Assembly (NCBI RefSeq): GCF_001713395.1
Contig: NZ_CP016450.1
Coordinates: 1,736,001 to 1,800,000, forward strand
Reading direction: 5' to 3'
Origin: Sinorhizobium sp. RAC02
Lineage (GTDB): Bacteria; Pseudomonadota; Alphaproteobacteria; Rhizobiales; Rhizobiaceae
DNA: 64,000 bases
Positions 1-64,000 of this stretch are shown here, piece by piece; positions within the stretch are counted from its first letter, which is position 1, and the number at the start of each line of letters is the position of its first letter. The translations under genes and the position numbers were made by a program. A model generated the notes under the pieces. It had not been told where the DNA came from. It saw nothing but the letters and a program-made list of their open reading frames with translations, and made no database searches.

Positions 1-23
1 ACTGCCGCTCGCTGCGTTGAGTG

Positions 24-758
24 ATGATGCCCTCCGCAAAACCCTCGGGACTTCGAACGATAGCGCTTCTCTGCGCCGGGATGGCGGCTCTGGCTGTCGC
101 CGGCTGCAGCGACGACAAGCCAGCGGAAAAAAGCAGGACGGAAGCCAGCAGCAAGGTGCCGGAGACGCCGGCGCACATTCCGGTCGGCAAGGGTTTTGAT
201 TTCTACGTGCTTTCCCTCTCATGGTCGCCGACCTGGTGTGCCGGAAACGACGCCGGCGGGCGGACGCAGCAATGCCGCCGGGGCGAGAACAACGGCTTCA
301 TCGTGCACGGTCTCTGGCCGCAGAACGACCGGGGCTACCCGGACTTCTGTCCGACCCGCGAGCCTGACCGCGTGCCCGAAGGGCTCGGCCGCAGCGTGCT
401 CGACATCATCCCGTCGATGGGCCTGATCGGCCACCAGTGGCGTAAACACGGCAGTTGTTCGGGTCTCAGCCAGAAGGATTATTTCGCTGTCGTTCGTGCA
501 GCCCGGCAGCGAATTGCGGTTCCGGCCGAACTGGAGTCCCGCCGAGACGGCAACCGCCTCACACCCGATGCGGTGGAGCAGGCCTTCATCGCGGCCAATC
601 CGGGCCTCGAGCGCAAGGGCATTGCCGTTACATGCGAGGACGGGCAGCTCGAAGAGGTCCGCATCTGCATGAACCCGGACCTGTCGCTCCGCCCCTGCCC
701 CGAAGTCGACCGCGCATCCTGCCGCGCCAAGTCCATCGAACAACCGCCCATCCGCTAG
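24..758 (+). CDS. Ribonuclease T2 family lipoprotein
   Basis: Predicted secreted endoribonuclease of the RNase T2/RNase I family, acting outside the inner membrane. Seen: a lipoprotein-type signal with Cys28 in AVAGC; the first conserved site HGLWP at residues 95-99; the second as HQWRKHGSC at 137-145. His95 and His142 match the two catalytic histidines of the family. The acidic residue that usually precedes Trp in the second motif (EWxKHG) is Gln138 here. An in-frame TGA at 18-20 immediately precedes possible starts GTG 21, ATG 24 and ATG 27, so the gene is complete; which start is used is open. Length, about 244 residues, suits the family. The next gene begins 37 bases downstream on the same strand. 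Family assignment is secure; full activity is less certain because of the Glu-to-Gln change. Confidence 0.88.
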   Translation: MMPSAKPSGLRTIALLCAGMAALAVAGCSDDKPAEKSRTEASSKVPETPAHIPVGKGFDFYVLSLSWSPTWCAGNDAGGRTQQCRRGENNGFIVHGLWPQNDRGYPDFCPTREPDRVPEGLGRSVLDIIPSMGLIGHQWRKHGSCSGLSQKDYFAVVRAARQRIAVPAELESRRDGNRLTPDAVEQAFIAANPGLERKGIAVTCEDGQLEEVRICMNPDLSLRPCPEVDRASCRAKSIEQPPIR

Positions 759-795
759 CGTGACCCCTTAAATCCAAAGAACACAGGACCATGCC

Positions 796-1386
796 ATGAA
801 GATTTTCTATTCCACCACGTCGCCCTACTCCACCAAGGTGCGCATGGCCGCGCACTTTGCCGGATTGCCCGCGGAACTGGTGGCCGTCGACACCAACGCG
901 GACCCGGCCGAACTGCTGGCCGCCAACCCGCTCGGAAAGATCCCGGCGCTGCTGACGGATGACGGCCTCGCCGTCTATGACAGCCGGGCGATCATGAACT
1001 ATATCGACCGCCAGACGCGCGGCTCGCTCTATCCGCGCAATGCGGCCAAGCGCACCGAGGTGGATGTGCTGGAGGCGGCGGCGGACGGTATCTGCGACTG
1101 CCTGCTCGCCATCGTCTACGAGCGGCGCTCGCGGCCGGAAGAAAAGGTCCATCAGCCGTGGATCGACCGGCAGTGGCAGAAGGCGGAGCGCGGGCTCGAT
1201 CACCTGGAAGCCAACATGCCACGGCTCGGCAAGAAGCCGAATGCCGGCCACTTCGCCCTCGCCGCCCTGCTGCGCTACATCGAACTGCGTTTTGCCGGAA
1301 AGTGGCAGCGCGGCCGCCCGAAGCTGAAACGCTATCTCGCACGCTTCGAAGCGGTGTTTCCGGACTACGCGCAGTTCAAGGATTGA
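796..1386 (+). CDS. Glutathione S-transferase family protein
   Basis: Soluble GST-fold protein of 196 residues. The N-terminal thioredoxin-like domain shows TTSPYSTKVR near residues 7-16 (active-site region), NPLGKIPALL near 45-54 with the cis-proline, and DSRAI near 63-67 where family members bind the gamma-glutamyl part of glutathione. The helical C-terminal domain carries the RWGKL-free, variable sequence usual for unclassified bacterial GSTs. The substrate cannot be told from sequence. It lies 37 bases after the RNase T2 gene on the same strand and ends just before a hairpin that separates it from the convergent outer-membrane protein gene. Confidence 0.88.
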   Translation: MKIFYSTTSPYSTKVRMAAHFAGLPAELVAVDTNADPAELLAANPLGKIPALLTDDGLAVYDSRAIMNYIDRQTRGSLYPRNAAKRTEVDVLEAAADGICDCLLAIVYERRSRPEEKVHQPWIDRQWQKAERGLDHLEANMPRLGKKPNAGHFALAALLRYIELRFAGKWQRGRPKLKRYLARFEAVFPDYAQFKD

Positions 1387-1393
1387 GCACAAA

Positions 1394-1419
1394 AAAGGCC
1401 GGGCTTTCGCCCGGCCTTT
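1394..1419. terminator. Bidirectional intrinsic terminator
   Basis: An 8-bp perfect GC stem (1397-1404 with 1409-1416, loop tttc) is extended by three A:T pairs, with an A-run on the left and a T-run on the right. It lies between two convergent genes, the GST and the outer-membrane protein, and can serve both strands. Confidence 0.85.
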
Positions 1420-1440
1420 CCAATTTCAAAGCTGTCTGGC

Positions 1441-2082
1441 TTAGAACTTCACGCCGAGACCGACGCGAACGCTCTGGTCGTCGAAGCCGGACTTCACCTT
1501 GGTGCCGCCGAGGTTGAAGTTCTTCTTCTGGTAGTCGCTGTAGCGGTATTCGACGCGTGCCGTGATGTTGTTGGTCACGAAGGCTTCGGCACCGACGCCG
1601 GCCGTCCAGCCAACCATGCTGCGGTCGTCCTTGCCGGCAGCGTTCTTCATCTCGGCATTCGTGCCGGCAATACCGGCGGTGCCGTAGAGCAGGACCGGGT
1701 TCAAGTCGATACCGACGCGAGCGCGGATCGAACCGTTGGCGCCCTGCTTGGCAGTCGTGCCGCCGTGCTTGGAGTCAACACCCGAATAGTTCAGGTCGGC
1801 TTCGCCGCCGTAAACCAGCTGGCCCTGCTGCATGTTGTAGCCGCCATAGACGCCACCGCCAAAACCGTTGGCCTTGGCCTTGCCCTGGTGGCTGAAGTCA
1901 CCGCGCTGCCAGCTGGCCGTACCACCGGCATAGGCGCCGGCCCAGTTGCCGGTTGCAACCGGCTCGGAATATTCAGCAGCCGGAGCCTGCGGAATATCAT
2001 CGATGGCATCAGCAGCGTGAGCTGCCTGGAAAGCGACCATCGAAACGGTCGAAGCAATGAGGGTGGCGATGAGTGTACGCAT
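1441..2082 (-). CDS. Omp25/Omp31-like outer-membrane beta-barrel protein
   Basis: 213-residue outer-membrane protein of the small beta-barrel group found in Rhizobiales. Seen: a signal peptide ending near AHAAD (residues 22-26), a short Pro/Ala-rich linker, then NWAGAYAGG, which in this family opens the barrel, alternating glycine- and aromatic-rich strands (GFGGGVYGGYN, ARVGIDLNPVLLYGTAGIA, ARVEYRYSDY), and a C-terminal strand ending in Phe (GLGVKF), the usual signal for barrel insertion. AGGAGA lies just upstream of the start. Family members stabilise the envelope and are abundant. The approximately 330-base region upstream is its own promoter region, shared with the divergent SDR gene. Confidence 0.9.
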   Translation of the reverse strand: MRTLIATLIASTVSMVAFQAAHAADAIDDIPQAPAAEYSEPVATGNWAGAYAGGTASWQRGDFSHQGKAKANGFGGGVYGGYNMQQGQLVYGGEADLNYSGVDSKHGGTTAKQGANGSIRARVGIDLNPVLLYGTAGIAGTNAEMKNAAGKDDRSMVGWTAGVGAEAFVTNNITARVEYRYSDYQKKNFNLGGTKVKSGFDDQSVRVGLGVKF

Positions 2083-2103
2083 GATATTCTCCTATACTAA
2101 ACG

Positions 2104-2123
2104 ACGCCCTCCCTTGGGAGGCG
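2104..2123 (-). promoter_or_regulatory. Hairpin in the 5' leader of the outer-membrane protein gene
   Basis: In the minus-strand transcript a stem of about eight base pairs with one bulged base (cgccctccc against gggaggcg, loop tt) lies about 20 bases upstream of the start codon and close to the ribosome binding site. Such leaders often control stability or translation of abundant outer-membrane protein mRNAs. The function here is inferred only from position. Confidence 0.4.
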
Positions 2124-2309
2124 TTCGGGCATCGTCATTTCTAATTCAGTCCCGCCCGGTTGAGGTGAAATTGAATAAAGATTGAGGAATTGAAAGAGCC
2201 AAAATGTGAAATCATTGTGGCATGGCCACGGCACAATTTGGATGTGCCTTTTGCACAACAGGGCATTCGTTAACCATGATTTCAACTAGTCGGAAATTCA
2301 GTAAAATGT

Positions 2310-2329
2310 ACTTCAAATTACTTTGAAGT
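2310..2329. promoter_or_regulatory. Perfect 8-bp inverted repeat, operator-like
   Basis: The arms acttcaaa and tttgaagt are exact reverse complements separated by four bases (ttac). The site lies in the AT-rich intergenic region between the divergent outer-membrane protein and SDR genes, about 90 bases before the SDR start. Size and spacing fit a dimeric repressor or activator site. I do not recognise the motif. Confidence 0.4.
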
Positions 2330-2417
2330 CGCCTTTGCGGTTAATTTTTCCGCAATCAATTGTCCGGGGGAGTTTAAGCCTGCGCAAGGATGGCTATATC
2401 TTTGGCCGGTTAATCAA

Positions 2418-3206
2418 ATGAATCGGCAGGATGGATTTTTGTTGAAAAAGCCCTTGAAGACGGCCCTGGTGACGGGCGGCGCAAAACGCATCGGCAAAGC
2501 CATCGTGGACGATCTGGCGGCGAACGGCTTTGCCGTCGCCATCCATGCAAACGAATCCCTCGAGGACGCCGAGGCACTGGCCCGCAACCTGCGCGCGCAG
2601 GGCGTGACGACCGCTGTCGTGCAATGCGACCTTTCGGACGGCGCGGCAACGGGCAGGCTTATTGCGGCGGCCATTGCAGCAATCGGCCCGCTCGACCTTC
2701 TCGTCAACAATGCCTCCCTCTTCAAGCCCGATACGGTCACGGCCTTCGACGACGCACTGTGGGACCGGCATTTCGCCGTGCATGTGAAGGCGCCGTCGAT
2801 TCTTGCACGCGACTTCGTGCGCCAGCTTCCGGAGGGCATGGCCGGCTCGATCGTCAACATCATCGACCAGCGGGTCTGGAACCCGACGCCGCGCTACTAC
2901 TCCTATACGCTTTCCAAATCGGCGCTGTGGATGGCGACGCGCACCATGGCGCAGAGCTTTGCGCCGCGCGTGCGCGTCAACGCCATCGGTCCTGGCCCTT
3001 CCCTCCCCAACGAGCGCCAGGACGACGCCGATTTCCAGGCGCAGGTGGAGGGCCTCATTCTGCGCCGCGGGCCGGATCTCTCGGAATTCGGCCGCACAGT
3101 TCGCTTTTTGTTCGACACGCCATCCATAACGGGGCAAATGATAGCCCTCGATGGCGGGCAGCATCTCGCCTGGGAAACCCCCGATGTCGCGGAGATCGCG
3201 GAATGA
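2418..3206 (+). CDS. Pteridine reductase-like short-chain dehydrogenase (PTR1/FolM type)
   Basis: 262-residue Rossmann-fold oxidoreductase. Seen: TGGAKRIG at residues 19-26, the TGGxxRIG cofactor motif typical of NADPH-dependent pteridine reductases; NNAS at 97-100; and an active site with Asp150, Tyr163 and Lys167. Most SDRs have Ser where this protein has Asp. An Asp thirteen residues before the Tyr of YxxxK is the arrangement in trypanosomatid PTR1 and bacterial FolM (dihydromonapterin/dihydrofolate reductase). A reduced-pterin role is therefore likely, though the substrate is inferred. Its TGA overlaps the uvrC ATG (ATGA), so the two are probably translationally coupled, and moaD/moaE (another pterin pathway) follow within 3 kb. 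Confidence 0.85.
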
Positions 3207-5254
3207 CTGGCCGGAAGGTGGAGGATGGCGGCATCCTCTATGACGAGAACGAAACAGACGACGAGGACGAGCTTCTAGAAAGCCCGGCGGCAGCTGCCGT
3301 CGCGCCCGTCATCGCCACCCCCGGCATCGACTGGAACGAAGGCGGCGACGTGCCGGAAGGTGTTCTCGGCGCCGAGCTGATCGAGTTTTTCGTCAAGCGC
3401 CTGCCGAACAGCCCCGGCGTCTACCGCATGTTCAATGCCGACGGCGACGTGCTCTATGTCGGCAAGGCGCGCAGCCTGAAGAAGCGCGTGACGAACTATG
3501 CGCAGGGCCGCGTCCATTCCAACCGCATCGCCCAGATGGTGCGCCAGACGGCGAACATGGAGTTCGTCACCACGCGCACCGAAACCGAGGCGCTGCTGCT
3601 CGAAGCCAACCTCATCAAGCGCCTGCGCCCGCGCTTCAACGTGCTTCTGCGCGACGACAAGTCGTTTCCCTATATTCTTCTCACCGGCGACAGCCGGGCA
3701 CCGGCGATCTTCAAACATCGCGGCGCGCGCAGCCGCAAGGGCGATTATTTCGGTCCCTTCGCCTCCGCCGGTGCGGTGGGGCGCACGATCAACTCGCTGC
3801 AACGCGCCTTCCTGCTGCGCACCTGCACCGACAGCGTCTTCGAAAGCCGCACGCGCCCCTGCCTGCTCTACCAGATCAAACGCTGTTCCGGTCCCTGCAC
3901 GCACGAGATCCGCGACGCGGACTATGGCGAACTGGTGCAGGAGGCGAAGGACTTTCTTTCCGGCAAGAGCCAGAAGGTCAAGGCGCATATGGCGGAGGCC
4001 ATGAACGCTGCCGCCGAGGACCTCGATTTTGAACGCGCCGCCGTCTATCGCGACCGTCTGGCCGCACTCAGCCACGTGCAGAGCCACCAGGGCATCAATC
4101 CCGCGGGCGTCGAGGAGGCGGATATCTTCGCCATCCATCATGAGGGCGGCGTGTCCTGCATCCAGGTCTTCTTCTTCCGCACCGGACAGAACTGGGGCAA
4201 CCGCGCCTATTTCCCGAAGGCCGACCCGCAACTGACGGGCGCTGAAGTGCTCAACGCATTCCTCGCGCAGTTCTACGACGACAAGCCCTGTCCCCGGCAA
4301 ATCCTGCTGTCGGAGACGGTCGAGGAGATGGAGCTGCTGGCGCAGGCGCTCTCCGAACGCTCGAACTACAAGGTGACGATCTCCGTGCCGCAGCGCGGCG
4401 AGAAGAAGGACCTCGTCGACCATGTGGTGGCCAATGCCCGTGAAGCGCATGGCCGCAAGCTGGCGGAAACCGCCTCGCAATCGCGCCTGCTGGAAGGTTT
4501 TGCCGCGACCTTCAAGCTGCCCACCGTGCCGCGCCGCGTCGAGATCTACGACAACTCGCACATCATGGGCACCAATGCCGTCGGCGGCATGGTGGTGGCG
4601 GGGCAGGAAGGCTTCGTGAAGGGGCAGTACCGAAAATTCAACATCAAATCGACCGACATCACGCCCGGTGACGATTTCGGCATGATGAAGGAAGTGATGA
4701 CCCGGCGCTTCGCCCGCCTGATCAAGGAAGAGGGCCTGCCGGACCGCAGCGCTGCCGATACCGGCGCGGAAGCTGCCGACCTGCCCTTCCCCGCCTGGCC
4801 GGATGTCATCCTCATCGACGGCGGCCAGGGCCAGATGACAGCGGTGCGCGCCATCCTCGAAGACCTCGGCATCACCGACCAGGTGATCGCCATCGGCGTC
4901 GCCAAGGGCGCTGACCGCGAGGCCGGGCGCGAGCGCTTCTTCATGCGCGGTACCCCGGATTTCTCGCTGCCGCCCCGCGATCCCGTGCTCTATTTCGTGC
5001 AGCGCCTGCGCGACGAGGCGCACCGCTTCGCCATTGGCTCGCACCGCGCACGGCGCAAGAAGGAAATGGTCAAAAACCCCCTCGACGAGATCGCCGGCAT
5101 CGGCCCGACGCGCAAGCGCGCCCTGCTCCAGCATTTCGGCACCGCCAAGGCCGTTTCCCGCGCCGCGATGACCGATATGATGGCCGTCGAAGGCATTTCC
5201 GAAAGCGTCGCCCGCCTCGTCTACAACCACTTCCACGACGATGCGGCGGGATAG
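3203..5254 (+). CDS. uvrC: Excinuclease ABC subunit C
   Basis: Cytoplasmic nuclease subunit of UvrABC nucleotide-excision repair, making the 3' and 5' incisions around a lesion. 683 residues. Seen: an acidic N-terminal extension of about 60 residues; a GIY-YIG domain beginning [10 protein letters not shown] (GVY at 72-74, YVG at 85-87); a central UVR segment ([18 protein letters not shown]); the C-terminal RNase H-like nuclease with [11 protein letters not shown] and [11 protein letters not shown]; and a terminal helix-hairpin-helix pair ([34 protein letters not shown]). I chose the start whose ATG overlaps the preceding stop; an open frame continues upstream but only as a shadow of the SDR gene. 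Confidence 0.97.
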
Positions 5255-5358
5255 TAAGGCTGCCACCGTAAATTCGCCAAGAATTGCCGGAAACAAGGTT
5301 GACGGCGCTGTCACAAAGACCTCATCTAGCCGGCAACACAGTCGAGACTGAAGAATCC

Positions 5359-5943
5359 ATGGCCTCCCGCGCATACAACATCCCGAATCTCCTCACCTAC
5401 GCCCGTATCCTGGCGGTTCCGCTGATCGTGCTCTGCTTCTTCATCGAAGGCCGGCTGCAATCGTCGGACTTTGCACGCTGGACGGCGCTCGGCCTGTTTG
5501 CTGTGGCGTCGATCACGGATTACCTCGACGGCTATCTCGCCCGGATCTGGAACCAGACGTCGAATATCGGCCGCATGCTCGACCCGATCGCCGACAAGCT
5601 GCTGGTCGCTTCCGTGCTGCTGCTGGTGGCCGCCGACGGCACGATTGCCGGCTGGACGATCTGGGCTGCGATCATCATCCTGTGCCGCGAGATTCTCGTT
5701 TCGGGCCTGCGCGAATATCTCGCCGACCTGAAGGTCAGCGTGCCGGTGACGCGCATTGCCAAGTGGAAGACGACGATCCAGATGCTGGCGATCGGTTTCC
5801 TGCTTGCCGGCCCCGCCGGCGACAAGGTGCTGCCCTACACGACCGAAATCGGCATCGGTATGCTGTGGATCGCAGCGCTCATCACCATGTATACCGGCTA
5901 TGATTATTTCCGTGCCGGCCTGAAGCACATCGTGGACGACTGA
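5359..5943 (+). CDS. pgsA: CDP-diacylglycerol-glycerol-3-phosphate 3-phosphatidyltransferase
   Basis: Integral inner-membrane enzyme making phosphatidylglycerophosphate, the committed step to phosphatidylglycerol and cardiolipin. 194 residues. Seen: NIPNLLTYARILAVPLIV at the N-terminus and the CDP-alcohol phosphatidyltransferase motif D-G-x2-A-R-x8-G-x3-D-x3-D, read as DGYLAR, then G, then MLDPIAD, at about residues 56-78; the rest is strongly hydrophobic with several membrane helices. The start chosen begins MASRAYNIPN; an upstream in-frame extension does not look like protein. It follows uvrC by about 100 bases and is followed two bases later by moaD, so it may be cotranscribed with moaDE. 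Confidence 0.96.
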   Translation: MASRAYNIPNLLTYARILAVPLIVLCFFIEGRLQSSDFARWTALGLFAVASITDYLDGYLARIWNQTSNIGRMLDPIADKLLVASVLLLVAADGTIAGWTIWAAIIILCREILVSGLREYLADLKVSVPVTRIAKWKTTIQMLAIGFLLAGPAGDKVLPYTTEIGIGMLWIAALITMYTGYDYFRAGLKHIVDD

Positions 5944-5944
5944 G

Positions 5945-6199
5945 ATGACGAAGCTCGTCTATTTCGCCTGGGTGCGGGAACGGATCGGCAAGGGCGAAGA
6001 AGAGATCGACCTTCCCGCCTCCGTCAAGACCGGCAGCGACCTTCTCCGGCACCTGAAGACGCTCGGCGACGACTATGCCCATGCGCTGGAGCATGAGAAC
6101 GTCATCCGCATTGCGATCAACCAGGAACATGTCGAGCACGACGAACCGATCGCCGGTGCGCGCGAGATCGCCCTCTTCCCGCCGATGACGGGGGGCTGA
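5945..6199 (+). CDS. moaD: Molybdopterin synthase small subunit
   Basis: Ubiquitin-like sulfur carrier of molybdopterin synthase; its C-terminal glycine is thiocarboxylated and donates sulfur to precursor Z. 84 residues, the usual size, with the start KLVYFAWVRERIG and the required C-terminal Gly-Gly (PPMTGG). It starts one base after pgsA ends and is followed three bases later by moaE, its partner subunit. Confidence 0.95.
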   Translation: MTKLVYFAWVRERIGKGEEEIDLPASVKTGSDLLRHLKTLGDDYAHALEHENVIRIAINQEHVEHDEPIAGAREIALFPPMTGG

Positions 6200-6202
6200 C
6201 CC

Positions 6203-6670
6203 GTGGCCACCGCGGCACCGGTCATCGTCCGCGTTCAGCACGACGATTTCGACGTGGTAGCTGAAACCGCGCGTCTTACGGCCGGGCGGGCGGATGCCGG
6301 TGCGATCGTCACCTTCACCGGGCTTTGCCGCGACGAAGGCGGCCGGCTTGCTGCACTGGAATTGGAACACTATCCCGGCATGGCCGAGGCCGAGATCGGC
6401 CAGATTTGCCAAGAGGCCGTGGCGCGTTTTTCACTTCTCGGGCTCACTGCCATCCACCGGGTCGGCAAGATCCGGCCTGGCGAAAACATCGTGCTCGTCA
6501 TCGCGCTCGCCCCCCATCGTCACGCTGCCTTCGACGGCGCATCTTTCGTCATGGATTACCTGAAGACGTCTGCGCCGTTCTGGAAGAAAGAGCATTTTGC
6601 CGACGGCCGCACCGGCGGCTGGGTCGACGCCAAGGACAGCGACGACCGGGCGCGGGCGAAGTGGTCTTAG
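6203..6670 (+). CDS. moaE: Molybdopterin synthase catalytic subunit
   Basis: Large subunit of molybdopterin synthase, which inserts the dithiolene sulfurs into precursor Z to give molybdopterin. 155 residues. Seen: GAIVTFTGLCRDEG, LELEHYPGMAEAEI, IHRVGKIRPGENIVLV, and a FVMDYLKTSAPFWKKE segment holding the conserved lysines of the active site. A GTG start three bases after moaD fits tight coupling of the two subunits. The next gene is convergent, four bases away. Confidence 0.96.
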   Translation: MATAAPVIVRVQHDDFDVVAETARLTAGRADAGAIVTFTGLCRDEGGRLAALELEHYPGMAEAEIGQICQEAVARFSLLGLTAIHRVGKIRPGENIVLVIALAPHRHAAFDGASFVMDYLKTSAPFWKKEHFADGRTGGWVDAKDSDDRARAKWS

Positions 6671-6674
6671 GACC

Positions 6675-7571
6675 TTACGGCAGCGGCCTTTCGCGCCGAA
6701 AGATCACCAGCAGCAGCACGAGCGCGGAAAAGATCACTAGGTCCCGCCAGAGAAAATCGCCATAGGCGCCCCAGAGCGTTTCCGCGAGCCCCATCGCCGC
6801 ACCACCGAGCGCTGACAAGAGCGGCGCCCCTGCCCCGCCAATCGCGGCGATGAACAGCACTTTCACGCCGAAGACCAGACCGGCGCCGAAATCCATGTTG
6901 CCATAGTAGGAGACGGCGAGAATGCCGGTGAGGCTGGCGATCAGCGCCGCCCCCGCATAGGCGGAGAGGTAGACACCCGCGGCATCGACGCCGCACAGCT
7001 CTGCCGCCAGCCGGTCTTCCGAAACCGCCCGCCAGCGGCGACCCCAGGCGGAGCGGGCGAGAAACATGTGGCCGATGACGACGATTGCCGCCATGGCCAG
7101 CGTGTTTGCCAGTTGCAACACGGTCAAGACGACGGGAAAGGCGGGATCGTTCCAGAACACCACCGGCGTCGCGAGCAGCGGGGGTAGCCAGAGGCTGCGT
7201 GTGTCGGAGGCGAGCCGCGCCGTCTCCATCAACACCAGCACGACGCCAAGCGCGGCCACCACAACAGTGTTGTCGGAAGAGAACGCGAGCGGTCGCATGA
7301 CGTGGCGCCCGATGACGAGGCCGGCGCCGACACCGTAAGACAAGGCGACTGCTGCACCAAAGGCCAACGCGGCGGGCAGAACGAGCCACAACTGCGTCCA
7401 GCCGAAACCGGCAAACAGCACGAACATCTGCGCGGCAAAAGCGAAGAGCGCGCCGTAGGCGATATCCGCCCGGCGCGTCACGGCAAAGGCGATCGAGTAG
7501 CCGAAGGCAAGCGCCGCATAGAGCGCGGCGACAGGCACGGCATTGGCGATCTGCTGCAGGAAATAGGCCAT
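6675..7571 (-). CDS. LivH-type branched-chain amino acid ABC transporter permease (orphan)
   Basis: Inner-membrane permease of the high-affinity branched-chain amino acid (HAAT) ABC family. About 298 residues from the start chosen (MAYFLQQIANAVPV), with eight or so hydrophobic helices and the family-like segments ALYAALAFGYSIAFAVTRR, ADIAYGALFAFAAQM and FGVKVLFIAAIGGAGAP. Longer starts at 7634 or 7655 would add a polar N-terminus and crowd the divergent CGNR gene; the short start leaves about 105 bases for promoters. No LivM, LivF, LivG or binding protein adjoins it, so its partners must be encoded elsewhere. Substrate unknown. Confidence 0.82.
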   Translation of the reverse strand: MAYFLQQIANAVPVAALYAALAFGYSIAFAVTRRADIAYGALFAFAAQMFVLFAGFGWTQLWLVLPAALAFGAAVALSYGVGAGLVIGRHVMRPLAFSSDNTVVVAALGVVLVLMETARLASDTRSLWLPPLLATPVVFWNDPAFPVVLTVLQLANTLAMAAIVVIGHMFLARSAWGRRWRAVSEDRLAAELCGVDAAGVYLSAYAGAALIASLTGILAVSYYGNMDFGAGLVFGVKVLFIAAIGGAGAPLLSALGGAAMGLAETLWGAYGDFLWRDLVIFSALVLLLVIFRRERPLP

Positions 7572-7677
7572 CGGGTCCGGATGCCTTCCGCGTTCGCGCA
7601 ATTTCGAAGAGAGCGAACTTTGCGTCTCTTTCATGCGATGAAATATAACTGACAAAACGCCTTTTACCAGTTAGAAT

Positions 7678-8238
7678 ATGCTTATGACCTTTTCCTGGAC
7701 CCCGCATCGTTTTTCCGGCGGTGCACTTGCGCTGGATGTGGCGAACTCCGTCGTGCTGCGCGCCGATCCCGAGCGGCGGATCGATCGTTTTGCCGATCCC
7801 GCCGTGATGGACGCCTTTCCCGCCGGGGCAAACAGGCATGGGGGTGAGCGCGATGTCTTCGGCGCGCTTGAGCCGGTCAGCGCGCACGCCCGCACGGGGC
7901 TGATCGACCTGCGCGAAGCGATCGACCGGCATTTTCGCGCCGAGATTCTGGAGAGCGGTACGCCCACATTGCTGGCCGATCTGCTGGATGCTATTTCGGC
8001 GTCCATACGGCTATCCGGCATGCGCCCGCAGGCGCTCGACACCGCGACCGCCCGCTCCGCGCTTATGCTGGTCGCGCGGCCCGAGCCGGAGCGGCTGAAA
8101 ATCTGCCCGAACTGCCAATGGCTCTTTCTCGACCGCAGCCGCAACCGTTCGCGCGCTTGGTGCGACATGGCGGTCTGCGGCAACCGGGCGAAGGCCAGCC
8201 GCCATTATCACCGCAACCGCGAGGAGCCACGGTTATGA
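7678..8238 (+). CDS. CGNR zinc-finger (ABATE domain) putative regulator
   Basis: 186-residue protein of the ABATE/CGNR family, thought to be stress-linked transcription regulators. The N-terminal half matches the ABATE pattern (GGALALDVANSV near residues 13-24). The C-terminal CGNR zinc finger is complete: CPNC near 142-145, LFLDRSRNRSRAWCDM near 147-162 and CGNRAKA near 166-172. Start ATG 7678 or 7684. It is divergent from the LivH-type permease and overlaps the next gene by ATGA. Control of the permease or the downstream lipoprotein is a reasonable guess from position but unproven. Confidence 0.87.
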   Translation: MLMTFSWTPHRFSGGALALDVANSVVLRADPERRIDRFADPAVMDAFPAGANRHGGERDVFGALEPVSAHARTGLIDLREAIDRHFRAEILESGTPTLLADLLDAISASIRLSGMRPQALDTATARSALMLVARPEPERLKICPNCQWLFLDRSRNRSRAWCDMAVCGNRAKASRHYHRNREEPRL

Positions 8239-8738
8239 GAAAGTCTTTGCTGATCGCGCTGCCGCTCGTTCTTCTTCTCGCGGCTTGCCAGCGCGAGACG
8301 GGGCCGGATCCGCTGAAGCTCACCGGAAAGATGTTCGTCTTCAACTACCGTCTCGCCTATGCGACTTATCTCGTCACCCTGGAACAGACCGAACCCCTGC
8401 CGGAAGGCTCCGTCGTGAAGGCCGAATTCGAGAACCCGGCCGGCGGTGCGCCGCTGACACTGGAGCGCAAGATTTTCCCCAACCTGCCAAGGGTCGTGCT
8501 GGAAAGCCCGGACATCACCTGTGTGAAAAAAGGCCCGCCCTATAAGGTCACTATCGCCGTTATCGGTCCCGACGGCGGCAGCCTGCAATCGCTGGAGACG
8601 CAGGTGACCTCCAGCGCCGACCAGAGCATCCTGCCAGCCAAGGCGCTCGTCGTCGGCCCCGGCTACGAGAAAAATCCGGAGGTCTTCAAGGACGGCAGGG
8701 CGCCGGAGCATTTTGAAATGTCTACCTGCCCAACCTAA
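8235..8738 (+). CDS. Putative lipoprotein of unknown function
   Basis: 167-residue protein with a clear lipoprotein signal: MRKSLLIALPLVLLLAAC, lipidated cysteine at residue 18. The mature part is beta-rich and has a pair of cysteines (TCVKKG and the C-terminal STCPT). I do not recognise the family. The ATG overlaps the CGNR gene's stop (ATGA), so the two are probably coexpressed; a longer in-frame start would lie inside the CGNR gene. A role at the envelope is inferred only from the signal. Confidence 0.75.
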   Translation: MRKSLLIALPLVLLLAACQRETGPDPLKLTGKMFVFNYRLAYATYLVTLEQTEPLPEGSVVKAEFENPAGGAPLTLERKIFPNLPRVVLESPDITCVKKGPPYKVTIAVIGPDGGSLQSLETQVTSSADQSILPAKALVVGPGYEKNPEVFKDGRAPEHFEMSTCPT

Positions 8739-8815
8739 TGAATATTGGGCCTGACGAATATTCGGCAAAGCTCACGCGTCCCGTCTGAAACGGTTCCGAC
8801 CGGGAGGATACACGC

Positions 8816-10231
8816 ATGAGGTTGCTGCCTGCTCTGGCGATCGGTCTCTTCTTGCTGCCACTGGGTGTCCGGGCCGAAGAACCGCCCGCCTGCCCGGCAA
8901 GAGCCGCAATCCTGATGCTTGCGGACACGGTGCTCATCGACCGGCAGAAACTGTCGCGGCTGAAAGCACGAGGCGTGGGGGCCGAGGCAGCCTACCTCAA
9001 GATCCGCTATGGCGGCCTTGCCATGGACGCGGCAGCTAAACTCGCCCATGGCCTCAGCGATGCCGGTGTGCGCGAGGCGGCCGATCTCGCCGGCGCCATC
9101 GATGCCGTGCGGGGCGGTTTCGATGCGGTATCGAAGGATGCCGGCGACCCCGCCCAACTCGGGGCGCAGATCTCGACCCTGCGCGCGATCCTCCAGCATG
9201 GCGACGGGGAGAAACTGCTGGCCATGATTGCCGCCCTACCGGCCGAGAGGCAAATCCGCATCAGCCAGCCGATCGTACCGGCGATCGTGGACTGGCCGGA
9301 TGAACAGAAGGCCGCCCTTGCCGCATCGGCGGGTCGCCATGGCCTGTTCTTCCTCCAGGCCGGGCTCGTTGCGATGCAGCGCGACCGCACCGCCTGGTCC
9401 ACCTTCGTGGCCGGCTTCGCGCAACCGGCGAAACTGCGGGATCTGACGCAGGTATGGAGCTGGGCGCCTGCCTTGGTGGGTAACATGGCCTTGCCGCGCG
9501 TTCCGGTGCTGGATGCAGCATCCGAAGCCATGCGGCGAAACATCCATATCATATCGATCGCCGCGGCCCGGGAACCGGAACGCGATTTCCTCATGACCCA
9601 TCTCAACCAGTCCGGCGACGTCGCCGCCACGGTGAAAGCGGCACAAGCTCTTATCGCGGACATCGATACCGGGCGCATCAAGCCGGACGACACGCTCGAT
9701 GCGGCCTGGCTGACGGCATACCGCGCACTCCGGGCAGCCTCGGAAAACACCGACGCGCTCGATGAGGGGCTCGCGAGCATCCCCTTTTATGGCGTGCGCT
9801 CCCAGCGTCCGTCCGGTGATGTTTCGGTGCGTGACATGATCGACCGGCTGATTGCGATCGAGACGCTCACCCCCTTTGTAAAGGGTGACGCCGACGCCGT
9901 ACCGGATATGCCGGCAGAGCTGAGCGCGAAATTTCGAACGGAATGGCCACTCTGGCTGGAACTGGCCGGGGCCTTGAAAACCGCACCGCTGGCAGCTTTC
10001 GCAAAGGACGCCGGCAAGGCGCCCGTCGTCGCCGAACTGCTGTTTGCAGCCGGCGATCCTGCGCGGCTTGCCGATTTCGTTCTCACCACGGAGCCGGTGG
10101 AGATCAGGCTGGCGTTGGCAACGGATCTTGCCATGCGGCTCGATCGAACCTGCGCGAGCGTCCTGCATCATCCGGCGGAGGCGATGCTGCTGTCCGGCCA
10201 ACCGATCTTCAAGTTCGATCCCGCACAATGA
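8816..10231 (+). CDS. Exported protein of unknown function
   Basis: 471-residue protein with an N-terminal signal peptide (MRLLPALAIGLFLLPLG, probable cleavage after VRAEE), then a long alanine/leucine-rich, mostly helical region without any motif I recognise. Cysteines are few (a C near residue 24 and one near the C-terminus). It starts 77 bases after the lipoprotein gene on the same strand and has GGGAGG close to its ATG. A periplasmic location is inferred from the signal. It may be a rhizobial conserved hypothetical. Confidence 0.72.
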   Translation: MRLLPALAIGLFLLPLGVRAEEPPACPARAAILMLADTVLIDRQKLSRLKARGVGAEAAYLKIRYGGLAMDAAAKLAHGLSDAGVREAADLAGAIDAVRGGFDAVSKDAGDPAQLGAQISTLRAILQHGDGEKLLAMIAALPAERQIRISQPIVPAIVDWPDEQKAALAASAGRHGLFFLQAGLVAMQRDRTAWSTFVAGFAQPAKLRDLTQVWSWAPALVGNMALPRVPVLDAASEAMRRNIHIISIAAAREPERDFLMTHLNQSGDVAATVKAAQALIADIDTGRIKPDDTLDAAWLTAYRALRAASENTDALDEGLASIPFYGVRSQRPSGDVSVRDMIDRLIAIETLTPFVKGDADAVPDMPAELSAKFRTEWPLWLELAGALKTAPLAAFAKDAGKAPVVAELLFAAGDPARLADFVLTTEPVEIRLALATDLAMRLDRTCASVLHHPAEAMLLSGQPIFKFDPAQ

Positions 10232-10260
10232 AAAACCGGAGCCTTGCGGCCCCGGCTCCA
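10231..10260 (-). terminator. Probable ndk terminator
   Basis: On the minus strand a GGAGCC...GGCTCC stem with a GC-rich loop is followed by GGTTTTT, about 43 bases past the ndk stop. It abuts the stop codon of the convergent exported-protein gene, so it may serve both directions. Confidence 0.5.
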
Positions 10261-10302
10261 GAATCATTTCAATGCGTTCCGACCGTGGCCGGACAATCCG
10301 AT

Positions 10303-10725
10303 TCAGCCGACGATTTCGGTGTCGGAGAACCAGTACTTGATTTCCTGGGCAGCGGTTTCCGGAGCGTCGGAACCGTGAACCGAGTTTTCGCCGATCGACA
10401 GCGCATGCGTCTTGCGGATCGTGCCTTCGTCGGCGTTGGCCGGGTTGGTGGCGCCCATGATTTCGCGGTTCTTGAGGATCGCGTTCTCGCCTTCGAGAAC
10501 CTGGACGATCGTCGGGCCGGAGGTCATGCCTTCAACCAGTTCGCCGAAGAACGGGCGTTCCTTGTGAACGGCGTAGAAACCTTCGGCTTCGCGCGTGCTC
10601 ATCCAGACGCGCTTGGAAGCAACGACGCGGAGGCCTGCATCTTCGAGCATCTTGGTGATGGCGCCGGTCAGGTTGCGCTTCGTTGCGTCCGGCTTGATCA
10701 TCGAAAAGGTGCGTTCAATCGCCAT
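10303..10725 (-). CDS. ndk: Nucleoside diphosphate kinase
   Basis: Cytoplasmic enzyme that transfers the gamma-phosphate of ATP to NDPs through a phosphohistidine. 140 residues, the standard length. Seen: [18 protein letters not shown] at the start, [17 protein letters not shown] in the middle, and the active-site segment [15 protein letters not shown] with the catalytic His near residue 117. I chose the start just before the conserved [10 protein letters not shown]; an in-frame extension to 10815 has no family counterpart. Confidence 0.97.
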
Positions 10726-10831
10726 TTTCACATTTCCCTTGGTTTTGTCCGGTGAAAGTGGCGGTTCCATAGCCGCCAACGCCCGGCAAAACAAGGGGGG
10801 AGCGGTGATTGGCAATGTCAGGGGTAAAGTT

Positions 10832-11521
10832 TCACGCAGCCGTCACACGATGGCCGACGCCATCGTGCAGATCGAGGCAGCGGCGGAACCAGTCCGCCAC
10901 CGGGTCATCCTCGGCGAGCACGCTGGTGCCTGCCGTGGTGCGCAGCCATTGCAGCGCGCCAAAGACGATGTAGTCCGGGAAAAGCGGGCTTTCGCCACCG
11001 ATGAAGGGCTGGATCTTCAGCATGTTGCGCAATGGTTGGAGTTTTTTGGCAAAATCCGCGATCTCCGCCTTGCCGGCAGCGGCGATGTCCTCGAGCGAGG
11101 CGCCGAGGCGCTCCTCCCGGCTCCGACGGAAGTACGCCTGGTCCGTCGGGCCGAGCAGATTGTGGATGTCGAGGATGGCGATGCGGGTGATGGCCATGTG
11201 CAGGGTCGATTGCGACCAGTTCTCGATGAAACGGGCCATCGCCTTGCCGCCTTCACCGCCGAACAGCGACGGCCGGTCGGGATAGGCCTCGTCGAGATAG
11301 AGCGCGATGGCAAAACTGTCGTGTACCAGCCGCTCGCCGTCGCGCAGCAGCGGCACCGTCGCCGCGCCGCCGCCCTCGATGGCCGGGATCTCGGTGAAGC
11401 AGACCGGCACTGTCTCGTAGTCGAGGCCCTTGTGCGCAAGCGACATCACCGTCTTCCAGACATGGGGTGAAAACTGGCGTGTCCTGTCGGCGCCGGAGAG
11501 CGCATAGAGCAGTCGGGTCAT
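10832..11521 (-). CDS. Glutathione S-transferase family protein (beta-etherase-like)
   Basis: 229-residue GST-fold protein. The N-terminal domain has [20 protein letters not shown] near residues 17-36, ATVPLLRDG with the cis-proline, and [15 protein letters not shown] with the glutathione-binding DS pair. The FSPHxWKxxMxLxHKGL pattern is like LigE/LigF-type and related fungal GSTs rather than the GST at 0.8 kb. It starts about 130 bases from the divergent DinB gene. A detoxification or ether-cleaving role is possible; substrate unknown. Confidence 0.86.
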
Positions 11522-11652
11522 CAGGGCCTCTTCATTTGCTTTCGTCTATTGAAAAGCAGCGCGGCCGACTGTGCAAATCAGATAATTTCATGGATGACAT
11601 TCACGCCGCCGATGCGGGTTTCCGCTATGGTCCAGCGATCAGGGAGACCTCA

Positions 11653-12165
11653 ATGCGCGACCACTACCGCCTGCTTGCCGCCTACAATGCCTGGGCCAAC
11701 CGCGTCCTCTACGAAGAAGTCGGCAAGCTCGACGATGCCGCCTATCGCCAGAATCTCGGCGCGTTCTTCGGCTCGCTGCACCGTACGCTGAACCATCTGC
11801 TGACCGCAGACCGTATCTGGATGAAGCGTTTTACCGGGGAAGGCGATGCGCCCAGCAGCCTCGACACCATCCTGCACGAGGATTTCGCGGGCCTGCAGGC
11901 GGCGCGGCAGGTGGAGGATGCGCGGCTGTCAGCCTTTGCCGATTCGCTGACGGAGGAAAGGATCGCGGCCGATTTCACCTACAGCCCGCTCACCAACCCG
12001 GCGATCGTTCGCCATCCGCTCGGCCCGGCGCTGGCGCATCTCTTCAACCACCAGACCCACCATCGGGGTCAGTGTCATGGCATGCTGACGGCGGTCGGCG
12101 GCCCAAGCATTACGCTGGACCTGATCTATTTCGCCCGCACCGAGGGCGCGGCTTTCCTGAAATAG
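11653..12165 (+). CDS. DinB family protein
   Basis: 170-residue four-helix-bundle protein of the DinB/YfiT superfamily, small metal-dependent enzymes (thiol transferases, S-transferases). Seen: HYRLLAAYNAWANRVLY at the start and a metal triad made of His48 (LNHLL) and His133/His137 (HxxxH in FNHQTHHRG). AGGGAG lies eight bases before the chosen ATG; an upstream in-frame extension is not protein-like. The reaction cannot be inferred. A separate divergent promoter is likely, shared with the GST. Confidence 0.9.
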   Translation: MRDHYRLLAAYNAWANRVLYEEVGKLDDAAYRQNLGAFFGSLHRTLNHLLTADRIWMKRFTGEGDAPSSLDTILHEDFAGLQAARQVEDARLSAFADSLTEERIAADFTYSPLTNPAIVRHPLGPALAHLFNHQTHHRGQCHGMLTAVGGPSITLDLIYFARTEGAAFLK

Positions 12166-12202
12166 GACCAGCCGAAAGGTCGTATGCTGTCTCGTCTGTC
12201 GA

Positions 12203-12439
12203 CTATCGTCTCGGCAGCATGGCGCGACCGGCATTGCGGATGGACAGGGCCGAGTCGGCCATCTGGGCAATCAGCCCGGCTTCCATGGCGGCGGCCAGGG
12301 CGTCCTTGTATTCCTGGCCGGCAAGGCCGTGCTTCTTGGAATGGCTTTCGACGGCACCGCGCGTGGCAGTCGGGGAAATTCCGTAGCGCGGATTGTGGAA
12401 AGCATTGACGATGATCTGGTTCTTCTCGTCGGGGGTCAT
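12203..12439 (-). CDS. Small conserved-looking protein of unknown function
   Basis: 78-residue protein starting MTPDEKNQIIVNAFHNPRYG, with no signal or membrane segment and a helical, charged composition. GGAG lies eight bases before the ATG on the minus strand, which supports translation. Codon use resembles its neighbours. It ends 37 bases from the convergent DinB gene. I do not recognise a domain. Confidence 0.6.
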   Translation of the reverse strand: MTPDEKNQIIVNAFHNPRYGISPTATRGAVESHSKKHGLAGQEYKDALAAAMEAGLIAQMADSALSIRNAGRAMLPRR

Positions 12440-12613
12440 GGGTCGCTCTCCAGTGATGTTTCCGTCGTGCTACTCCAATGTGGGCCAGGTAGATAGGGCC
12501 AAAACCCTCAATCTCTCGCCCCAACCACGAACAAAGACGGAACTTCCGCCTCCAGACGGTGAAAAAGCCGTGATTGCGGCCACCCTGCACCGCGCGCCGA
12601 TGATTCTTCACGC

Positions 12614-12668
12614 GCAACCGAAAGTACAACACCCCCTAAATTTTAGGGCGAGTGGTACTTCCGGTTCC
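12614..12668. repeat. 55-bp imperfect palindrome
   Basis: Pairing the two halves around base 12641 gives 22 matched positions out of 27. The core, ccctaaa/tttaggg (12634-12648), is perfect around one base. The outer arms (12614-12627 and 12655-12668) match at 12 of 14 positions and include aagtac/gtactt. It lies between two divergent small genes, about 175 bases before one and 170 before the other. It could be a compound operator or a transcribed hairpin. The rest of 12440-12836 shows nothing else I can support. Confidence 0.6.
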
Positions 12669-12836
12669 TGCAATAGGAGTGATACAGTCGCATGATATGG
12701 AAGCGCTCGGCATCGATCTTGGGGGCTGCTTCGTCCTGTTACCAAAGTGACAGGCACGGGCGATCGGTGATGAGATAGTCGCTGCCATTGGGGCTAACGC
12801 CGAACGGCGCCGGCCTCACCTGAGAGAGGAAAAACA

Positions 12837-13133
12837 ATGGCAAGAACGACCGAAGAGTGGGCAGCCCTGCTCGGCAGTACGCTTTGCAAGATGGCACGGG
12901 TCTACGGCACCGATGCCCCGAATGCCTATCTGCCGGAGGAGTGCTATCCGGTAATCGAGAAGACCTTCGAGGTGGCGCTGAAGGAGGCGCGCGCCGAGGG
13001 CTATGCGGCCGCCATGCGCGAGCTTCAGCAGAACCGCGCGCCGCGCACCAAGGAGCCTGCCCGGGAGCCTGCGCGCGCAACGATGATCGGGCAGATGATG
13101 CGGGTCATCCCGCTCGCCCGCCGGACGGCCTGA
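12837..13133 (+). CDS. Small protein of unknown function
   Basis: 98-residue protein starting MARTTEEWAALLGSTLCKMA, with a helical, charged middle (VIEKTFEVALKEARAEGYAA) and a basic C-terminus rich in Arg and Pro. GAGAGAGGAAAAACA directly before the ATG is a good ribosome binding site. No domain recognised, no membrane segment. It is single and is followed by about 185 bases without a gene. Confidence 0.65.
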   Translation: MARTTEEWAALLGSTLCKMARVYGTDAPNAYLPEECYPVIEKTFEVALKEARAEGYAAAMRELQQNRAPRTKEPAREPARATMIGQMMRVIPLARRTA

Positions 13134-13319
13134 CCAATCCTGGCGGCGGCAGGGATGCGCGCCGCCGCACGCCGGAGCGACAGGCGCCTTTGCGTTTTGT
13201 CCACTCCGGCTCAATCTTCTTTCAGCACACGCAAAATTAACCGCGCAATCCGATAGTTACGCCGATTGACTCAACCCGAGCGCACGCACCCGCCGCTGCG
13301 CTCCATGTAACGGCGTTTC

Positions 13320-14399
13320 ATGAGCAGCAAACCCACCTCCGCCCCGAAAGATCCGCAGGCGACCGTTCCGCCGATCACGGCGCGCATTGCGCATGTCATG
13401 GCCAATCTCGGCATTGCCGGGCTGCCGCGGAATTATGAACTGCTGTTCGAGGCGCTGAGCGGCAACGCCGGCGTCGCACGCGAGATCGCGGCACTCGGCA
13501 AGGCGCCGGAGCAGGCTGCGCTCGATTCGATTGCGCTGCGCCATTCGTTGCCGAGCCACAATGTGCTCGCCGCCGGCCAGGCCGCGGGCGAGGCCGTGCG
13601 GGTGCTCTCCGAAGTCGCGGAAACCACCGAGTCGAGCCGCCGGCAGCGCGCGGCCGCCATACAGGAACTGGAAGAGATCGCCGCGCGCATGGGCAAGGAT
13701 CCCGTGCTCGGCATTTCTGATTTCGCCAGTGACACGGTCCGCCTGCTATCCATCCTGCGCGATATTCTGGGCACCGACCGCTCCGCCGCAACGCGGATCG
13801 AAGACCTCCAAGCCCATCTCGACGGCCTGCGTTCCGGCCTCGCCGTCAGCCGCGAGGCGCTGACGCACGACCCGGTGACGGGCCTTGCCAACCACGCCGC
13901 GCTGCTCGGGCGGCTGAAAGTGTTTTTCCAGACCGAAGCCGCCGACGGCACGTCTGCCCTCCTCCTGTTCCGCGTCGAGCAATTGCGGGAATTCGCCGAG
14001 ACGCACCCGGCGGGTGCCGCCGAAAAGACGCTGAAACGGCTTGCCGCCATTTTCCGCCGCTCCGTCAAGAAGGACGATTTCGTCGCCCGCACCGGGCCGG
14101 ACCTGTTCTGTCTTTTGCTTTCCGATGTCAGCCGCGAGATTGCGGTCACCATCGCACGGCGCATCGCGGGCAGCGTTGCGGAAAAGCCGTTTCCCTTCAT
14201 GAACCGCGAGTTGCCTGCCGGCTTCCTCACGCTGACGGCCGGCATTTCCATGAGCGATTCGGCCAATTCACCGATGATGTTCTACGATCAGGCCGACCAG
14301 GCGCTCGCCTATGCCGCGGAGACGGACATTGCGTTGCGCATCTATTCCGCAGAGGTGGCAGATCGGGCTGGTCGCGGCTATCGCAATTCCGCCGCCTGA
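13320..14399 (+). CDS. GGDEF-family protein with degenerate active site
   Basis: 359-residue soluble protein. Residues 1-175 are helical and unrecognised; residues 176-350 are a GGDEF domain, introduced by LTHDPVTGLANHAALLGRL (DPVTGLAN at 184-191). The catalytic motif that should read GGDEF is GPDLF at 259-263 (in ARTGPDLFCLLL). Known family rules require both glycines and the acidic fourth residue for c-di-GMP synthesis, so this protein is probably not a cyclase. The RxxD inhibitory site is also missing from its usual place upstream. Such proteins often bind GTP or c-di-GMP, or partner other proteins. No phosphodiesterase or receiver domain adjoins it. Confidence 0.87.
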   Translation: MSSKPTSAPKDPQATVPPITARIAHVMANLGIAGLPRNYELLFEALSGNAGVAREIAALGKAPEQAALDSIALRHSLPSHNVLAAGQAAGEAVRVLSEVAETTESSRRQRAAAIQELEEIAARMGKDPVLGISDFASDTVRLLSILRDILGTDRSAATRIEDLQAHLDGLRSGLAVSREALTHDPVTGLANHAALLGRLKVFFQTEAADGTSALLLFRVEQLREFAETHPAGAAEKTLKRLAAIFRRSVKKDDFVARTGPDLFCLLLSDVSREIAVTIARRIAGSVAEKPFPFMNRELPAGFLTLTAGISMSDSANSPMMFYDQADQALAYAAETDIALRIYSAEVADRAGRGYRNSAA

Positions 14400-14498
14400 A
14401 GGCATGCCTTCGGGGGCCACCCGACCCCAGCCTTTTTGACGCGATTGCGGGCACAAAACCGCTTCGCACTTTTGCAGGAATTGCTCTATAGACCCGGC

Positions 14499-16388
14499 AT
14501 GATCACGATTTCCGGCCTCACCGCCCGCATTGCCGGGCGTCTCCTCATCGATAACGCATCCCTTTCGCTGCCGAGCGGCGTGAAGGTGGGTCTCGTCGGG
14601 CGCAACGGCACCGGCAAGTCCACGCTGTTTCGCATCATCACCGGCCAGCTTGCCTCCGAGGCCGGCAGCATCTCGCTGCCGAAGAATGCGCGCATCGGCC
14701 AGGTGGCACAGGAAGCGCCGGGCACGGACGAATCGCTGATCGAGATCGTGCTGGCCGCCGACAAGGAGCGCGCCGCCCTGCTGAAGGAAGCGGAAACCGC
14801 GACCGACCCGCACCGCATTGCCGAAATCCAGACGCGGCTCACCGATATCGGCGCCCATTCGGCCGAATCGCGGGCCGCAAGCATCCTTGCCGGCCTCGGT
14901 TTCGACCACGAGGCGCAGCAGCGGGCCGCCAAGAGCTTTTCGGGTGGCTGGCGCATGCGCGTGGCGCTGGCGGCCGTGCTATTTTCCGAGCCGGACCTGC
15001 TGCTTCTCGACGAACCGACCAACTATCTCGATCTCGAAGGCACGCTGTGGCTGGAAGACTATGTGCGGCGCTATCCGCACACCGTCATCATCATCAGCCA
15101 TGACCGCGACCTGCTCAACACCGCGGTCAACGCCATCGTGCATCTCGACCAGCAGAAGCTGACCTTCTATCGTGGCTCCTACGACCAGTTCGAGCGGCAG
15201 AAGGCCGAGAACGACGAACTTCAGATGAAGGCGAAGGCCAAGAACGAGGCCGCGCGCAAACATCTGCAAAGCTTCATCGACCGCTTCAAGGCGAAGGCCA
15301 CCAAGGCCAAGCAGGCGCAGAGCCGCGTCAAGGCGCTGGAGCGCATGGGCACGGTCGCCGCCGTCATCGAGACGCATGTGCAGCCGATCACCTTTCCGGA
15401 GCCGGAAAAGCAGCCCGCATCGCCGATCGTCGCCATCGAAGGCGGCGCCGTCGGCTACACGCCGGGCCAGCCGATCCTCAAGCAGATCAACCTGCGCATC
15501 GACAATGACGACCGCATCGCGCTGCTCGGCTCGAACGGCAACGGCAAGTCGACCTTCGCCAAGTTCATCTCGGGCCGGCTGGAGGCCGAATCGGGCACCG
15601 TCAAGCGGGCGCCAAGCCTCAAGATCGGCTTCTTCGCACAGCACCAGCTCGACGACCTCGTGCCCGAGCAGTCGCCCGTCGAACATGTGCGCCGGCTGAT
15701 GCCGGAGGCGCCGGAGGCCAAGGTGCGTGCGCGTGTGGCGCAGATGGGCCTTGCCACGGAAAAGATGTCCACACCCGCCAAGGACCTTTCCGGTGGCGAA
15801 AAGGCGCGCCTGCTGATGGGCCTTGCCGCCTTCGACGCGCCGAACCTGTTGATCCTCGACGAACCGACGAACCATCTCGACATCGACAGCCGCCGCGCGC
15901 TGATCGAGGCGCTGAACGATTACGAAGGCGCCGTCATCCTGATCTCGCATGACCGCCACCTCATCGAGGCGACCGTCGACCGGCTGTGGCTGGTCAACAA
16001 CGGCACGGTGAAGACCTTCGACGGCGACATGGAGGAGTATCGCAGCATTATCGTCCAGTCTGGCAAGAAGGACGACAAGGACAAGGCAGCCTCCAACGGC
16101 GGCGATACGGCCAACAAGGCGGACCAGCGCAAGGCCAATGCGGACCGGCGCGCCCAGTTCGCGCCGCTCAAGAAAAAGATCAACGAAATCGAATCGCTGA
16201 CGGCGAAACTGCACAAGCAGATTCAGCTTCTTGACGCAGAACTTGCGGACCCGGTGCTCTACGAAAAGAGCCCGGCGAAGGCCGCCGAGAAGGCAAAACT
16301 TCGCGCTATGGCCGTCGACAAGCTGAACGACGCCGAGGAGCAATGGCTGGAGCTGTCGGCCGAATACGAAGAGGCGATGGCCGGGTAA
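14499..16388 (+). CDS. ABC-F family ATP-binding protein
   Basis: Soluble protein with two fused ABC ATPase domains and no membrane part, of the ABC-F (Uup/EttA/YheS-like) group that acts on ribosomes. 629 residues. First domain: Walker A GRNGTGKST near 33-41, signature FSGGWRMR, Walker B LLLDEPTNYLD. Linker rich in Lys/Glu. Second domain: GSNGNGKST, LSGGEKARLL, LLILDEPTNHLD. A basic, coiled-coil C-terminal extension (KADQRKANADRRAQFAPLKK onwards) follows. The start MITISGLTAR gives the usual length; a longer frame runs to 14436. Single gene, about 100 bases after the GGDEF gene. Confidence 0.92.
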   Translation: MITISGLTARIAGRLLIDNASLSLPSGVKVGLVGRNGTGKSTLFRIITGQLASEAGSISLPKNARIGQVAQEAPGTDESLIEIVLAADKERAALLKEAETATDPHRIAEIQTRLTDIGAHSAESRAASILAGLGFDHEAQQRAAKSFSGGWRMRVALAAVLFSEPDLLLLDEPTNYLDLEGTLWLEDYVRRYPHTVIIISHDRDLLNTAVNAIVHLDQQKLTFYRGSYDQFERQKAENDELQMKAKAKNEAARKHLQSFIDRFKAKATKAKQAQSRVKALERMGTVAAVIETHVQPITFPEPEKQPASPIVAIEGGAVGYTPGQPILKQINLRIDNDDRIALLGSNGNGKSTFAKFISGRLEAESGTVKRAPSLKIGFFAQHQLDDLVPEQSPVEHVRRLMPEAPEAKVRARVAQMGLATEKMSTPAKDLSGGEKARLLMGLAAFDAPNLLILDEPTNHLDIDSRRALIEALNDYEGAVILISHDRHLIEATVDRLWLVNNGTVKTFDGDMEEYRSIIVQSGKKDDKDKAASNGGDTANKADQRKANADRRAQFAPLKKKINEIESLTAKLHKQIQLLDAELADPVLYEKSPAKAAEKAKLRAMAVDKLNDAEEQWLELSAEYEEAMAG

Positions 16389-16476
16389 TAAATCCCGCCC
16401 AGGCGCTATCGCGGCAGCGAAACCCGTCGCTCCAATTCAAGAAACGCACAAAAAACAGGCAGATAGCTGAAAACGC

Positions 16477-16500
16477 TCCCTAAGACGAAAGTCGTAGGGA
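16477..16500. promoter_or_regulatory. Operator-like inverted repeat before the TRAP transporter genes
   Basis: The arms tccctaagac and gtcgtaggga pair at nine of ten positions around gaaa. The site lies about 117 bases upstream of the TRAP binding-protein start, in an otherwise gene-free stretch of about 230 bases. Length and symmetry suit a dimeric regulator; it could also be a short transcribed hairpin. The regulator is unknown. Confidence 0.45.
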
Positions 16501-16556
16501 AGCCTTTGCCCGTTCTTTCCCTCCTTGGCTTGAAACCCCTAACCCGACATGATTAG

Positions 16557-17726
<1,170 letters not shown>

Positions 17727-17737
17727 GCTGGCATTCA

Positions 17738-17764
17738 GACGGCGGGATCCATGATCCCGCCGTC
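17738..17764 (+). terminator. Hairpin between TRAP binding-protein and permease genes
   Basis: A perfect 12-bp GC-rich stem (17738-17749 with 17753-17764) with loop cat is followed by ttcgttt. It lies 12 bases after the binding-protein stop. Such intercistronic hairpins commonly protect the upstream message or partly terminate, giving more binding protein than permease; that role is inferred. Confidence 0.65.
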
Positions 17765-17883
17765 TTCGTTTCATCCGGAGCAAAAATGCATCATTCTGCA
17801 GCGACTGTCGCGCATCAAGGACGCGAAGCGCTGCAGGCTCCGGCACCGGACAATCCGTTCATTGAAAACGGAGGGAGGGGAAC

Positions 17884-18492
17884 TTGGCTCTCGCTTTACG
17901 TATCACCGGCGTCATCGACGAACTGAGCCGGCGGGTTTCGATCATCGCGATCTGGCTCGTGCTGTTTTCGTCATTGACTGCGGCCTTCAACGCAATCTTC
18001 CGCTATTCCACCGACGGCATCCTCTGGATGGAGCGCAATGTCGGCGGCGTCGGCATTTTCGAATTCATGCTCAACCTCTACCGCAACAACTCCAATACGT
18101 TGTCGGAAGCGCAGTGGTACATGTTCGCCGGCATGGTGATGCTCGGCGGCGCCTGGACCCTGAAGGTCAACGAGCATGTGCGCGTCGACCTGGTCTACGG
18201 CTCGGTCAGCGAGCGCACGCGCACCTGGATCGACCTGCTCGGCGGCGTCTTCTTCCTTCTGCCGATGTGCGCGCTGATGATCTATTTCACCTGGCCGTGG
18301 TTCGTCGATTCGTGGGTCACCAACGAAGGCTCCAACAATGCCGGCGGCCTGCCGCGCTGGCCGGCCAAGCTGATGATCCCGCTCGGCTTTGCTCTCGTCG
18401 GCCTGCAAGGTGTCGCCGAAATCATCAAATGCGTTCTCGTGTTCACGCACGGCTACGTCCGCGAATTCGCCTACGAGAAGCCGCTGCAATGA
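17884..18492 (+). CDS. TRAP transporter small permease subunit (DctQ/TakQ-like)
   Basis: Inner-membrane small subunit of the TRAP importer, 202 residues, with four hydrophobic helices; larger than classic DctQ, as in the TakQ type. Seen: IAIWLVLFSSLTAAFNAIFR, the conserved WMERN after it, and DLLGGVFFLLPMCALMIYF. The start is TTG, supported by a strong purine-rich GGAGGGAGGGG immediately upstream; no ATG in this frame precedes the first helix. Its TGA overlaps the large-permease ATG. Confidence 0.9.
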   Translation: MALALRITGVIDELSRRVSIIAIWLVLFSSLTAAFNAIFRYSTDGILWMERNVGGVGIFEFMLNLYRNNSNTLSEAQWYMFAGMVMLGGAWTLKVNEHVRVDLVYGSVSERTRTWIDLLGGVFFLLPMCALMIYFTWPWFVDSWVTNEGSNNAGGLPRWPAKLMIPLGFALVGLQGVAEIIKCVLVFTHGYVREFAYEKPLQ

Positions 18493-19937
18493 TCCAGTTC
18501 ATCATCCACTACATGGCGCCCATGATGTTCGTGGGCCTGATCTTCTTCATGGTCATCGGTTATCCGGCGGCCTTCTCGCTCGCGGCGGTCGGCCTGTTCT
18601 TCGGCCTCGTCGCGATCGAACTCGGGGTGATCGCGCCGGACTTCCTCGGCAACCTCACCTACCAGCTGTTCTCGGTGCTTTCGAACGACCTGCTGCTCGC
18701 CATCCCCTTCTTCACCTTCATGGGTGTGATCCTGGAACGGTGCGGGCTGGCGGAGGACCTGCTCGACGGCTTCGGCCAGCTCTTCGGCGGCGTGCGCGGC
18801 GGCCTTTCCTATGCCGTCATCCTCGTTGGCGCCGTGCTTGGCGCCATCACCGGCACCGTTGCCGCCTCCGTCATTGCCATGGGCCTCATCTCGTTGCCGG
18901 TGATGACGCGCTACGGCTACAACATCCGCCACGCCACCGGTGTCATCGCGGCCTCGGGTACCATTACGCAGCTCATTCCGCCCTCGCTCGTGCTGATCGT
19001 TCTCGCCGACCAGCTCCAGCGCTCGCCGGGCGACATGTATATCGGTGCGACCGGGGCCAGCATCGTGCAGGTGCTGCTGTTCATGGGCTGGGTTTTCATC
19101 CTCAGCATCTTCCGGCCGCACTATGTTCCGGCCCTTCCGCCGGAAGCCCGCACGCTGCGCGGCTGGCCACTCTACTGGAAGTGCATCCGTGGCATGGTGC
19201 CGTCGCTGGCGCTGATCTTCATCGTGCTCGGCACCATCTTCATGGGGCTTGCCACGCCGACGGAAGCCGGCGCCATGGGCGTCGTCGGCGCGATGCTGCT
19301 TGCCTGGATGAACGGGCGCCTGACCTGGAAGCTCATCTACCAGGGCATGGACATGACGATGCGGCTCACCGCCATGGTGGTCTTCATCCTGCTCGGCGCG
19401 CGCGTCTTCTCGCTCGTCTTCCAGGGTGTCGGCGGCAGCCACTGGATCGAGGAAATGCTGACCTCGCTTCCGGGCGGCGTCGTCGGCTTCCTGATCTTCG
19501 TCAACATCTTCATCTTCATCATCGCCTTCTTCCTCGATTTCTTCGAGATCGCCTTCATCATCGTGCCGCTGATTGCGCCCGCCGCGCAGGCGCTCGGCAT
19601 CGACCTGATCTGGCTCGGCGTGATGATCTGCGCCAACATGCAGACGAGCTTCATGCACCCGCCCTTCGGCTTCGCCTTGTTCTACCTGCGGGGCATAGCG
19701 CCGAAGACGGTGAAGACGCGGGATATCTATATGGGGGCTATCCCCTGGCTGATCCTGCAGCTCATCCTCGTCGGCCTGCTGATCGCCTTCCCGGAAATGG
19801 TGACCTACTTCCTCGACAAGGACGTGGTGCAGGATCTCGACAGCATCCAGATCCTGGTGCCGGGCACGGAAGGTGGCAGCGGGCTCGACAGCGCTCCGAG
19901 CTTCGGCCTCGATTCACCGCCGCAGTTCGGGCAGTAA
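18489..19937 (+). CDS. TRAP transporter large permease subunit (DctM/TakM-like)
   Basis: Main membrane channel of the TRAP importer, coupling uptake to a sodium or proton gradient. 482 residues and about 12 hydrophobic helices. Seen: the DctM-type repeats DLLLAIPFFTFMGVILERCG, GAVLGAITGTVAASVIAMG, and VIAASGTITQLIPPSLVLIV. Start chosen as the ATG in the ATGA overlap with the small permease; the frame stays open upstream but runs through the small-permease gene. A C-terminal tail after the last helix is Gly/Ser/Asp-rich. Confidence 0.95.
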   Translation: MIQFIIHYMAPMMFVGLIFFMVIGYPAAFSLAAVGLFFGLVAIELGVIAPDFLGNLTYQLFSVLSNDLLLAIPFFTFMGVILERCGLAEDLLDGFGQLFGGVRGGLSYAVILVGAVLGAITGTVAASVIAMGLISLPVMTRYGYNIRHATGVIAASGTITQLIPPSLVLIVLADQLQRSPGDMYIGATGASIVQVLLFMGWVFILSIFRPHYVPALPPEARTLRGWPLYWKCIRGMVPSLALIFIVLGTIFMGLATPTEAGAMGVVGAMLLAWMNGRLTWKLIYQGMDMTMRLTAMVVFILLGARVFSLVFQGVGGSHWIEEMLTSLPGGVVGFLIFVNIFIFIIAFFLDFFEIAFIIVPLIAPAAQALGIDLIWLGVMICANMQTSFMHPPFGFALFYLRGIAPKTVKTRDIYMGAIPWLILQLILVGLLIAFPEMVTYFLDKDVVQDLDSIQILVPGTEGGSGLDSAPSFGLDSPPQFGQ

Positions 19938-19958
19938 CGCCCCTCACCCGCTCCAGAC

Positions 19959-19988
19959 AAACGGCGCCGCTTGCCAGCGGCGCCGTTT
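19959..19988 (+). terminator. Intrinsic terminator after the TRAP operon
   Basis: A perfect 12-bp stem (19959-19970 with 19977-19988, loop ttgcca) whose outer pairs are A:T, so the stem ends in ttt. It follows the large-permease stop by about 20 bases and precedes the oxidoreductase gene by about 40. Confidence 0.8.
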
Positions 19989-20029
19989 ATGCTAGAGGAG
20001 TAAATCATCATACAAATGAGGGTGGAGCC

Positions 20030-20956
20030 ATGTCCCCGATCAATCTCGCAATCGTCGGCGTCGGCAAGATCGTGCGCGACCAGCATCTTCCGGCCGTCGC
20101 AAAGAACAGCGACTACAGGCTGATCGCCGCGGCTAGCCGCCATGGCACGGTGAATGGCATCGACAATTTCAAGTCGATCGACGAGATGTTGGTAGCGGCG
20201 CCTGATATCGCCGCCGTATCGCTCTGCATGCCGCCGCAGTATCGCTACGAAGCCGCCGAGAAGGCGCTTTCCGCCGGAAAACATGTCTTCCTCGAAAAGC
20301 CGCCCGGCGCGACCCTCTCCGAAGTCGCCGATCTCGAAGCGCTTGCTGATTCGAAGGGGCTCTCGCTCTTCGCAAGCTGGCATTCACGCTACGCGCCGGC
20401 CGTGGAAGCCGCCAAAACCTTCCTTGCCGGCACGACGATCCGCGCCATGCAGGTGATCTGGAAGGAAGACGTGCGCCACTGGCACCCGAACCAGGAATGG
20501 ATCTGGCAGGCCGGCGGTCTCGGCGTCTTCGATCCCGGCATCAATGCGCTGTCGATCGTTACCCACATCCTGCCGCGCCCCGCTTTCATCACCGCCGCCA
20601 CGCTGGAATTCCCGGAAAACCGCGACGCACCGATCGCCGCCTCGATCACCTTCTCCGACGCCAAGGGCCTCGACCTCAAGGCGGATTTCGACTGGCGCCA
20701 GACGGGCAAGCAGAGCTGGGACATCGTCGCCCAGACCGAAGCGGGCGAAATGGTGCTGTCAGAAGGCGGCGCAAAACTCTCCATCGACGGCAAGCTGGTG
20801 CACGACGAGCCGGAGCAGGAATATCCCATGCTCTACAAGCGCTTCGCCGAGATCGTGAAGGCCGGAAAATCCGACGTCGACCTCGCGCCGCTGCGCCATG
20901 TCGCCGATGCCTTCATGCTGGGACGGCGCAAGTTCGTCGAAGCATTTCACGATTGA
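20030..20956 (+). CDS. L-arabinose/D-galactose 1-dehydrogenase (Gfo/Idh/MocA family)
   Basis: 308-residue NAD(P)-dependent sugar dehydrogenase. Seen: an N-terminal Rossmann domain with VGVGKIVRDQHLP near 9-21, the EKPPG motif at 89-93 with its catalytic lysine, and the segments VIWKEDVRHWHPNQEWIW and GGLGVFDPGINALSIVT. Length and these segments closely resemble, from memory, the Azospirillum brasilense L-arabinose 1-dehydrogenase, which oxidises L-arabinose and D-galactose at C1 in the non-phosphorylating pathway. In rhizobia that pathway ends in 2-oxo acids. GGTGGAG precedes the ATG. It follows the TRAP operon but behind a strong terminator. Confidence 0.85.
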   Translation: MSPINLAIVGVGKIVRDQHLPAVAKNSDYRLIAAASRHGTVNGIDNFKSIDEMLVAAPDIAAVSLCMPPQYRYEAAEKALSAGKHVFLEKPPGATLSEVADLEALADSKGLSLFASWHSRYAPAVEAAKTFLAGTTIRAMQVIWKEDVRHWHPNQEWIWQAGGLGVFDPGINALSIVTHILPRPAFITAATLEFPENRDAPIAASITFSDAKGLDLKADFDWRQTGKQSWDIVAQTEAGEMVLSEGGAKLSIDGKLVHDEPEQEYPMLYKRFAEIVKAGKSDVDLAPLRHVADAFMLGRRKFVEAFHD

Positions 20957-20972
20957 CGTCAGGCGCGCACGT

Positions 20973-21806
20973 TCAATCATCCGTATCCGGATCGAAGAAT
21001 TTGCGCCATTCCCCACCAACCGCAGTTCGCTCGGCAGAGTAATCGACCTCAAGGGCCGGAATGACGTCCTCGAGGGAGGGATCGCGGTCCACGAGATGCC
21101 GCCAGTGCAGGATGCGCAGCGTCTCGTCGTCTTCATCGTGGCTGTGATCCGTATGGCCGCACAGCAAGACCCAATCACCGCCGCTGCGAGACACGACCAA
21201 CACGCTGTCGCCATCCTCAACGACATGCGTGCAGGAAATGCACAGGGTGCTTCGGTCCGGCGCAGCACCTTCCCGCTCCTCCTGCTCCCCGAGGCGGGAC
21301 GCCGCATCATACGCTGGCAACGCATCCAGAATCTGGTGGTATCGGGCACTATCGATGCCGGTGCGCTGCTCGATCGCGAGCGTGCTCTGGTCGCGCTCCG
21401 AAAGCCTGAAGAGCGGGCGCTGCGTCGCGTTGCGAAACTGGATGTCGACCGGCGCGTGCAGCGACGAGACATAGCCGGGCAGGCTGTTGGCCAGCGTTCC
21501 TGAGTATTGCGGTTCAGACGAACCGTCAGCATCATAAAATTCGAGATAGCGCTGGAAGACCGCGACATCGACCTCGGCCCAGACACCCCAGCCGAAATCG
21601 CTCCCCATGTCCGGCAACGGCACCGATAACAGCCCACGAATGAAATGCCGTTCGCCATACTGGCACAAGTCATCCGTGAAGCGGGCCGCCTCTTCACGCC
21701 CGGGCGCCGGTATCGCCCACACATCGTCGGGAAGCTTGAACGCCCAATCCGTCGGCAGCCCGTCGTGGGACTGCCCGCAGGTGGCGCAAACAAAATGGCC
21801 GCTCAT
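20973..21806 (-). CDS. DUF2199 domain protein
   Basis: 277-residue protein. Residues 1-150 match DUF2199: FVCATCGQSHDGLP at 5-18 with a CxxC pair, FIRGLLSVPLPD at 55-66, and FGWGVWAEVDVAVFQRY at 71-87. Residues 185-277 form a second domain of unknown function, with CISC at 189-192, a Trp/Cys/His patch (DWVLLCGHTDHSH at 211-223) and LVDRDPSLEDV at 238-248. AGGAG precedes the start chosen; a longer frame exists. It is the last gene of a four-gene minus-strand unit and is convergent, 16 bases away, with the sugar dehydrogenase. DUF2199 proteins often sit among immunity-type genes; function unknown. Confidence 0.78.
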   Translation of the reverse strand: MSGHFVCATCGQSHDGLPTDWAFKLPDDVWAIPAPGREEAARFTDDLCQYGERHFIRGLLSVPLPDMGSDFGWGVWAEVDVAVFQRYLEFYDADGSSEPQYSGTLANSLPGYVSSLHAPVDIQFRNATQRPLFRLSERDQSTLAIEQRTGIDSARYHQILDALPAYDAASRLGEQEEREGAAPDRSTLCISCTHVVEDGDSVLVVSRSGGDWVLLCGHTDHSHDEDDETLRILHWRHLVDRDPSLEDVIPALEVDYSAERTAVGGEWRKFFDPDTDD

Positions 21807-21841
21807 CTCATCGCTCCTAGAAAGACAGGGGGCAGGTCGCA

Positions 21842-22285
21842 TCACGGCTCCTCGCGCCACATATCGTCATCATCGGCGAAGTACAGCAGCATCCCGCCCC
21901 TCAACGAGAGAAGCGCGGCAAGGTCGGCTTTCGGGACAGCGTCGGGCAAGCCCAGGGTGAAGCTCTCCGGCTGTCGTCCGTCGAGCAGGGCCACGGCGGC
22001 GGCCAGCCAGCGGTTGCCGATGCCGCGTAACGCTTCGCGCGGGTGGCGCTGCGGCCCGCAGGTAACGTAGTCGTTCGGCACGTCGTCGCCGGATATCGCC
22101 CACCAGCCGACGAAGCCTGGTCGCTTGAGGCTCTCCACCGCCCACAGCGCGGCGTGCGGATAAACGTCCCATGCCGGCCATTCGCCGACCTCGCCGTGTG
22201 CGAGGCGTTGGCGACCCAGATAGTCGAGCACGCCTCTTCGCTGGCTGTCACACCAAAGCTCGAACTTCTGCTCGTCCTCATCCAT
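21842..22285 (-). CDS. DUF4826 domain protein
   Basis: 147-residue acidic protein matching DUF4826, a family seen mostly in toxin-immunity neighbourhoods. Seen: LWCDSQRRGVLDYLGRQ near 11-27, HGEVGEWPAWDVYPHAALWAVES near 31-53 (the family's characteristic stretch), GFVGWWAISGDDVPNDYV near 57-74, and HPREALRGIGNRW. Start chosen at MDEDEQKFEL, giving family length; a long upstream extension looks non-coding. It lies between DUF2199 and zinc-ribbon genes on the same strand. No toxin gene is adjacent. Confidence 0.75.
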   Translation of the reverse strand: MDEDEQKFELWCDSQRRGVLDYLGRQRLAHGEVGEWPAWDVYPHAALWAVESLKRPGFVGWWAISGDDVPNDYVTCGPQRHPREALRGIGNRWLAAAVALLDGRQPESFTLGLPDAVPKADLAALLSLRGGMLLYFADDDDMWREEP

Positions 22286-22325
22286 CCCGAACCTCTTCGA
22301 TCCTTCCGCCCGGCGGGTCGGATGC

Positions 22326-22709
22326 CTATCTTTTCTCGACGGAAGCCTTGAGGGCTGCATCGATCTCGGCGAATGCTTCGGGCGCATACTCACGCTCGCG
22401 ACGCAGGAAGTCCGCATGCCTGTCGGCGAATGCCGCCACATCCTTCAACGTTTCCGGATAGGGCTCGCCCAGGCTCCAAAACAGGAAGCCGTGGCCGACC
22501 AGGGCTTCGACCTTGGCCCACTGCCCGACATCGGACCGCTTGGGCGGCCTGAACTTGCGGCCGAGCCCTATGCTCGGGCCGCCACAACTTGGACAAGGCA
22601 GAACGGCGGCAGCTTTACTGGATCGCTTGAAGCTCACGCGACAGGAAAAGCAGGCATAGGGATGCAGATAGGCCGATTGCGCCTGCACGGGTTTTTGCGC
22701 CGGGGGCAT
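22326..22709 (-). CDS. Zinc-ribbon protein of unknown function
   Basis: 127-residue protein with two CxxC pairs (Cys20/Cys23 in ACFSC and Cys39/Cys42 in PCPSC) forming a probable zinc ribbon, followed by a basic stretch (GRKFRPPKRSDVGQW) and a helical C-terminus. Its ATG shares one base with the stop of the preceding gene (TGATG), so the two are almost certainly coupled. Family not recognised. Likely DNA, RNA or protein binding by fold; that is inference. Confidence 0.7.
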   Translation of the reverse strand: MPPAQKPVQAQSAYLHPYACFSCRVSFKRSSKAAAVLPCPSCGGPSIGLGRKFRPPKRSDVGQWAKVEALVGHGFLFWSLGEPYPETLKDVAAFADRHADFLRREREYAPEAFAEIDAALKASVEKR

Positions 22710-23446
22710 CACGACACCTCCCGAAATTTCGGCAGTTGATGAAACGGATCGACCGGGCCGCTGTCGCGGACGAGTGTCGCGACAATTTTCAGGCCGCCGC
22801 CCGACCGCAGCGAAACGAGCTGACCAAGATAGGTCCCGTTCCCGATCGGCAACGTCACCCCAGCGCCGAGGTTCTCCGCCGCGCCGAAAAGGACGCGCCC
22901 GGTGGCGACCGTCAACCGGAAAGGCGGCAGCGTCTCCATGACCCTTTTGTACTCCCGCGGAACCAGGAAAGGTTCGTCGCAATCCAGGTGCCGCAAGGCC
23001 ACGGAACAGGGCCCATCAGCGCCGGTTCCCGCGATGAGATACCGGCCCGCATTGGCAGCATCGAGGGCGGCTTGCATGTCCCACCAGCCTTCTGGCAACG
23101 CCCCGTCGGCAACGGCAAGCGACGCGGTTTCGGTTCGCACACGTTTCGCCTTCGTCTCCCCGAGGACGGGAAGCTTGGAAAAGCCAAGCCGATCCATGCG
23201 GATCGCTGCGAGTTGCGTCATGAGGGTATTGGTGTCGCAAAAAGCGTTGCTCGCGCGCCGGGCAAGACGAAGCACCGATTGGAGGGCCTGTATGTCCGCA
23301 TCCGTGAGACGCTCGGCGCCCAGAACCGCCTGCCTGCCCAGCCCAAGCGCCTGCCGGCACTGGCGCATGCGCAGTCTGGCGTCGCTTTCGGCCTCTATGG
23401 TCAGGCTCAGTTGTTCACACGCATCCGCGATCCGGTATTCCGCCAT
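22709..23446 (-). CDS. Protein of unknown function, first gene of a four-gene unit
   Basis: 245-residue soluble protein starting MAEYRIADACEQLSLTIEAE. Residues 1-90 are helical; the rest is mixed, with a glycine-rich beta part (LFGAAENLGAGVTLPIGN, LVSLRSGGGLKIVAT) near the C-terminus. No family recognised. It heads the minus-strand unit with the zinc-ribbon, DUF4826 and DUF2199 genes. About 130 bases separate it from holC, on the same strand and upstream; that gap would hold the unit's promoter. Confidence 0.65.
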   Translation of the reverse strand: MAEYRIADACEQLSLTIEAESDARLRMRQCRQALGLGRQAVLGAERLTDADIQALQSVLRLARRASNAFCDTNTLMTQLAAIRMDRLGFSKLPVLGETKAKRVRTETASLAVADGALPEGWWDMQAALDAANAGRYLIAGTGADGPCSVALRHLDCDEPFLVPREYKRVMETLPPFRLTVATGRVLFGAAENLGAGVTLPIGNGTYLGQLVSLRSGGGLKIVATLVRDSGPVDPFHQLPKFREVS

Positions 23447-23577
23447 TGGCGATCACCTCATCACTCCCGAAGGCACCGTAGTTAGCGAAAACGGGTTAAT
23501 TTTGCGGATGGTGCGTCCCGGCTTGCCGGAAAAATCGGGAGGAGCGCCAATTGCCCTGCACTGCCGGTCGCAGGGTC

Positions 23578-24027
23578 TCAGGCCTTCTTGACCCAGCGCC
23601 CGTCGCTGTTCTGCTGCCAATAGGTCAGCTGATGCCCCTCGCCTTTCAGGCGTTTCCAGTGTTCGCGCGCCCTCTCCACTTCAGCCTGGTCGTAGCCGTC
23701 GAACATGAAGATGACGCGTTCATAGGCATCGAGCGGCGGTGGTTCCGCACCAGCGATCAGGAAGCGGACATTGGCCGCGTTGGCATTGTCCGGCGTTGTC
23801 GTCAGCAGCACGGGCTGGTCGGCGGGAAAGCCCTGCTCGTCCGTGCCGTGCGGCAGAAAACTGTCCTCGCGAAAGGTCCACAGATGCGTGTCGAGCGCAT
23901 CGCGCCGCTCCGCGTCGCCCGCCTGGACGACGACGCGCCAGCCGCGCTCGAGGCTCTTGTCGAGGAGCGGCGGCAGCGCGTCCTCAAGCTTCGATTCGGT
24001 CAGGTGGTAGAAGAGGACTTCACTCAC
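23578..24027 (-). CDS. holC: DNA polymerase III subunit chi
   Basis: Clamp-loader accessory subunit linking Pol III to SSB. 149 residues, normal for the family. Seen: VLFYHLTESKLEDALPPLLDKSL at the start, LWTFREDSFLPHGT near 52-65, QPVLLTTT, and the C-terminal FMFDGYDQAEVERAREHWKRLK. I chose a GTG start because it brings the protein into family register; an upstream frame overlaps pepA and looks non-coding. It starts eight bases after pepA ends, and pepA-holC is a common operon in proteobacteria. Confidence 0.9.
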   Translation of the reverse strand: MSEVLFYHLTESKLEDALPPLLDKSLERGWRVVVQAGDAERRDALDTHLWTFREDSFLPHGTDEQGFPADQPVLLTTTPDNANAANVRFLIAGAEPPPLDAYERVIFMFDGYDQAEVERAREHWKRLKGEGHQLTYWQQNSDGRWVKKA

Positions 24028-24034
24028 CTGCCGG

Positions 24035-25525
24035 TCACCCCTCGTAGTTCGCGCGCACCAGTTCGTCGAGCAGGCGCACGCCGAAGCCGGAGCCCCAGGA
24101 CTGGTTGATCTCGTCGGTCGGCGAGCCCATGGCGGTGCCGGCAATGTCGAGATGGGCCCAGGGCGTGTCCTTGACGAAACGGTGCAGGAATTGCGCAGCG
24201 GTGATCGAGCCGGCCAGGCGGCCGCCAGTGTTCTTCATGTCGGCGAACTTGCTGTCGATCATCTTGTCGTATTCACGGCCGAGCGGCATGCGCCACAGGC
24301 GCTCGTGGGTGGCAAGGCCGGCGGCCGTGAGGCGTGCGGAAAGCGTGTCGTCGTTGGAGAACAGGCCGGCATGGTGGCTGCCAAGCGCCACGGTGATCGC
24401 GCCGGTCAGGGTCGCGAGGTTGACCATGAACTGCGGCTTGAAGGTCTCGTTGCAATACCAGAGCGCATCGCAGAGCACGAGGCGGCCTTCGGCATCCGTG
24501 TTGATGACCTCGATCGTCTGGCCGGACATCGACTTGACGATGTCGCCGGGGCGCTGGGCATTACCATCGGGCATGTTTTCCACAAGGCCGAGGATGCCGA
24601 CGACATTCGCCTTCGCCTTGCGGGCGGCGAGCGTGTGCATCAGGCCGATGACCGCGGCGGCACCGCCCATGTCGCCCTTCATGTCCTCCATGCCGGCCGC
24701 CGGCTTGATGGAAATGCCGCCGGTATCGAAGACGACGCCCTTGCCGATGAAGGCGATCGGGCGGTCCTTCTCCTTGCCGCCCTTCCAGTGCATGACCGCG
24801 AGGCGTGGCGGACGCACAGAACCCTGCGCGACGCCGAGCAGCGCCGCCATGCCTAGCTTCTTCATCTCGCGCTCGGTGAGGATATCCACCTCGACACCAA
24901 GCTTTTCCAGTGCCTTGGCCTTGTCGGCGAATTCGACCGGGCCGAGCACGTTGGCGGGCTCGTTGACGAGATTGCGGGCGAGAATCACGCCCTCCGCAAT
25001 GGCATCGGAAATGTCGTTCGCCTTCTTTGCAGCCGCGGCGGTAGCGGTGACGATCGTCACCTTGGTCGCTTTGCCGGCCTTTGCCTCGTCATCCTCGCCC
25101 TTTTTCGTCTTGTAGATATCGAAGCTGTAGGCGCCGAGCTGCATGCCGAGGGCAAAGTCAGCGGCATTCTTCGCCGTCACGGTGATACCGGGCGCATCGA
25201 GGTAGATCACCGCCTTGTCCACACCGGCGATCTTGGCAGCCGCGGCTCCGCCGGCCTTCAGCCAATCATGCGCGATGAGCTTGTCGGCCTCGCCGAGGCC
25301 GAGGATGCGGATACGATCCACCGGCGCACCATGCGGCGCCAACACGTCGAGGCTTTTCAGCGCCTTGCCGGTGAACTTCGCGACCGCTGCAGCGCGCGCG
25401 ACAACACCTTCCGGGTCGACCTCACCAACGCCGGCCGCCTCACCGCCGGCAATCTGCAGAAGAATCGCGAGACCACCCGAAGCGCGTGCCGTCTTTGCGA
25501 AACCGATGTCGAACCTGGAAGCCAT
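24035..25525 (-). CDS. pepA: Leucyl aminopeptidase
   Basis: M17 metallo-aminopeptidase, usually a hexamer with two metal ions, releasing N-terminal residues from peptides; some members also bind DNA. 496 residues. Seen: [19 protein letters not shown] with the metal-site Lys and Asp, and the signature [14 protein letters not shown] near 338-351. The N-terminal third is divergent, as in the family. It is divergent from lptF and cotranscribed with holC, as in many proteobacteria. Confidence 0.96.
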
Positions 25526-25792
25526 GACTTACTCCGAATGTCAGCCGGCGGGCCTGTCATCCCGCCTGGGAGCCCGCAAATCGCATCAATTCCTTGTCGC
25601 TTTTGCGGCGCTTGGCAAGATGCGTCACCTTGTTTACAGAAGGTTAAGCATGCTTGTTCGCCATAAATTTTCCATCGGAGTGGAGACTCCTGGCTATAGC
25701 ATCCGGCTGAAGAAAGCTTATATGCCCATGGCTGTTCCGACGGGTGCCCCAGCACGACACCGGAGCCGCTTGTCGGAAACGCGGACGAAACG

Positions 25793-26974
25793 ATGAAATT
25801 GATCGAGCGCTATATCCTGCGGCGGGCGTCGCTCATGTTCGTCGCCACGCTCGTGCCCTTGCTCGGTATCGTCTGGGTCACGCAGGCGCTGGCCAGCGTC
25901 AACCTCGTTACGGACAGCGGCCAGTCAATCTTCGCCTTCCTGAAGCTCGCGACGCTGATCATTCCCTCGGTCATCCCGATCATCCTGCCCTTCGCGCTCG
26001 TCATCGGCGTGTCGCAGACGCTGACCGTGATGAATTCCGATTCGGAATTGACGGTGCTGAATTCGGCCGGTGCCTCGCGCGTCACCATCATCCGCCCCGT
26101 CATGATCCTCGCGATCGCGATGAGCTTCGTGTCCTTCGCCGTCGACAACTTCGCCGAACCCTATTCGCGTGTCGCCGTGCGCAAGATGATCGCCACAGCC
26201 CATGCCGACATGCTCTCCGCCGTCGTGCAGGAAAATACCTTCCGCAAGGTTGCCGACGGCCTCTATGTGCAGGTGGCGGAGCGCCGCAACGGCGGCGTGC
26301 TGCGCGGCCTCTTCGTTGCCGATACCCGTGATCCGCGCTTCGAACTCGTCTACTATGCCCGCGAAGGTGCGGTGGACGAAAACAGCTCGGCGCTCGTCAT
26401 GAAGGACGGCGAGGTGCATCGCAAGCTGCCGGACGGCGATGTCTCGATCATCAAGTTCGATTCCTATGCCTTCGACCTCACCGACCTTACGCAGAGCCTC
26501 GGCAAATCGAACATCCGCGCCAAGGATCGCGACCTGTTCTACCTGCTGGACCCGGATCCGAAGGACCCACAGTTCGAGAAGAATCCGGGCACCTTTACCG
26601 CCGAGCTGCACCGTCGCTTCACAGAATGGCTGCTGCCCGCCGTCTTCGGCCTGATCGCGCTCGTCGTCAGCGCCGATGCCCGCTCGCATCGCGAGGCGCG
26701 GGTGCATCCGATGCTGACGGCGCTGTTGACGGCACTCTTCGTACGCTGGCTGAGCTTCTACGCATCCAACAACGCCGAAGAGTCCGTCTATTTCATACCC
26801 GTCATGTATCTCATTCCAATCGTCACCGCGGCGTTGGCGATCCGCTTCCTTGGGCGCAACAAGAGCCTTGACATCCCGATGACGCTGGGCGAACGGCTCA
26901 CGGACCTGCGCGACCGAGTGCTGTCGCGCTTCACGCGGGCGGGCTCGACACCCACCGGAGGCGGCCAGCCATGA
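25793..26974 (+). CDS. lptF: LPS export ABC transporter permease LptF
   Basis: Inner-membrane half of the LptB2FG extractor that pulls lipopolysaccharide from the membrane onto the LptC/A bridge. 393 residues. Seen: YILRRASLMFVATLVPLLGIVW helix at the N-terminus, TVLNSAGASRVTIIRP (coupling-helix region), a periplasmic jelly-roll-like domain in the middle, and a helix cluster after residue 270. Overlaps lptG by four bases (ATGA). The region upstream is a divergent promoter shared with pepA. Confidence 0.96.
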   Translation: MKLIERYILRRASLMFVATLVPLLGIVWVTQALASVNLVTDSGQSIFAFLKLATLIIPSVIPIILPFALVIGVSQTLTVMNSDSELTVLNSAGASRVTIIRPVMILAIAMSFVSFAVDNFAEPYSRVAVRKMIATAHADMLSAVVQENTFRKVADGLYVQVAERRNGGVLRGLFVADTRDPRFELVYYAREGAVDENSSALVMKDGEVHRKLPDGDVSIIKFDSYAFDLTDLTQSLGKSNIRAKDRDLFYLLDPDPKDPQFEKNPGTFTAELHRRFTEWLLPAVFGLIALVVSADARSHREARVHPMLTALLTALFVRWLSFYASNNAEESVYFIPVMYLIPIVTAALAIRFLGRNKSLDIPMTLGERLTDLRDRVLSRFTRAGSTPTGGGQP

Positions 26975-28050
26975 TCCCGACCCTCGGCCTCTACTTCTTC
27001 CGCCGCTACATCGTCACCACCATCTGGTTCCTGCTCGGCATCTTCTCGCTGATCTTCATCATCGATTTCAGCGAATTGTCGAACCGCATCGGCTCGCTGC
27101 CGGGCTATACGCTGACCAGCGGCCTGCTCGTCACCGCGCTGCGCATTCCGATGATCCTGATGCAGACCGTGCCCTTCGTGGCGCTCTTTGCTGGCATGGC
27201 GGCGCTGATCTCGTTGAACCGGCGCTACGAGCTGGTCGTCACGCGTGCTGCCGGCATTTCCGTCTGGCAGTTCCTGCGTCCCTTCGTCGTCGGCGCCTTC
27301 CTGTTCGGGGTGCTGGCGGTGCTGATCATCAGCCCGATCGCCGCCTGGGGCAGCAAGAAGGCACAGGAAGTCGAAGCAAGCTGGGGCGCCACCGTCTCGC
27401 GTACGGAAAACGCCGTACCGTGGATCCGCCAGATCTATGGCGACGACCAGGCGATCATCGGCGCCAAGGCGCTGCTTGACGACGGCACACGGCTTTTGAA
27501 CGTCACGGTCATCCACTTCGATACCGACGGCCGCATCGCACTGCGCCAGGATGCCGAATCGGCAACCTTGGAAGATGGTTACTGGCTGCTTAACAACGTC
27601 AACGAAACGCGGATTGGAGAATTGCCGGTCCGTCTCAAGGAGGCGCAGCTTCGTACCAACCTGAAACGGGAATTCGTTCAGGAAAGCCTCGAAAAGCCTG
27701 AATCCATTCCATTTTTGAGCCTTGGACGGAAGATCGAGGCGGCAAAGTCGTTCGGTTTCCCCACAAACGCCATGGAAACGCAGTTCCACTCCATGCTGTC
27801 GCTGCCGCTTCTCCTGGTTGCGATGACGCTGATCGCGGCCTGTGTATCATTGAAATTTAGCCGGTTTAATCAATCGCGTGCGGTGATTCTGGGTGGAATC
27901 CTGTCTGGCTTCATGCTTTATGTCGTCACCGTGCTTGTGAAGGCATTTGGAAGCAGCGGTGTTGTTCCTCCGTTTGTTGCGGCCTGGCTCCCAGTGGTCG
28001 TCGCAATGTCGTTGGGTGCGACTATTCTTCTGCATCAGGAGGACGGCTAG
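26971..28050 (+). CDS. lptG: LPS export ABC transporter permease LptG
   Basis: Partner permease of LptF. 359 residues with three N-terminal and three C-terminal helices around a periplasmic domain. Seen: LGLYFFRRYIVTTIWFLLG, SLNRRYELVVTRAAGISVWQ (coupling region), and VALAVILLS-like terminal helices (LLVAMTLIAACVSLKFSR). Its TAG shares one base with the GTG of lptD, so all three genes are probably one transcript. Confidence 0.96.
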   Translation: MIPTLGLYFFRRYIVTTIWFLLGIFSLIFIIDFSELSNRIGSLPGYTLTSGLLVTALRIPMILMQTVPFVALFAGMAALISLNRRYELVVTRAAGISVWQFLRPFVVGAFLFGVLAVLIISPIAAWGSKKAQEVEASWGATVSRTENAVPWIRQIYGDDQAIIGAKALLDDGTRLLNVTVIHFDTDGRIALRQDAESATLEDGYWLLNNVNETRIGELPVRLKEAQLRTNLKREFVQESLEKPESIPFLSLGRKIEAAKSFGFPTNAMETQFHSMLSLPLLLVAMTLIAACVSLKFSRFNQSRAVILGGILSGFMLYVVTVLVKAFGSSGVVPPFVAAWLPVVVAMSLGATILLHQEDG

Positions 28051-30401
28051 TGGCGGCAGGCGCCCGCAAAACGAATTGGTGGTCGAAAGCCGCCCTGCTT
28101 GCAGGTGCGGCCATGGGCGCCTTCGTGTCCGCCGTTGCCCTGCCCGCGCAGGCCCAGGCACCCGACATCCGGACGATGGAACCGAACATTCCGGATGACG
28201 CCAAGCTCATCCTGGCTGCCAACGAACTCGTCTATAATAACGACACGGAAAAGGTGATTGCCCGCGGCGCGGTGCAGATCAACTATGGCGGTTACAGGCT
28301 CGTCGCCCGCCAGGTCGAATACAATCAGAACACCGGCCGCTTGACGGCGCACGGCAATATCGAACTCATCGAACCGACCGGCAACCGGATCTATGGCGAT
28401 GAGATGGACCTGTCGGACGATTTCGCCAACGGCTTCGTCAATGCGTTGCGCATCGAGACCACCGACCTCACCAAACTTGCGGCGACCAGCGGCGAGCGCG
28501 TCAACGGCGAGGAAATGATCCTCAACCACGCCGTCTATACCGCCTGCACGCCCTGCGCCACGAACCCGACGCATCGCTCGCTCTGGCAGATCAAGGCCGA
28601 GCGCGTCGTGCAGAACGGCCGCACCAAGACGATCCGGCTCGAGCGTGCCCGCTTCGAGATGTTCGGCAGGCCGATCGCCTATATTCCGGTGCTGGAAGTG
28701 CCGGACCATACGGTCAAGCGGAAGAGCGGCTTCCTGTTTCCGCAGTTCGGCTATGAGCAGAAGCTCGGCTTCGGCGTTACGACGCCCTACTACTTCGCCA
28801 TCGCACCGGACATGGATGCGACGCTCTCGCCCACCGTGCTGACCCGCCAAGGTTTTCTGCTCGAAGGTGAATTCCGCAAGCGTTTTCATAACGGCCAGGT
28901 GACCTTGCGCGCCGCCGGCATCCAGCAAACGAACCCCAGCGTTTTCACGGGTGGCACGAGCGACCGGTACGAAGACTTCCGCGGCATGGTCGCCTCACAG
29001 GGCAACTTCAAGATCAATCCCCGCTGGGCCTTCGGCTGGGATGTGATGGTACAGACCGACAACAACTTCTCGCGCACCTATGATCTGGATGGCCTGGACG
29101 ATCGCATCCATGCCAACCAGTTCTACCTGTCCGGCCTTGGCCGCCGTAACAGCTTCGACATGCGCGCCTTCTATTTCGACGTGCAGGACGCCGACCCGGT
29201 GGACAAGCTGGAGCGCAAGCAGGCAATCGCGCAGACGCTGGACCACGAATATATCGTACCGCAGCCGGTGCTTGGCGGCGAACTCAGCATCACGACGAAC
29301 ATCACCAACGTCCAGCGTGACCTCGAGGATTTATACAGCGTAGGCAACAATGATCGCTTTCGCGGGCTCGCCGGCGGCACGACACGGCTGACCAGCGAAA
29401 TGGAATGGAAGCGCCAGTTCATCGTACCCGGCGGCCTGGTGCTGACACCGCTGCTGGCGGCGCGCGGCGATATACATCGCCTCGACATGACGGCGCCCGA
29501 CGGTTACGCCGGTGATTTTAAATACGCCGGTAATTATGAAAACGACAACAGTGCGACCCGGGCGATGCTGACCGCCGGCCTTGAAGCGCGCTACCCGATC
29601 CTGGCGACAACCGATTACAGCACGCATCTCTTCGAGCCGATCGCCCAGATCTATGTCCGCCCGGACGAAGACCTTGCCGGGGCGCTGCCGAACGAGGATT
29701 CGCAGAGCTTCGTCTTCGACGCCACCAACCTGTTCGAGCGCGACAAGTTCTCCGGATTCGATCGTATCGAGGGTGGATCGCGCGCCAATCTTGGCCTACG
29801 CTACACAGGCACGTTCGACAACGGCGTGCGGCTGCGCAGCATCATCGGCCAGTCCTTCCATCTCGGCGGCGTAAACTCGTTCGCGACCGACGACCTGGTC
29901 CATGCCGGCGCCAATTCCGGCCTCGAGACAGATTCGTCCGACTATGTCGGCATGACCGGCATCGATCTGCCGAACGGCCTCTCGGTCGCGTCCAGCGCCC
30001 GGCTTGACAAGGACGACCTGTCGGTCCGCCGCTCCGATACGTCACTACGCTTCGATGGCGCCCGCTTCGAGACCGAGCTCACCTATACGCGCATCGCTGC
30101 ACAGCCTGAATACGGCCTGGCGGATAACGCCAGCGAGCTGCAAAGTGCGGCGGCCTTCAAGTTCAAGGACTACTGGTCAGTCTTCGGCTCGCTCACCTAC
30201 GATCTCAACCGCAAGAGCCTGTCGCGCAACGGCATCGGCTTTTCCTATGACGACCGGGACACCGTTTTCTCGATCGTCTACGAGCAGACACGCGATAAAT
30301 CCAGCAGCACGGCAAACGACTGGTCGATCGGCGCGCGCCTGATGTTCCGCACGCTGGGCGACATCCATGTCGGCGATACGACGCTGACCGGCTTCGAGTA
30401 A
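28050..30401 (+). CDS. lptD: LPS-assembly protein LptD
   Basis: Outer-membrane beta-barrel that inserts LPS into the outer leaflet with LptE. 783 residues, close to family length. Seen: a signal peptide (WWSKAALLAGAAMGAFVSAV, cleavage near AQAQA 32-36); an OstA/LptA-like jelly-roll domain (LAANELVYNNDTEKVIARGAVQINYGG); a CTPC pair at about residue 168 followed by LWQIKAERV; and a long beta-rich barrel with many aromatic strands. The C-terminal residues end DTTLTGFE. A GTG start overlapping the lptG stop by one base was chosen; no ATG precedes the signal. Confidence 0.95.
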   Translation: MAAGARKTNWWSKAALLAGAAMGAFVSAVALPAQAQAPDIRTMEPNIPDDAKLILAANELVYNNDTEKVIARGAVQINYGGYRLVARQVEYNQNTGRLTAHGNIELIEPTGNRIYGDEMDLSDDFANGFVNALRIETTDLTKLAATSGERVNGEEMILNHAVYTACTPCATNPTHRSLWQIKAERVVQNGRTKTIRLERARFEMFGRPIAYIPVLEVPDHTVKRKSGFLFPQFGYEQKLGFGVTTPYYFAIAPDMDATLSPTVLTRQGFLLEGEFRKRFHNGQVTLRAAGIQQTNPSVFTGGTSDRYEDFRGMVASQGNFKINPRWAFGWDVMVQTDNNFSRTYDLDGLDDRIHANQFYLSGLGRRNSFDMRAFYFDVQDADPVDKLERKQAIAQTLDHEYIVPQPVLGGELSITTNITNVQRDLEDLYSVGNNDRFRGLAGGTTRLTSEMEWKRQFIVPGGLVLTPLLAARGDIHRLDMTAPDGYAGDFKYAGNYENDNSATRAMLTAGLEARYPILATTDYSTHLFEPIAQIYVRPDEDLAGALPNEDSQSFVFDATNLFERDKFSGFDRIEGGSRANLGLRYTGTFDNGVRLRSIIGQSFHLGGVNSFATDDLVHAGANSGLETDSSDYVGMTGIDLPNGLSVASSARLDKDDLSVRRSDTSLRFDGARFETELTYTRIAAQPEYGLADNASELQSAAAFKFKDYWSVFGSLTYDLNRKSLSRNGIGFSYDDRDTVFSIVYEQTRDKSSSTANDWSIGARLMFRTLGDIHVGDTTLTGFE

Positions 30402-30522
30402 GGGCATCGCTCCACTCTTGTCATCGTTTGGCCGCATGTATTATGCACATCCGGGAGAGACACTGCCGGAAGCGTGCCTGTACGCTGACGGCTGTGGAAA
30501 TGGGTTTGGGAAAGGGACTGGC

Positions 30523-31461
30523 ATGATGGGCAGAGAATCTCTGGTACGTTCCATGATGATGGGCGTGGCCTTGGCCGCCGCCGTGACGCTGACGCTTCCG
30601 GCCGGCACCGCCCAGGCCGCAAGCTCGGTCGTCGCCGTCGTCAACAACACGCCGATCACCTCTGGTGATGTCGAAAGCCGCGCCAACTTTCTGAAGCTGC
30701 AGCGCGCGAAGGGTAATCTGCGGGCGTTGGCCCGCGAGCAGATGATCGACGACGCCCTGAAGCGCGGTGAAATCCTGCGTGCGAAGGCGTCCGTCAGCAC
30801 GAGCGACGTGGACACTGCCTTCGCGCGTTTTGCAGCGTCCAACAAGATGTCGCCGGAGCAGATGGCCAAGATCCTCAACCAGGCTGGCGTCGGCGTCGAC
30901 CATTTCAAGCAGTATATCGCCGTGCAGATGAGCTGGCCACGCCTGGTCAACGCCCGTTACGGTCGCGGCGCCGACGACAAGACGCTGATGCAGCGCATGC
31001 AGGAAAATGGCGGCAAGAAGCCCGTCACCACCGAATACTTCCTCAAGCAGGTGATCTTCGTCGTGCCGGAGAAGAAGCGCAACGCCATTCTCGGCAAGCG
31101 CAAGCAGGAGGCGGAAGCCTCGCGCTCGAAGTTCCCCGGCTGCGACCAGGCCAAGGTTTTTGCCGCGACGATGCGGGATGTTTCGATCCGCGACCTCGGC
31201 CGCGTGCTCGCGCCTGAAATGCCCGCCGACTGGAAGCCGCTCATCGAAAAGACTGACGGCATGACGACCGGCACCCGCGTTACGGAACGCGGCGTCGAAT
31301 ATCTCGCGATCTGCAAGAAGCGGGAGGTCAATGACGACGTGGCGGCCGAAACGGTCTTCCGTGCCGAGGACATCGGCAAGGAGAAGAGCGGCGAGGAAGA
31401 CGCAAACAGCAAGAAGTTCCTCGCTGAGCTGCGCAAGAAAGCGACCATCACCGAACGTTGA
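30523..31461 (+). CDS. surA: SurA-like periplasmic chaperone/peptidyl-prolyl isomerase
   Basis: Periplasmic foldase for outer-membrane proteins. 312 residues. Seen: signal peptide ending near TAQAA (29-33), the SurA N-terminal pattern VVAVVNNTPITSGDVESRANFLKL, and a central helical region (REQMIDDALKRGEILRAKA). A C-terminal region with EYFLKQVIFVVPEKK is a divergent parvulin-like domain; only one is evident, against two in E. coli SurA. Its place between lptD and pdxA is the classic lptD-surA-pdxA-rsmA order. I chose the second ATG of a pair near a purine-rich site; a longer frame begins upstream. Confidence 0.9.
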   Translation: MMGRESLVRSMMMGVALAAAVTLTLPAGTAQAASSVVAVVNNTPITSGDVESRANFLKLQRAKGNLRALAREQMIDDALKRGEILRAKASVSTSDVDTAFARFAASNKMSPEQMAKILNQAGVGVDHFKQYIAVQMSWPRLVNARYGRGADDKTLMQRMQENGGKKPVTTEYFLKQVIFVVPEKKRNAILGKRKQEAEASRSKFPGCDQAKVFAATMRDVSIRDLGRVLAPEMPADWKPLIEKTDGMTTGTRVTERGVEYLAICKKREVNDDVAAETVFRAEDIGKEKSGEEDANSKKFLAELRKKATITER

Positions 31462-31519
31462 TCCCGACTTGACGGGCGGCCACCCGCCGCCCCTCGCAAC
31501 CGCTTGACGGCAAGGTCCC

Positions 31520-32554
31520 ATGACGATGACGAACATGCCTCCGCTGGCGCTCACCATGGGCGATCCGGCGGGGATCGGACCGGATATCACGCTCGCCCTC
31601 TGGTCGAACCGTCATGCCCTCTCGCTGCCGCCCTTTCTCTTCGTCGGTGATGCGCAGGTGCTACGTGAGCGCGCCAAAGTGCTCGGTCTCGACATCACTG
31701 TCGCGAGCGCAACGCCAGAAGAGGCCACCCGGCTGTTTTCCGACGCACTTCCCGTCCTTTCTTGCGATTGCAGCGAAACCGTCACATCGGGCAGGCCGGA
31801 TTCCCGCAATGCAGCGGCCATTACAGGCGCCATCGAAACGGCAGTCGCGCTGACGCTCGCCGGCCGCACGGCTGCGGTGGTCACCAACCCCATCGCCAAG
31901 GCCGTGCTCTATGATGCCGGCTTCGGCTTTCCCGGCCATACGGAATTCCTGGCCGATCTTGCGGCAAAGGCGACCGGCAAGGAAGCGCTTCCGGTCATGC
32001 TGCTTGCCGGACCAAAACTGCGCAGCGTGCCTGTCACCATTCACATTCCGCTGAAGGATGTCCCAACGGTCCTGACACAGGAACTGATCGTCGAAACCGC
32101 GACGATCACCGAGCGGGACCTGCGCCAGCGCTTCGGCATTGCCCGCCCGCGGCTCGCCATTGCAGGGCTCAATCCGCATGCTGGCGAAACCGGAACCATC
32201 GGACTGGAGGACGAGGCAATCGTGCGCCCGGCTGTCGAGCGGCTGAAGGCTGCCGGCATCGATGCGGTCGGCCCCCTGCCCGCCGATACGATGTTCCACG
32301 ATGCCGCCCGCGCGACCTATGACGTGGCGATCTGCATGTATCACGATCAGGCGCTGATCCCGGCCAAGGCGCTCGGCTTCGACGATTCCGTCAATGCAAC
32401 GCTGGGCCTGCCCTTCATCCGCACCTCGCCGGACCACGGCACCGCCTTCGCAATCGCCGGCAAGGGCGTTGCCAAGCCGGACAGCCTTTTGGCCGCCATC
32501 CGGCTCGCCCACACGCTTGGCACCCACGAGCGGACGACAAGGGAACGCGCATAA
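31520..32554 (+). CDS. pdxA: 4-hydroxythreonine-4-phosphate dehydrogenase
   Basis: Enzyme of pyridoxal 5'-phosphate synthesis oxidising 4-phosphohydroxy-L-threonine. 344 residues. Seen: [15 protein letters not shown] near the start, [20 protein letters not shown] and GHTEFLA (metal-site His), LNPHAGETG and [16 protein letters not shown] (two further metal-binding His). Its TAA overlaps the rsmA ATG by one base. Two ATGs (31520 and 31526) are possible starts. Confidence 0.96.
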
Positions 32555-33381
32555 TGGCCGCACTCGACGGACTGCCGCCGCTGCGCGATGTCATCCAGCG
32601 CCATGGACTCGATGCAAAGAAGGCGCTCGGGCAGAACTTTCTGCTCGATCTCAATCTGACGCAGAAAATCGCCCGCACGGCCGGCCCCATCGAAAACCAT
32701 ACCGTCATCGAGGTCGGCCCCGGCCCCGGTGGTCTGACACGCGCGATCCTTGCGCTCGGCGCCAAGCGGGTCATTGCCATTGAGCGCGATGCGCGCTGCC
32801 TGCCGGCGCTCGCGGAAATCTCGGACCACTATCCCGGTCGCCTGACGGTCATTGAAGGCGATGCGCTGAAGACGGACTTTGAGGCGCTGGCGCCGGGCGA
32901 GCCCGTACGCATCATTGCCAACCTGCCCTACAATGTCGGTACGCAGTTGCTGGTCAACTGGCTGCTGCCGAAGACCTGGCCACCCTTCTGGGACTCACTG
33001 ACGCTGATGTTCCAGCGCGAGGTCGGCCTTCGCATTGTCGCTGAGGACAATGACGACCATTATGGCCGCCTCGGCGTGCTCTGCGGCTGGCGTACAGACG
33101 CACGCATGGCCTTCGACGTGCCGCCGCAGGCCTTCACGCCACCGCCGAAGGTGACCTCCTCCGTCGTGCACCTGGAGCCCATCGCCAATCCCCTGGCCTG
33201 CGATGTCAGCGCGCTGGAACGCGTCACCCACGCCGCCTTCGGCCAGCGCCGCAAGATGCTGCGTCAAAGCGTAAAATCGCTCGGCGGCGAGGCCCTGCTT
33301 GCACGTGCCGAAATCGACCCGCAGCGGCGGGCCGAAACGCTGAGCGTGGAAGAATTCGTGCGGCTGGCGAACGCGCTCTGA
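32554..33381 (+). CDS. rsmA: 16S rRNA (adenine1518-N6/adenine1519-N6)-dimethyltransferase
   Basis: KsgA/RsmA methyltransferase that dimethylates two adjacent adenosines near the 3' end of 16S rRNA during 30S maturation. 275 residues. Seen: [19 protein letters not shown], the SAM motif [26 protein letters not shown], and the catalytic NLPYN. Last gene of the lptD operon; the next gene, gmk, is convergent 23 bases away. Confidence 0.97.
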
Positions 33382-33404
33382 ACGAGGCGCCCGCCTCTCC
33401 TCAC

Positions 33405-34064
33405 CTATAGAACAGGCTTTTCCGTCACCAGCTTGGTCACGAACTCGAAGAGCCCGTGGCGACGGTCGCGGCGCAGGCGTTCGGCCTTGACGATGCTTTG
33501 TACGGCGTCGAAGGCGACCGAGAGGTCGTCGTTGAGGATGACATAGTCATATTCCCGCCAATGCTCAATTTCGGCGCAGGAATTGGCAAGGCGCGTCTGG
33601 ATGACCTCTTCGGTATCCTCGGCGCGGCGATGCAGGCGCGATTGCAGCTCGGTCATCGACGGCGGCAGGATGAAGATGGAGACGACGTCCGCCGGCATCT
33701 TTTCCTGCAGCTGCTGAGCGCCCTGCCAATCGATGTCGAAGAGCATGTCGCGGCCAGTGGACATGGCCTCCTCAACCGGCTCGCGCGGCGTGCCGTAGAA
33801 ATTGCCGTGCACCTCCGCCCATTCCAGAAGCGCCTGGGAATCGCGCAGACGCTCGAATTCGCGGTGGTTGATGAAATGGTAATGGCGGCCGGCGATCTCG
33901 CTGGCGCGGCGCTGGCGCGTCGTCACGCTCACCGAGAGGCTGAGGCCCGGGTCGGCCTCAAGCAGATTGCGGGCGATCGTCGACTTGCCGGCCCCGGACG
34001 GCGAAGAAATGACGAGCATGAGCCCGCGGCGTTCGATTTGGATATGTTTCGACGGCTCGGCCAT
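33405..34064 (-). CDS. gmk: Guanylate kinase
   Basis: Phosphorylates GMP to GDP. 219 residues. Seen: [20 protein letters not shown] (P-loop), [22 protein letters not shown] (GMP-binding), and [13 protein letters not shown]. Three bases after yicC ends on the same strand, so the two are coupled. Confidence 0.97.
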
Positions 34065-34067
34065 GGC

Positions 34068-34955
34068 CTACTCCAGATTCTGGACCTGTTCCCTGAACTG
34101 GTCGATGACGACCTTCAGCTCGATACCTGCTGCCGTTACAGCAGCAGCGTTCGACTTGGAACAGATCGTATTCGATTCCCGGTTAAATTCCTGTGCGAGA
34201 AAATCGAGCTTGCGGCCGATCGGCCCGCCCTCGGCGATGAGTTCGCGTGCGGCAGCGACATGCGCCTTCAGCCGGTCGACCTCCTCGCGCAGGTCCGCCT
34301 TGGTGGCAAGCAGCGCCGCCTCCTGGTGCAACCGGTCACGATCGAGCGCCGTCGTGCCCTGCATGAGCACGGCCACCTGCGCGGAAAGCCGTTCGGCAAT
34401 CGCCGATACGCTGCGCGAAGGATCGGCCTCGACGGTCTGCGTCAGCGCCTCGATGCGCGCGACCTGCCCCAGCAGCACCTCGGCGAGCGCCGCGCCCTCC
34501 TTGCCGCGCATGTCGGCAAGACAGCGGATCGCTTCGGCAAGGCCTGCCTTGATATCCTTGTCACGCGTGGCCCGCTCCGCTTCGCTTTCCTCCGCCTCGC
34601 GGAAATCGACGATTCCGCGAACGGCGAGCAGCGTATCGAGCTTCAGCGGCGCCGGATCCACGATACCGGTGAGCTGATCGCGCAATGCCAGCACGGCGGC
34701 AAGCGCGCCCTGGTTCACCACGGCCTCGACCTGCGCTTCGCTGACGCTCGTCGCAAGGCCGATCTGCAGGTTACCGCGTGAAAAGGCTTCGCCGGCAAGC
34801 CGGCGCACATCGGCCTCCAGCGCTTCGAGGCCGGGGGGAAGGCGAAGCCGAAGATCGAGGCCCTTGCCATTGACCGAGCGCAGCTCCCACACCCAGCGGC
34901 TGCGTCCGCTCGTTCCCTCGACCCGTGCGAAGCCGGTCATCGATTGTAATGTCAT
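34068..34955 (-). CDS. YicC family protein (putative endoribonuclease)
   Basis: 295-residue protein of the YicC/YloC family, reported as endoribonucleases in E. coli. Seen: LQSMTGFARVEGTSGRSRW at the start (family hallmark), RSVNGKGLDLRLRLPPGLE, and the C-terminal GRKLDFLAQEFNRESNTICSK, all well conserved. GGAGGATGAC before the ATG supports the start chosen. It precedes gmk, as is usual in proteobacteria. Upstream lies the dltC-like gene, about 180 bases away. Confidence 0.93.
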   Translation of the reverse strand: MTLQSMTGFARVEGTSGRSRWVWELRSVNGKGLDLRLRLPPGLEALEADVRRLAGEAFSRGNLQIGLATSVSEAQVEAVVNQGALAAVLALRDQLTGIVDPAPLKLDTLLAVRGIVDFREAEESEAERATRDKDIKAGLAEAIRCLADMRGKEGAALAEVLLGQVARIEALTQTVEADPSRSVSAIAERLSAQVAVLMQGTTALDRDRLHQEAALLATKADLREEVDRLKAHVAAARELIAEGGPIGRKLDFLAQEFNRESNTICSKSNAAAVTAAGIELKVVIDQFREQVQNLE

Positions 34956-35132
34956 GTCATCCTCCAGTCGGCGCCCCACCGCGGTATGAATCAAATCGGA
35001 AATGGGTCAGCCGGAACGCGCGATGCGCGAATTCATCCCCCAAAGTGAAGCACTTTCGCGGGGTTGGAAACGGCAAGAACCGACGGAACGACAGCGATCC
35101 ACATCAAAGCGACGCTGCCAGCCGCCGCGGCG

Positions 35133-35384
35133 TCAATTGCGGGCGCGGGAAATGAGATCGGTGATGTCGGTGATCGTGTCGAGGGCGGAGACGTCGAAAT
35201 CGGCGCTGGCGAGATTCAGCTCGAAATCCTGTTCCAGCAGCATGATCATTTCGGTCGCCGCCAGCGAATCCAGCCGTCCGGTGATGAACAGGGATTCGTC
35301 ATCGCGCACAGGATCGCGGTCGCCGCGGGCTGCGAGCAGGCCGGTGACGGCGGTGCGAAGTCGTTCCACGGTGGAAAGGCTCAT
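35133..35384 (-). CDS. DltC-like acyl/aminoacyl carrier protein
   Basis: 83-residue carrier protein with a phosphopantetheine attachment Ser40 in GRLDSLAATEMIMLLEQ. The residue before the Ser is Asp, as expected, and the helix after it is well formed. It differs from the fatty-acid ACP encoded at 41.5 kb ([11 protein letters not shown]). Start MSLSTVERLR lies one base after the stop of the MBOAT gene. Third gene of an A-B-C cassette: adenylating enzyme, MBOAT acyltransferase, carrier, the same order as dltA-dltB-dltC. Confidence 0.85.
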   Translation of the reverse strand: MSLSTVERLRTAVTGLLAARGDRDPVRDDESLFITGRLDSLAATEMIMLLEQDFELNLASADFDVSALDTITDITDLISRARN

Positions 35385-35385
35385 G

Positions 35386-36870
35386 TCAGGCTCCGAACAG
35401 GCTGAAAAGGAAGGCGAAGCGTTCGCCGATGGTGAACGCGTCGATGGGTTCGTTGAAGATGGTGAGCAGGCAGAAGAACAGGCCGACCTGAAGACGGGGC
35501 AGGACATCGTAGCGCAGAAATCCGTCTTCCGGCTTCGGCCGCCGGTTGCGAAGCTGTGACACGATCAGCCCGCCGGCCAGCACGACGCAATAGAGAAGAT
35601 AGCTTTCGAAGGCCCGCAGGCCCGGCAGAACCCCGTTCACCGCGAGGATGTCGATGCGGCCCATGAAATGGAAAAGCCAGTTGCCGACGCACGCCGCGCA
35701 GAAGGTGGCGAAAGCGACACGCAGGCGCGGGTGTTTCTTGAACCAGCGCAGGAAGGCCGGATAGAAGAAGAAATCGACCAGCAGTTCCTTGAAATAGAAA
35801 TAGTAGCGGTTCCAGAACTCCGCCAGGCTGCGCGCGGCAAGCGGGCGTACCGTATTGCGGGGAATGCCGTAGCCGGCGACGCGGATGAGCGCGACGACGA
35901 TATGGCCCCAGGCTGCAAGGTGCAGGATATCGAGGAGATAGTGCACCACGAGCGAGGCCCAGGATAGGGCGGCCGGAAGCGGCGCGCCCTTGGCGGCGGC
36001 GGCCATGGCATCGGCCAGGACCGGCACGCCGGCTTCCGTGTTCAGAACGTTGCGGGCCGTGACATCGGCGCCGGCCAGCAACGCGCCCCAGACGATAAGC
36101 TTCAGCCCCTTGAGGCGGGTGACGGCGAGTGCGGTCTCGTCCTTCGCCTCGAATTTCGCGAGGAAACCGGCACCCTTGCCGATCGGCAGCGTCGGTCCCT
36201 CCCAGAACGGCCGGAAGAAGGCGACGCGCGGAAGCGGATTGGTGGTCTGCTTCACCTTCTGGTCGGCCAGCGCATAGGCGATGCACCAGAAGCCGGAGGC
36301 GAGCGCCGCAAGGAACAGCCAGACCTCCGCGGCGAATTTCACGGGCAGAAGACCGGAGAGCGGCACCGCCAGGACAGCGAAGAAGATAAGCATCATCGTC
36401 AGGACGGGATGGCGGCCCGGCGCCGTCGTGCGAAAGGTCGATTGCAGGCGCAGCGCCGCTATGCCGAAGGCGAGGAAGGCAATGCCTGCGCCGGCAATCA
36501 GGATGCGCTGGTCGATGGTGCCGACCAGATCCATCTCCCGGCGCAGGAAATCGCTGAGCTCCTCCGAGCGCGTCGGCCGCAGCATGATGAAAAACAGCGT
36601 CGTGAGACCGATGACCAGCGTGCGCCGGGCCGGAAAGGCAGCGCAGCCGGCAAGGCCGAGAGCGACGATCAGCATGCTGCCGGGGCCAGGCCGCGTGGTG
36701 CAGAAGACGAGGAAGACCGCGACATGCAGCAGCACGATGCCCTTCATGCTTGTCGCGAAGGCGATGGCCGCGGGCGCCTTGTCCATGCCGAGCCAGGCGG
36801 CACGCAGCGCCAGCGCCAGCCCGAGAAGACCGGGGCGGACCTGCCTCTGCGACGACGCGGTCTCGCTCAT
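35386..36870 (-). CDS. DltB-like MBOAT family acyltransferase
   Basis: 494-residue polytopic inner-membrane protein with about ten hydrophobic helices. Seen: EFWNRYYFYFKELLVDFFFYP from residue 351, the MBOAT pattern (compare DFWRRW...DYIYIP of DltB), and a candidate catalytic His401 within VGNWLFHFMGR, where DltB has GxWHG. MBOAT enzymes carry an activated acyl or aminoacyl group across or within the membrane to a hydroxyl of a polymer or lipid. The start overlaps the adenylating enzyme stop by ATGA. The pattern deviates enough that the acceptor cannot be assumed. Confidence 0.8.
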   Translation of the reverse strand: MSETASSQRQVRPGLLGLALALRAAWLGMDKAPAAIAFATSMKGIVLLHVAVFLVFCTTRPGPGSMLIVALGLAGCAAFPARRTLVIGLTTLFFIMLRPTRSEELSDFLRREMDLVGTIDQRILIAGAGIAFLAFGIAALRLQSTFRTTAPGRHPVLTMMLIFFAVLAVPLSGLLPVKFAAEVWLFLAALASGFWCIAYALADQKVKQTTNPLPRVAFFRPFWEGPTLPIGKGAGFLAKFEAKDETALAVTRLKGLKLIVWGALLAGADVTARNVLNTEAGVPVLADAMAAAAKGAPLPAALSWASLVVHYLLDILHLAAWGHIVVALIRVAGYGIPRNTVRPLAARSLAEFWNRYYFYFKELLVDFFFYPAFLRWFKKHPRLRVAFATFCAACVGNWLFHFMGRIDILAVNGVLPGLRAFESYLLYCVVLAGGLIVSQLRNRRPKPEDGFLRYDVLPRLQVGLFFCLLTIFNEPIDAFTIGERFAFLFSLFGA

Positions 36871-38450
36871 GCCGCGTCCTCCCGCGTGGCAAAGTGGCCT
36901 GCGTCGAGGTCGGCGAAGAGTGACTTGCGGTCGACCTTGCCATTGCTGTTCAGCGGCAGGGTCTCGATGAGGTGGATTGCGGAGGGAACCATGTAGGCCG
37001 GGAGTTTCGCCCGCAGGGCGTCACGGATCGCAGGCCCTTCCATCGCCGCGCCGACGGCGAAGCCGACGATGCCGCTGGCCGAGCCGGCGCTCGCGGGCCA
37101 GGCGATGGCGGCGACGTGATCCGACCCGGAGGCGGTGCGCAGATGCATTTCCACCTCCTCCAGCTCGACACGGTTGCCCATGACCTTCACCTGATTGTCG
37201 ATGCGGCCGAGATGGTGGAACGTGCCGTCCTCTGCCTCCATGCCGAGATCGCCGGTCAGATACCAGCGTTCGCCACCGATGAGTGGAAAGCGCGCTGCGG
37301 TCAGCTCTTCCTGCCCGAAATAACCGTGCGCAAGCTGCTTGCCGGAGAGCGCGATTTCCCCGGCAGCGCCTGTCGCGACCGGCTTCAACTCCGCGTCCAG
37401 GATCGCGGCCCGCATGCCGGGATAGGCGTAGCCGATCGCCACGATCTCGCGTGCGGGCGTCACGACGACGGGTTCGACGACCGGCTGGCGCAGGCAGGCG
37501 ATGGTGGCTTCGGTCGGACCATAGATGTTCTCGACGATGCTGTTGGGTGCGGCCTCCGCCCAGGCGCGCGCAGCGCCCACCGGCAGCGGCTCGCCGCAGA
37601 ACATCGAGATGCGCAGGCTCGTCAGCGAGGCCGGCTGGAGCGTCCGGTTCTGCCGCATCATCGCGATGACCGACGGCACGGAAAGCCAGGTGGTGATCTG
37701 CCGATCGCGGATGAAGCGCGCCGGTGCCACCATCTGGAGCGGCGTCATCACATGCAGCGAGGCGCCTGCCTGCCAGGCGAGGAACATGTTGTGCACCGAG
37801 AGGTCGAAGGTGATGTCGCAGGTTTCCGCCGCACGATCCCCCGGCGTGAAGCCGAACCAGGCCTGCATGACCGCGAGGTAGTGGTCGACGGCGCTCGACG
37901 GCACCATGACGCCCTTTGGAACGCCTGTCGTGCCGGAGGTGAACTCGATATAGGCAAGGTGGTCGTCGGAAATGTCCGCCGGCTCGGCCGGTCCACCATC
38001 CGGCAGGGCATCGAGGCGGAACACGGTTCGACCGTGGAGGGCAGCGGGCGGGCGGGCGTCCGCTGCAAGCAGGATCGTTGCCGGAAGATGGTCTTCGACG
38101 CCCGGGGTCAACATCGCCGCGCCGCGCGCATCCACCACCAGCGCATCGAGGTCAAGCGTGTCGAGAAGCTGGACGAGCCGCTCTTCCGGGAGTTTCAGAT
38201 TGAGCGGAACATAGGTGCCGCCGGACCAGGCCGTGCCCAGAATACCGGCGCAGGCCGCGAGGCTGCGGGAGGCCAGGATACCGACGCGGCCGGTGCGCCG
38301 GGCGGGCGCAAGGCAGCCAGCGATGCGACGGGACAGGGCCGCGAGCGCCTCATAGGATAGGTCCACGCCCGCCACGGAAAGCGCGAGCGCATCCGGGCGC
38401 GCATGGCTGTGCCGGAAGACGTGGCTGGCAATGTTCATCGCAGCAGGCAT
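36867..38450 (-). CDS. DltA-like amino-acid adenylating enzyme
   Basis: 527-residue ANL-family ligase that should activate an amino acid with ATP and load it on the adjacent carrier. Seen: EFTSGTTGVPKG at 169-180 (P-loop), DITFDLSVHNMF at 212-223, MFCGEPLPV at 283-291, ENIYGPTEATIACL at 307-320, WYLTGDLG at 396-403, RIDNQVKVMGNRVELEEVE at 416-434, and the final catalytic Lys in NSNGKVDRKS. FCGE and YGPTEATVA-type motifs are those of DltA. I recall that in DltA the FCGE cysteine helps select D-alanine; here it is Cys285. A start at residue 5 is also possible. Confidence 0.85.
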   Translation of the reverse strand: MPAAMNIASHVFRHSHARPDALALSVAGVDLSYEALAALSRRIAGCLAPARRTGRVGILASRSLAACAGILGTAWSGGTYVPLNLKLPEERLVQLLDTLDLDALVVDARGAAMLTPGVEDHLPATILLAADARPPAALHGRTVFRLDALPDGGPAEPADISDDHLAYIEFTSGTTGVPKGVMVPSSAVDHYLAVMQAWFGFTPGDRAAETCDITFDLSVHNMFLAWQAGASLHVMTPLQMVAPARFIRDRQITTWLSVPSVIAMMRQNRTLQPASLTSLRISMFCGEPLPVGAARAWAEAAPNSIVENIYGPTEATIACLRQPVVEPVVVTPAREIVAIGYAYPGMRAAILDAELKPVATGAAGEIALSGKQLAHGYFGQEELTAARFPLIGGERWYLTGDLGMEAEDGTFHHLGRIDNQVKVMGNRVELEEVEMHLRTASGSDHVAAIAWPASAGSASGIVGFAVGAAMEGPAIRDALRAKLPAYMVPSAIHLIETLPLNSNGKVDRKSLFADLDAGHFATREDAA

Positions 38451-38599
38451 CGGGTATTTCGAACCCCGTCGATTGATCGCATCCGCCGGTTGTAGGCCTT
38501 ATTTCTTTACATTCGCCTCCCAAAACACCCGAAATCCAGCCCTGTGCAGGGTCAGCTTCGCATCAGGCTTTCCAACTCTTTAACGCCGCTGAAAACGAA

Positions 38600-38628
38600 A
38601 CGGCCCCGGCGGTTTTCGCCAGGGCCGT
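38600..38628 (-). terminator. Intrinsic terminator downstream of mltG
   Basis: Read on the minus strand, a 12-bp stem with one G:T pair and a loop rich in A (38617-38628 with 38600-38611) is followed by TTTCGTTTTC. It lies about 60 bases after the mltG stop and separates the fab-mltG transcript from the dlt-like cassette, which therefore probably has its own promoter in 38451-38599. Confidence 0.75.
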
Positions 38629-38685
38629 CTGCCATGTTTTGCGATGCGTGGGGCTTGTAAGATCAGCCCACTGCCGGAGAGCCCG

Positions 38686-39867
38686 TTATTGCGAACCGGT
38701 GGCCCCCGCTGCTTTTGCAGCCTCGGCAGCCTTCTCCGCCTCCAGCTTGCGCCAGCGGCGGACGTTCTGGTTATGCTCGTCGAGCGTCTCGGCAAAGACG
38801 TGGCCGCCCGTGCCGTCAGCAACGAAGTAGAGATCGGTGGTGCGCGAAGGGTTTGCGACGGCTTCGAGTGCCGCGCGGCCCGGATTGGCGATCGGCGTCG
38901 GCGGCAGGCCCTTGATGACATAGGTGTTGAAGGGCGTCTGCTTTTCGAGGTCCGACTGGTAGATCGGCCGCTCGGCCGGTTTGCCGTCGCCACCAAAGAT
39001 GCCGTAGATGATCGTCGGGTCGGACTGCAGGCGCATGCCCTTGTCGAGGCGGTTCAGGAAGACCGAGGCGACACGCGAGCGCTCATCGGCCCTGCCCGTT
39101 TCCTTCTCGACGATCGAGGCCAGCGTGACGAATTCTTCACGGGTCGCGATCGGCAGGTCGTCGTCGCGGCGCTCCCAGATCTGGTCGATCAGCGCCTTCT
39201 GCGCATCCTGCATCTGATGCAGGATATCGGCGCGCTTGGTGCCACGCGAGAACTTGTAGGTATCAGGCATCAACGTACCCTCGACCGGCAGATCGGCCGG
39301 CAGGTCGCCTTCGAGAACCGGATCGTCCTTGAGGCGCTTGAAGATCTGCTTGACGGTCAGGCCTTCCGGCACGGAAACACTGTAGAGGATCGACTTGCCG
39401 GATTTCAGCAGCTCGACGATGTCGCGCATCGTGGCGCCGGACTTGATCTCGTATTCGCCGGCCTTCAGCGTCTGGCCATCGAGATAGACGCGAGACAGCA
39501 CGCGGAAGACGCGGCTGTCGGTGATGATGTTGTTGCGCTCGAGATTGGCGGCGATCTCATTGGTGCCGGCGCCGGCGCGCACGATGAAGTTCGTGTTGGC
39601 GGTCAGCGGCCCCTGCTCTTCGTAGCTCTTGACGCCGTAGTAGAAGATGCCGACGCCGATGATCGTTGCAAAGACGACCACCGTCATGACGAAATTCAGG
39701 AAGATGACGAGCTGGCTGCGTGCCTTGCGCGAGCGGCGGCGGCTCGGCGGCTGCGGCACCTGTTCCGGCCGGAGGGCCTCGTTGGCGGACTTGGGGATGA
39801 TGCGCGGCTGGCCGGATGTCTCACCGCGGCCAAACTGCGTCTCGCCGGAATCGTTCGTGTCGCTCAC
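38686..39867 (-). CDS. mltG: Endolytic peptidoglycan transglycosylase MltG
   Basis: Inner-membrane lytic transglycosylase that cuts nascent glycan strands. 393 residues. Seen: a polar, Pro/Arg-rich cytoplasmic N-terminus of about 50 residues, one membrane helix at 53-77, a LysM-like region, and the YceG domain with EEFVTLASIVEKETGRA near 244-260, catalytic Glu254. Downstream of fabF on the same strand, the usual rhizobial order. Confidence 0.95.
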   Translation of the reverse strand: MSDTNDSGETQFGRGETSGQPRIIPKSANEALRPEQVPQPPSRRRSRKARSQLVIFLNFVMTVVVFATIIGVGIFYYGVKSYEEQGPLTANTNFIVRAGAGTNEIAANLERNNIITDSRVFRVLSRVYLDGQTLKAGEYEIKSGATMRDIVELLKSGKSILYSVSVPEGLTVKQIFKRLKDDPVLEGDLPADLPVEGTLMPDTYKFSRGTKRADILHQMQDAQKALIDQIWERRDDDLPIATREEFVTLASIVEKETGRADERSRVASVFLNRLDKGMRLQSDPTIIYGIFGGDGKPAERPIYQSDLEKQTPFNTYVIKGLPPTPIANPGRAALEAVANPSRTTDLYFVADGTGGHVFAETLDEHNQNVRRWRKLEAEKAAEAAKAAGATGSQ

Positions 39868-39909
39868 GGACTGTCCTCATCATGTTCGGGCATTGCCCCT
39901 GCATAACGC

Positions 39910-39931
39910 GTTAAATCGACACCGGTTTAAC
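39910..39931. promoter_or_regulatory. Inverted repeat upstream of mltG
   Basis: gttaaatcg and cggtttaac pair at eight of nine positions around acac, about 45 bases before the mltG start. The repeat is AT-rich at its ends. Function unknown; it could be a regulator site for an mltG-internal promoter. Confidence 0.35.
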
Positions 39932-40091
39932 GAATTCGGCAGAAATTTAAAATGCTACGCCGTGTCTTGCGCGTCACGAATAACGCGGCGCTGTCGTCGT
40001 CTCTCAGCAGAGCAATACGGCAAAAACAGGATGAACCCGCTCTTCTCGCTTGGGTGTGTGCTGCGCGCCGGGGCCAAAGCCCTGGACCGGG

Positions 40092-41351
40092 TCAAGCGTA
40101 GCGCTTGAGAACCAGCGATGCATTCGTTCCGCCGAAACCGAACGAATTGGACAGCGCCACGTTGATTTCGCGCTTGCGGGCCTTGTGCGGCACCAGATCG
40201 ATCGCCGTCTCGACGGCGGGATTGTCGAGGTTCAGCGTCGGCGGCGCGATATTGTCACGGATCGCAAGGGCTGCAAAGATCGCCTCGACGGCACCGGCAG
40301 CACCAAGCAGATGGCCGATCGCCGACTTGGTGGATGACATCGAAACGCGCGATGCCGCATCGCCGACAAGGCGCTCCACCGCACCAAGCTCGATCGTATC
40401 GGCCATGGTGGAGGTGCCGTGCGCATTGATGTAGTCGAGTTCGCTGGCCGGAATGCCGGCGCGCTTCAGCGCCATCTGCATGCAGCGATACGCGCCGTCG
40501 CCATCTTCGGACGGCGCGGTGATGTGGAAGGCATCGCCGGACAGGCCATAGCCGACAACTTCGGCATAGATCTTCGCGCCGCGGGCCTTGGCGTGTTCCA
40601 GTTCTTCCAGAATGACAATGCCGGCGCCCTCGCCCATGACGAAACCGTCGCGGTCCCTGTCATAGGGGCGCGAGGCTGCGGTCGGGTCGTCGTTGCGGTC
40701 GGTCGACAGCGCCTTGCAGGCGGCAAAACCGGCAAGCGCGATACGGCAGATCGGCGATTCGGCACCACCCGCCACCATGACGTCGGCGTCGCCCAGCGCA
40801 ATCAGGCGGCTGGCATCGCCAATGGCGTGCGCGCCCGTCGAACAGGCCGTGACGACCGAATGGTTGGGTCCGCGCAGCTTATGCTTGATCGAGACATGGC
40901 CGGAGGCCAGGTTGATCAGACGGCCGGGAATGAAAAAGGGCGAAACGCGGCGGGGACCCTTGTCGCGCAGCGTATAGCCGGCTTCGACGATGCCATCGAG
41001 ACCGCCGATACCGGAGCCGATAAGCACGCCGGTCGCGATCTGGTCGTCGTTGGTCTTCGGATGCCAGCCTGCATCGGCAAGCGCCATGTCGGCAGCGGCC
41101 ACCGCATAAACGATGAACGGATCGACCTTGCGCTGTTCCTTGGGTTCCATCCACTGGTCAGCATTGTAGGTGCCGTCGGAACCGTCGCCGAGCGGAATGG
41201 AACAGGCAATCTTTGCGGGGAGGTCGTCGACCTCGAAGGTGGTGACCCTGGCGGCGCCGCTGCGGCCTTCGAGAAGCCGGCTCCAGGTCACTTCGGTGCC
41301 ACAGCCAAGCGGAGATACCATGCCGGTACCAGTGATAACGACACGCCTCAT
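40092..41351 (-). CDS. fabF: 3-oxoacyl-ACP synthase II (KASII)
   Basis: Condensing enzyme of fatty-acid elongation using malonyl-ACP. 419 residues. Seen: RRVVITGTGMVSPLG at the start, the active Cys170 in VVTACSTGAHAIG, YINAHGTSTMADT (His) and STKSAIGHLLGAAGAVEAI (Lys, His), and C-terminal NSFGFGGTNASLVL. Follows acpP on the same strand, separated by about 110 bases. Confidence 0.97.
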   Translation of the reverse strand: MRRVVITGTGMVSPLGCGTEVTWSRLLEGRSGAARVTTFEVDDLPAKIACSIPLGDGSDGTYNADQWMEPKEQRKVDPFIVYAVAAADMALADAGWHPKTNDDQIATGVLIGSGIGGLDGIVEAGYTLRDKGPRRVSPFFIPGRLINLASGHVSIKHKLRGPNHSVVTACSTGAHAIGDASRLIALGDADVMVAGGAESPICRIALAGFAACKALSTDRNDDPTAASRPYDRDRDGFVMGEGAGIVILEELEHAKARGAKIYAEVVGYGLSGDAFHITAPSEDGDGAYRCMQMALKRAGIPASELDYINAHGTSTMADTIELGAVERLVGDAASRVSMSSTKSAIGHLLGAAGAVEAIFAALAIRDNIAPPTLNLDNPAVETAIDLVPHKARKREINVALSNSFGFGGTNASLVLKRYA

Positions 41352-41463
41352 CGTTCGTAATCCACCCTATAGAATTCTATGTCGTTTCTCCATGAGGAGA
41401 TAGGCCTCCTGGAGGGGAGGCTGGGACGGGCCGCTGAAAAGCAGCCCATCCCGGCATCAATGA

Positions 41464-41700
41464 TTAGGCCTGGGCCTTCTCGATGAACTTGACGGCGTCG
41501 CCGACCGTCAGGATCGAGTCAGCGGCATCGTCCGGGATCTCGACGCCGAACTCTTCTTCGAACGCCATGACCAGTTCGACGGTGTCGAGCGAGTCCGCGC
41601 CAAGATCATCGATGAAACTTGCGCCTTCGCTGACTTTTTCGGCGTCAACGCCCAGATGATCAATGACAATTTTCTTTACGCGTTCTGCTACGTCGCTCAT
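41464..41700 (-). CDS. acpP: Acyl carrier protein
   Basis: Fatty-acid acyl carrier, 78 residues, highly acidic. Seen: Ser37 in [21 protein letters not shown], the phosphopantetheine site. The start MSDVAERV matches the family; a longer frame runs into non-coding sequence. Abundant housekeeping protein of the fab cluster; about 280 gene-free bases upstream probably hold its own promoter. Confidence 0.97.
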
Positions 41701-41983
41701 GTCGGATTCCTCGACCTTTGTTTTTGATCGGTGCCTGTCACGGCACCGGACACTCAACGCGCCCGATGTGCCTCAAGAACACATCCGGCAAACCCTTCAA
41801 CCGGCAATGCGGCAACGGCGATACGGTTCCCGTACCGCCTGATCGCTCAGGCCTTTGCCGGCCGACTGCTGACAGTCATGGCCCGATTAACACGGTTTAA
41901 GTCTGTCGCAAAGTGTGAAAATGGCCGGTGCTCCAGCGGTCAACATGCAATTCATGCCGTTCCGTCGGGCACTTGGCCCATCC

Positions 41984-42721
41984 TCAGATCATCGCCATGC
42001 CGCCATTCACGTGCAGCGTCTGGCCCGTCATGTAGGCGGCTTCCGACGAAGCGAGGTATGCGACGGCCGATGCAACTTCCGCGCCGGTGCCCATGCGCTT
42101 CATGGGAATGGCACCCATGATGGCGTCCTTCTGCTTGTCGTTCAGCTTACCGGTCATCGCGCTTTCGATGAAACCCGGTGCCACGCAGTTGACGGTTACG
42201 TTGCGGGTGGCGATTTCCTGCGCCAGCGACTTGGTGAAACCGATCATGCCGGCCTTGGAGGCGCAGTAGTTCGCCTGGCCCGGATTGCCGGTAACGCCGA
42301 CGATGGAGGTGATGTTGATGATGCGGCCGTAGCGGCGGCGCATCATCGGATGCGTCAGTTCGCGCGTCAGGCGAAAGACGGCCGTCAGGTTGACTTCCAG
42401 GACCGCATCCCAGTCGTCATCGCTCATGCGCACGAATAGGCCGTCCTTGGTGATGCCGGCATTGTTGACGAGGATGTCGACGCCGCCGAGCTCGGCTTCC
42501 GCCTTCTCACCGAGTGCCTTCACTTCGGCACGGTCGGAGAGATTAGCCGGGAAGATATGGACGCGTTCGCCAAGTTCGTTGGCAAGCGTTTCCAGCTTTT
42601 CGACGCGCGTGCCGTGCAGGCCGACAATGGCGCCCTGGGCATGGAGGATGCGGGCGATCTCTTCGCCAATGCCGCCGGAAGCGCCGGTAACGAGGGCCTT
42701 GCGGCCGGTAAGATCAAGCAT
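41984..42721 (-). CDS. fabG: 3-oxoacyl-ACP reductase
   Basis: NADPH-dependent SDR of fatty-acid elongation. 245 residues. Seen: KALVTGASGGIGEEIARIL near 8-26, ILVNNAGITKDGLFVRM, and the active site with Ser, YCASKAGMIGF (Tyr, Lys). FabG-specific stretches such as VNCVAPGFIESAMTGKL. Lies between fabD and acpP as in most proteobacteria. Confidence 0.97.
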   Translation of the reverse strand: MLDLTGRKALVTGASGGIGEEIARILHAQGAIVGLHGTRVEKLETLANELGERVHIFPANLSDRAEVKALGEKAEAELGGVDILVNNAGITKDGLFVRMSDDDWDAVLEVNLTAVFRLTRELTHPMMRRRYGRIINITSIVGVTGNPGQANYCASKAGMIGFTKSLAQEIATRNVTVNCVAPGFIESAMTGKLNDKQKDAIMGAIPMKRMGTGAEVASAVAYLASSEAAYMTGQTLHVNGGMAMI

Positions 42722-42746
42722 GGTTCCGTTCCTTTGGTGAAAGAAA

Positions 42747-43691
42747 TCAGCCGATGAGCGCAGCGAGCGCGCTGTCGATATCGGCGGGCGTGTTGATGGC
42801 GATGCCGGTGACGGACTTGTCGATGCGGCGCGCAAGGCCGGTCAGCACTTTGCCGGATCCCACTTCATAAAGCGTGGTGACATCGTTCTTTGCGAACCAT
42901 TCCACCGTCTCGCGCCAGCGCACCTGGCCGGTGACCTGCTCGACGAGCAGGCGCACGATTTCCTGCGGGTCGCTGACCGGTGCTGCGCGCACATTGGCTA
43001 TGAGCGGAACGACCGGAGCCTTCGCCGTGACACCGGCCAGTGCCTCGCGCATGGCATCGGCGGCCGGGCCCATCAGGGCGGAATGGAAGGGGGCGGAGAC
43101 GGACAGCATCAGCGCACGCTTGGCACCCTTTTCCGTCGCCAGCCGGGCGGCCACTTCGACGGCCGGCTTGGAGCCGGAAATGACGAGCTGGCCGCCGCCA
43201 TTGTCGTTGGCGATCTGGCACGAGCCGCCGCTGGAGGCTTCCTGGCAGATGGCTTCGACATCCGCCTGCTCCAGGCCGATGATCGCCGCCATGGCGCCGG
43301 CGCCGACCGGCACGGCCGACTGCATGGCATTGCCGCGGATGCGCAGGAGCCGCGCGGTATCGGAAAGCGAGAAGGTGCCGGCGGCGCAGAGCGCCGAATA
43401 TTCACCGAGCGAATGACCGGCAACGTAGGAGACCTGATCCTTCAGCGACAGGCCGCGCGCTTCGAGCACGCGCATCACAGCGATCGACACCGCCATCAGC
43501 GCCGGCTGGGCGTTCGCCGTGAGCGTCAACGTCTCTTCCGGGCCTTCGAACATGATGTCGGACAGTTTCTGGCCGAGGGCCTCGTCGACTTCCGCGAAAA
43601 CGGCGCGCGCTTCCGGGAAGGCTTCCGCGAGATCCTTGCCCATGCCGACGGCCTGGCTGCCCTGGCCGGGAAAGGTGAATGCTACGCTCAT
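42747..43691 (-). CDS. fabD: Malonyl-CoA:ACP transacylase
   Basis: Loads malonyl groups on ACP. 314 residues. Seen: AFTFPGQGSQAVGMGKDL at the start and the nucleophile Ser94 in VAGHSLGEYSALCAAG, plus the later catalytic His in SVSAPFHSALM. I chose the start MSVAFTFPGQ; an in-frame extension to 43724 is not needed. First gene of the minus-strand fab cluster, divergent from the aldo/keto reductase gene. Confidence 0.97.
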   Translation of the reverse strand: MSVAFTFPGQGSQAVGMGKDLAEAFPEARAVFAEVDEALGQKLSDIMFEGPEETLTLTANAQPALMAVSIAVMRVLEARGLSLKDQVSYVAGHSLGEYSALCAAGTFSLSDTARLLRIRGNAMQSAVPVGAGAMAAIIGLEQADVEAICQEASSGGSCQIANDNGGGQLVISGSKPAVEVAARLATEKGAKRALMLSVSAPFHSALMGPAADAMREALAGVTAKAPVVPLIANVRAAPVSDPQEIVRLLVEQVTGQVRWRETVEWFAKNDVTTLYEVGSGKVLTGLARRIDKSVTGIAINTPADIDSALAALIG

Positions 43692-43883
43692 AGGGGGTCT
43701 CCCATCTTCTGTTTTCTTTTCCATTCACATTCCGGTCGGCCGAGTCAAGGCACTGAACCAGACCCAACGTTCTCGGAACAGCCATTTCCAAGGCCTTCGC
43801 ACAGGGAATCGCCCTATTCCGTCTTGCACTTCACGACGGCCAGCCTACATTCGCGCCGTTCCCACAACAGGATTTTTCCTCCC

Positions 43884-44927
43884 ATGAAATATCATCCGCT
43901 CGGCAGGACCGGCATCAGCGTGTCGGAAATCTGCCTCGGCACCATGACCTGGGGCTCGCAGAACAGCGAGCAGGACGCGCACGACCAGCTCGACTACGCC
44001 TTCTCCCAGGGCGTCAACTTTATCGATACGGCCGAACTCTATCCAACCACTCCCCTCTCCCCCGAAACCTACGGCGACACCGAACGCTTCATCGGCAGCT
44101 GGATGAAGGCTCGCGGCAACCGCGACAAGGTCGTGCTCGCCACCAAGGTCGCCGGCCCCGGCCGTCCTTATATACGTGACGGCGCTCCGATCAGTCGCGC
44201 CGGCATTCTTGAAGCGATCGACAACAGCCTGTCGCGCCTCAAGACCGACTATCTCGACCTCTACCAGTTGCATTGGCCGAACCGAGGTCACTACCATTTC
44301 CGCAACGCCTGGAGCTACGACCCGTCCAAGCAGGACCGCGAAAAGGTCGCCGCGGAGCTTGCGGAAATCCTCGAAACCATCGGCGATATCGTGAAGGCCG
44401 GCAAGGTGCGGGCGCTTGGTCTTTCCAACGACACGGCCTGGGGCACGATGCGCATGCTGAAGCTCGCCGAGGACAAGGGTCTGCCGCGCGTCGCCTCGAT
44501 CCAGAACGAGTACAACCTGCTCTACCGGACCTTTGACCTCGATCTCGCAGAACTGTCGCACCACGAGGATATCGGGCTGCTCGCCTACTCCCCGCTCGCT
44601 GCTGGGCTTCTGACCGGGAAGTATCTCGACGGCGCCAAGCCGGAAGGCTCGCGCCTGATGAAAAACGGCGACCTCGGCGGCCGCTACCAGCCGCTTCAGG
44701 AGCCGGCGGTGCGCGCCTATATGGAACTTGCAAAGGAACACGGGATCGACCCCGCGCAAATGGCCATCGCCTTCTGCCTGACGCGGCCCTTCATGGCCTC
44801 CGCCATCATCGGCGCAACGTCGATGGAGCAGTTGAAGACGGATATCGGGGCGGCGGATCTCACGCTCTCGGCCGACGTGATGAACGGCATTCGCCGCATT
44901 CACCGGCTTTATCCGGCGCCGATGTAA
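43884..44927 (+). CDS. Aldo/keto reductase (Tas-like)
   Basis: NADP(H)-dependent (beta/alpha)8-barrel oxidoreductase, 347 residues. Seen: MKYHPLGRTGISVSEICLGT, the catalytic Asp and Tyr in FIDTAELYPTTPLS, the active-site Lys in VVLATKVAG, His in YLDLYQLHWPNR, and IIGATSMEQLKTDI at the cofactor end. Closest style to E. coli Tas. The frame is open far upstream but this start removes non-coding sequence. Single gene ended by a hairpin. Substrate unknown. Confidence 0.9.
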   Translation: MKYHPLGRTGISVSEICLGTMTWGSQNSEQDAHDQLDYAFSQGVNFIDTAELYPTTPLSPETYGDTERFIGSWMKARGNRDKVVLATKVAGPGRPYIRDGAPISRAGILEAIDNSLSRLKTDYLDLYQLHWPNRGHYHFRNAWSYDPSKQDREKVAAELAEILETIGDIVKAGKVRALGLSNDTAWGTMRMLKLAEDKGLPRVASIQNEYNLLYRTFDLDLAELSHHEDIGLLAYSPLAAGLLTGKYLDGAKPEGSRLMKNGDLGGRYQPLQEPAVRAYMELAKEHGIDPAQMAIAFCLTRPFMASAIIGATSMEQLKTDIGAADLTLSADVMNGIRRIHRLYPAPM

Positions 44928-44933
44928 GCCAAG

Positions 44934-44961
44934 CCGGGCGGCCGAGTATTCGGCCGCCCGG
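44934..44961. terminator. GC-rich hairpin between convergent genes
   Basis: A perfect 11-bp stem (44934-44944 with 44951-44961) and six-base loop lie between the stops of the aldo/keto reductase and the purine permease. No clear T-run follows on either strand, so termination strength is uncertain. Confidence 0.6.
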
Positions 44962-44969
44962 ACTGTCCA

Positions 44970-46358
44970 TCAATGGACGGGTTTGGGTTCCTGCGTTTCC
45001 GGCAACAGCCAGTTCAGCAGCAAGGCGCAAAGGCCGCCCGTCGCAACGCCCGATTCCAGCACGTCCTTCAGGAAGCGCGGCATGTGCGAAACGAATTCCG
45101 GCACCTGCGACACGCCAAGACCGAGAGCCAGCGAGATCGCAATGATCAGCAATGCCCGCCGATCAAGCTGGATGCCCGCGAGGATGTTGATGCCGGAAGC
45201 GGCAACGGCGCCGAACATCACGATCACTGCGCCACCGAGAACCGGCTCCGGCACGGCCTGGATGATGCCGGCCGTGGTCGGGAACAGGCCGAGCAGCACG
45301 AGCACGCCCGCAATGTAGACGCCGACATGGCGGCTTGCGACGCCGGTCAACTGGATGATGCCGTTGTTCTGCGCGAAGACCGAGCTCGGGAAGGTGTTGA
45401 AGATGCCGGCGAGGAACGAATTCGCCCCGTTGACCAGCACGCCGCCCTTGACCCGCTCCATCCAGACCGGGCCTTCGACCGGCTGGCGCGAAATCTTGCT
45501 GGTCGCGGTGATATCGCCGATCGCTTCAAGCGACGTCACCAGATAGATCACCACCATCGGCGCGAACAGCGACCAGGAGAAATCGAGCCCGAAATGCAGC
45601 GGCGTCGGCACCTGGAACCAGGCTGCCTCATGAACGCCCGCGAAATCGAGACGGCCGAGCGCGGCGGCAAGCGCATAACCGACGCCAAGCGCGATGATGA
45701 TCGCGGCACTTCTCACCCAGACGATCTGGACACGATTGAGGCCGATGATAAGGGCGAGAACGGTGCCGGACAGCAGGAGGTTTTCGCCGTTTGCAAACGT
45801 GCCCGTCTTCATCGCGCCGAAGCCGCCGCCCATGCTGATGAGCCCGACCTTGATCAGCGTAAGGCCGATCATCAGAACGACGATCCCCGTCACCAGCGGC
45901 GTGATGAGCTTCCTGACGAAGGGCAGGATACGGGACAGCCCCATCTCGATGAACGAGCCGGCGATCACCACGCCGAAGATGCAGGCCATGACCGCCTCGA
46001 CGGGCGCGCCCTGCTGCACCATGAGCGCGCCACCCGCAATGAGCGGGCCGACGAAGTTGAAGCTGGTGCCCTGGACGATCAGCAGGCCGGCACCCAGCGG
46101 GCCGAACCGCCGGCACTGCACGAAGGTCGCGATGCCTGAAATGACCAGCGACATGGAAACGATCATGTTGGTGTCGCGGGCCGAAACCCCGAGCGCCTGA
46201 CAGATCAGAAGTCCCGGCGTGACGATCGGAACGATGATGGCGAGCAGATGCTGGATCGCGGCCAACAGGGCGATCGGCGGCTTCGGCTTGTCCTCCAGCG
46301 CGAAAACCAGGTCGTTTGTCGTTGATGTCGGCAAATCCGGATGCGTATGGGCGTTCAT
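44970..46358 (-). CDS. NCS2 family xanthine/uric acid permease
   Basis: Inner-membrane proton symporter of the nucleobase-cation symporter-2 family. 462 residues, about 14 hydrophobic helices. Seen: AIQHLLAIIVPIVTPGLL with the conserved QH, SFNFVGPLIAGG, and the family signature FAQNNGIIQLTGVASRHVG. That signature form (QNNGxIQLTGVASR) matches the xanthine/urate clade (XanQ, UacT) rather than uracil carriers, so a purine is likely. Its ATG overlaps the stop of a short upstream ORF, and GAGGTG lies before it. Confidence 0.92.
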   Translation of the reverse strand: MNAHTHPDLPTSTTNDLVFALEDKPKPPIALLAAIQHLLAIIVPIVTPGLLICQALGVSARDTNMIVSMSLVISGIATFVQCRRFGPLGAGLLIVQGTSFNFVGPLIAGGALMVQQGAPVEAVMACIFGVVIAGSFIEMGLSRILPFVRKLITPLVTGIVVLMIGLTLIKVGLISMGGGFGAMKTGTFANGENLLLSGTVLALIIGLNRVQIVWVRSAAIIIALGVGYALAAALGRLDFAGVHEAAWFQVPTPLHFGLDFSWSLFAPMVVIYLVTSLEAIGDITATSKISRQPVEGPVWMERVKGGVLVNGANSFLAGIFNTFPSSVFAQNNGIIQLTGVASRHVGVYIAGVLVLLGLFPTTAGIIQAVPEPVLGGAVIVMFGAVAASGINILAGIQLDRRALLIIAISLALGLGVSQVPEFVSHMPRFLKDVLESGVATGGLCALLLNWLLPETQEPKPVH

Positions 46359-46438
46359 GCGCGCACCTCGATCCGGTTTTCGCTCTCAAGCGCAGCCGCG
46401 CTCCGTCGTGCCTGCGCACGAACGCTATGGTTTGCCAT
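46355..46438 (-). CDS. Candidate 27-codon leader ORF of the purine permease
   Basis: A short ORF, MANHSVRAQARR and onwards, 27 residues, basic, with a strong Shine-Dalgarno (GGGAGGAG) about eight bases before its ATG. Its TGA overlaps the permease ATG (ATGA). The permease has a weaker site of its own (GAGGTG), inside this ORF. The arrangement suggests translational coupling or a regulatory leader peptide. No homologue recognised; it could be fortuitous. Confidence 0.4.
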   Translation of the reverse strand: MANHSVRAQARRSAAALESENRIEVRA

Positions 46439-46465
46439 GGCTTCTCCTCCCGGCGTGGTTGATGC

Positions 46466-46500
46466 CGCTTGAACGCGGCGATCCGAAGCCTCCACTTCGG
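46466..46500 (-). promoter_or_regulatory. Two consecutive hairpins in the purine-permease leader
   Basis: On the minus strand, CCGAAG-TGGAGG-CTTCGG (46483-46500) and GCCGC-GTTCAA-GCGGC (46466-46481) directly precede the strong ribosome binding site of the leader ORF. Tandem stems ahead of a purine permease suggest a structured leader or riboswitch-like element; I cannot match them to a known class by eye. Confidence 0.4.
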
Positions 46501-46595
46501 GCAGGAGAAGCTAGCCGAGTTCGCCGCCGGGGTTTCTTCAAAAAATCCCGAAAGAGTTTCGCTCGATAGCAAGGGTTTGGCGCTTGGCTTGAAGC

Positions 46596-46626
46596 AAAAA
46601 GAAACCCGCCGAAACGGCGGGTTTCT
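46596..46626 (-). terminator. Intrinsic terminator of the small membrane-protein gene
   Basis: On the minus strand a perfect 10-bp stem (46616-46625 with 46601-46610, loop GTTTC) is followed by a T-run (aaaaa at 46596-46600 on the plus strand). It lies just past the stop of the gene at 46.7 kb and before the permease promoter region. Confidence 0.85.
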
Positions 46627-46652
46627 CAAGGCCCCATGCTGGGTGACGATGG

Positions 46653-47018
46653 TTACGGGGTGGTCGTGGTTGCGCCACCGCCTTCGGTCTGGCCGCCATT
46701 CGGCTGGACTTCCAGCGGCTGCGTGCCGCCGGTCGCGCCGCCCGTCTGGCCATCGGTGGTGGCGCCACCGGCCGGAGCCGTATCGGTCGTGCCGATCGCC
46801 GATGTATTGGCGTTCGGATCGACGCCGTCACCCGGCGTTCCGCTGCCGACGAAATAGAAGATGCCCACGGCGACGAGAACAGCGAGGATCACGGCGACGG
46901 CCCAGCCGCCGGTGCCGCTGCCGCCGGTCGTCTGATTGACGACGGTCGGGCCACGATCATCCACCGGAGGCGTATAACGATCTTCCGGGGGACGATTGAC
47001 AAGGTTCGGGTCTTGCAT
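46653..47018 (-). CDS. Small single-span membrane protein of unknown function
   Basis: 121-residue protein: a short polar N-terminus rich in Pro and Asp, one membrane helix (GGWAVAVILAVLVAVGIFYFVG near 50-71), and a Gly/Thr/Pro-rich low-complexity tail ending GGATTTTP. GGAG precedes the start MQDPNLVNRP; an upstream extension is unlikely. No domain recognised. It is divergent from the large repeat protein, with about 130 bases between their starts. Confidence 0.7.
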   Translation of the reverse strand: MQDPNLVNRPPEDRYTPPVDDRGPTVVNQTTGGSGTGGWAVAVILAVLVAVGIFYFVGSGTPGDGVDPNANTSAIGTTDTAPAGGATTDGQTGGATGGTQPLEVQPNGGQTEGGGATTTTP

Positions 47019-47146
47019 GTCGGTCACTCCATATGGTTGGATCGACGGGAAAACGCGCCACTCGTGTTTAAGTTCCATTTCCTTCAAATGGTAAACGCTC
47101 TTCCCCTTGCAGCTTCCCGGCGAGTGCCTCAAATTGGGAGGGCAAT

Positions 47147-49873
47147 GTGCTGAGGGATGAGATGTCGGTCATAACGAAGGGTGTGGGATCGGTGGTGCTG
47201 GCGGTTGGAAGTGCGCTGATAACCGGCGACCCAACAGGAACAGTCGGCAGCTTGACATCGCGGGCGCTCGGCGTGGCGGGTGGCCTCATGTCAGGCGTCG
47301 CCGGCAACTTCATGCATGATGCCCTCAAGGAGGCAGGGCCCACCCTCGGCGCATCCCTCCTGCGTCGACACACAGAGATCGACCGCAACCATCATATCGT
47401 GCTCGCACTGCGCCTCTCGCACCTTGATGCCCTCAACGCGATCCTGGATCGCTTCGATGCAGGCCGGAAATCGGAAATCGACCCCGCCCGCAAGGCGGAG
47501 GGAGCAAGGATTTCCGCACTTCTGCGTGCTTATGCGAAGGATGCCCGGCAGTTCGACGGCGAAGCCGCAAAAGACATTGGGTCGGAAGAACGCCGCGTGC
47601 TCATCGCGCTTCCGGCCGCTTTCGAGACGGCACTTGCCGGACGGACCGGCAGCGCCGCGGATGCAAACATCGTGCGGCGCGAGATGGAATTGGCCGTCGT
47701 GCAGGGACTCGCCAAGGAGATCGGCGATGATCTGCCCGCCTTCCTGGCCGCCGCATTTCACGGCAATGCGGAAGGACGGGATGGCTGGCACGACCTGTTC
47801 GTGCGCGCCGCCTGCGCACGGCTGAAGGACAATGCCGCCTTCGGGGCGATCTGGTCCGCAGAGCTGCAGGCCGGTTCCTATCACCGCATCCGGGCGCTTC
47901 TTGATTTGACCGCTGCGATCGATCGTAAAACAGACCAGTTGCTGGCTGGCCAGAATGCGACGGAAGAGGCTGCCGAGCGGCGGCACCGCGAGAATCTCGC
48001 TTTTCAGCAGAAAATCCTCGATGCAACCGCTCGCGAAAAGGGCGTGTCGGTCGCCGATCTGCGCCCTGTCCTCACACGCCTGCTTGGCCATTCCGACGTC
48101 CCGCTCGACCAGATCGGCCGCGTGCTCGGCGAGGCCGTCGATGCCATGCTGGCACAATCGCAGACGCTCGCCGTCGTGCACAACGACGAGCCCTCCATCG
48201 ACCGCGCTATTAACCTCTCGCGCGCGAAGCTGAAGACCCTCGACATCGAAGGCGCGTTGGCGACGGTGCGCGCCGCGCAGAGGGCGGAAGAGCAAACCGC
48301 CCAGATGCGCGACAAAGCACGTGCGCGCCTTTTCTTCGAGGAGGCGGATATCCTCGCACCGCTTTACGACCATGTCGGGGTGATCGCCGCGCTTCGGGCG
48401 GCGCTTGCGTTGGACGCCGAGATGCACTGGCGCTGGTTTCAGCTTGGTGATGAGCTTGTAACCATCGGAGCCCGCCGCGAAGCCGAGGCGAATTATCGAA
48501 AGGCCCTTATGATCTGTCAAAGCGCTCAAGATCAACGCGAAGTCGGCGTTTGTTACAATAGGATTGGCGACATGCGGCGTGACGAAGGCGACGCCAAGGG
48601 CGCGTCCGACGTTTATGGTGCGGCCCTCAAAATCGCGAAAGCCCTCGCTGAAGGCGATCCAAACAATACCGATTGGCAACGAGATCTCTCAATCAGCTAT
48701 CACAAGATAGGCGACATGCGACGTGCTGAAGGCAATGCCAAGGCGGCACTCGACGCCTTCACTGAGGACCTGAAAATTGCAAAGGCTCTTGCCGAACGCG
48801 ATCCAGACAATTCCGAATGGTTGCGGGACCTCTCCGTTAGCTACAACAGGGTCGGCGACATGAGACATGCGGAGGGCGATTCCAAAGGTGCGCTCGACGC
48901 CTATAGCCACGCGCTCAAAATCCGGGAAACCCTCATCGAACGCGACCCAAACAATGCCGGGTGGCGGCGTGATCTTTCTATAAGCTACCACAAGATAGGC
49001 GACATGCGGCGCGCTGAAGGCAATGCCAAAGCTACATTTGAAGCATATGAGGAGGCTCTCCAAATTGCACGGATGCTCGCTGAACGAGATCCACACAATG
49101 CTGAATTGCAGCGTGACCTCATCGTCAGCCACAACAGAATAGGTGATATGCTGCGTGACGAGGGCGACGCTCAAGGTGCGCTAGACGTCTATGGCGAGGC
49201 GCTCAAAATAGCAAAGACGCTTACTCACCTCGATCCAAGCAACACCGAATGGCAGCACGATCTTGCCGTGAGTCATCATAAGATCGGCAACATGCGGCGC
49301 GCTGGAGGCGATACCAAAGCCGCACTGGAAGCCTTTGATGAGGCTTTCAAAATCGCGACTACGCTTGTCGAGCGTGATCCGAGCAGCACCATATGGCAGC
49401 GTAATCTCTCTGTTAGCTACAACTCGATCGGCGACATACGTCTTGGACAAGACGATGTGAAAGGTGCGCTTGAGGCTTACGACGCAGCTCTCAAAATCCG
49501 AGAGACTCTCGTGGAACACGATCCAGGCAATGCCATCTGGCAGCGCGACCTCGCGGTAGGCTACCACGCAATCGGCGATATACGACGTAAAACGGGGGAT
49601 GTGGAAATTGCGCTAAAAGTCCATGTCCGCGCTCTAAAGATCACAAAAGCCCTCGCTGACCGAGACCCAGACAATGCCTTATGGCAACGAGACCTGATCA
49701 TCAGCCTTGTAAAGCTTGCACAAGCTGATCCGAGTAGCGCAGCCGCACGCTATGCAGCAGCGCTCACAATCGCCGAGCGACTCGCTGCCGAAGGCAAACT
49801 TACACCAGCGGATGCCTGGATGCCGGAGGATCTTGCCCAGCGGCTTGCCGAAGCGACGGGCGCGTCGGCATGA
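47147..49873 (+). CDS. Large protein with eight tandem 48-residue TPR-like repeats
   Basis: 908 residues. The N-terminal 470 residues are helical with a glycine-rich, mildly hydrophobic start (VVLAVGSALITG) and no catalytic motif I recognise. From base 48563 to about 49714 there are eight repeats of exactly 144 bases, each starting (I/V)GDMRR-like and ending YNxxGD-like, with DPxNxxWQRDLSxSY in the centre. This 48-residue TPR-like unit occurs in bacterial proteins with NACHT, CHAT, TIR or similar effector domains; here no such domain is evident. The repeat region is poorer in GC than flanking genes. Start ATG or TTG variants within the first codons are possible. Confidence 0.8.
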   Translation: MLRDEMSVITKGVGSVVLAVGSALITGDPTGTVGSLTSRALGVAGGLMSGVAGNFMHDALKEAGPTLGASLLRRHTEIDRNHHIVLALRLSHLDALNAILDRFDAGRKSEIDPARKAEGARISALLRAYAKDARQFDGEAAKDIGSEERRVLIALPAAFETALAGRTGSAADANIVRREMELAVVQGLAKEIGDDLPAFLAAAFHGNAEGRDGWHDLFVRAACARLKDNAAFGAIWSAELQAGSYHRIRALLDLTAAIDRKTDQLLAGQNATEEAAERRHRENLAFQQKILDATAREKGVSVADLRPVLTRLLGHSDVPLDQIGRVLGEAVDAMLAQSQTLAVVHNDEPSIDRAINLSRAKLKTLDIEGALATVRAAQRAEEQTAQMRDKARARLFFEEADILAPLYDHVGVIAALRAALALDAEMHWRWFQLGDELVTIGARREAEANYRKALMICQSAQDQREVGVCYNRIGDMRRDEGDAKGASDVYGAALKIAKALAEGDPNNTDWQRDLSISYHKIGDMRRAEGNAKAALDAFTEDLKIAKALAERDPDNSEWLRDLSVSYNRVGDMRHAEGDSKGALDAYSHALKIRETLIERDPNNAGWRRDLSISYHKIGDMRRAEGNAKATFEAYEEALQIARMLAERDPHNAELQRDLIVSHNRIGDMLRDEGDAQGALDVYGEALKIAKTLTHLDPSNTEWQHDLAVSHHKIGNMRRAGGDTKAALEAFDEAFKIATTLVERDPSSTIWQRNLSVSYNSIGDIRLGQDDVKGALEAYDAALKIRETLVEHDPGNAIWQRDLAVGYHAIGDIRRKTGDVEIALKVHVRALKITKALADRDPDNALWQRDLIISLVKLAQADPSSAAARYAAALTIAERLAAEGKLTPADAWMPEDLAQRLAEATGASA
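48563..49714 (+). repeat. Eight tandem 144-bp coding repeats
   Basis: Copies begin at 48563, 48707, 48851, 48995, 49139, 49283, 49427 and 49571, an exact 144-base period. They encode the 48-residue TPR-like units. Copies differ by many substitutions and none by length, so protein-level constraint dominates. Confidence 0.9.
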
Positions 49874-50140
49874 TAACACCGAGCAATGTCTCCCCTTGCG
49901 TTCGGCCGAAAAATCCGTATAAGCGCGCTGTTCAACACACCCGGTCAATCGGCTGGTGGCTGAACGGAGGGCCGGTGATCCTGTAGGAACGCCGTTTGGA
50001 GCCAAGGGCTCCAGCCTCCCGTGTCTCCGCTCTCGACCGTCTGGATTAACGCTTTTCTTGCTTCGGGCCTCGCGCCCTTAAGAACTGTCGTTGAGGCTTG
50101 GCGCCGGTTTCGGGTGTAAACGCAAGAAAGGCAAAGCCAC

Positions 50141-50602
50141 ATGGCTCTCTACGAACATGTATTCCTGGCCCGCCAGGACGTGTCCGCCCAGCAGGTCGAC
50201 GCTCTCGTCGAACAGTACAAGGGTGTGATCGAATCGCTCGGCGGCAAGGTCGGCCGTATCGAAAACTGGGGCCTCAAGTCCCTGACCTACCGCATCAAGA
50301 AGAACCGCAAGGCGCATTATGCCCTGATGGACATCGATGCCCCGGCTGCTGCCATCCACGAGATGGAACGCCAGATGCGCATCAACGAAGACGTTCTTCG
50401 TTACATGACCATCGCTGTCGAAGCCCACGAAGAAGGCCCGTCGGCAATGATGCAGAAGCGCGACCGTGACGACCGTCCGCGTCGTGATGGCGACGACCGC
50501 GGCCCGCGCCGCGATTTCGGCGATCGTGGCCCGCGCCGCGACTTCGGCGATCGTCCGCCGCGCCGTGACGGCGACCGCCCGGCCCGCGAAGACCGCGCGT
50601 AA
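50141..50602 (+). CDS. rpsF: 30S ribosomal protein S6
   Basis: Small-subunit protein that pairs with S18. 153 residues: the S6 fold in 1-100 ([37 protein letters not shown]) and a C-terminal Arg/Asp-rich tail of about 45 residues with repeats such as RDFGDRGPR. The extension is usual in rhizobial S6 though its length varies. First gene of rpsF-rpsR-DUF2232-rplI. The 160 bases upstream include a stem-loop-rich leader. Confidence 0.97.
50501..50554 (+). repeat. Two tandem 27-bp repeats in the S6 tail
   Basis: 50501-50527 and 50528-50554 differ at one base. They encode the repeated GPRRDFGDR units of the S6 C-terminal tail. Confidence 0.8.
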
Positions 50603-50626
50603 TCGAAGCAGAAGGAGACTAAGACA

Positions 50627-50875
50627 ATGGCTGATACTTCCTCCGCTCCGGCACGCCGTCCGTTCCACCGCCGCCGCAAGACCTGCCCCTTCTCGGGCGC
50701 AAACGCTCCGAAGATCGACTACAAGGATGTCCGTCTTCTGTCGCGTTACATCTCCGAGCGCGGCAAGATCGTTCCGTCCCGCATCACGGCCGTTTCCCAG
50801 AAGAAGCAGCGCGAACTCGCCAAGGCGATCAAGCGCGCCCGCTTCCTCGGCCTGCTGCCCTACGTCGTAGCGTAA
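50627..50875 (+). CDS. rpsR: 30S ribosomal protein S18
   Basis: Small-subunit protein binding S6 and the 16S rRNA platform. 82 residues. Seen: [42 protein letters not shown] and [24 protein letters not shown] lies before the ATG. Coupled to rpsF by 24 bases. Confidence 0.97.
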
Positions 50876-50925
50876 GCGAGTGACTCTGCGGCCTGACTCG
50901 ACGTCGGGGCGAGACACCTGACTCC

Positions 50926-50952
50926 GGGGAAGACGGTTTTGCCGCCTTCCCC
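50926..50952 (+). terminator. Stem-loop after rpsR
   Basis: A stem of ten pairs with one mismatch (50926-50936 with 50942-50952, loop ttttg) follows the rpsR stop by about 50 bases, before atttccctt. Possible partial terminator or attenuator separating the small-subunit genes from the membrane-protein and L9 genes. Confidence 0.5.
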
Positions 50953-50988
50953 ATTTCCCTTCCGCGTTGGGCGCGGATCGGAGCCGCC

Positions 50989-51074
50989 GGTCTCCTGGAG
51001 ACCAAAATCCCATGTTGGGGAGACGGTCCTGAATCACTGTGTCAGGAAACTCCTCTAACTGTCTGAACAGACAG
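50989..51074 (+). promoter_or_regulatory. Structured leader of the DUF2232-rplI genes
   Basis: Two exact dyads lie here: ggtctc-ctg-gagacc (50989-51003) and ctgtctg-aa-cagacag (51059-51074). The second is 12 bases before the GTG start of the next gene and overlaps its ribosome binding region. Autogenous control or an operator is possible; I do not recognise either motif. Confidence 0.35.
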
Positions 51075-51085
51075 GACAGCGAACC

Positions 51086-52060
51086 GTGAAGACCTTGACG
51101 CCGACATCGATTGCGACCGGCCTGATTGCCGGTGTGACCGCCGCTCTGCTTTCGCTGAGCGCGAACGCACAGTCGTCGTTTGCAATCGTGCTTTACGCTG
51201 CGTCCGCGCTTCCCATTCTCATTGCAGGCCTCGGCTGGGGCAATGCCAGCGCGCTGATTGCCGTCGTTGCCGGTGGCGCTGTCGCGTCCGCTCTGGTCTC
51301 CTCCTATTTCGCGCTGATGATCGTCATCATCACGCTCATTCCGGCCGGCTGGCTCAGCAATCTGGCCAACCTCGCGCGCCCCGCCTCCGAACTCGGCGGC
51401 CCGGAAGGCGCGCTCGCCTGGTACCCGCTGTCCAACATTCTCGTCCATCTCGCGCTTATGGTGACGCTCGGCATGATCGCGGTCGGCGCGATCGTCGGCT
51501 ACGACAGCGCGATGGCCAGCCAGCTCGTCGATATCGTCATCCAGACGCTGAAGGCGCAGGAGCCGCTCTACAATCCGGATGCGGCGTCGATCGCGCAGAT
51601 GAAGACCATTTTTGCGCTGGCGCTGCCACTCGTGCAGGGCGCGCTCTGGGTGTTCCTGCTGTTTGCCGCCTACTACATTGCAAGCTTCATCGTCCGCCTG
51701 TCGGGCAAGGGTCTTCGCCCGCGCGAGGACATGCCGTCGACGCTGCGCATGCACCGCAATGCGATCTTCATCTTCCTCGCCGGTCTCGTCAGCACCTTCA
51801 TGGGTGGCGTGCCGGCGATCATCGGCGCGCTCGTCTGCGGCACCTTCGGGGCCGGTTTCGTGCTTGCCGGCTTCGCGAGCCTGCATTTCAGGACGCGCGG
51901 CAAGCCGTGGCGGCTTTTTGCCCTGTGGTTCGCCTATCTCTCGGTATTGCTTCTCACGATACCGATTTTCGCCATCCTCATCCTGGGCATGATGGACACG
52001 CGGCGCACGATCGCGCTGACGCCCGCCAGCCCGGCCGAGAAGAAAAACCAGAATACCTGA
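51086..52060 (+). CDS. DUF2232 family membrane protein
   Basis: 324-residue polytopic inner-membrane protein with about eight hydrophobic helices, of the DUF2232 family found between ribosomal S18 and L9 genes in alphaproteobacteria. Seen: a signal-like first helix ([20 protein letters not shown]), [20 protein letters not shown], and several glycine-rich helices near the end. The start is GTG. Function unknown; its constant place beside rpsR/rplI is notable. About 210 bases of leader precede it. Confidence 0.88.
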
Positions 52061-52082
52061 ACGTCAAGAAAGGAACTCGAAA

Positions 52083-52658
52083 ATGAACGTCATTCTCCTC
52101 GAACGCATCGCCAAGCTCGGCCAGATGGGCGAAATCGTCAAGGTTCGCGACGGCTTTGCCCGTAACTACCTGCTGCCGCTCGGCAAGGCGCTGCGCGCCA
52201 ACGAAGCCAACAAGAAGCGCTTCGAATCCGAGCGTTCGACGCTCGAAGCCCGCAACCTCGAGCGCAAGTCGGAAGCCCAGTCGGTTGCCGAAAAGCTCGA
52301 CGGCAAGACCTTCGTCATCGTCCGCTCCGCCGGCGAAACCGGCCAGCTCTACGGTTCGGTCGCCGCCCGCGACATCATCGAGGCGCTGTCTTCGGAAGGC
52401 TTCAACGTCGGCCGCAACCAGGTCGAACTCAACACGCCGATCAAGGCCATTGGCCTGCACAAGGTCGTGCTGCACCTGCATGCCGAAGTCGAGATCAGCA
52501 TCGTCGTCAACGTTGCCCGCTCCGCCGATGAAGCCGAGCGCCAGACGAAGGGCGAAAGCCTGACGTCGGCCGACGCCATCTACGGCGTTGACGAAGACGC
52601 CCTGAAGCCGGAAGACTTCTTCGATCCGGAAGCTGAAGGCGAAGACGAAGACGCCTGA
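52083..52658 (+). CDS. rplI: 50S ribosomal protein L9
   Basis: Large-subunit stalk protein. 191 residues. Seen: [21 protein letters not shown] and [21 protein letters not shown], the N-terminal rRNA-binding domain, a long connecting helix, and the C-terminal domain ([21 protein letters not shown]), followed by an acidic tail. GAAAGGA lies before the ATG. Last gene of the operon. Confidence 0.97.
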
Positions 52659-52687
52659 TATCGGCTTCTACGCAAATAACGTCTACG

Positions 52688-52716
52688 ACGGGCCGGCTCT
52701 GCCGGCCCGTTGCCGT
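52688..52716 (+). terminator. Intrinsic terminator after rplI
   Basis: A perfect 10-bp GC stem (52688-52697 with 52701-52710, loop tct) is followed by tgccgttt, about 30 bases after the L9 stop. Confidence 0.75.
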
Positions 52717-52866
52717 TTCAAGGGCTAAAAAGCACATCTTGAAATCCGGTTTTTCGCATCAATATTTATATGTCGTTAGACTGGATTGGCGGTCGGGCCG
52801 CTTCCCAGGCCGGTTTCCGACCACGACCCGTTCCGCCGCTTTTTAAAGCGCGACGGAGTTTAGCGA

Positions 52867-54153
52867 ATGAAGTTCATTGTACAGGCTCTCGTTTCCCGCC
52901 TCGTCGAGACCGGAAATCTGAAGATCACCTACCCGGACGGATCCATCCAGGCTTTTGGCGATGGCACCGGCAATCCCATCCACATGCGTCTCAACACCCG
53001 CAAAGCGGTCTGGGGTATCGCATTCGATCCCGCCTACTATCTCGGGCATCATTACGGCACCGGCGATATCGATATCATCGAGGGCGACATGTACGGCCTC
53101 TTGAAAACCGTCTTCACCGGCAACCCGGATTTCAAATACTACGATTCCCGTTGGAACCACCTTCTCGAGCGGGTGCGCTATCTCTTCCGCTGGGCGCGCG
53201 AACAGAACAGCGTCATGCGTTCGCGCCGGAACGTACAGCACCACTATGATCTCACCGGCGCCCTCTACGATCTCTTCCTCGATCGGGACCGCCAGTATTC
53301 CTGCGCCTATTTCGAGCAGCCGGACCAGACGCTGGACGAGGCACAGCTTGCCAAGAAGCGGCACATCGCCGCCAAGCTCAACATCAATCGGCCGGGCCAA
53401 AGCGTGCTCGACATCGGCAGCGGCTGGGGCGGCATGGCGCTCTATCTTGCGCGCCAGCTCGGCGCCAAGGTGACGGGCGTAACGCTCTCCGACGAACAAC
53501 ACGCGCTTTCCGTAAAGCGGGCGAACGAGGCCGGCCTTTCCGATGCGGTGAAATTCCTGCTGCAGGACTATCGCAACACGGAAGGCCCGTTCGACCGTAT
53601 CGTCTCGGTCGGCATGTTCGAGCATGTCGGCCGGCCGAACTACCTCACCTTCTTCAAGAAGAGCGCGTCGCTCTTGAAACGCGACGGCGTGATGTTGCTG
53701 CACACGATCGGCCGCACCGACCAGCCCTCGGCCAACAACCCGTTCATCGAGAAATACATCTTTCCCGGTGGCTACATCCCTGCCCTTTCCGAGGTTATGC
53801 AGGCGGTCGAAAAGAGCGGACTTGCGGTAACGGACGTGGAGATCCTGCGGCTGCACTATGCCGAGACGCTGCGCCACTGGCGCGAACGTTTCATGGCAAG
53901 GCGCGAGGAGGCCAAGGCGCTGTACGATGAAAAATTCTGCCGGGTCTGGGAGTTCTACCTCGCCGCATCCGAAAGCGCCTTCCGCTGGCAGAACCTCGTC
54001 GTCTTCCAGCTCCAGCTCGCACATGATCAGGAGGCCGTGCCGCTGACGCGCGAATATATCGGGCGCGGCGAGGATTGCCTCAAGGCGCATGAGGGCAACC
54101 CGAAGGGCGATCGGCGTGGCGCGCGCCAGTTCCCGCAGGAGGCGTCGCTGTGA
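52867..54153 (+). CDS. cfa: Cyclopropane-fatty-acyl-phospholipid synthase
   Basis: Methylates the double bonds of unsaturated phospholipid acyl chains with S-adenosylmethionine. 428 residues. Seen: the SAM motif VLDIGSGWGGMALYLARQLG near 179-198, HHYDLTGALYDLFLDRDRQYSCAYFE (catalytic-site region), and VSVGMFEHVGRPNY. Single gene with its own upstream region (208 bases) after the L9 terminator. Works on the same membrane lipids as pgsA and the fab genes in this window. Confidence 0.95.
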   Translation: MKFIVQALVSRLVETGNLKITYPDGSIQAFGDGTGNPIHMRLNTRKAVWGIAFDPAYYLGHHYGTGDIDIIEGDMYGLLKTVFTGNPDFKYYDSRWNHLLERVRYLFRWAREQNSVMRSRRNVQHHYDLTGALYDLFLDRDRQYSCAYFEQPDQTLDEAQLAKKRHIAAKLNINRPGQSVLDIGSGWGGMALYLARQLGAKVTGVTLSDEQHALSVKRANEAGLSDAVKFLLQDYRNTEGPFDRIVSVGMFEHVGRPNYLTFFKKSASLLKRDGVMLLHTIGRTDQPSANNPFIEKYIFPGGYIPALSEVMQAVEKSGLAVTDVEILRLHYAETLRHWRERFMARREEAKALYDEKFCRVWEFYLAASESAFRWQNLVVFQLQLAHDQEAVPLTREYIGRGEDCLKAHEGNPKGDRRGARQFPQEASL

Positions 54154-54339
54154 GATTCGGCGCATGAGTCAACCGAAAGCGAGCAGGCCCGGCGGAATCC
54201 GGGCTTGCCGTGTCCTGGCCGCCTGTGGAAAAGTCTAAGACTGGGCCTAAAGCATGGCCAGGGCCGGAAGCGCTTGACCCCCGGCAGCAAAGGAACGACA
54301 CCAGCGACCTTCTAAAACAGGGACGGGAGATTCGGGACG

Positions 54340-55839
54340 ATGAACGACGCCGTGCGCAAGCTCAACCAGGCCGGTCGCGAGAATGCGGAGCTGCACCACC
54401 GCGAGGCACCGAACAACGTCGAGGCCGAACAGGCCCTGCTCGGCGCCATTCTCGTCAACAACGACGCCTATTACCGCGTCTCGGATTTCTTGAAGCCGAT
54501 CCACTTCAACGAGCCGCTGCACCGCAAGATCTACGAACTTGCCGGCGACACGATCCGCATGGGCAAGATCGCCACCACGATCACGCTGAAGACGCATCTG
54601 CCCACCGACAGCAAGGTCGGCGACCTGACGATCCCGCAATATCTCGCGCGCCTTGCCGCCGAGGCCGTGACGATCATCAACGCGGAAGACTATGGCCGCG
54701 CGATCTATGACCTGGCGCTGCGCCGCTCGCTGATCAATATCGGCGAGGACATGGTCAACATCGCCTATGACGCGCCGCTCGACATGCCGCCGCAGACCCA
54801 GATCGAAGACGCCGAGCGCCGCCTCTTCGAGCTGGCCGAAACCGGCCGCTATGACGGCGGCTTCCAGTCGTTCAACGACGCGGTGGCGCTGGCAATCGAC
54901 ATGGCCGGCCAGGCATTTGAGCGCGACGGTAGCCTGTCGGGTATCTCCACCGGGATCCACTCGCTCGATGGCCGCATGGGCGGTTTGCAGCGCTCCGACT
55001 TGATCGTGCTCGCCGGACGCCCCGGCATGGGCAAGACCTCGCTTGCCACCAATATCGCCTACAACATCGCCGCCTCCTACGAACCGGAAATCCAGGCGGA
55101 CGGATCCTACAAGGCGAAGAACGGCGGCGTTGTTGGCTTCTACTCGCTCGAAATGTCCTCCGAACAGCTCGCCACCCGCATCATCTCCGAGCAGACGGAA
55201 GTCTCCTCGTCGAAGATCCGCCGCGGTGACATTTCCGAGACCGACTTCGAAAAGCTCGTCGCCTGCAGCCAGATGATGCAGAAAGTGCCGCTCTACATCG
55301 ACCAGACCGGTGGTATCTCGATTGCCCAGCTATCCGCCCGTGCACGCCGCCTCAAGCGCCAGCGCGGCCTCGATTGCCTCGTGGTGGACTATATCCAGCT
55401 GATGACCGGCTCGGGCAAATCCAGCGATAACCGCGTGCAGGAAATCACCCAGATTACCACGGGCCTGAAGGCGCTCGGCAAGGAACTGAACGTACCGATC
55501 ATCGCGCTTTCCCAGCTCTCCCGTCAGGTGGAAAGCCGCGAGGACAAGCGCCCGCAGCTCTCCGACCTTCGCGAATCAGGCTCGATCGAGCAGGACGCCG
55601 ACGTCGTGCTCTTCGTGTTCCGCGAGGAATACTATGTGAAGAACATGGAGCCGCGCGACGAGTTCGATCCGAAATACGAAGAGTGGAAGATGAAGTTCGA
55701 AGCGGTGAAGGGCACGGCTGATGTCATCATCGCCAAGCAGCGTCACGGACCGACCGGCACGGTAAAACTCGCCTTCCAGTCGGAATTCACCCGCTTCACC
55801 GACCTCGCCGACCCGTCGTTCACGCAGTACGAGCACTGA
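54340..55839 (+). CDS. dnaB: Replicative DNA helicase
   Basis: Hexameric fork helicase. 499 residues. Seen: NNVEAEQALLGAILVNNDAYYRV (N-terminal domain), the Walker A site GRPGMGKTSLATNI near 226-239, the RecA-fold Walker B LDCLVVDYIQLMTG, and the conserved SQLSRQVESREDKRPQLSDLRESGSIEQDADVV. No intein is present. First of dnaB-alr-radA, with a different gene and a repeat element between dnaB and alr here. Confidence 0.97.
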   Translation: MNDAVRKLNQAGRENAELHHREAPNNVEAEQALLGAILVNNDAYYRVSDFLKPIHFNEPLHRKIYELAGDTIRMGKIATTITLKTHLPTDSKVGDLTIPQYLARLAAEAVTIINAEDYGRAIYDLALRRSLINIGEDMVNIAYDAPLDMPPQTQIEDAERRLFELAETGRYDGGFQSFNDAVALAIDMAGQAFERDGSLSGISTGIHSLDGRMGGLQRSDLIVLAGRPGMGKTSLATNIAYNIAASYEPEIQADGSYKAKNGGVVGFYSLEMSSEQLATRIISEQTEVSSSKIRRGDISETDFEKLVACSQMMQKVPLYIDQTGGISIAQLSARARRLKRQRGLDCLVVDYIQLMTGSGKSSDNRVQEITQITTGLKALGKELNVPIIALSQLSRQVESREDKRPQLSDLRESGSIEQDADVVLFVFREEYYVKNMEPRDEFDPKYEEWKMKFEAVKGTADVIIAKQRHGPTGTVKLAFQSEFTRFTDLADPSFTQYEH

Positions 55840-55867
55840 GACTTCGGCCGGGTGGCCCGGCCCTTCA

Positions 55868-55949
55868 GGCACCTTCACCCCGCTGGGGAGAAGGAATGGA
55901 GGATGCCACGTCTCGGGTTTACCCTTCTCCCCAGCGGGGAGAAGGTGCC
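55868..55949. repeat. REP-like inverted repeat element
   Basis: Two 27-base arms (55868-55894 and 55923-55949) are reverse complements except at one position, and each arm is itself nearly palindromic (ccttctcccc/ggggagaagg). The sequence continues tgccggcaggcggatgaggg. I recognise this as the style of short palindromic elements scattered in rhizobial genomes near gene ends. It lies in the gap after dnaB and before the convergent gene. Confidence 0.7.
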
Positions 55950-55982
55950 GGCAGGCGGATGAGGGGGCTTCCCCCGAGACTC

Positions 55983-56585
55983 TTACTTCTTCACAAATGC
56001 CGGGGCCTTGCAGAAGTGTGCCACGATGGCGAGCGCGCGCTGTGCACGCGTGCGCTGTGCCTCGTCCATCATCGGCAGGTCGAGCCTGTCGGCGCACATA
56101 TCGTCAGACGCATTGCTCTGGCCGGACAGCGACATGCGGCTCGAACAATAAAGGCCCTCGCCCGTCAGGACGATCTGCTCCGCCTCTGGCGAATCGAAGG
56201 GAACCGGGTTCGTCTCGGCAATCATGTCGTCGACCGACGCATAGGCGGCAACCGTGGCGACCCGGCTCAAATCGACGAGGCCGAGCGTCAGCGTCGCCCA
56301 CTGTTCCGGAAATTGCAGGGCTGACGTCGTGCGGGCGCGACAGGGGGCGCCGGAGACTTCGAGCCGCGTCACCAGCCGCGGCGCACTGGGGTTTTCGACG
56401 ATCGAGTAGTAGACGTCGCCGCCCTTGTCGCGCTCCGGCTCGGCACCATCCTGGGCAAGGCCGAGCAGCACGGCGTGCGCCGCGCGCATCTCGGCATCCG
56501 TCGGCAGGTCATGCGCGGCAGTTGCGGCCTTGCTGGCCAGGACGAGCACCATCGCCCCAATGGTCGCTGTTACTGCGCGCCGCAT
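55983..56585 (-). CDS. Exported protein of unknown function
   Basis: 200-residue protein with a signal peptide (MRRAVTATIGAMVLVLAS, cleavage near ATAAH). The mature part has cysteines (APCRART, LYCSSR, DDMCADR and HFCKAP) compatible with two disulfides, and is otherwise featureless. AAGGAA lies nine bases before the chosen ATG; a longer frame to 56708 overlaps the upstream region of alr. It is divergent from alr. Family not recognised. Confidence 0.7.
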   Translation of the reverse strand: MRRAVTATIGAMVLVLASKAATAAHDLPTDAEMRAAHAVLLGLAQDGAEPERDKGGDVYYSIVENPSAPRLVTRLEVSGAPCRARTTSALQFPEQWATLTLGLVDLSRVATVAAYASVDDMIAETNPVPFDSPEAEQIVLTGEGLYCSSRMSLSGQSNASDDMCADRLDLPMMDEAQRTRAQRALAIVAHFCKAPAFVKK

Positions 56586-56685
56586 GGTCTTTCCTTTTTT
56601 CCGCACCATAGAGACGCCCCCTTCCGGCGGCAATGCGACGGACGAGCGCATTGCCGCCATAGTCCACAGGCTGTATCTCAGAGCC

Positions 56686-57855
56686 ATGAGCACGCACCAT
56701 ACCTCCACCCGTTCCTCCCTGCCCGTCGCCGGCGAAGATCACGCCCGCCTGACAATCAACCTTTCGGCACTCGCCGACAACTGGCGCGCCATGGCCCGGC
56801 GCTCGGGTGCTGCCCGCACCGCCGCGGTGCTGAAGGCCGACGCCTATGGTATCGGTCTGGAACCGGCGGCGCGGAGCTTCCATCAGGCCGGTGCGCGCGA
56901 TTTCTTCGTCGCCACGCCTGCCGAGGGGGCTGCGCTGCGCGGCCTGCTGCCCGATGTCCGCATCTATGTTTTGTCCGGCATGTGGGCCGGCTCCGAGCGG
57001 CTGTTCTTCGAGTTCGATCTGGTGCCGGTCATCGTCTCGGAAGAGCAGCTCGTCGTCTTCATGTCGGCCGTTGCCGACGGTGGTGACCTGCCCTGCGTGC
57101 TGCATGTCGATACCGGCATGAGCCGGCTCGGCCTGCGCGTCGAGGATGCGCTGGCGCTGGCCAGCGACACCGCGCGGCCGGCCAGCTTCTCGCCGATCAT
57201 GCTGCTCAGCCATCTGGCCTGCGCCGACGACCCGAGCCATCCCCTGAACCGCCAGCAGCTCCAGCGCTTCCGTAGCGTCGTCGAGGCCTTCGACGATATC
57301 GATGCGACGCTCGCCAACTCGGCCGGCATTTTCCTCGGCGAGGATTATCACTTCACCCTCACCCGCCCCGGCATCGCGCTGTACGGCGGTGCTGCCGTCA
57401 ACGACGTGCCGAACCCAATGAAACCGGTCGTCACCGCCGAGGCGCGCATCCTTCAGGTGCGCGAGGCGAAGGCCGGCGAAAGCGTCAGCTACGGCGCTTC
57501 GATGGTGTTTACCCGTGACACCCGCATCGCGGTCGCGGCGATCGGCTATGCCGACGGCTACATGCGCAGCCTTTCCGGCTCCGGCGTGCCGCTGCGCACC
57601 GCGAACATTCCTGGCGCCAGCGGCGTGCTGCATGGCCGCCCCGTGCCGCTGATCGGCCGCGTCACCATGGACCTCACCCATTTCGACGTGACGGACCTGC
57701 CGGCTGGAAGTGTGCGCGCCGGCGACTTCATCGAGCTTTTCGGAAACCACATGCCGATCGCCGATGTGGCGCGCGCTGGCGGCACCGTCGACTACGAGCT
57801 CTTGACCAGTCTGGGCGGACGTTACGAACGACGCTACGAGACGGCGAAAAAGTAG
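56686..57855 (+). CDS. alr: Alanine racemase
   Basis: PLP enzyme interconverting L- and D-alanine, for peptidoglycan. 389 residues. Seen: the PLP Lys50 in AAVLKADAYGIG, HVDTGMSRLGL, VSYGASMVFTRDTRIAVAAIGYADGY (catalytic Tyr), and the final segment LLTSLGGRYERRY. Start chosen before the family's first conserved helix; an upstream in-frame extension would run through the divergent gene's start. dnaB, alr and radA lie in the usual order. D-alanine made here could also supply the dlt-like cassette. Confidence 0.96.
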   Translation: MSTHHTSTRSSLPVAGEDHARLTINLSALADNWRAMARRSGAARTAAVLKADAYGIGLEPAARSFHQAGARDFFVATPAEGAALRGLLPDVRIYVLSGMWAGSERLFFEFDLVPVIVSEEQLVVFMSAVADGGDLPCVLHVDTGMSRLGLRVEDALALASDTARPASFSPIMLLSHLACADDPSHPLNRQQLQRFRSVVEAFDDIDATLANSAGIFLGEDYHFTLTRPGIALYGGAAVNDVPNPMKPVVTAEARILQVREAKAGESVSYGASMVFTRDTRIAVAAIGYADGYMRSLSGSGVPLRTANIPGASGVLHGRPVPLIGRVTMDLTHFDVTDLPAGSVRAGDFIELFGNHMPIADVARAGGTVDYELLTSLGGRYERRYETAKK

Positions 57856-57926
57856 GACATGTTCCCTCTTTGTGCTAATGGCTTCCGGAACGAATCCCTG
57901 AGACGTGTTCCGGAAAGCAAGACCAG

Positions 57927-59330
57927 ATGGCGAAAGCCCGCACGCAATTCATCTGCCAGAACTGTGGCACCGCGCATTCCCGCTGGGTCGGAAAGTGCGA
58001 GGGGTGCGGCGAGTGGAACACCGTCGTCGAGGAAGACCCGATGGGCGGCATCGGCTCCGGACCCGGCAAAGTGCCGAAGAAGGGCCGGCCGGTCGCGCTG
58101 ACGGCGCTGTCGGGCGAAATCGAGGAAGCGCCGCGCATCCACACCCGCATTTCCGAACTCGACCGGGCGACCGGCGGTGGTTTCGTGCGCGGTTCGGCGG
58201 TGCTGATCGGCGGCGATCCAGGCATCGGCAAGTCGACGCTCCTGATGCAGGCAGCGGCCGCCCTCTCCCGTGGTGGCCACCGGGTCATCTATGTCTCGGG
58301 CGAAGAGGCCGTCGCGCAGGTGCGCCTGCGCGCGCAGCGCCTGCAAGCAGCCGAGACCGACGTGCTGCTCGCCGCAGAAACCAATGTCGAGGACATTCTC
58401 GCCACCATCGGTGAAGGCAAACGGCCGGACCTCGTCATCATCGATTCGATCCAGACGCTGTGGAGCGACACGGCCGAGGCAGCGCCCGGCACGGTGACAC
58501 AGGTGCGCACCGGCGTGCAGGCGATGATCCGCTTTGCCAAGCAGACGGGTGCGGCCATGGTGCTCGTCGGCCATGTCACCAAGGACGGCCAGATCGCAGG
58601 CCCCCGTGTCGTCGAGCACATGGTCGATGCCGTGCTCTATTTCGAAGGCGACCGCGGCCATCACTACCGCATCCTGCGCACCGTCAAGAACCGCTTCGGC
58701 CCGACGGACGAGATCGGCGTCTTCGAAATGTCCGACAAGGGGCTTCGCGAAGTCTCCAATCCATCGGAACTCTTCCTCGGCGAGCGTAATGCGAAGTCAC
58801 CGGGTGCCGCCGTCTTCGCCGGCATGGAGGGCACGCGTCCCGTTCTTGTCGAGGTGCAGGCGCTGGTCGCCCCCACCTCGCTCGGCACGCCGCGCCGCGC
58901 CATCGTCGGCTGGGATTCGGCAAGGCTGTCGATGATCCTGGCGGTGCTGGAGGCGCATTGCGGCGTCCGGCTCGGGCAACACGATGTTTACCTCAATGTG
59001 GCGGGCGGTTATCGCATTTCGGAGCCGGCGGCGGACCTTGCCGTTGCGTCTGCGCTCGTTTCGTCGCTCGCCGGTCTTGCCCTTCCCGCCGATTGCGTCT
59101 ATTTCGGCGAAGTCAGCCTGTCGGGTGCCATTCGCCCGGTGGCGCACACCGCCCAGCGCCTCAAGGAGGCGGAAAAACTGGGGTTTTCGCAGGCCGTGCT
59201 CCCCGCCGGTTCCGCCGATCTGCCGAAAGGCGCTGGCGGCCGCTGGAACGAGATCGACAGCCTGCCGGATCTGGTGGCGCGCATTGCCGGATCGAAGCGC
59301 GCCCTCCAGCGGGAAGACGAGGACGTTTGA
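57927..59330 (+). CDS. radA: DNA repair protein RadA
   Basis: RecA-like branch-migration factor. 467 residues. Seen: a C4 zinc finger (Cys10, 13, 24, 27 in FICQNCGTAHSRWVGKCEGC), Walker A GGDPGIGKST at 95-104, the RadA-specific KNRFG near residue 253, and a C-terminal Lon-protease-like domain (LNVAGGYRISEPAADLAVA). Starts about 70 bases after alr. Confidence 0.97.
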   Translation: MAKARTQFICQNCGTAHSRWVGKCEGCGEWNTVVEEDPMGGIGSGPGKVPKKGRPVALTALSGEIEEAPRIHTRISELDRATGGGFVRGSAVLIGGDPGIGKSTLLMQAAAALSRGGHRVIYVSGEEAVAQVRLRAQRLQAAETDVLLAAETNVEDILATIGEGKRPDLVIIDSIQTLWSDTAEAAPGTVTQVRTGVQAMIRFAKQTGAAMVLVGHVTKDGQIAGPRVVEHMVDAVLYFEGDRGHHYRILRTVKNRFGPTDEIGVFEMSDKGLREVSNPSELFLGERNAKSPGAAVFAGMEGTRPVLVEVQALVAPTSLGTPRRAIVGWDSARLSMILAVLEAHCGVRLGQHDVYLNVAGGYRISEPAADLAVASALVSSLAGLALPADCVYFGEVSLSGAIRPVAHTAQRLKEAEKLGFSQAVLPAGSADLPKGAGGRWNEIDSLPDLVARIAGSKRALQREDEDV

Positions 59331-59461
59331 CGCCCTCCGGCGCGTGGACAAAGCCCTGTGGGAAACGCGTGCCGAACTGAGACGGTGAACACGCCTTCCG
59401 CTAAGGTGCCCCGACCCGGATGTGGGGCCCGGCGACATTTCGGGTTTGGAGTAGGACGAAT

Positions 59462-60091
59462 ATGCCCATCACAATTCTCGACGGTATCGTCATCGGTGTC
59501 GCGCTGTTCTCGGCGGTGCTGGCGATGGTGCGCGGTTTCTCGCGCGAAGTGCTTTCCGTCGCAAGCTGGGTGGGTGCCGCGGCAGCCGCCTATTTCCTCT
59601 ATCCGGTCCTCCTGCCCTACGCGAAGGACTACACGACGAGTGACACGGTCGCGATGGTCGGCTCCGCCGCCGCCGTCTTCCTCGTCGCGCTCATCGTGAT
59701 CTCGTTCATCACCATGCGCATTGCGGACTTCATCATCGACAGCCGCATCGGCGCGCTCGACCGCACGCTCGGCTTCCTGTTCGGTGCCGCCCGCGGCATC
59801 CTGCTTGTCGTCGTCGCCATGCTGTTCTTCAACTGGCTGGTGGCACCGCAGCAGCAGCCGGGCTGGGTCACCACGGCGAAATCGAAGCCGCTGCTCGACA
59901 ATCTCGGCTCGCGCCTCGTGGCGCTCCTGCCGGAGGATGCCGATGCGACGATCATCGATCGCCTGCGCGGCAAACCGGCCGAAGGAGCGCCGGCCGAGGG
60001 CGGCGCGGAGGATCCGGATGCAGCCACCGGCGGCACGGGCCAAGGTACGGGCCAGACGCCGGCCGAAGAGGTTCCGGCAACGAACGGATAA
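59462..60091 (+). CDS. cvpA: CvpA family membrane protein
   Basis: Inner-membrane protein needed for colicin V production in E. coli and often beside purF; biochemical role unsettled. 209 residues. Seen: ILDGIVIGVALFSAVLAMVRGFSREVLS, with the conserved RGF near 24-26, four hydrophobic helices, and a Gly/Ala/Pro-rich cytoplasmic tail (GKPAEGAPAEGGAEDPD). Start MPITILDG matches the family. About 130 bases after radA. Confidence 0.93.
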   Translation: MPITILDGIVIGVALFSAVLAMVRGFSREVLSVASWVGAAAAAYFLYPVLLPYAKDYTTSDTVAMVGSAAAVFLVALIVISFITMRIADFIIDSRIGALDRTLGFLFGAARGILLVVVAMLFFNWLVAPQQQPGWVTTAKSKPLLDNLGSRLVALLPEDADATIIDRLRGKPAEGAPAEGGAEDPDAATGGTGQGTGQTPAEEVPATNG

Positions 60092-60098
60092 GTGATCA

Positions 60099-60147
60099 GG
60101 GGAGCCGCCTCACGAGAATTGATGAAGGCAGGCTCCCCGATTTTTTG
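60099..60147 (+). terminator. Probable terminator after cvpA
   Basis: ggggagcc (60099-60106) pairs perfectly with ggctcccc (60131-60138) across a 24-base loop, followed by a run of six T. It precedes the purF promoter region. Confidence 0.65.
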
Positions 60148-60279
60148 GTAGGATGAGATATCAGCCACTGACGCTTCCGGGCCTCGGTGGCAAATGCTTT
60201 CGGCAATACCCATATGGGCAGGGCCGGACCCAACGAAGACCGTGCAACCTCCTATGGTCCCGAGCAAAGGCTTGCAGCA

Positions 60280-61773
60280 ATGAGCGATTTCCTGTTTCCC
60301 GGCCGCCACGACGACGATCTCGACGGCGACACGCTTCATGAAGAGTGCGGCGTCTTCGGCATTCTCGGCCATCCGGAAGCCGCGACGCTGACGGCGCTCG
60401 GCCTGCACGCGCTGCAGCATCGCGGCCAGGAGGCGGCGGGCATCGTCTGCTTCGACGGAAAGCAGTTCCATACCGAAAAGCATATGGGTCTCGTCGGCGA
60501 CCACTATACCAACCCGGCAACGCTCGCGAAGCTGCCCGGCAACATGGCGATCGGCCATACGCGCTACTCCACCACCGGCGAAGTCGCACTGCGCAATGTG
60601 CAGCCGCTGTTTGCGGAACTGGAAGTCGGCGGCATTGCCGTCGCCCATAACGGCAACTTCACCAACGGCCTGACGCTGCGGCGCCAGCTCATTGCCGGCG
60701 GCGCCATCTGTCAGTCGACCTCCGATACGGAAGTCGTGCTCCACCTCATCGCCCGCTCGCGCTACACCTCCACGACGGACCGCTTCATCGATGCGATCCG
60801 CCAGATGGAAGGCGGCTATTCCATGCTCGGCATCACCCGCACCAAGCTGATCGCCGCCCGTGATCCCACGGGCATCCGCCCGCTCGTCATGGGCGAACTC
60901 GACGGCAAGCCGATCTTCGCTTCGGAAACCTGCGCGCTCGACATCATCGGCGCGAAATACATCCGCGACGTCGAGAACGGCGAGATCATCGTCTGCGAAA
61001 TCCAGCCGGACGGCTCGATCACCATCGAGGCGAAGAAGTCGGGCAATGCGCAGCCGGAACGGCTCTGCCTTTTCGAATATGTCTATTTCGCCCGTCCCGA
61101 TTCGGTCGTCGGCGGCCGCAGCGTTTATGTCGCGCGCAAGAACATGGGCATCAACCTCGCCAAGGAACATCCGGTCGACGGCGACGTCGTCGTGCCGGTT
61201 CCGGATGGCGGCACGCCGGCAGCGCTCGGCTATGCCCAGCAGAGCGGCATCCCGTTCGAATACGGCATCATCCGCAACCATTATGTCGGCCGCACCTTCA
61301 TCGAGCCGACGCAGCAGATTCGCGCTTTCGGCGTGAAGCTGAAGCATTCCGCCAACCGCGCGATGATCGACGGCAAGCGCGTTATCCTCGTCGACGATTC
61401 CATCGTGCGCGGCACGACGTCGCTAAAGATCGTGCAGATGATCCGCGATGCCGGCGCCAAGGAAGTGCATATCCGCGTCGCCAGCCCGATGATCTTCTAC
61501 CCGGACTTCTACGGCATCGACACGCCGGACCGCGACAAGCTGCTGGCCAACCAGTACAACGACGTCAAGGCGATGGCGAAGCATATCGGTGCGGATTCGC
61601 TGGAGTTCATCTCCATCGACGGCCTCTACCGCGCCGTCGGCGGCGAAGACCGCAACAACGCCCGTCCGCAGTTTACCGACCACTACTTCACCGGCGACTA
61701 TCCGACGCGCCTCCTTGACAAGGAAGGCGAGACGATGGGACGGAAGATTTCGGTAATGGCAAGCAACGGATAA
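60280..61773 (+). CDS. purF: Amidophosphoribosyltransferase
   Basis: First committed enzyme of purine synthesis: PRPP plus glutamine to phosphoribosylamine. 497 residues from the start chosen. Seen: a propeptide ending at the N-terminal nucleophile Cys23 (EECGVFGILG), HRGQEAAGIVCFDG, and the phosphoribosyltransferase site VILVDDSIVRGTTS. An upstream ATG in frame (60187) would add 31 residues; the start at 60280 is better because it follows a purine-rich site and gives the common length. Follows cvpA, as in most proteobacteria. Confidence 0.96.
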   Translation: MSDFLFPGRHDDDLDGDTLHEECGVFGILGHPEAATLTALGLHALQHRGQEAAGIVCFDGKQFHTEKHMGLVGDHYTNPATLAKLPGNMAIGHTRYSTTGEVALRNVQPLFAELEVGGIAVAHNGNFTNGLTLRRQLIAGGAICQSTSDTEVVLHLIARSRYTSTTDRFIDAIRQMEGGYSMLGITRTKLIAARDPTGIRPLVMGELDGKPIFASETCALDIIGAKYIRDVENGEIIVCEIQPDGSITIEAKKSGNAQPERLCLFEYVYFARPDSVVGGRSVYVARKNMGINLAKEHPVDGDVVVPVPDGGTPAALGYAQQSGIPFEYGIIRNHYVGRTFIEPTQQIRAFGVKLKHSANRAMIDGKRVILVDDSIVRGTTSLKIVQMIRDAGAKEVHIRVASPMIFYPDFYGIDTPDRDKLLANQYNDVKAMAKHIGADSLEFISIDGLYRAVGGEDRNNARPQFTDHYFTGDYPTRLLDKEGETMGRKISVMASNG

Positions 61774-61784
61774 TTGACAGCAGC

Positions 61785-62525
61785 ATGAGCATCGACCTCA
61801 CAGACCGCATCGCGCTGGTCACCGGCGCGTCGCGCGGGATCGGCTATTTCACTGCCCTCGAACTGGCCAAGGCCGGCGCTCATGTCGTCGCCTGCGCCCG
61901 CACCGTGGGCGGGCTTGAAGAACTGGACGATGCGATCAAGGCCGTCGGCGGCTCCGCGACGCTGGTGCCTTTCGACCTGGCCGACATGGCAGCGATCGAC
62001 AAGCTCGGCGGCTCGATCTTCGAGCGCTGGGGCAAGCTCGACATCCTGGTCGCCAATGCCGGCGTGCTCGGCACGATCTCGCCGATCGGCCATGTCGAGG
62101 CGAAGGTTTTCGAAAAGGTGATGACCATCAACGTCACCGCGACGTGGCGGCTGATCCGCTCGGTTGAGCCACTGCTCATGAAATCCGACGCCGGCCGCGC
62201 CGTCATCCTGTCGTCGAGCGCCGCGCACAAGTGCAAGCCCTTCTGGGGCCCCTACTCCGCCTCCAAGGCGGCCGTCGAGGCTCTGGCCCGCACCTGGGCC
62301 GGCGAGACGCAGCGCACGGCATTGCGCATCACCTCGGTCGATCCCGGCGCCACCCGCACCGCCATGCGCGCGCAGGCCGTGCCCGGTGAAGACCCGACAA
62401 CCGTGCAGCATCCGTCGGATGTGGCGAAGGCCATTCTGCCGCTCGTCGCCCCGGGTTACACCGAGACCGGCAAGCTCTTCGACATGCGCCAGGGCCGCCT
62501 GCTGGATTACCGCCTGCCGGAGTGA
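61785..62525 (+). CDS. Short-chain dehydrogenase/reductase
   Basis: 246-residue SDR. Seen: TGASRGIG at 13-20, NAG at 91-93, a Ser near 144, and Tyr157/Lys161 in YSASK: a classical complete active site, unlike the Asp-type SDR at 2.4 kb. Substrate not inferable. Starts 12 bases after purF, so it is probably transcribed with it, and ends before a strong hairpin. Confidence 0.92.
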   Translation: MSIDLTDRIALVTGASRGIGYFTALELAKAGAHVVACARTVGGLEELDDAIKAVGGSATLVPFDLADMAAIDKLGGSIFERWGKLDILVANAGVLGTISPIGHVEAKVFEKVMTINVTATWRLIRSVEPLLMKSDAGRAVILSSSAAHKCKPFWGPYSASKAAVEALARTWAGETQRTALRITSVDPGATRTAMRAQAVPGEDPTTVQHPSDVAKAILPLVAPGYTETGKLFDMRQGRLLDYRLPE

Positions 62526-62550
62526 CCGGCAGCGCGCGACCCCTCACTCA

Positions 62551-62600
62551 TAAACCAAAGAGGCCTGGCTCGGGAAATCGAGCCAGGCCTCTTTGGTTTA
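62551..62600. terminator. Very long perfect hairpin terminator
   Basis: A perfect 22-bp stem (62551-62572 with 62579-62600) around a six-base loop. The outer part is A:T rich on both sides, so it can terminate in both directions between the SDR and the convergent lipoprotein gene. Confidence 0.85.
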
Positions 62601-62654
62601 CGGGATTTTCCATCCGCCTTCGCAGTCGCCGAACGACGATGCGGGTGCCTGACC

Positions 62655-63227
62655 TTACCAGGAACCGCAGTTCTTGAGCTGGCGCGTATACAAGGCGGCC
62701 ATATCCGCCGCCCGCTTCCCGCCCGTCTTCGCCGTGCCGCTCCAGTTGCCGCGCTTGTAGCCGGCATGGCCGTGATAATAGGCGATGTAGAGCCGGTAGG
62801 TGTCGTTAAGGGCTATCCCGTTCTTGCGGTGGCTCTCGCTGTGGTACCAGCCGATGAAGCGGATCGCATCGCCGAAATCGGTGCGTTTGGCCATCCAGCG
62901 GCCCGTCTCGCGCTTGTAGCGCGCCCAGGTGCCGTCCAGCGCCTGGGAGAAGCCCAGCGCCGTCGACTGGCGTTTCCACGGAATGAAGCCGAGGAGTTTT
63001 GTGCGCGGCGGGCGCGCATTATGCCGGAAGCCGGACTCCGTGTAGATCGTCGCCATAAGCACGGCAACGGGCACGCCGTATTCCCGCTCGGCACGGTTGG
63101 CGGCTCGCCGCCAATTATCGAATAGGCCGTCGCGCTGCTCGAAGATGGCACAGGCGTCCCGCGTCTGGCGGGGCACGGACGCACATCCGGCAAGCAGCAG
63201 GAGGACGACGATCAATACGCAACGCAT
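62655..63227 (-). CDS. Lytic transglycosylase-like lipoprotein
   Basis: 190-residue lipoprotein: signal with Cys15 in LLLAGC, then an SLT-like domain with the catalytic Glu64 in ATIYTESGFRHNARPP and the substrate-site ALGFSQALDGTWARYK. A Tyr/His-rich C-terminal part (YRLYIAYYHGHAGYKRGN) with conserved cysteine near the end follows. It probably cuts peptidoglycan at the outer membrane. Single gene; the region to 63529 is its promoter plus that of the next gene. Confidence 0.87.
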   Translation of the reverse strand: MRCVLIVVLLLLAGCASVPRQTRDACAIFEQRDGLFDNWRRAANRAEREYGVPVAVLMATIYTESGFRHNARPPRTKLLGFIPWKRQSTALGFSQALDGTWARYKRETGRWMAKRTDFGDAIRFIGWYHSESHRKNGIALNDTYRLYIAYYHGHAGYKRGNWSGTAKTGGKRAADMAALYTRQLKNCGSW

Positions 63228-63492
63228 CGCAGTTCCTCAGAATTCGCGAATATTTATAAATCGTAAATCTTAACAATCCGTTTTGATTCAAATGCCGGAT
63301 AGCGTCTCTCATTCACGCCGGTGATCCGCCCATCAAATATGCAAATGCATTATTTTGTTGCGCTTTTTGGCCTTACGGCCTAATCAATCTGCAGCACGCC
63401 GGGCCTTCGCGCATGATTGTTCCGGACCGTGAAAGAACCCGCTCCGCATCGGAATACGGCAGCGCCGTCCGGGCGCGTGAGCGTTTGCGACC

Positions 63493-63511
63493 GGGCCTTT
63501 CCCCAAGGCCC
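63493..63511 (+). promoter_or_regulatory. Leader hairpin before the LivK-type gene
   Basis: gggcctt (63493-63499) pairs perfectly with aaggccc (63505-63511) around tcccc, ending 19 bases before the start codon and just upstream of AGGAGAGAG. A mRNA-stabilising or regulatory role is inferred from position. The rest of the 300-base gap (63228-63529) is AT-rich near 63240-63360 and presumably holds two promoters; I see no other feature there. Confidence 0.4.
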
Positions 63512-63529
63512 AAGCTCAGGAGAGAGATC

Positions 63530-64000
63530 ATGAAGAAGCCAATTTTCGCCGGAGCCCTGCTCGCGGCTTCCGTCGCCTTCGCGCCACTCGCCCACGCAGA
63601 CATCGTCATCGGCCTCATTGCGCCGCTCACCGGCCCGGTCGCCGCCTATGGCGACCAGGTCAAGAACGGCGCCGAAGCTGCCGTCGCCCAGATCAACAAG
63701 AACGGCGGCATCCTCGGCGAGCAGGTCGTGCTGAAGCTGGCGGATGACGGCGGCGAACCCAAGCAGGGCGTTTCGGCCGCCAACCAGATCGTCGGCGAAG
63801 GCATCCGCTTCGTCGTCGGACCGGTCACGTCCGGCGTTGCCATCCCGGCCTCCGACGTGCTGGCTGAAAACGGCATTCTGATGGTTACCCCAACGGCAAC
63901 CGCACCGGACCTGACGGCCCGCGGCCTCACCAACGTGCTGCGCACCTGCGGCCGCGACGACCAGCAGGCGGATGTCGCCGCTGCCTACGTTCTTGCCAAG
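63530..64000 (+). CDS. Branched-chain amino acid ABC transporter substrate-binding protein (partial)
   Basis: Periplasmic binding protein of the LivJ/LivK/BraC family. The window ends in frame after 157 codons, so the gene is truncated by the window edge, not by mutation. Seen: signal peptide ([18 protein letters not shown], cleavage near residue 24), then [20 protein letters not shown] with the ligand-loop Gly/Pro/Tyr, and [21 protein letters not shown]. The full protein should be about 370 residues. AGGAGAGAG precedes the ATG. Whether livHMGF genes follow cannot be seen. Confidence 0.93.

Follow-up and report, generated by a model that had tools for sequence, protein, structure and literature searches.

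A rare ligase-MBOAT-carrier cassette in Rhizobiaceae is a variant of the Alm/Dlt kind and a candidate system for envelope aminoacylation

What might a Gram-negative bacterium do with a cassette that resembles the dlt operon and has no dltD gene beside it? The question is raised by three minus-strand genes of Sinorhizobium sp. RAC02, encoding in turn a ligase, a membrane protein and a carrier, and joined by an ATGA overlap and a one-base gap (Table 1). They lie in the window, the 64,000-nucleotide stretch of DNA analyzed here. An initial annotation had read them as an amino-acid ligase, MBOAT and carrier cassette in a Gram-negative organism. Our analysis agrees: the three-gene cassette is real, and every motif quoted in that annotation is present.

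Table 1. Genes of the cassette, which run head to tail from 38450 to 35133, and the two genes that flank it.
Gene or product	Position in the window	Strand	Residues of note
Ligase (adenylating enzyme), 527 aa	36867..38450	-	pocket D216 L217 H220 L256 M283 C285 I309 I317 A318; Lys505
MBOAT-fold membrane protein, 494 aa	35386..36870	-	EFWNRYY stretch, His401
Carrier protein, 83 aa	35133..35384	-	Ser40 = phosphopantetheine site
mltG, upstream flank of cassette	38686..39867	-	
yicC, downstream flank of cassette	34068..34994	-	

The cassette sits between mltG and yicC-gmk, in a stretch that carries to one side lptG, an LptD-like gene (which scores under its cut-off), pdxA and ksgA, and to the other fabF, acpP, fabG and fabD. 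A scan of 34900-38800 found no promoter-like site, and three terminator-like sites where 2.5 are expected.

The ligase had been called DltA-like. That it is an amino-acid adenylating enzyme stands; judged by sequence, it is nearer to AlmE than to DltA. Its best match among single-domain solved chains, compared over whole chains, is 4oxi at 249.8 bits, versus 194.8 bits for the best DltA (3e7w), and 4oxi is again at the top over the pocket region (127 bits, versus 75.3 for DltA). On the general amino-acid adenylation model, the ligase scores 309.5 bits (cut-off 317.4). 4OXI is AlmE solved with Gly-AMP, and the passages of that work dealing with the active site have D247 and K452 holding the amine and carbonyl, and D247, L248 and C316 lining the pocket, with L248 and C316 near the alpha carbon and probed by mutagenesis (PMC11253843). 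Nine pocket positions read D L H L F C L I A in AlmE (4oxi) and D L H L M C I I A in the window ligase, an agreement of 7/9 which rises to 8/9 in three Rhizobium relatives (L002-L004). The four other chains listed in the pocket-region comparison, read by eye, agree with AlmE at only 2 or 3 of the nine. Eleven other AMP-binding proteins are encoded in the genome, and the ten that could be aligned agree at 0 to 2 of the nine, although this control is soft because these proteins seem to be remote enzymes of the acyl-CoA type and some of the nine positions fall in gaps. By sequence alignment, the window ligase has an AlmE-type glycine pocket. Closeness to AlmE and a pocket nearly identical to that of AlmE make glycine the better guess, and we regard it as a fairly likely substrate.

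The other two proteins can also be placed. The carrier, a separate protein, matches PF00550 at 27.5 bits (cut-off 20.8). The membrane protein has an MBOAT fold; in the structural ranking DltB comes first, followed by the lipid-modifying MBOAT7, LPCAT3 and DGAT1. It belongs to a group that escapes the Pfam models, since PF03062 finds no match in the genome (the control was positive in three genomes) and no Pfam MBOAT model matches among 35 members, DUF6458 doing so weakly in two. The putative catalytic histidine, His401, is kept in at least 90% of the 35 members, with Thr in P0092. That the MBOAT carries out acyl transfer seems quite probable.

What is missing sets this unit apart. In the MBOAT acylation pathways understood to date, as described in PMC12148441, the MBOAT is backed by an SGNH protein and a tyrosine shuttle. 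No SGNH partner lies beside the window MBOAT, its flanks being mltG and yicC, and no SGNH Pfam match was obtained among the subset of neighbors tested in other cassette loci. The initial annotation had noted that DltD is not adjacent; this extends to the whole genome, where PF04914 has 0 matches (the control was positive in B. subtilis and L. lactis). The shuttle motif FxYxxF occurs in the last 25 residues of none of the 35 MBOATs, and no frame within 34.0-40.0 kb of the window ends in it. An internal match near residue 368 (FFYPAF) is found in 29/35 MBOATs, and some of the six rows that lack it have Phe for Tyr; we discount it as a shuttle because it lies away from the tail and because six rows have no match. 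Since DltD and the acyl-shuttle motif are both missing, the mechanism should differ from that of Dlt, as the annotation had allowed.

Several named systems resemble the cassette in part. AlmEFG, which places glycine on lipid A in Vibrio cholerae, shares 7/9 of the ligase pocket positions, a separate small carrier and a Gram-negative host. According to the sources as excerpted, AlmG is of the LPLAT/LpxL type, whereas the window unit contains no such transferase and has an MBOAT fold in its place. PatA and PatB share with the cassette an MBOAT in a Gram-negative, but the passages of PMC12148441 on such MBOAT-SGNH acyltransferases describe an acyl-CoA donor and a hexapeptide on the MBOAT C-terminus; the window MBOAT is accompanied by a carrier instead and has no tail hexapeptide. 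The cassette is best described as a variant of the Alm/Dlt kind, ordered and rare, with an AlmE-like front end, a DltB-fold back end, and no SGNH protein or shuttle found.

Taking as established the gene content, MBOAT fold, pocket residues, missing partners and co-inheritance (below), we propose that the cassette delivers aminoacyl groups by way of a carrier protein, in the manner of the Alm and Dlt systems, and hands glycine to a membrane acceptor through the MBOAT alone. We put the probability of this reading at about 0.5. The ligase would convert glycine and ATP to glycyl-AMP, and the glycyl group would then be joined through a thioester bond to the carrier's phosphopantetheine arm; the carrier itself would presumably be primed by the product of the one PF01648 transferase gene found in the genome. 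At the inner membrane, the MBOAT would accept this group from the carrier and transfer it directly onto a hydroxyl group of an acceptor residing in the membrane; no SGNH partner (DltD) would take part, and no tyrosine acyl shuttle, be it DltX or an FxYxxF at the C-terminus.

A lipid is the most likely acceptor, with chances about even. One candidate is rhizobial lipid A, through the 3-OH groups left free on its acyl chains or the (omega-1)-OH borne by its very long chain fatty acid; that it is lipid A in particular is doubtful. In Agrobacterium lipid A, according to the relevant part of PMC11901934, 27-hydroxyoctacosanoate is acylated with 3-hydroxybutyrate, and in Oligotropha a related chain is acylated with malate (PMC7663294); the available portion of this second paper describes tertiary acylation as an unexplored matter in rhizobial lipid A as a whole. 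Neither of the two substituents that these excerpts name for the very long chain fatty acid is an amino acid (PMC11901934, PMC7663294). We found no report of glycine at tertiary positions of rhizobial lipid A in the literature searched. Given its rarity, the cassette is not a general enzyme for rhizobial tertiary acyl groups.

The genomic neighborhood gave no help with the acceptor: no acceptor gene linked to the cassette was found, and flanks differ between genera. We considered a recurrent neighbor as a clue and rejected it, the largest cluster beyond the three genes comprising six loci, five of them in Bradyrhizobium; the single representative run on Pfam resembles the DNA-binding protein HU. 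The two-component genes seen close to L003, L066 and L068 belong to different families.

Alternatively, not lipid A but an ornithine lipid or a phospholipid may accept the glycyl group, so that a glycyl-lipid would be made without tRNA. The presence of MBOAT7, LPCAT3 and DGAT1 behind DltB in the structural ranking is consistent with this, as is a weak match of the carrier to the ornithine-lipid carrier model (30 of 130 bits). However, the aminoacyl phospholipids covered by the review passages available are made with tRNA, and we consider such an acceptor rather unlikely.

It is also conceivable that the unit is a reduced Dlt-like system, in which D-alanine is loaded and an envelope glycan is modified by the MBOAT together with an SGNH enzyme whose gene lies elsewhere. 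The gene order is that of dlt, and DltB is the best fold match of the MBOAT. DltA, moreover, has Asp, Leu and Cys in its pocket, along with a Met, in the part of PMC8972799 that describes it, and the first three are kept in the window ligase. AlmE itself misactivates D-Ala, yet does not pass it to the carrier, as the pertinent passages report (PMC12930378, PMC11253843); since an AlmE-type pocket can activate D-Ala, one nearly identical to it is compatible with that substrate. Against this, DltA has Met where, as we match the positions, AlmE and the window ligase have His, the ligase matches AlmE better, and the searches found neither PF04914 in the genome nor FxYxxF at tails and nearby frame ends. 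The comparison with dlt families that the initial annotation had suggested also speaks against it: all three proteins fall far below the DltA, DltB and DltC equivalog cut-offs. The ligase scores 245.8 bits on TIGR01734 (cut-off 559.85) and the carrier 21.3 bits on TIGR01688 (cut-off 52.35) and 29.4 of 68 bits on PRK05087, and the MBOAT does not reach the cut-off of TIGR04091. We therefore reject a plain Dlt operon, the type that adds D-alanine to teichoic acids by DltABCD with DltX, and regard the reduced version as unlikely. A dlt-type locus does exist in a Gram-negative, the Bordetella dra locus, which resembles the full dltABCD set.

Do the three genes form a unit, and how widespread is it? 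All three were detected by BLAST in 13/13 of the first loci fetched with the MBOAT as query and in 16/20 further MBOAT loci. L107 and L108 are also complete, and L111, on the same contig as L012, was left out of the count, so that the complete unit is present in 31/35 distinct MBOAT loci. Among the incomplete loci, L053 has MBOAT and carrier with no ligase within the 18.5 kb seen, and in L052, L054 and L058 the MBOAT adjoins a GNAT gene (called as PF13480 by Pfam in L052 and L058, and by BLAST in L054). The commonest order is ligase-MBOAT-carrier, with L007 and L061 as exceptions. Distances between ligases correlate with those between MBOATs (r 0.845 over 32 loci; r 0.85 over 24 Rhizobiales loci outside Bradyrhizobium), with 0/999 permutations as high in either case. 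We take these values to indicate joint inheritance, not contact, because shared ancestry yields such correlations too.

The MBOAT is sparsely distributed. The window's genome is a Shinella; Shinella kummerowiae and a genome of the same genus (G007) have, at identical contig coordinates, an MBOAT 91% identical to that of the window, and matches were obtained in 2/21 Shinella genomes; in 22/394 genomes of the family, in 14/109 genera, at E up to 1e-20; in 3/397 genomes drawn evenly from the order; and, with a profile at E up to 1e-30, in 1/385 of the class, namely the window's own genome. Further members occur in Bradyrhizobium, a Rhodopila MAG and two acidobacterial MAGs. Other members of the order show weak partial matches, at E 1e-9 to 1e-3. 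A search of plasmid records with the MBOAT gave no match. In 19/21 Shinella genomes mltG and yicC are adjacent, the 175 to 392 bp between their tblastn ends holding no cassette gene, and in Rhizobium alarense (L005) the cassette occupies the same site. The unit either was inserted as an accessory element or is older and has frequently been lost. No description of it was found among the matches listed in the open-licence literature searched.

In some relatives, parts of the cassette have been exchanged. A close ligase is encoded in 28 genomes of the family, 20 among the 22 with the MBOAT and 8 outside them. In seven of those 8, ligase and carrier are accompanied by a protein of 282 to 334 residues in place of the MBOAT, and a plasmid record (L048) holds a copy identical to one such locus (L104). 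L099 has a close ligase (62%) with neither an MBOAT nor a GNAT-like gene found beside it. The replacing protein has a secondary structure order, and fold matches mostly to GNATs, that suggest a GNAT; this label is tentative because the model is weak (pLDDT 66.6) and the matches have marginal E values (1e-3 to 3e-2, none at or below 0.001). A PDB sequence search with this family found no match. The ligases partnered with the GNAT-like protein form one group (95/97 support) nested among MBOAT-partnered ligases, so a single exchange of partner suffices to explain them.

Pockets and accessory genes vary as well. The key pocket position among 44 ligases is Cys in 35, Gly in 7 and Ala in 2. Bradyrhizobium ligases have the pocket D N F F M G C C I, L009 has D V H G I A L I F, and L049 has D V Q A F G Q V T, though it falls in the same tree group as the window ligase. 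Hence, not every cassette delivers glycine. A methyltransferase gene adjoins the cassette in 4/5 distinct Bradyrhizobium loci and one acidobacterial locus; Pfam identifies those of L008 and L009 as methyltransferases, the latter lodged in an adenylation C-subdomain, a layout used for N-methylation in NRPS enzymes. Such an addition fits an aminoacyl thioester. Taken together, the family looks like a delivery platform in which amino acid and transferase are exchangeable.

These exchanges bear on whether the product of the cassette is instead a small aminoacylated metabolite, or its acceptor a soluble molecule or an amine, with the MBOAT doing no more than holding the reaction to the membrane. 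A GNAT-like protein in the place of the MBOAT implies that the same loaded carrier can serve other chemistry, and the swap could point to another, soluble or amine, acceptor; the differing pockets and added methyltransferases are in keeping with this. In the 31/35 complete units, however, the MBOAT is a conserved polytopic protein, and no recurrent condensation, export or further tailoring gene was seen among the neighbors examined beside Rhizobiaceae units; we consider this explanation improbable. Lastly, a ligase acting on a fatty or other non-amino acid, in an ordinary acylation system, would fit the AMP-binding family in general, but Asp216, the AlmE-like pocket and best matches that are amino-acid adenylating enzymes make it very unlikely.

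Returning to glycine delivery through the MBOAT, the unit's role is probably to decorate a cell-envelope molecule. On a broader and more tentative view, the family may represent a third modular route for envelope amino acids. An AlmE-type ligase and carrier would work with an MBOAT subfamily outside the Pfam models, which would need neither SGNH protein nor tyrosine shuttle to place glycine (or, in relatives, different amino acids that may be N-methylated) directly on a membrane lipid. Transferase and amino acid would have been exchanged independently in evolution. As a natural three-gene cassette seemingly devoid of SGNH protein and shuttle, it could show whether a bacterial MBOAT completes aminoacyl transfer alone. 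It would also connect the lipid A glycine chemistry of Vibrio with the DltB fold, and it provides, for the Rhizobiaceae, a candidate envelope-aminoacylation system; the enzymes for small tertiary acyl groups of lipid A in these bacteria are called unexplored in the available part of PMC7663294.

Several relatives carry additional genes beside the cassette (Table). Immediately 5′ of the L066 cassette, in divergent orientation, are two regulatory genes that encode a histidine kinase and a sigma-54 response regulator; gene clusters related to this pair occupy the equivalent position in L067. A few kilobases from the cassette, the same two genomes share a six-gene block that includes a second, distant AMP-binding enzyme. 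In two other genomes, the carrier is directly followed by a gene for a protein of about 355–360 residues, which has no match in Pfam. A methyltransferase gene adjoins the cassette in L008 and L009, and likewise in L010, L011 and L013; it is missing from L012, a Bradyrhizobium locus on the same contig as L111, though present in its four relatives. In L009, an adenylation C-subdomain houses the methyltransferase, with no adenylation core of its own.

Features of cassette and related loci in relatives
Feature	Location	Remark
PF13480-type GNAT gene, then directly MBOAT of cassette subfamily	L052:660-3281	
Same	L054:7525-10192	
Same	L058:8247-10966	
Ligase + carrier + GNAT-like protein	L048:8995-11729	Pseudochrobactrum plasmid
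Ligase and convergent frames	L099:7000-9560	Ligase 62% identical to window ligase
Histidine kinase + sigma-54 response regulator	L066:3210-6448	
Methyltransferase	L008:6793-8070	
Methyltransferase	L009:11702-13297	
Protein 3′ of carrier	L063:10333-11415	
Protein 3′ of carrier	L064:10076-11140	
Six-gene block	L066:10690-16727	
Six-gene block	L067:454-6516	

The three genomes with a GNAT-MBOAT pair (G968, G032 and G1023) also have a ligase-MBOAT pair elsewhere. The GNAT frame of L054 is broken into two ORFs. The L099 ligase is convergent with frames that, judged by eye, resemble a hexapeptide-repeat acetyltransferase and another carrier.

In Rhizobiaceae genomes (L100-L106) and on the Pseudochrobactrum plasmid (L048), the third protein beside the ligase and carrier is GNAT-like, and its length ranges from 282 to 334 residues. 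Such proteins gave no match in Pfam, nor did the one member searched against NCBIfam. The ligase, carrier and GNAT-like protein together constitute a putative alternative aminoacyl transferase unit.
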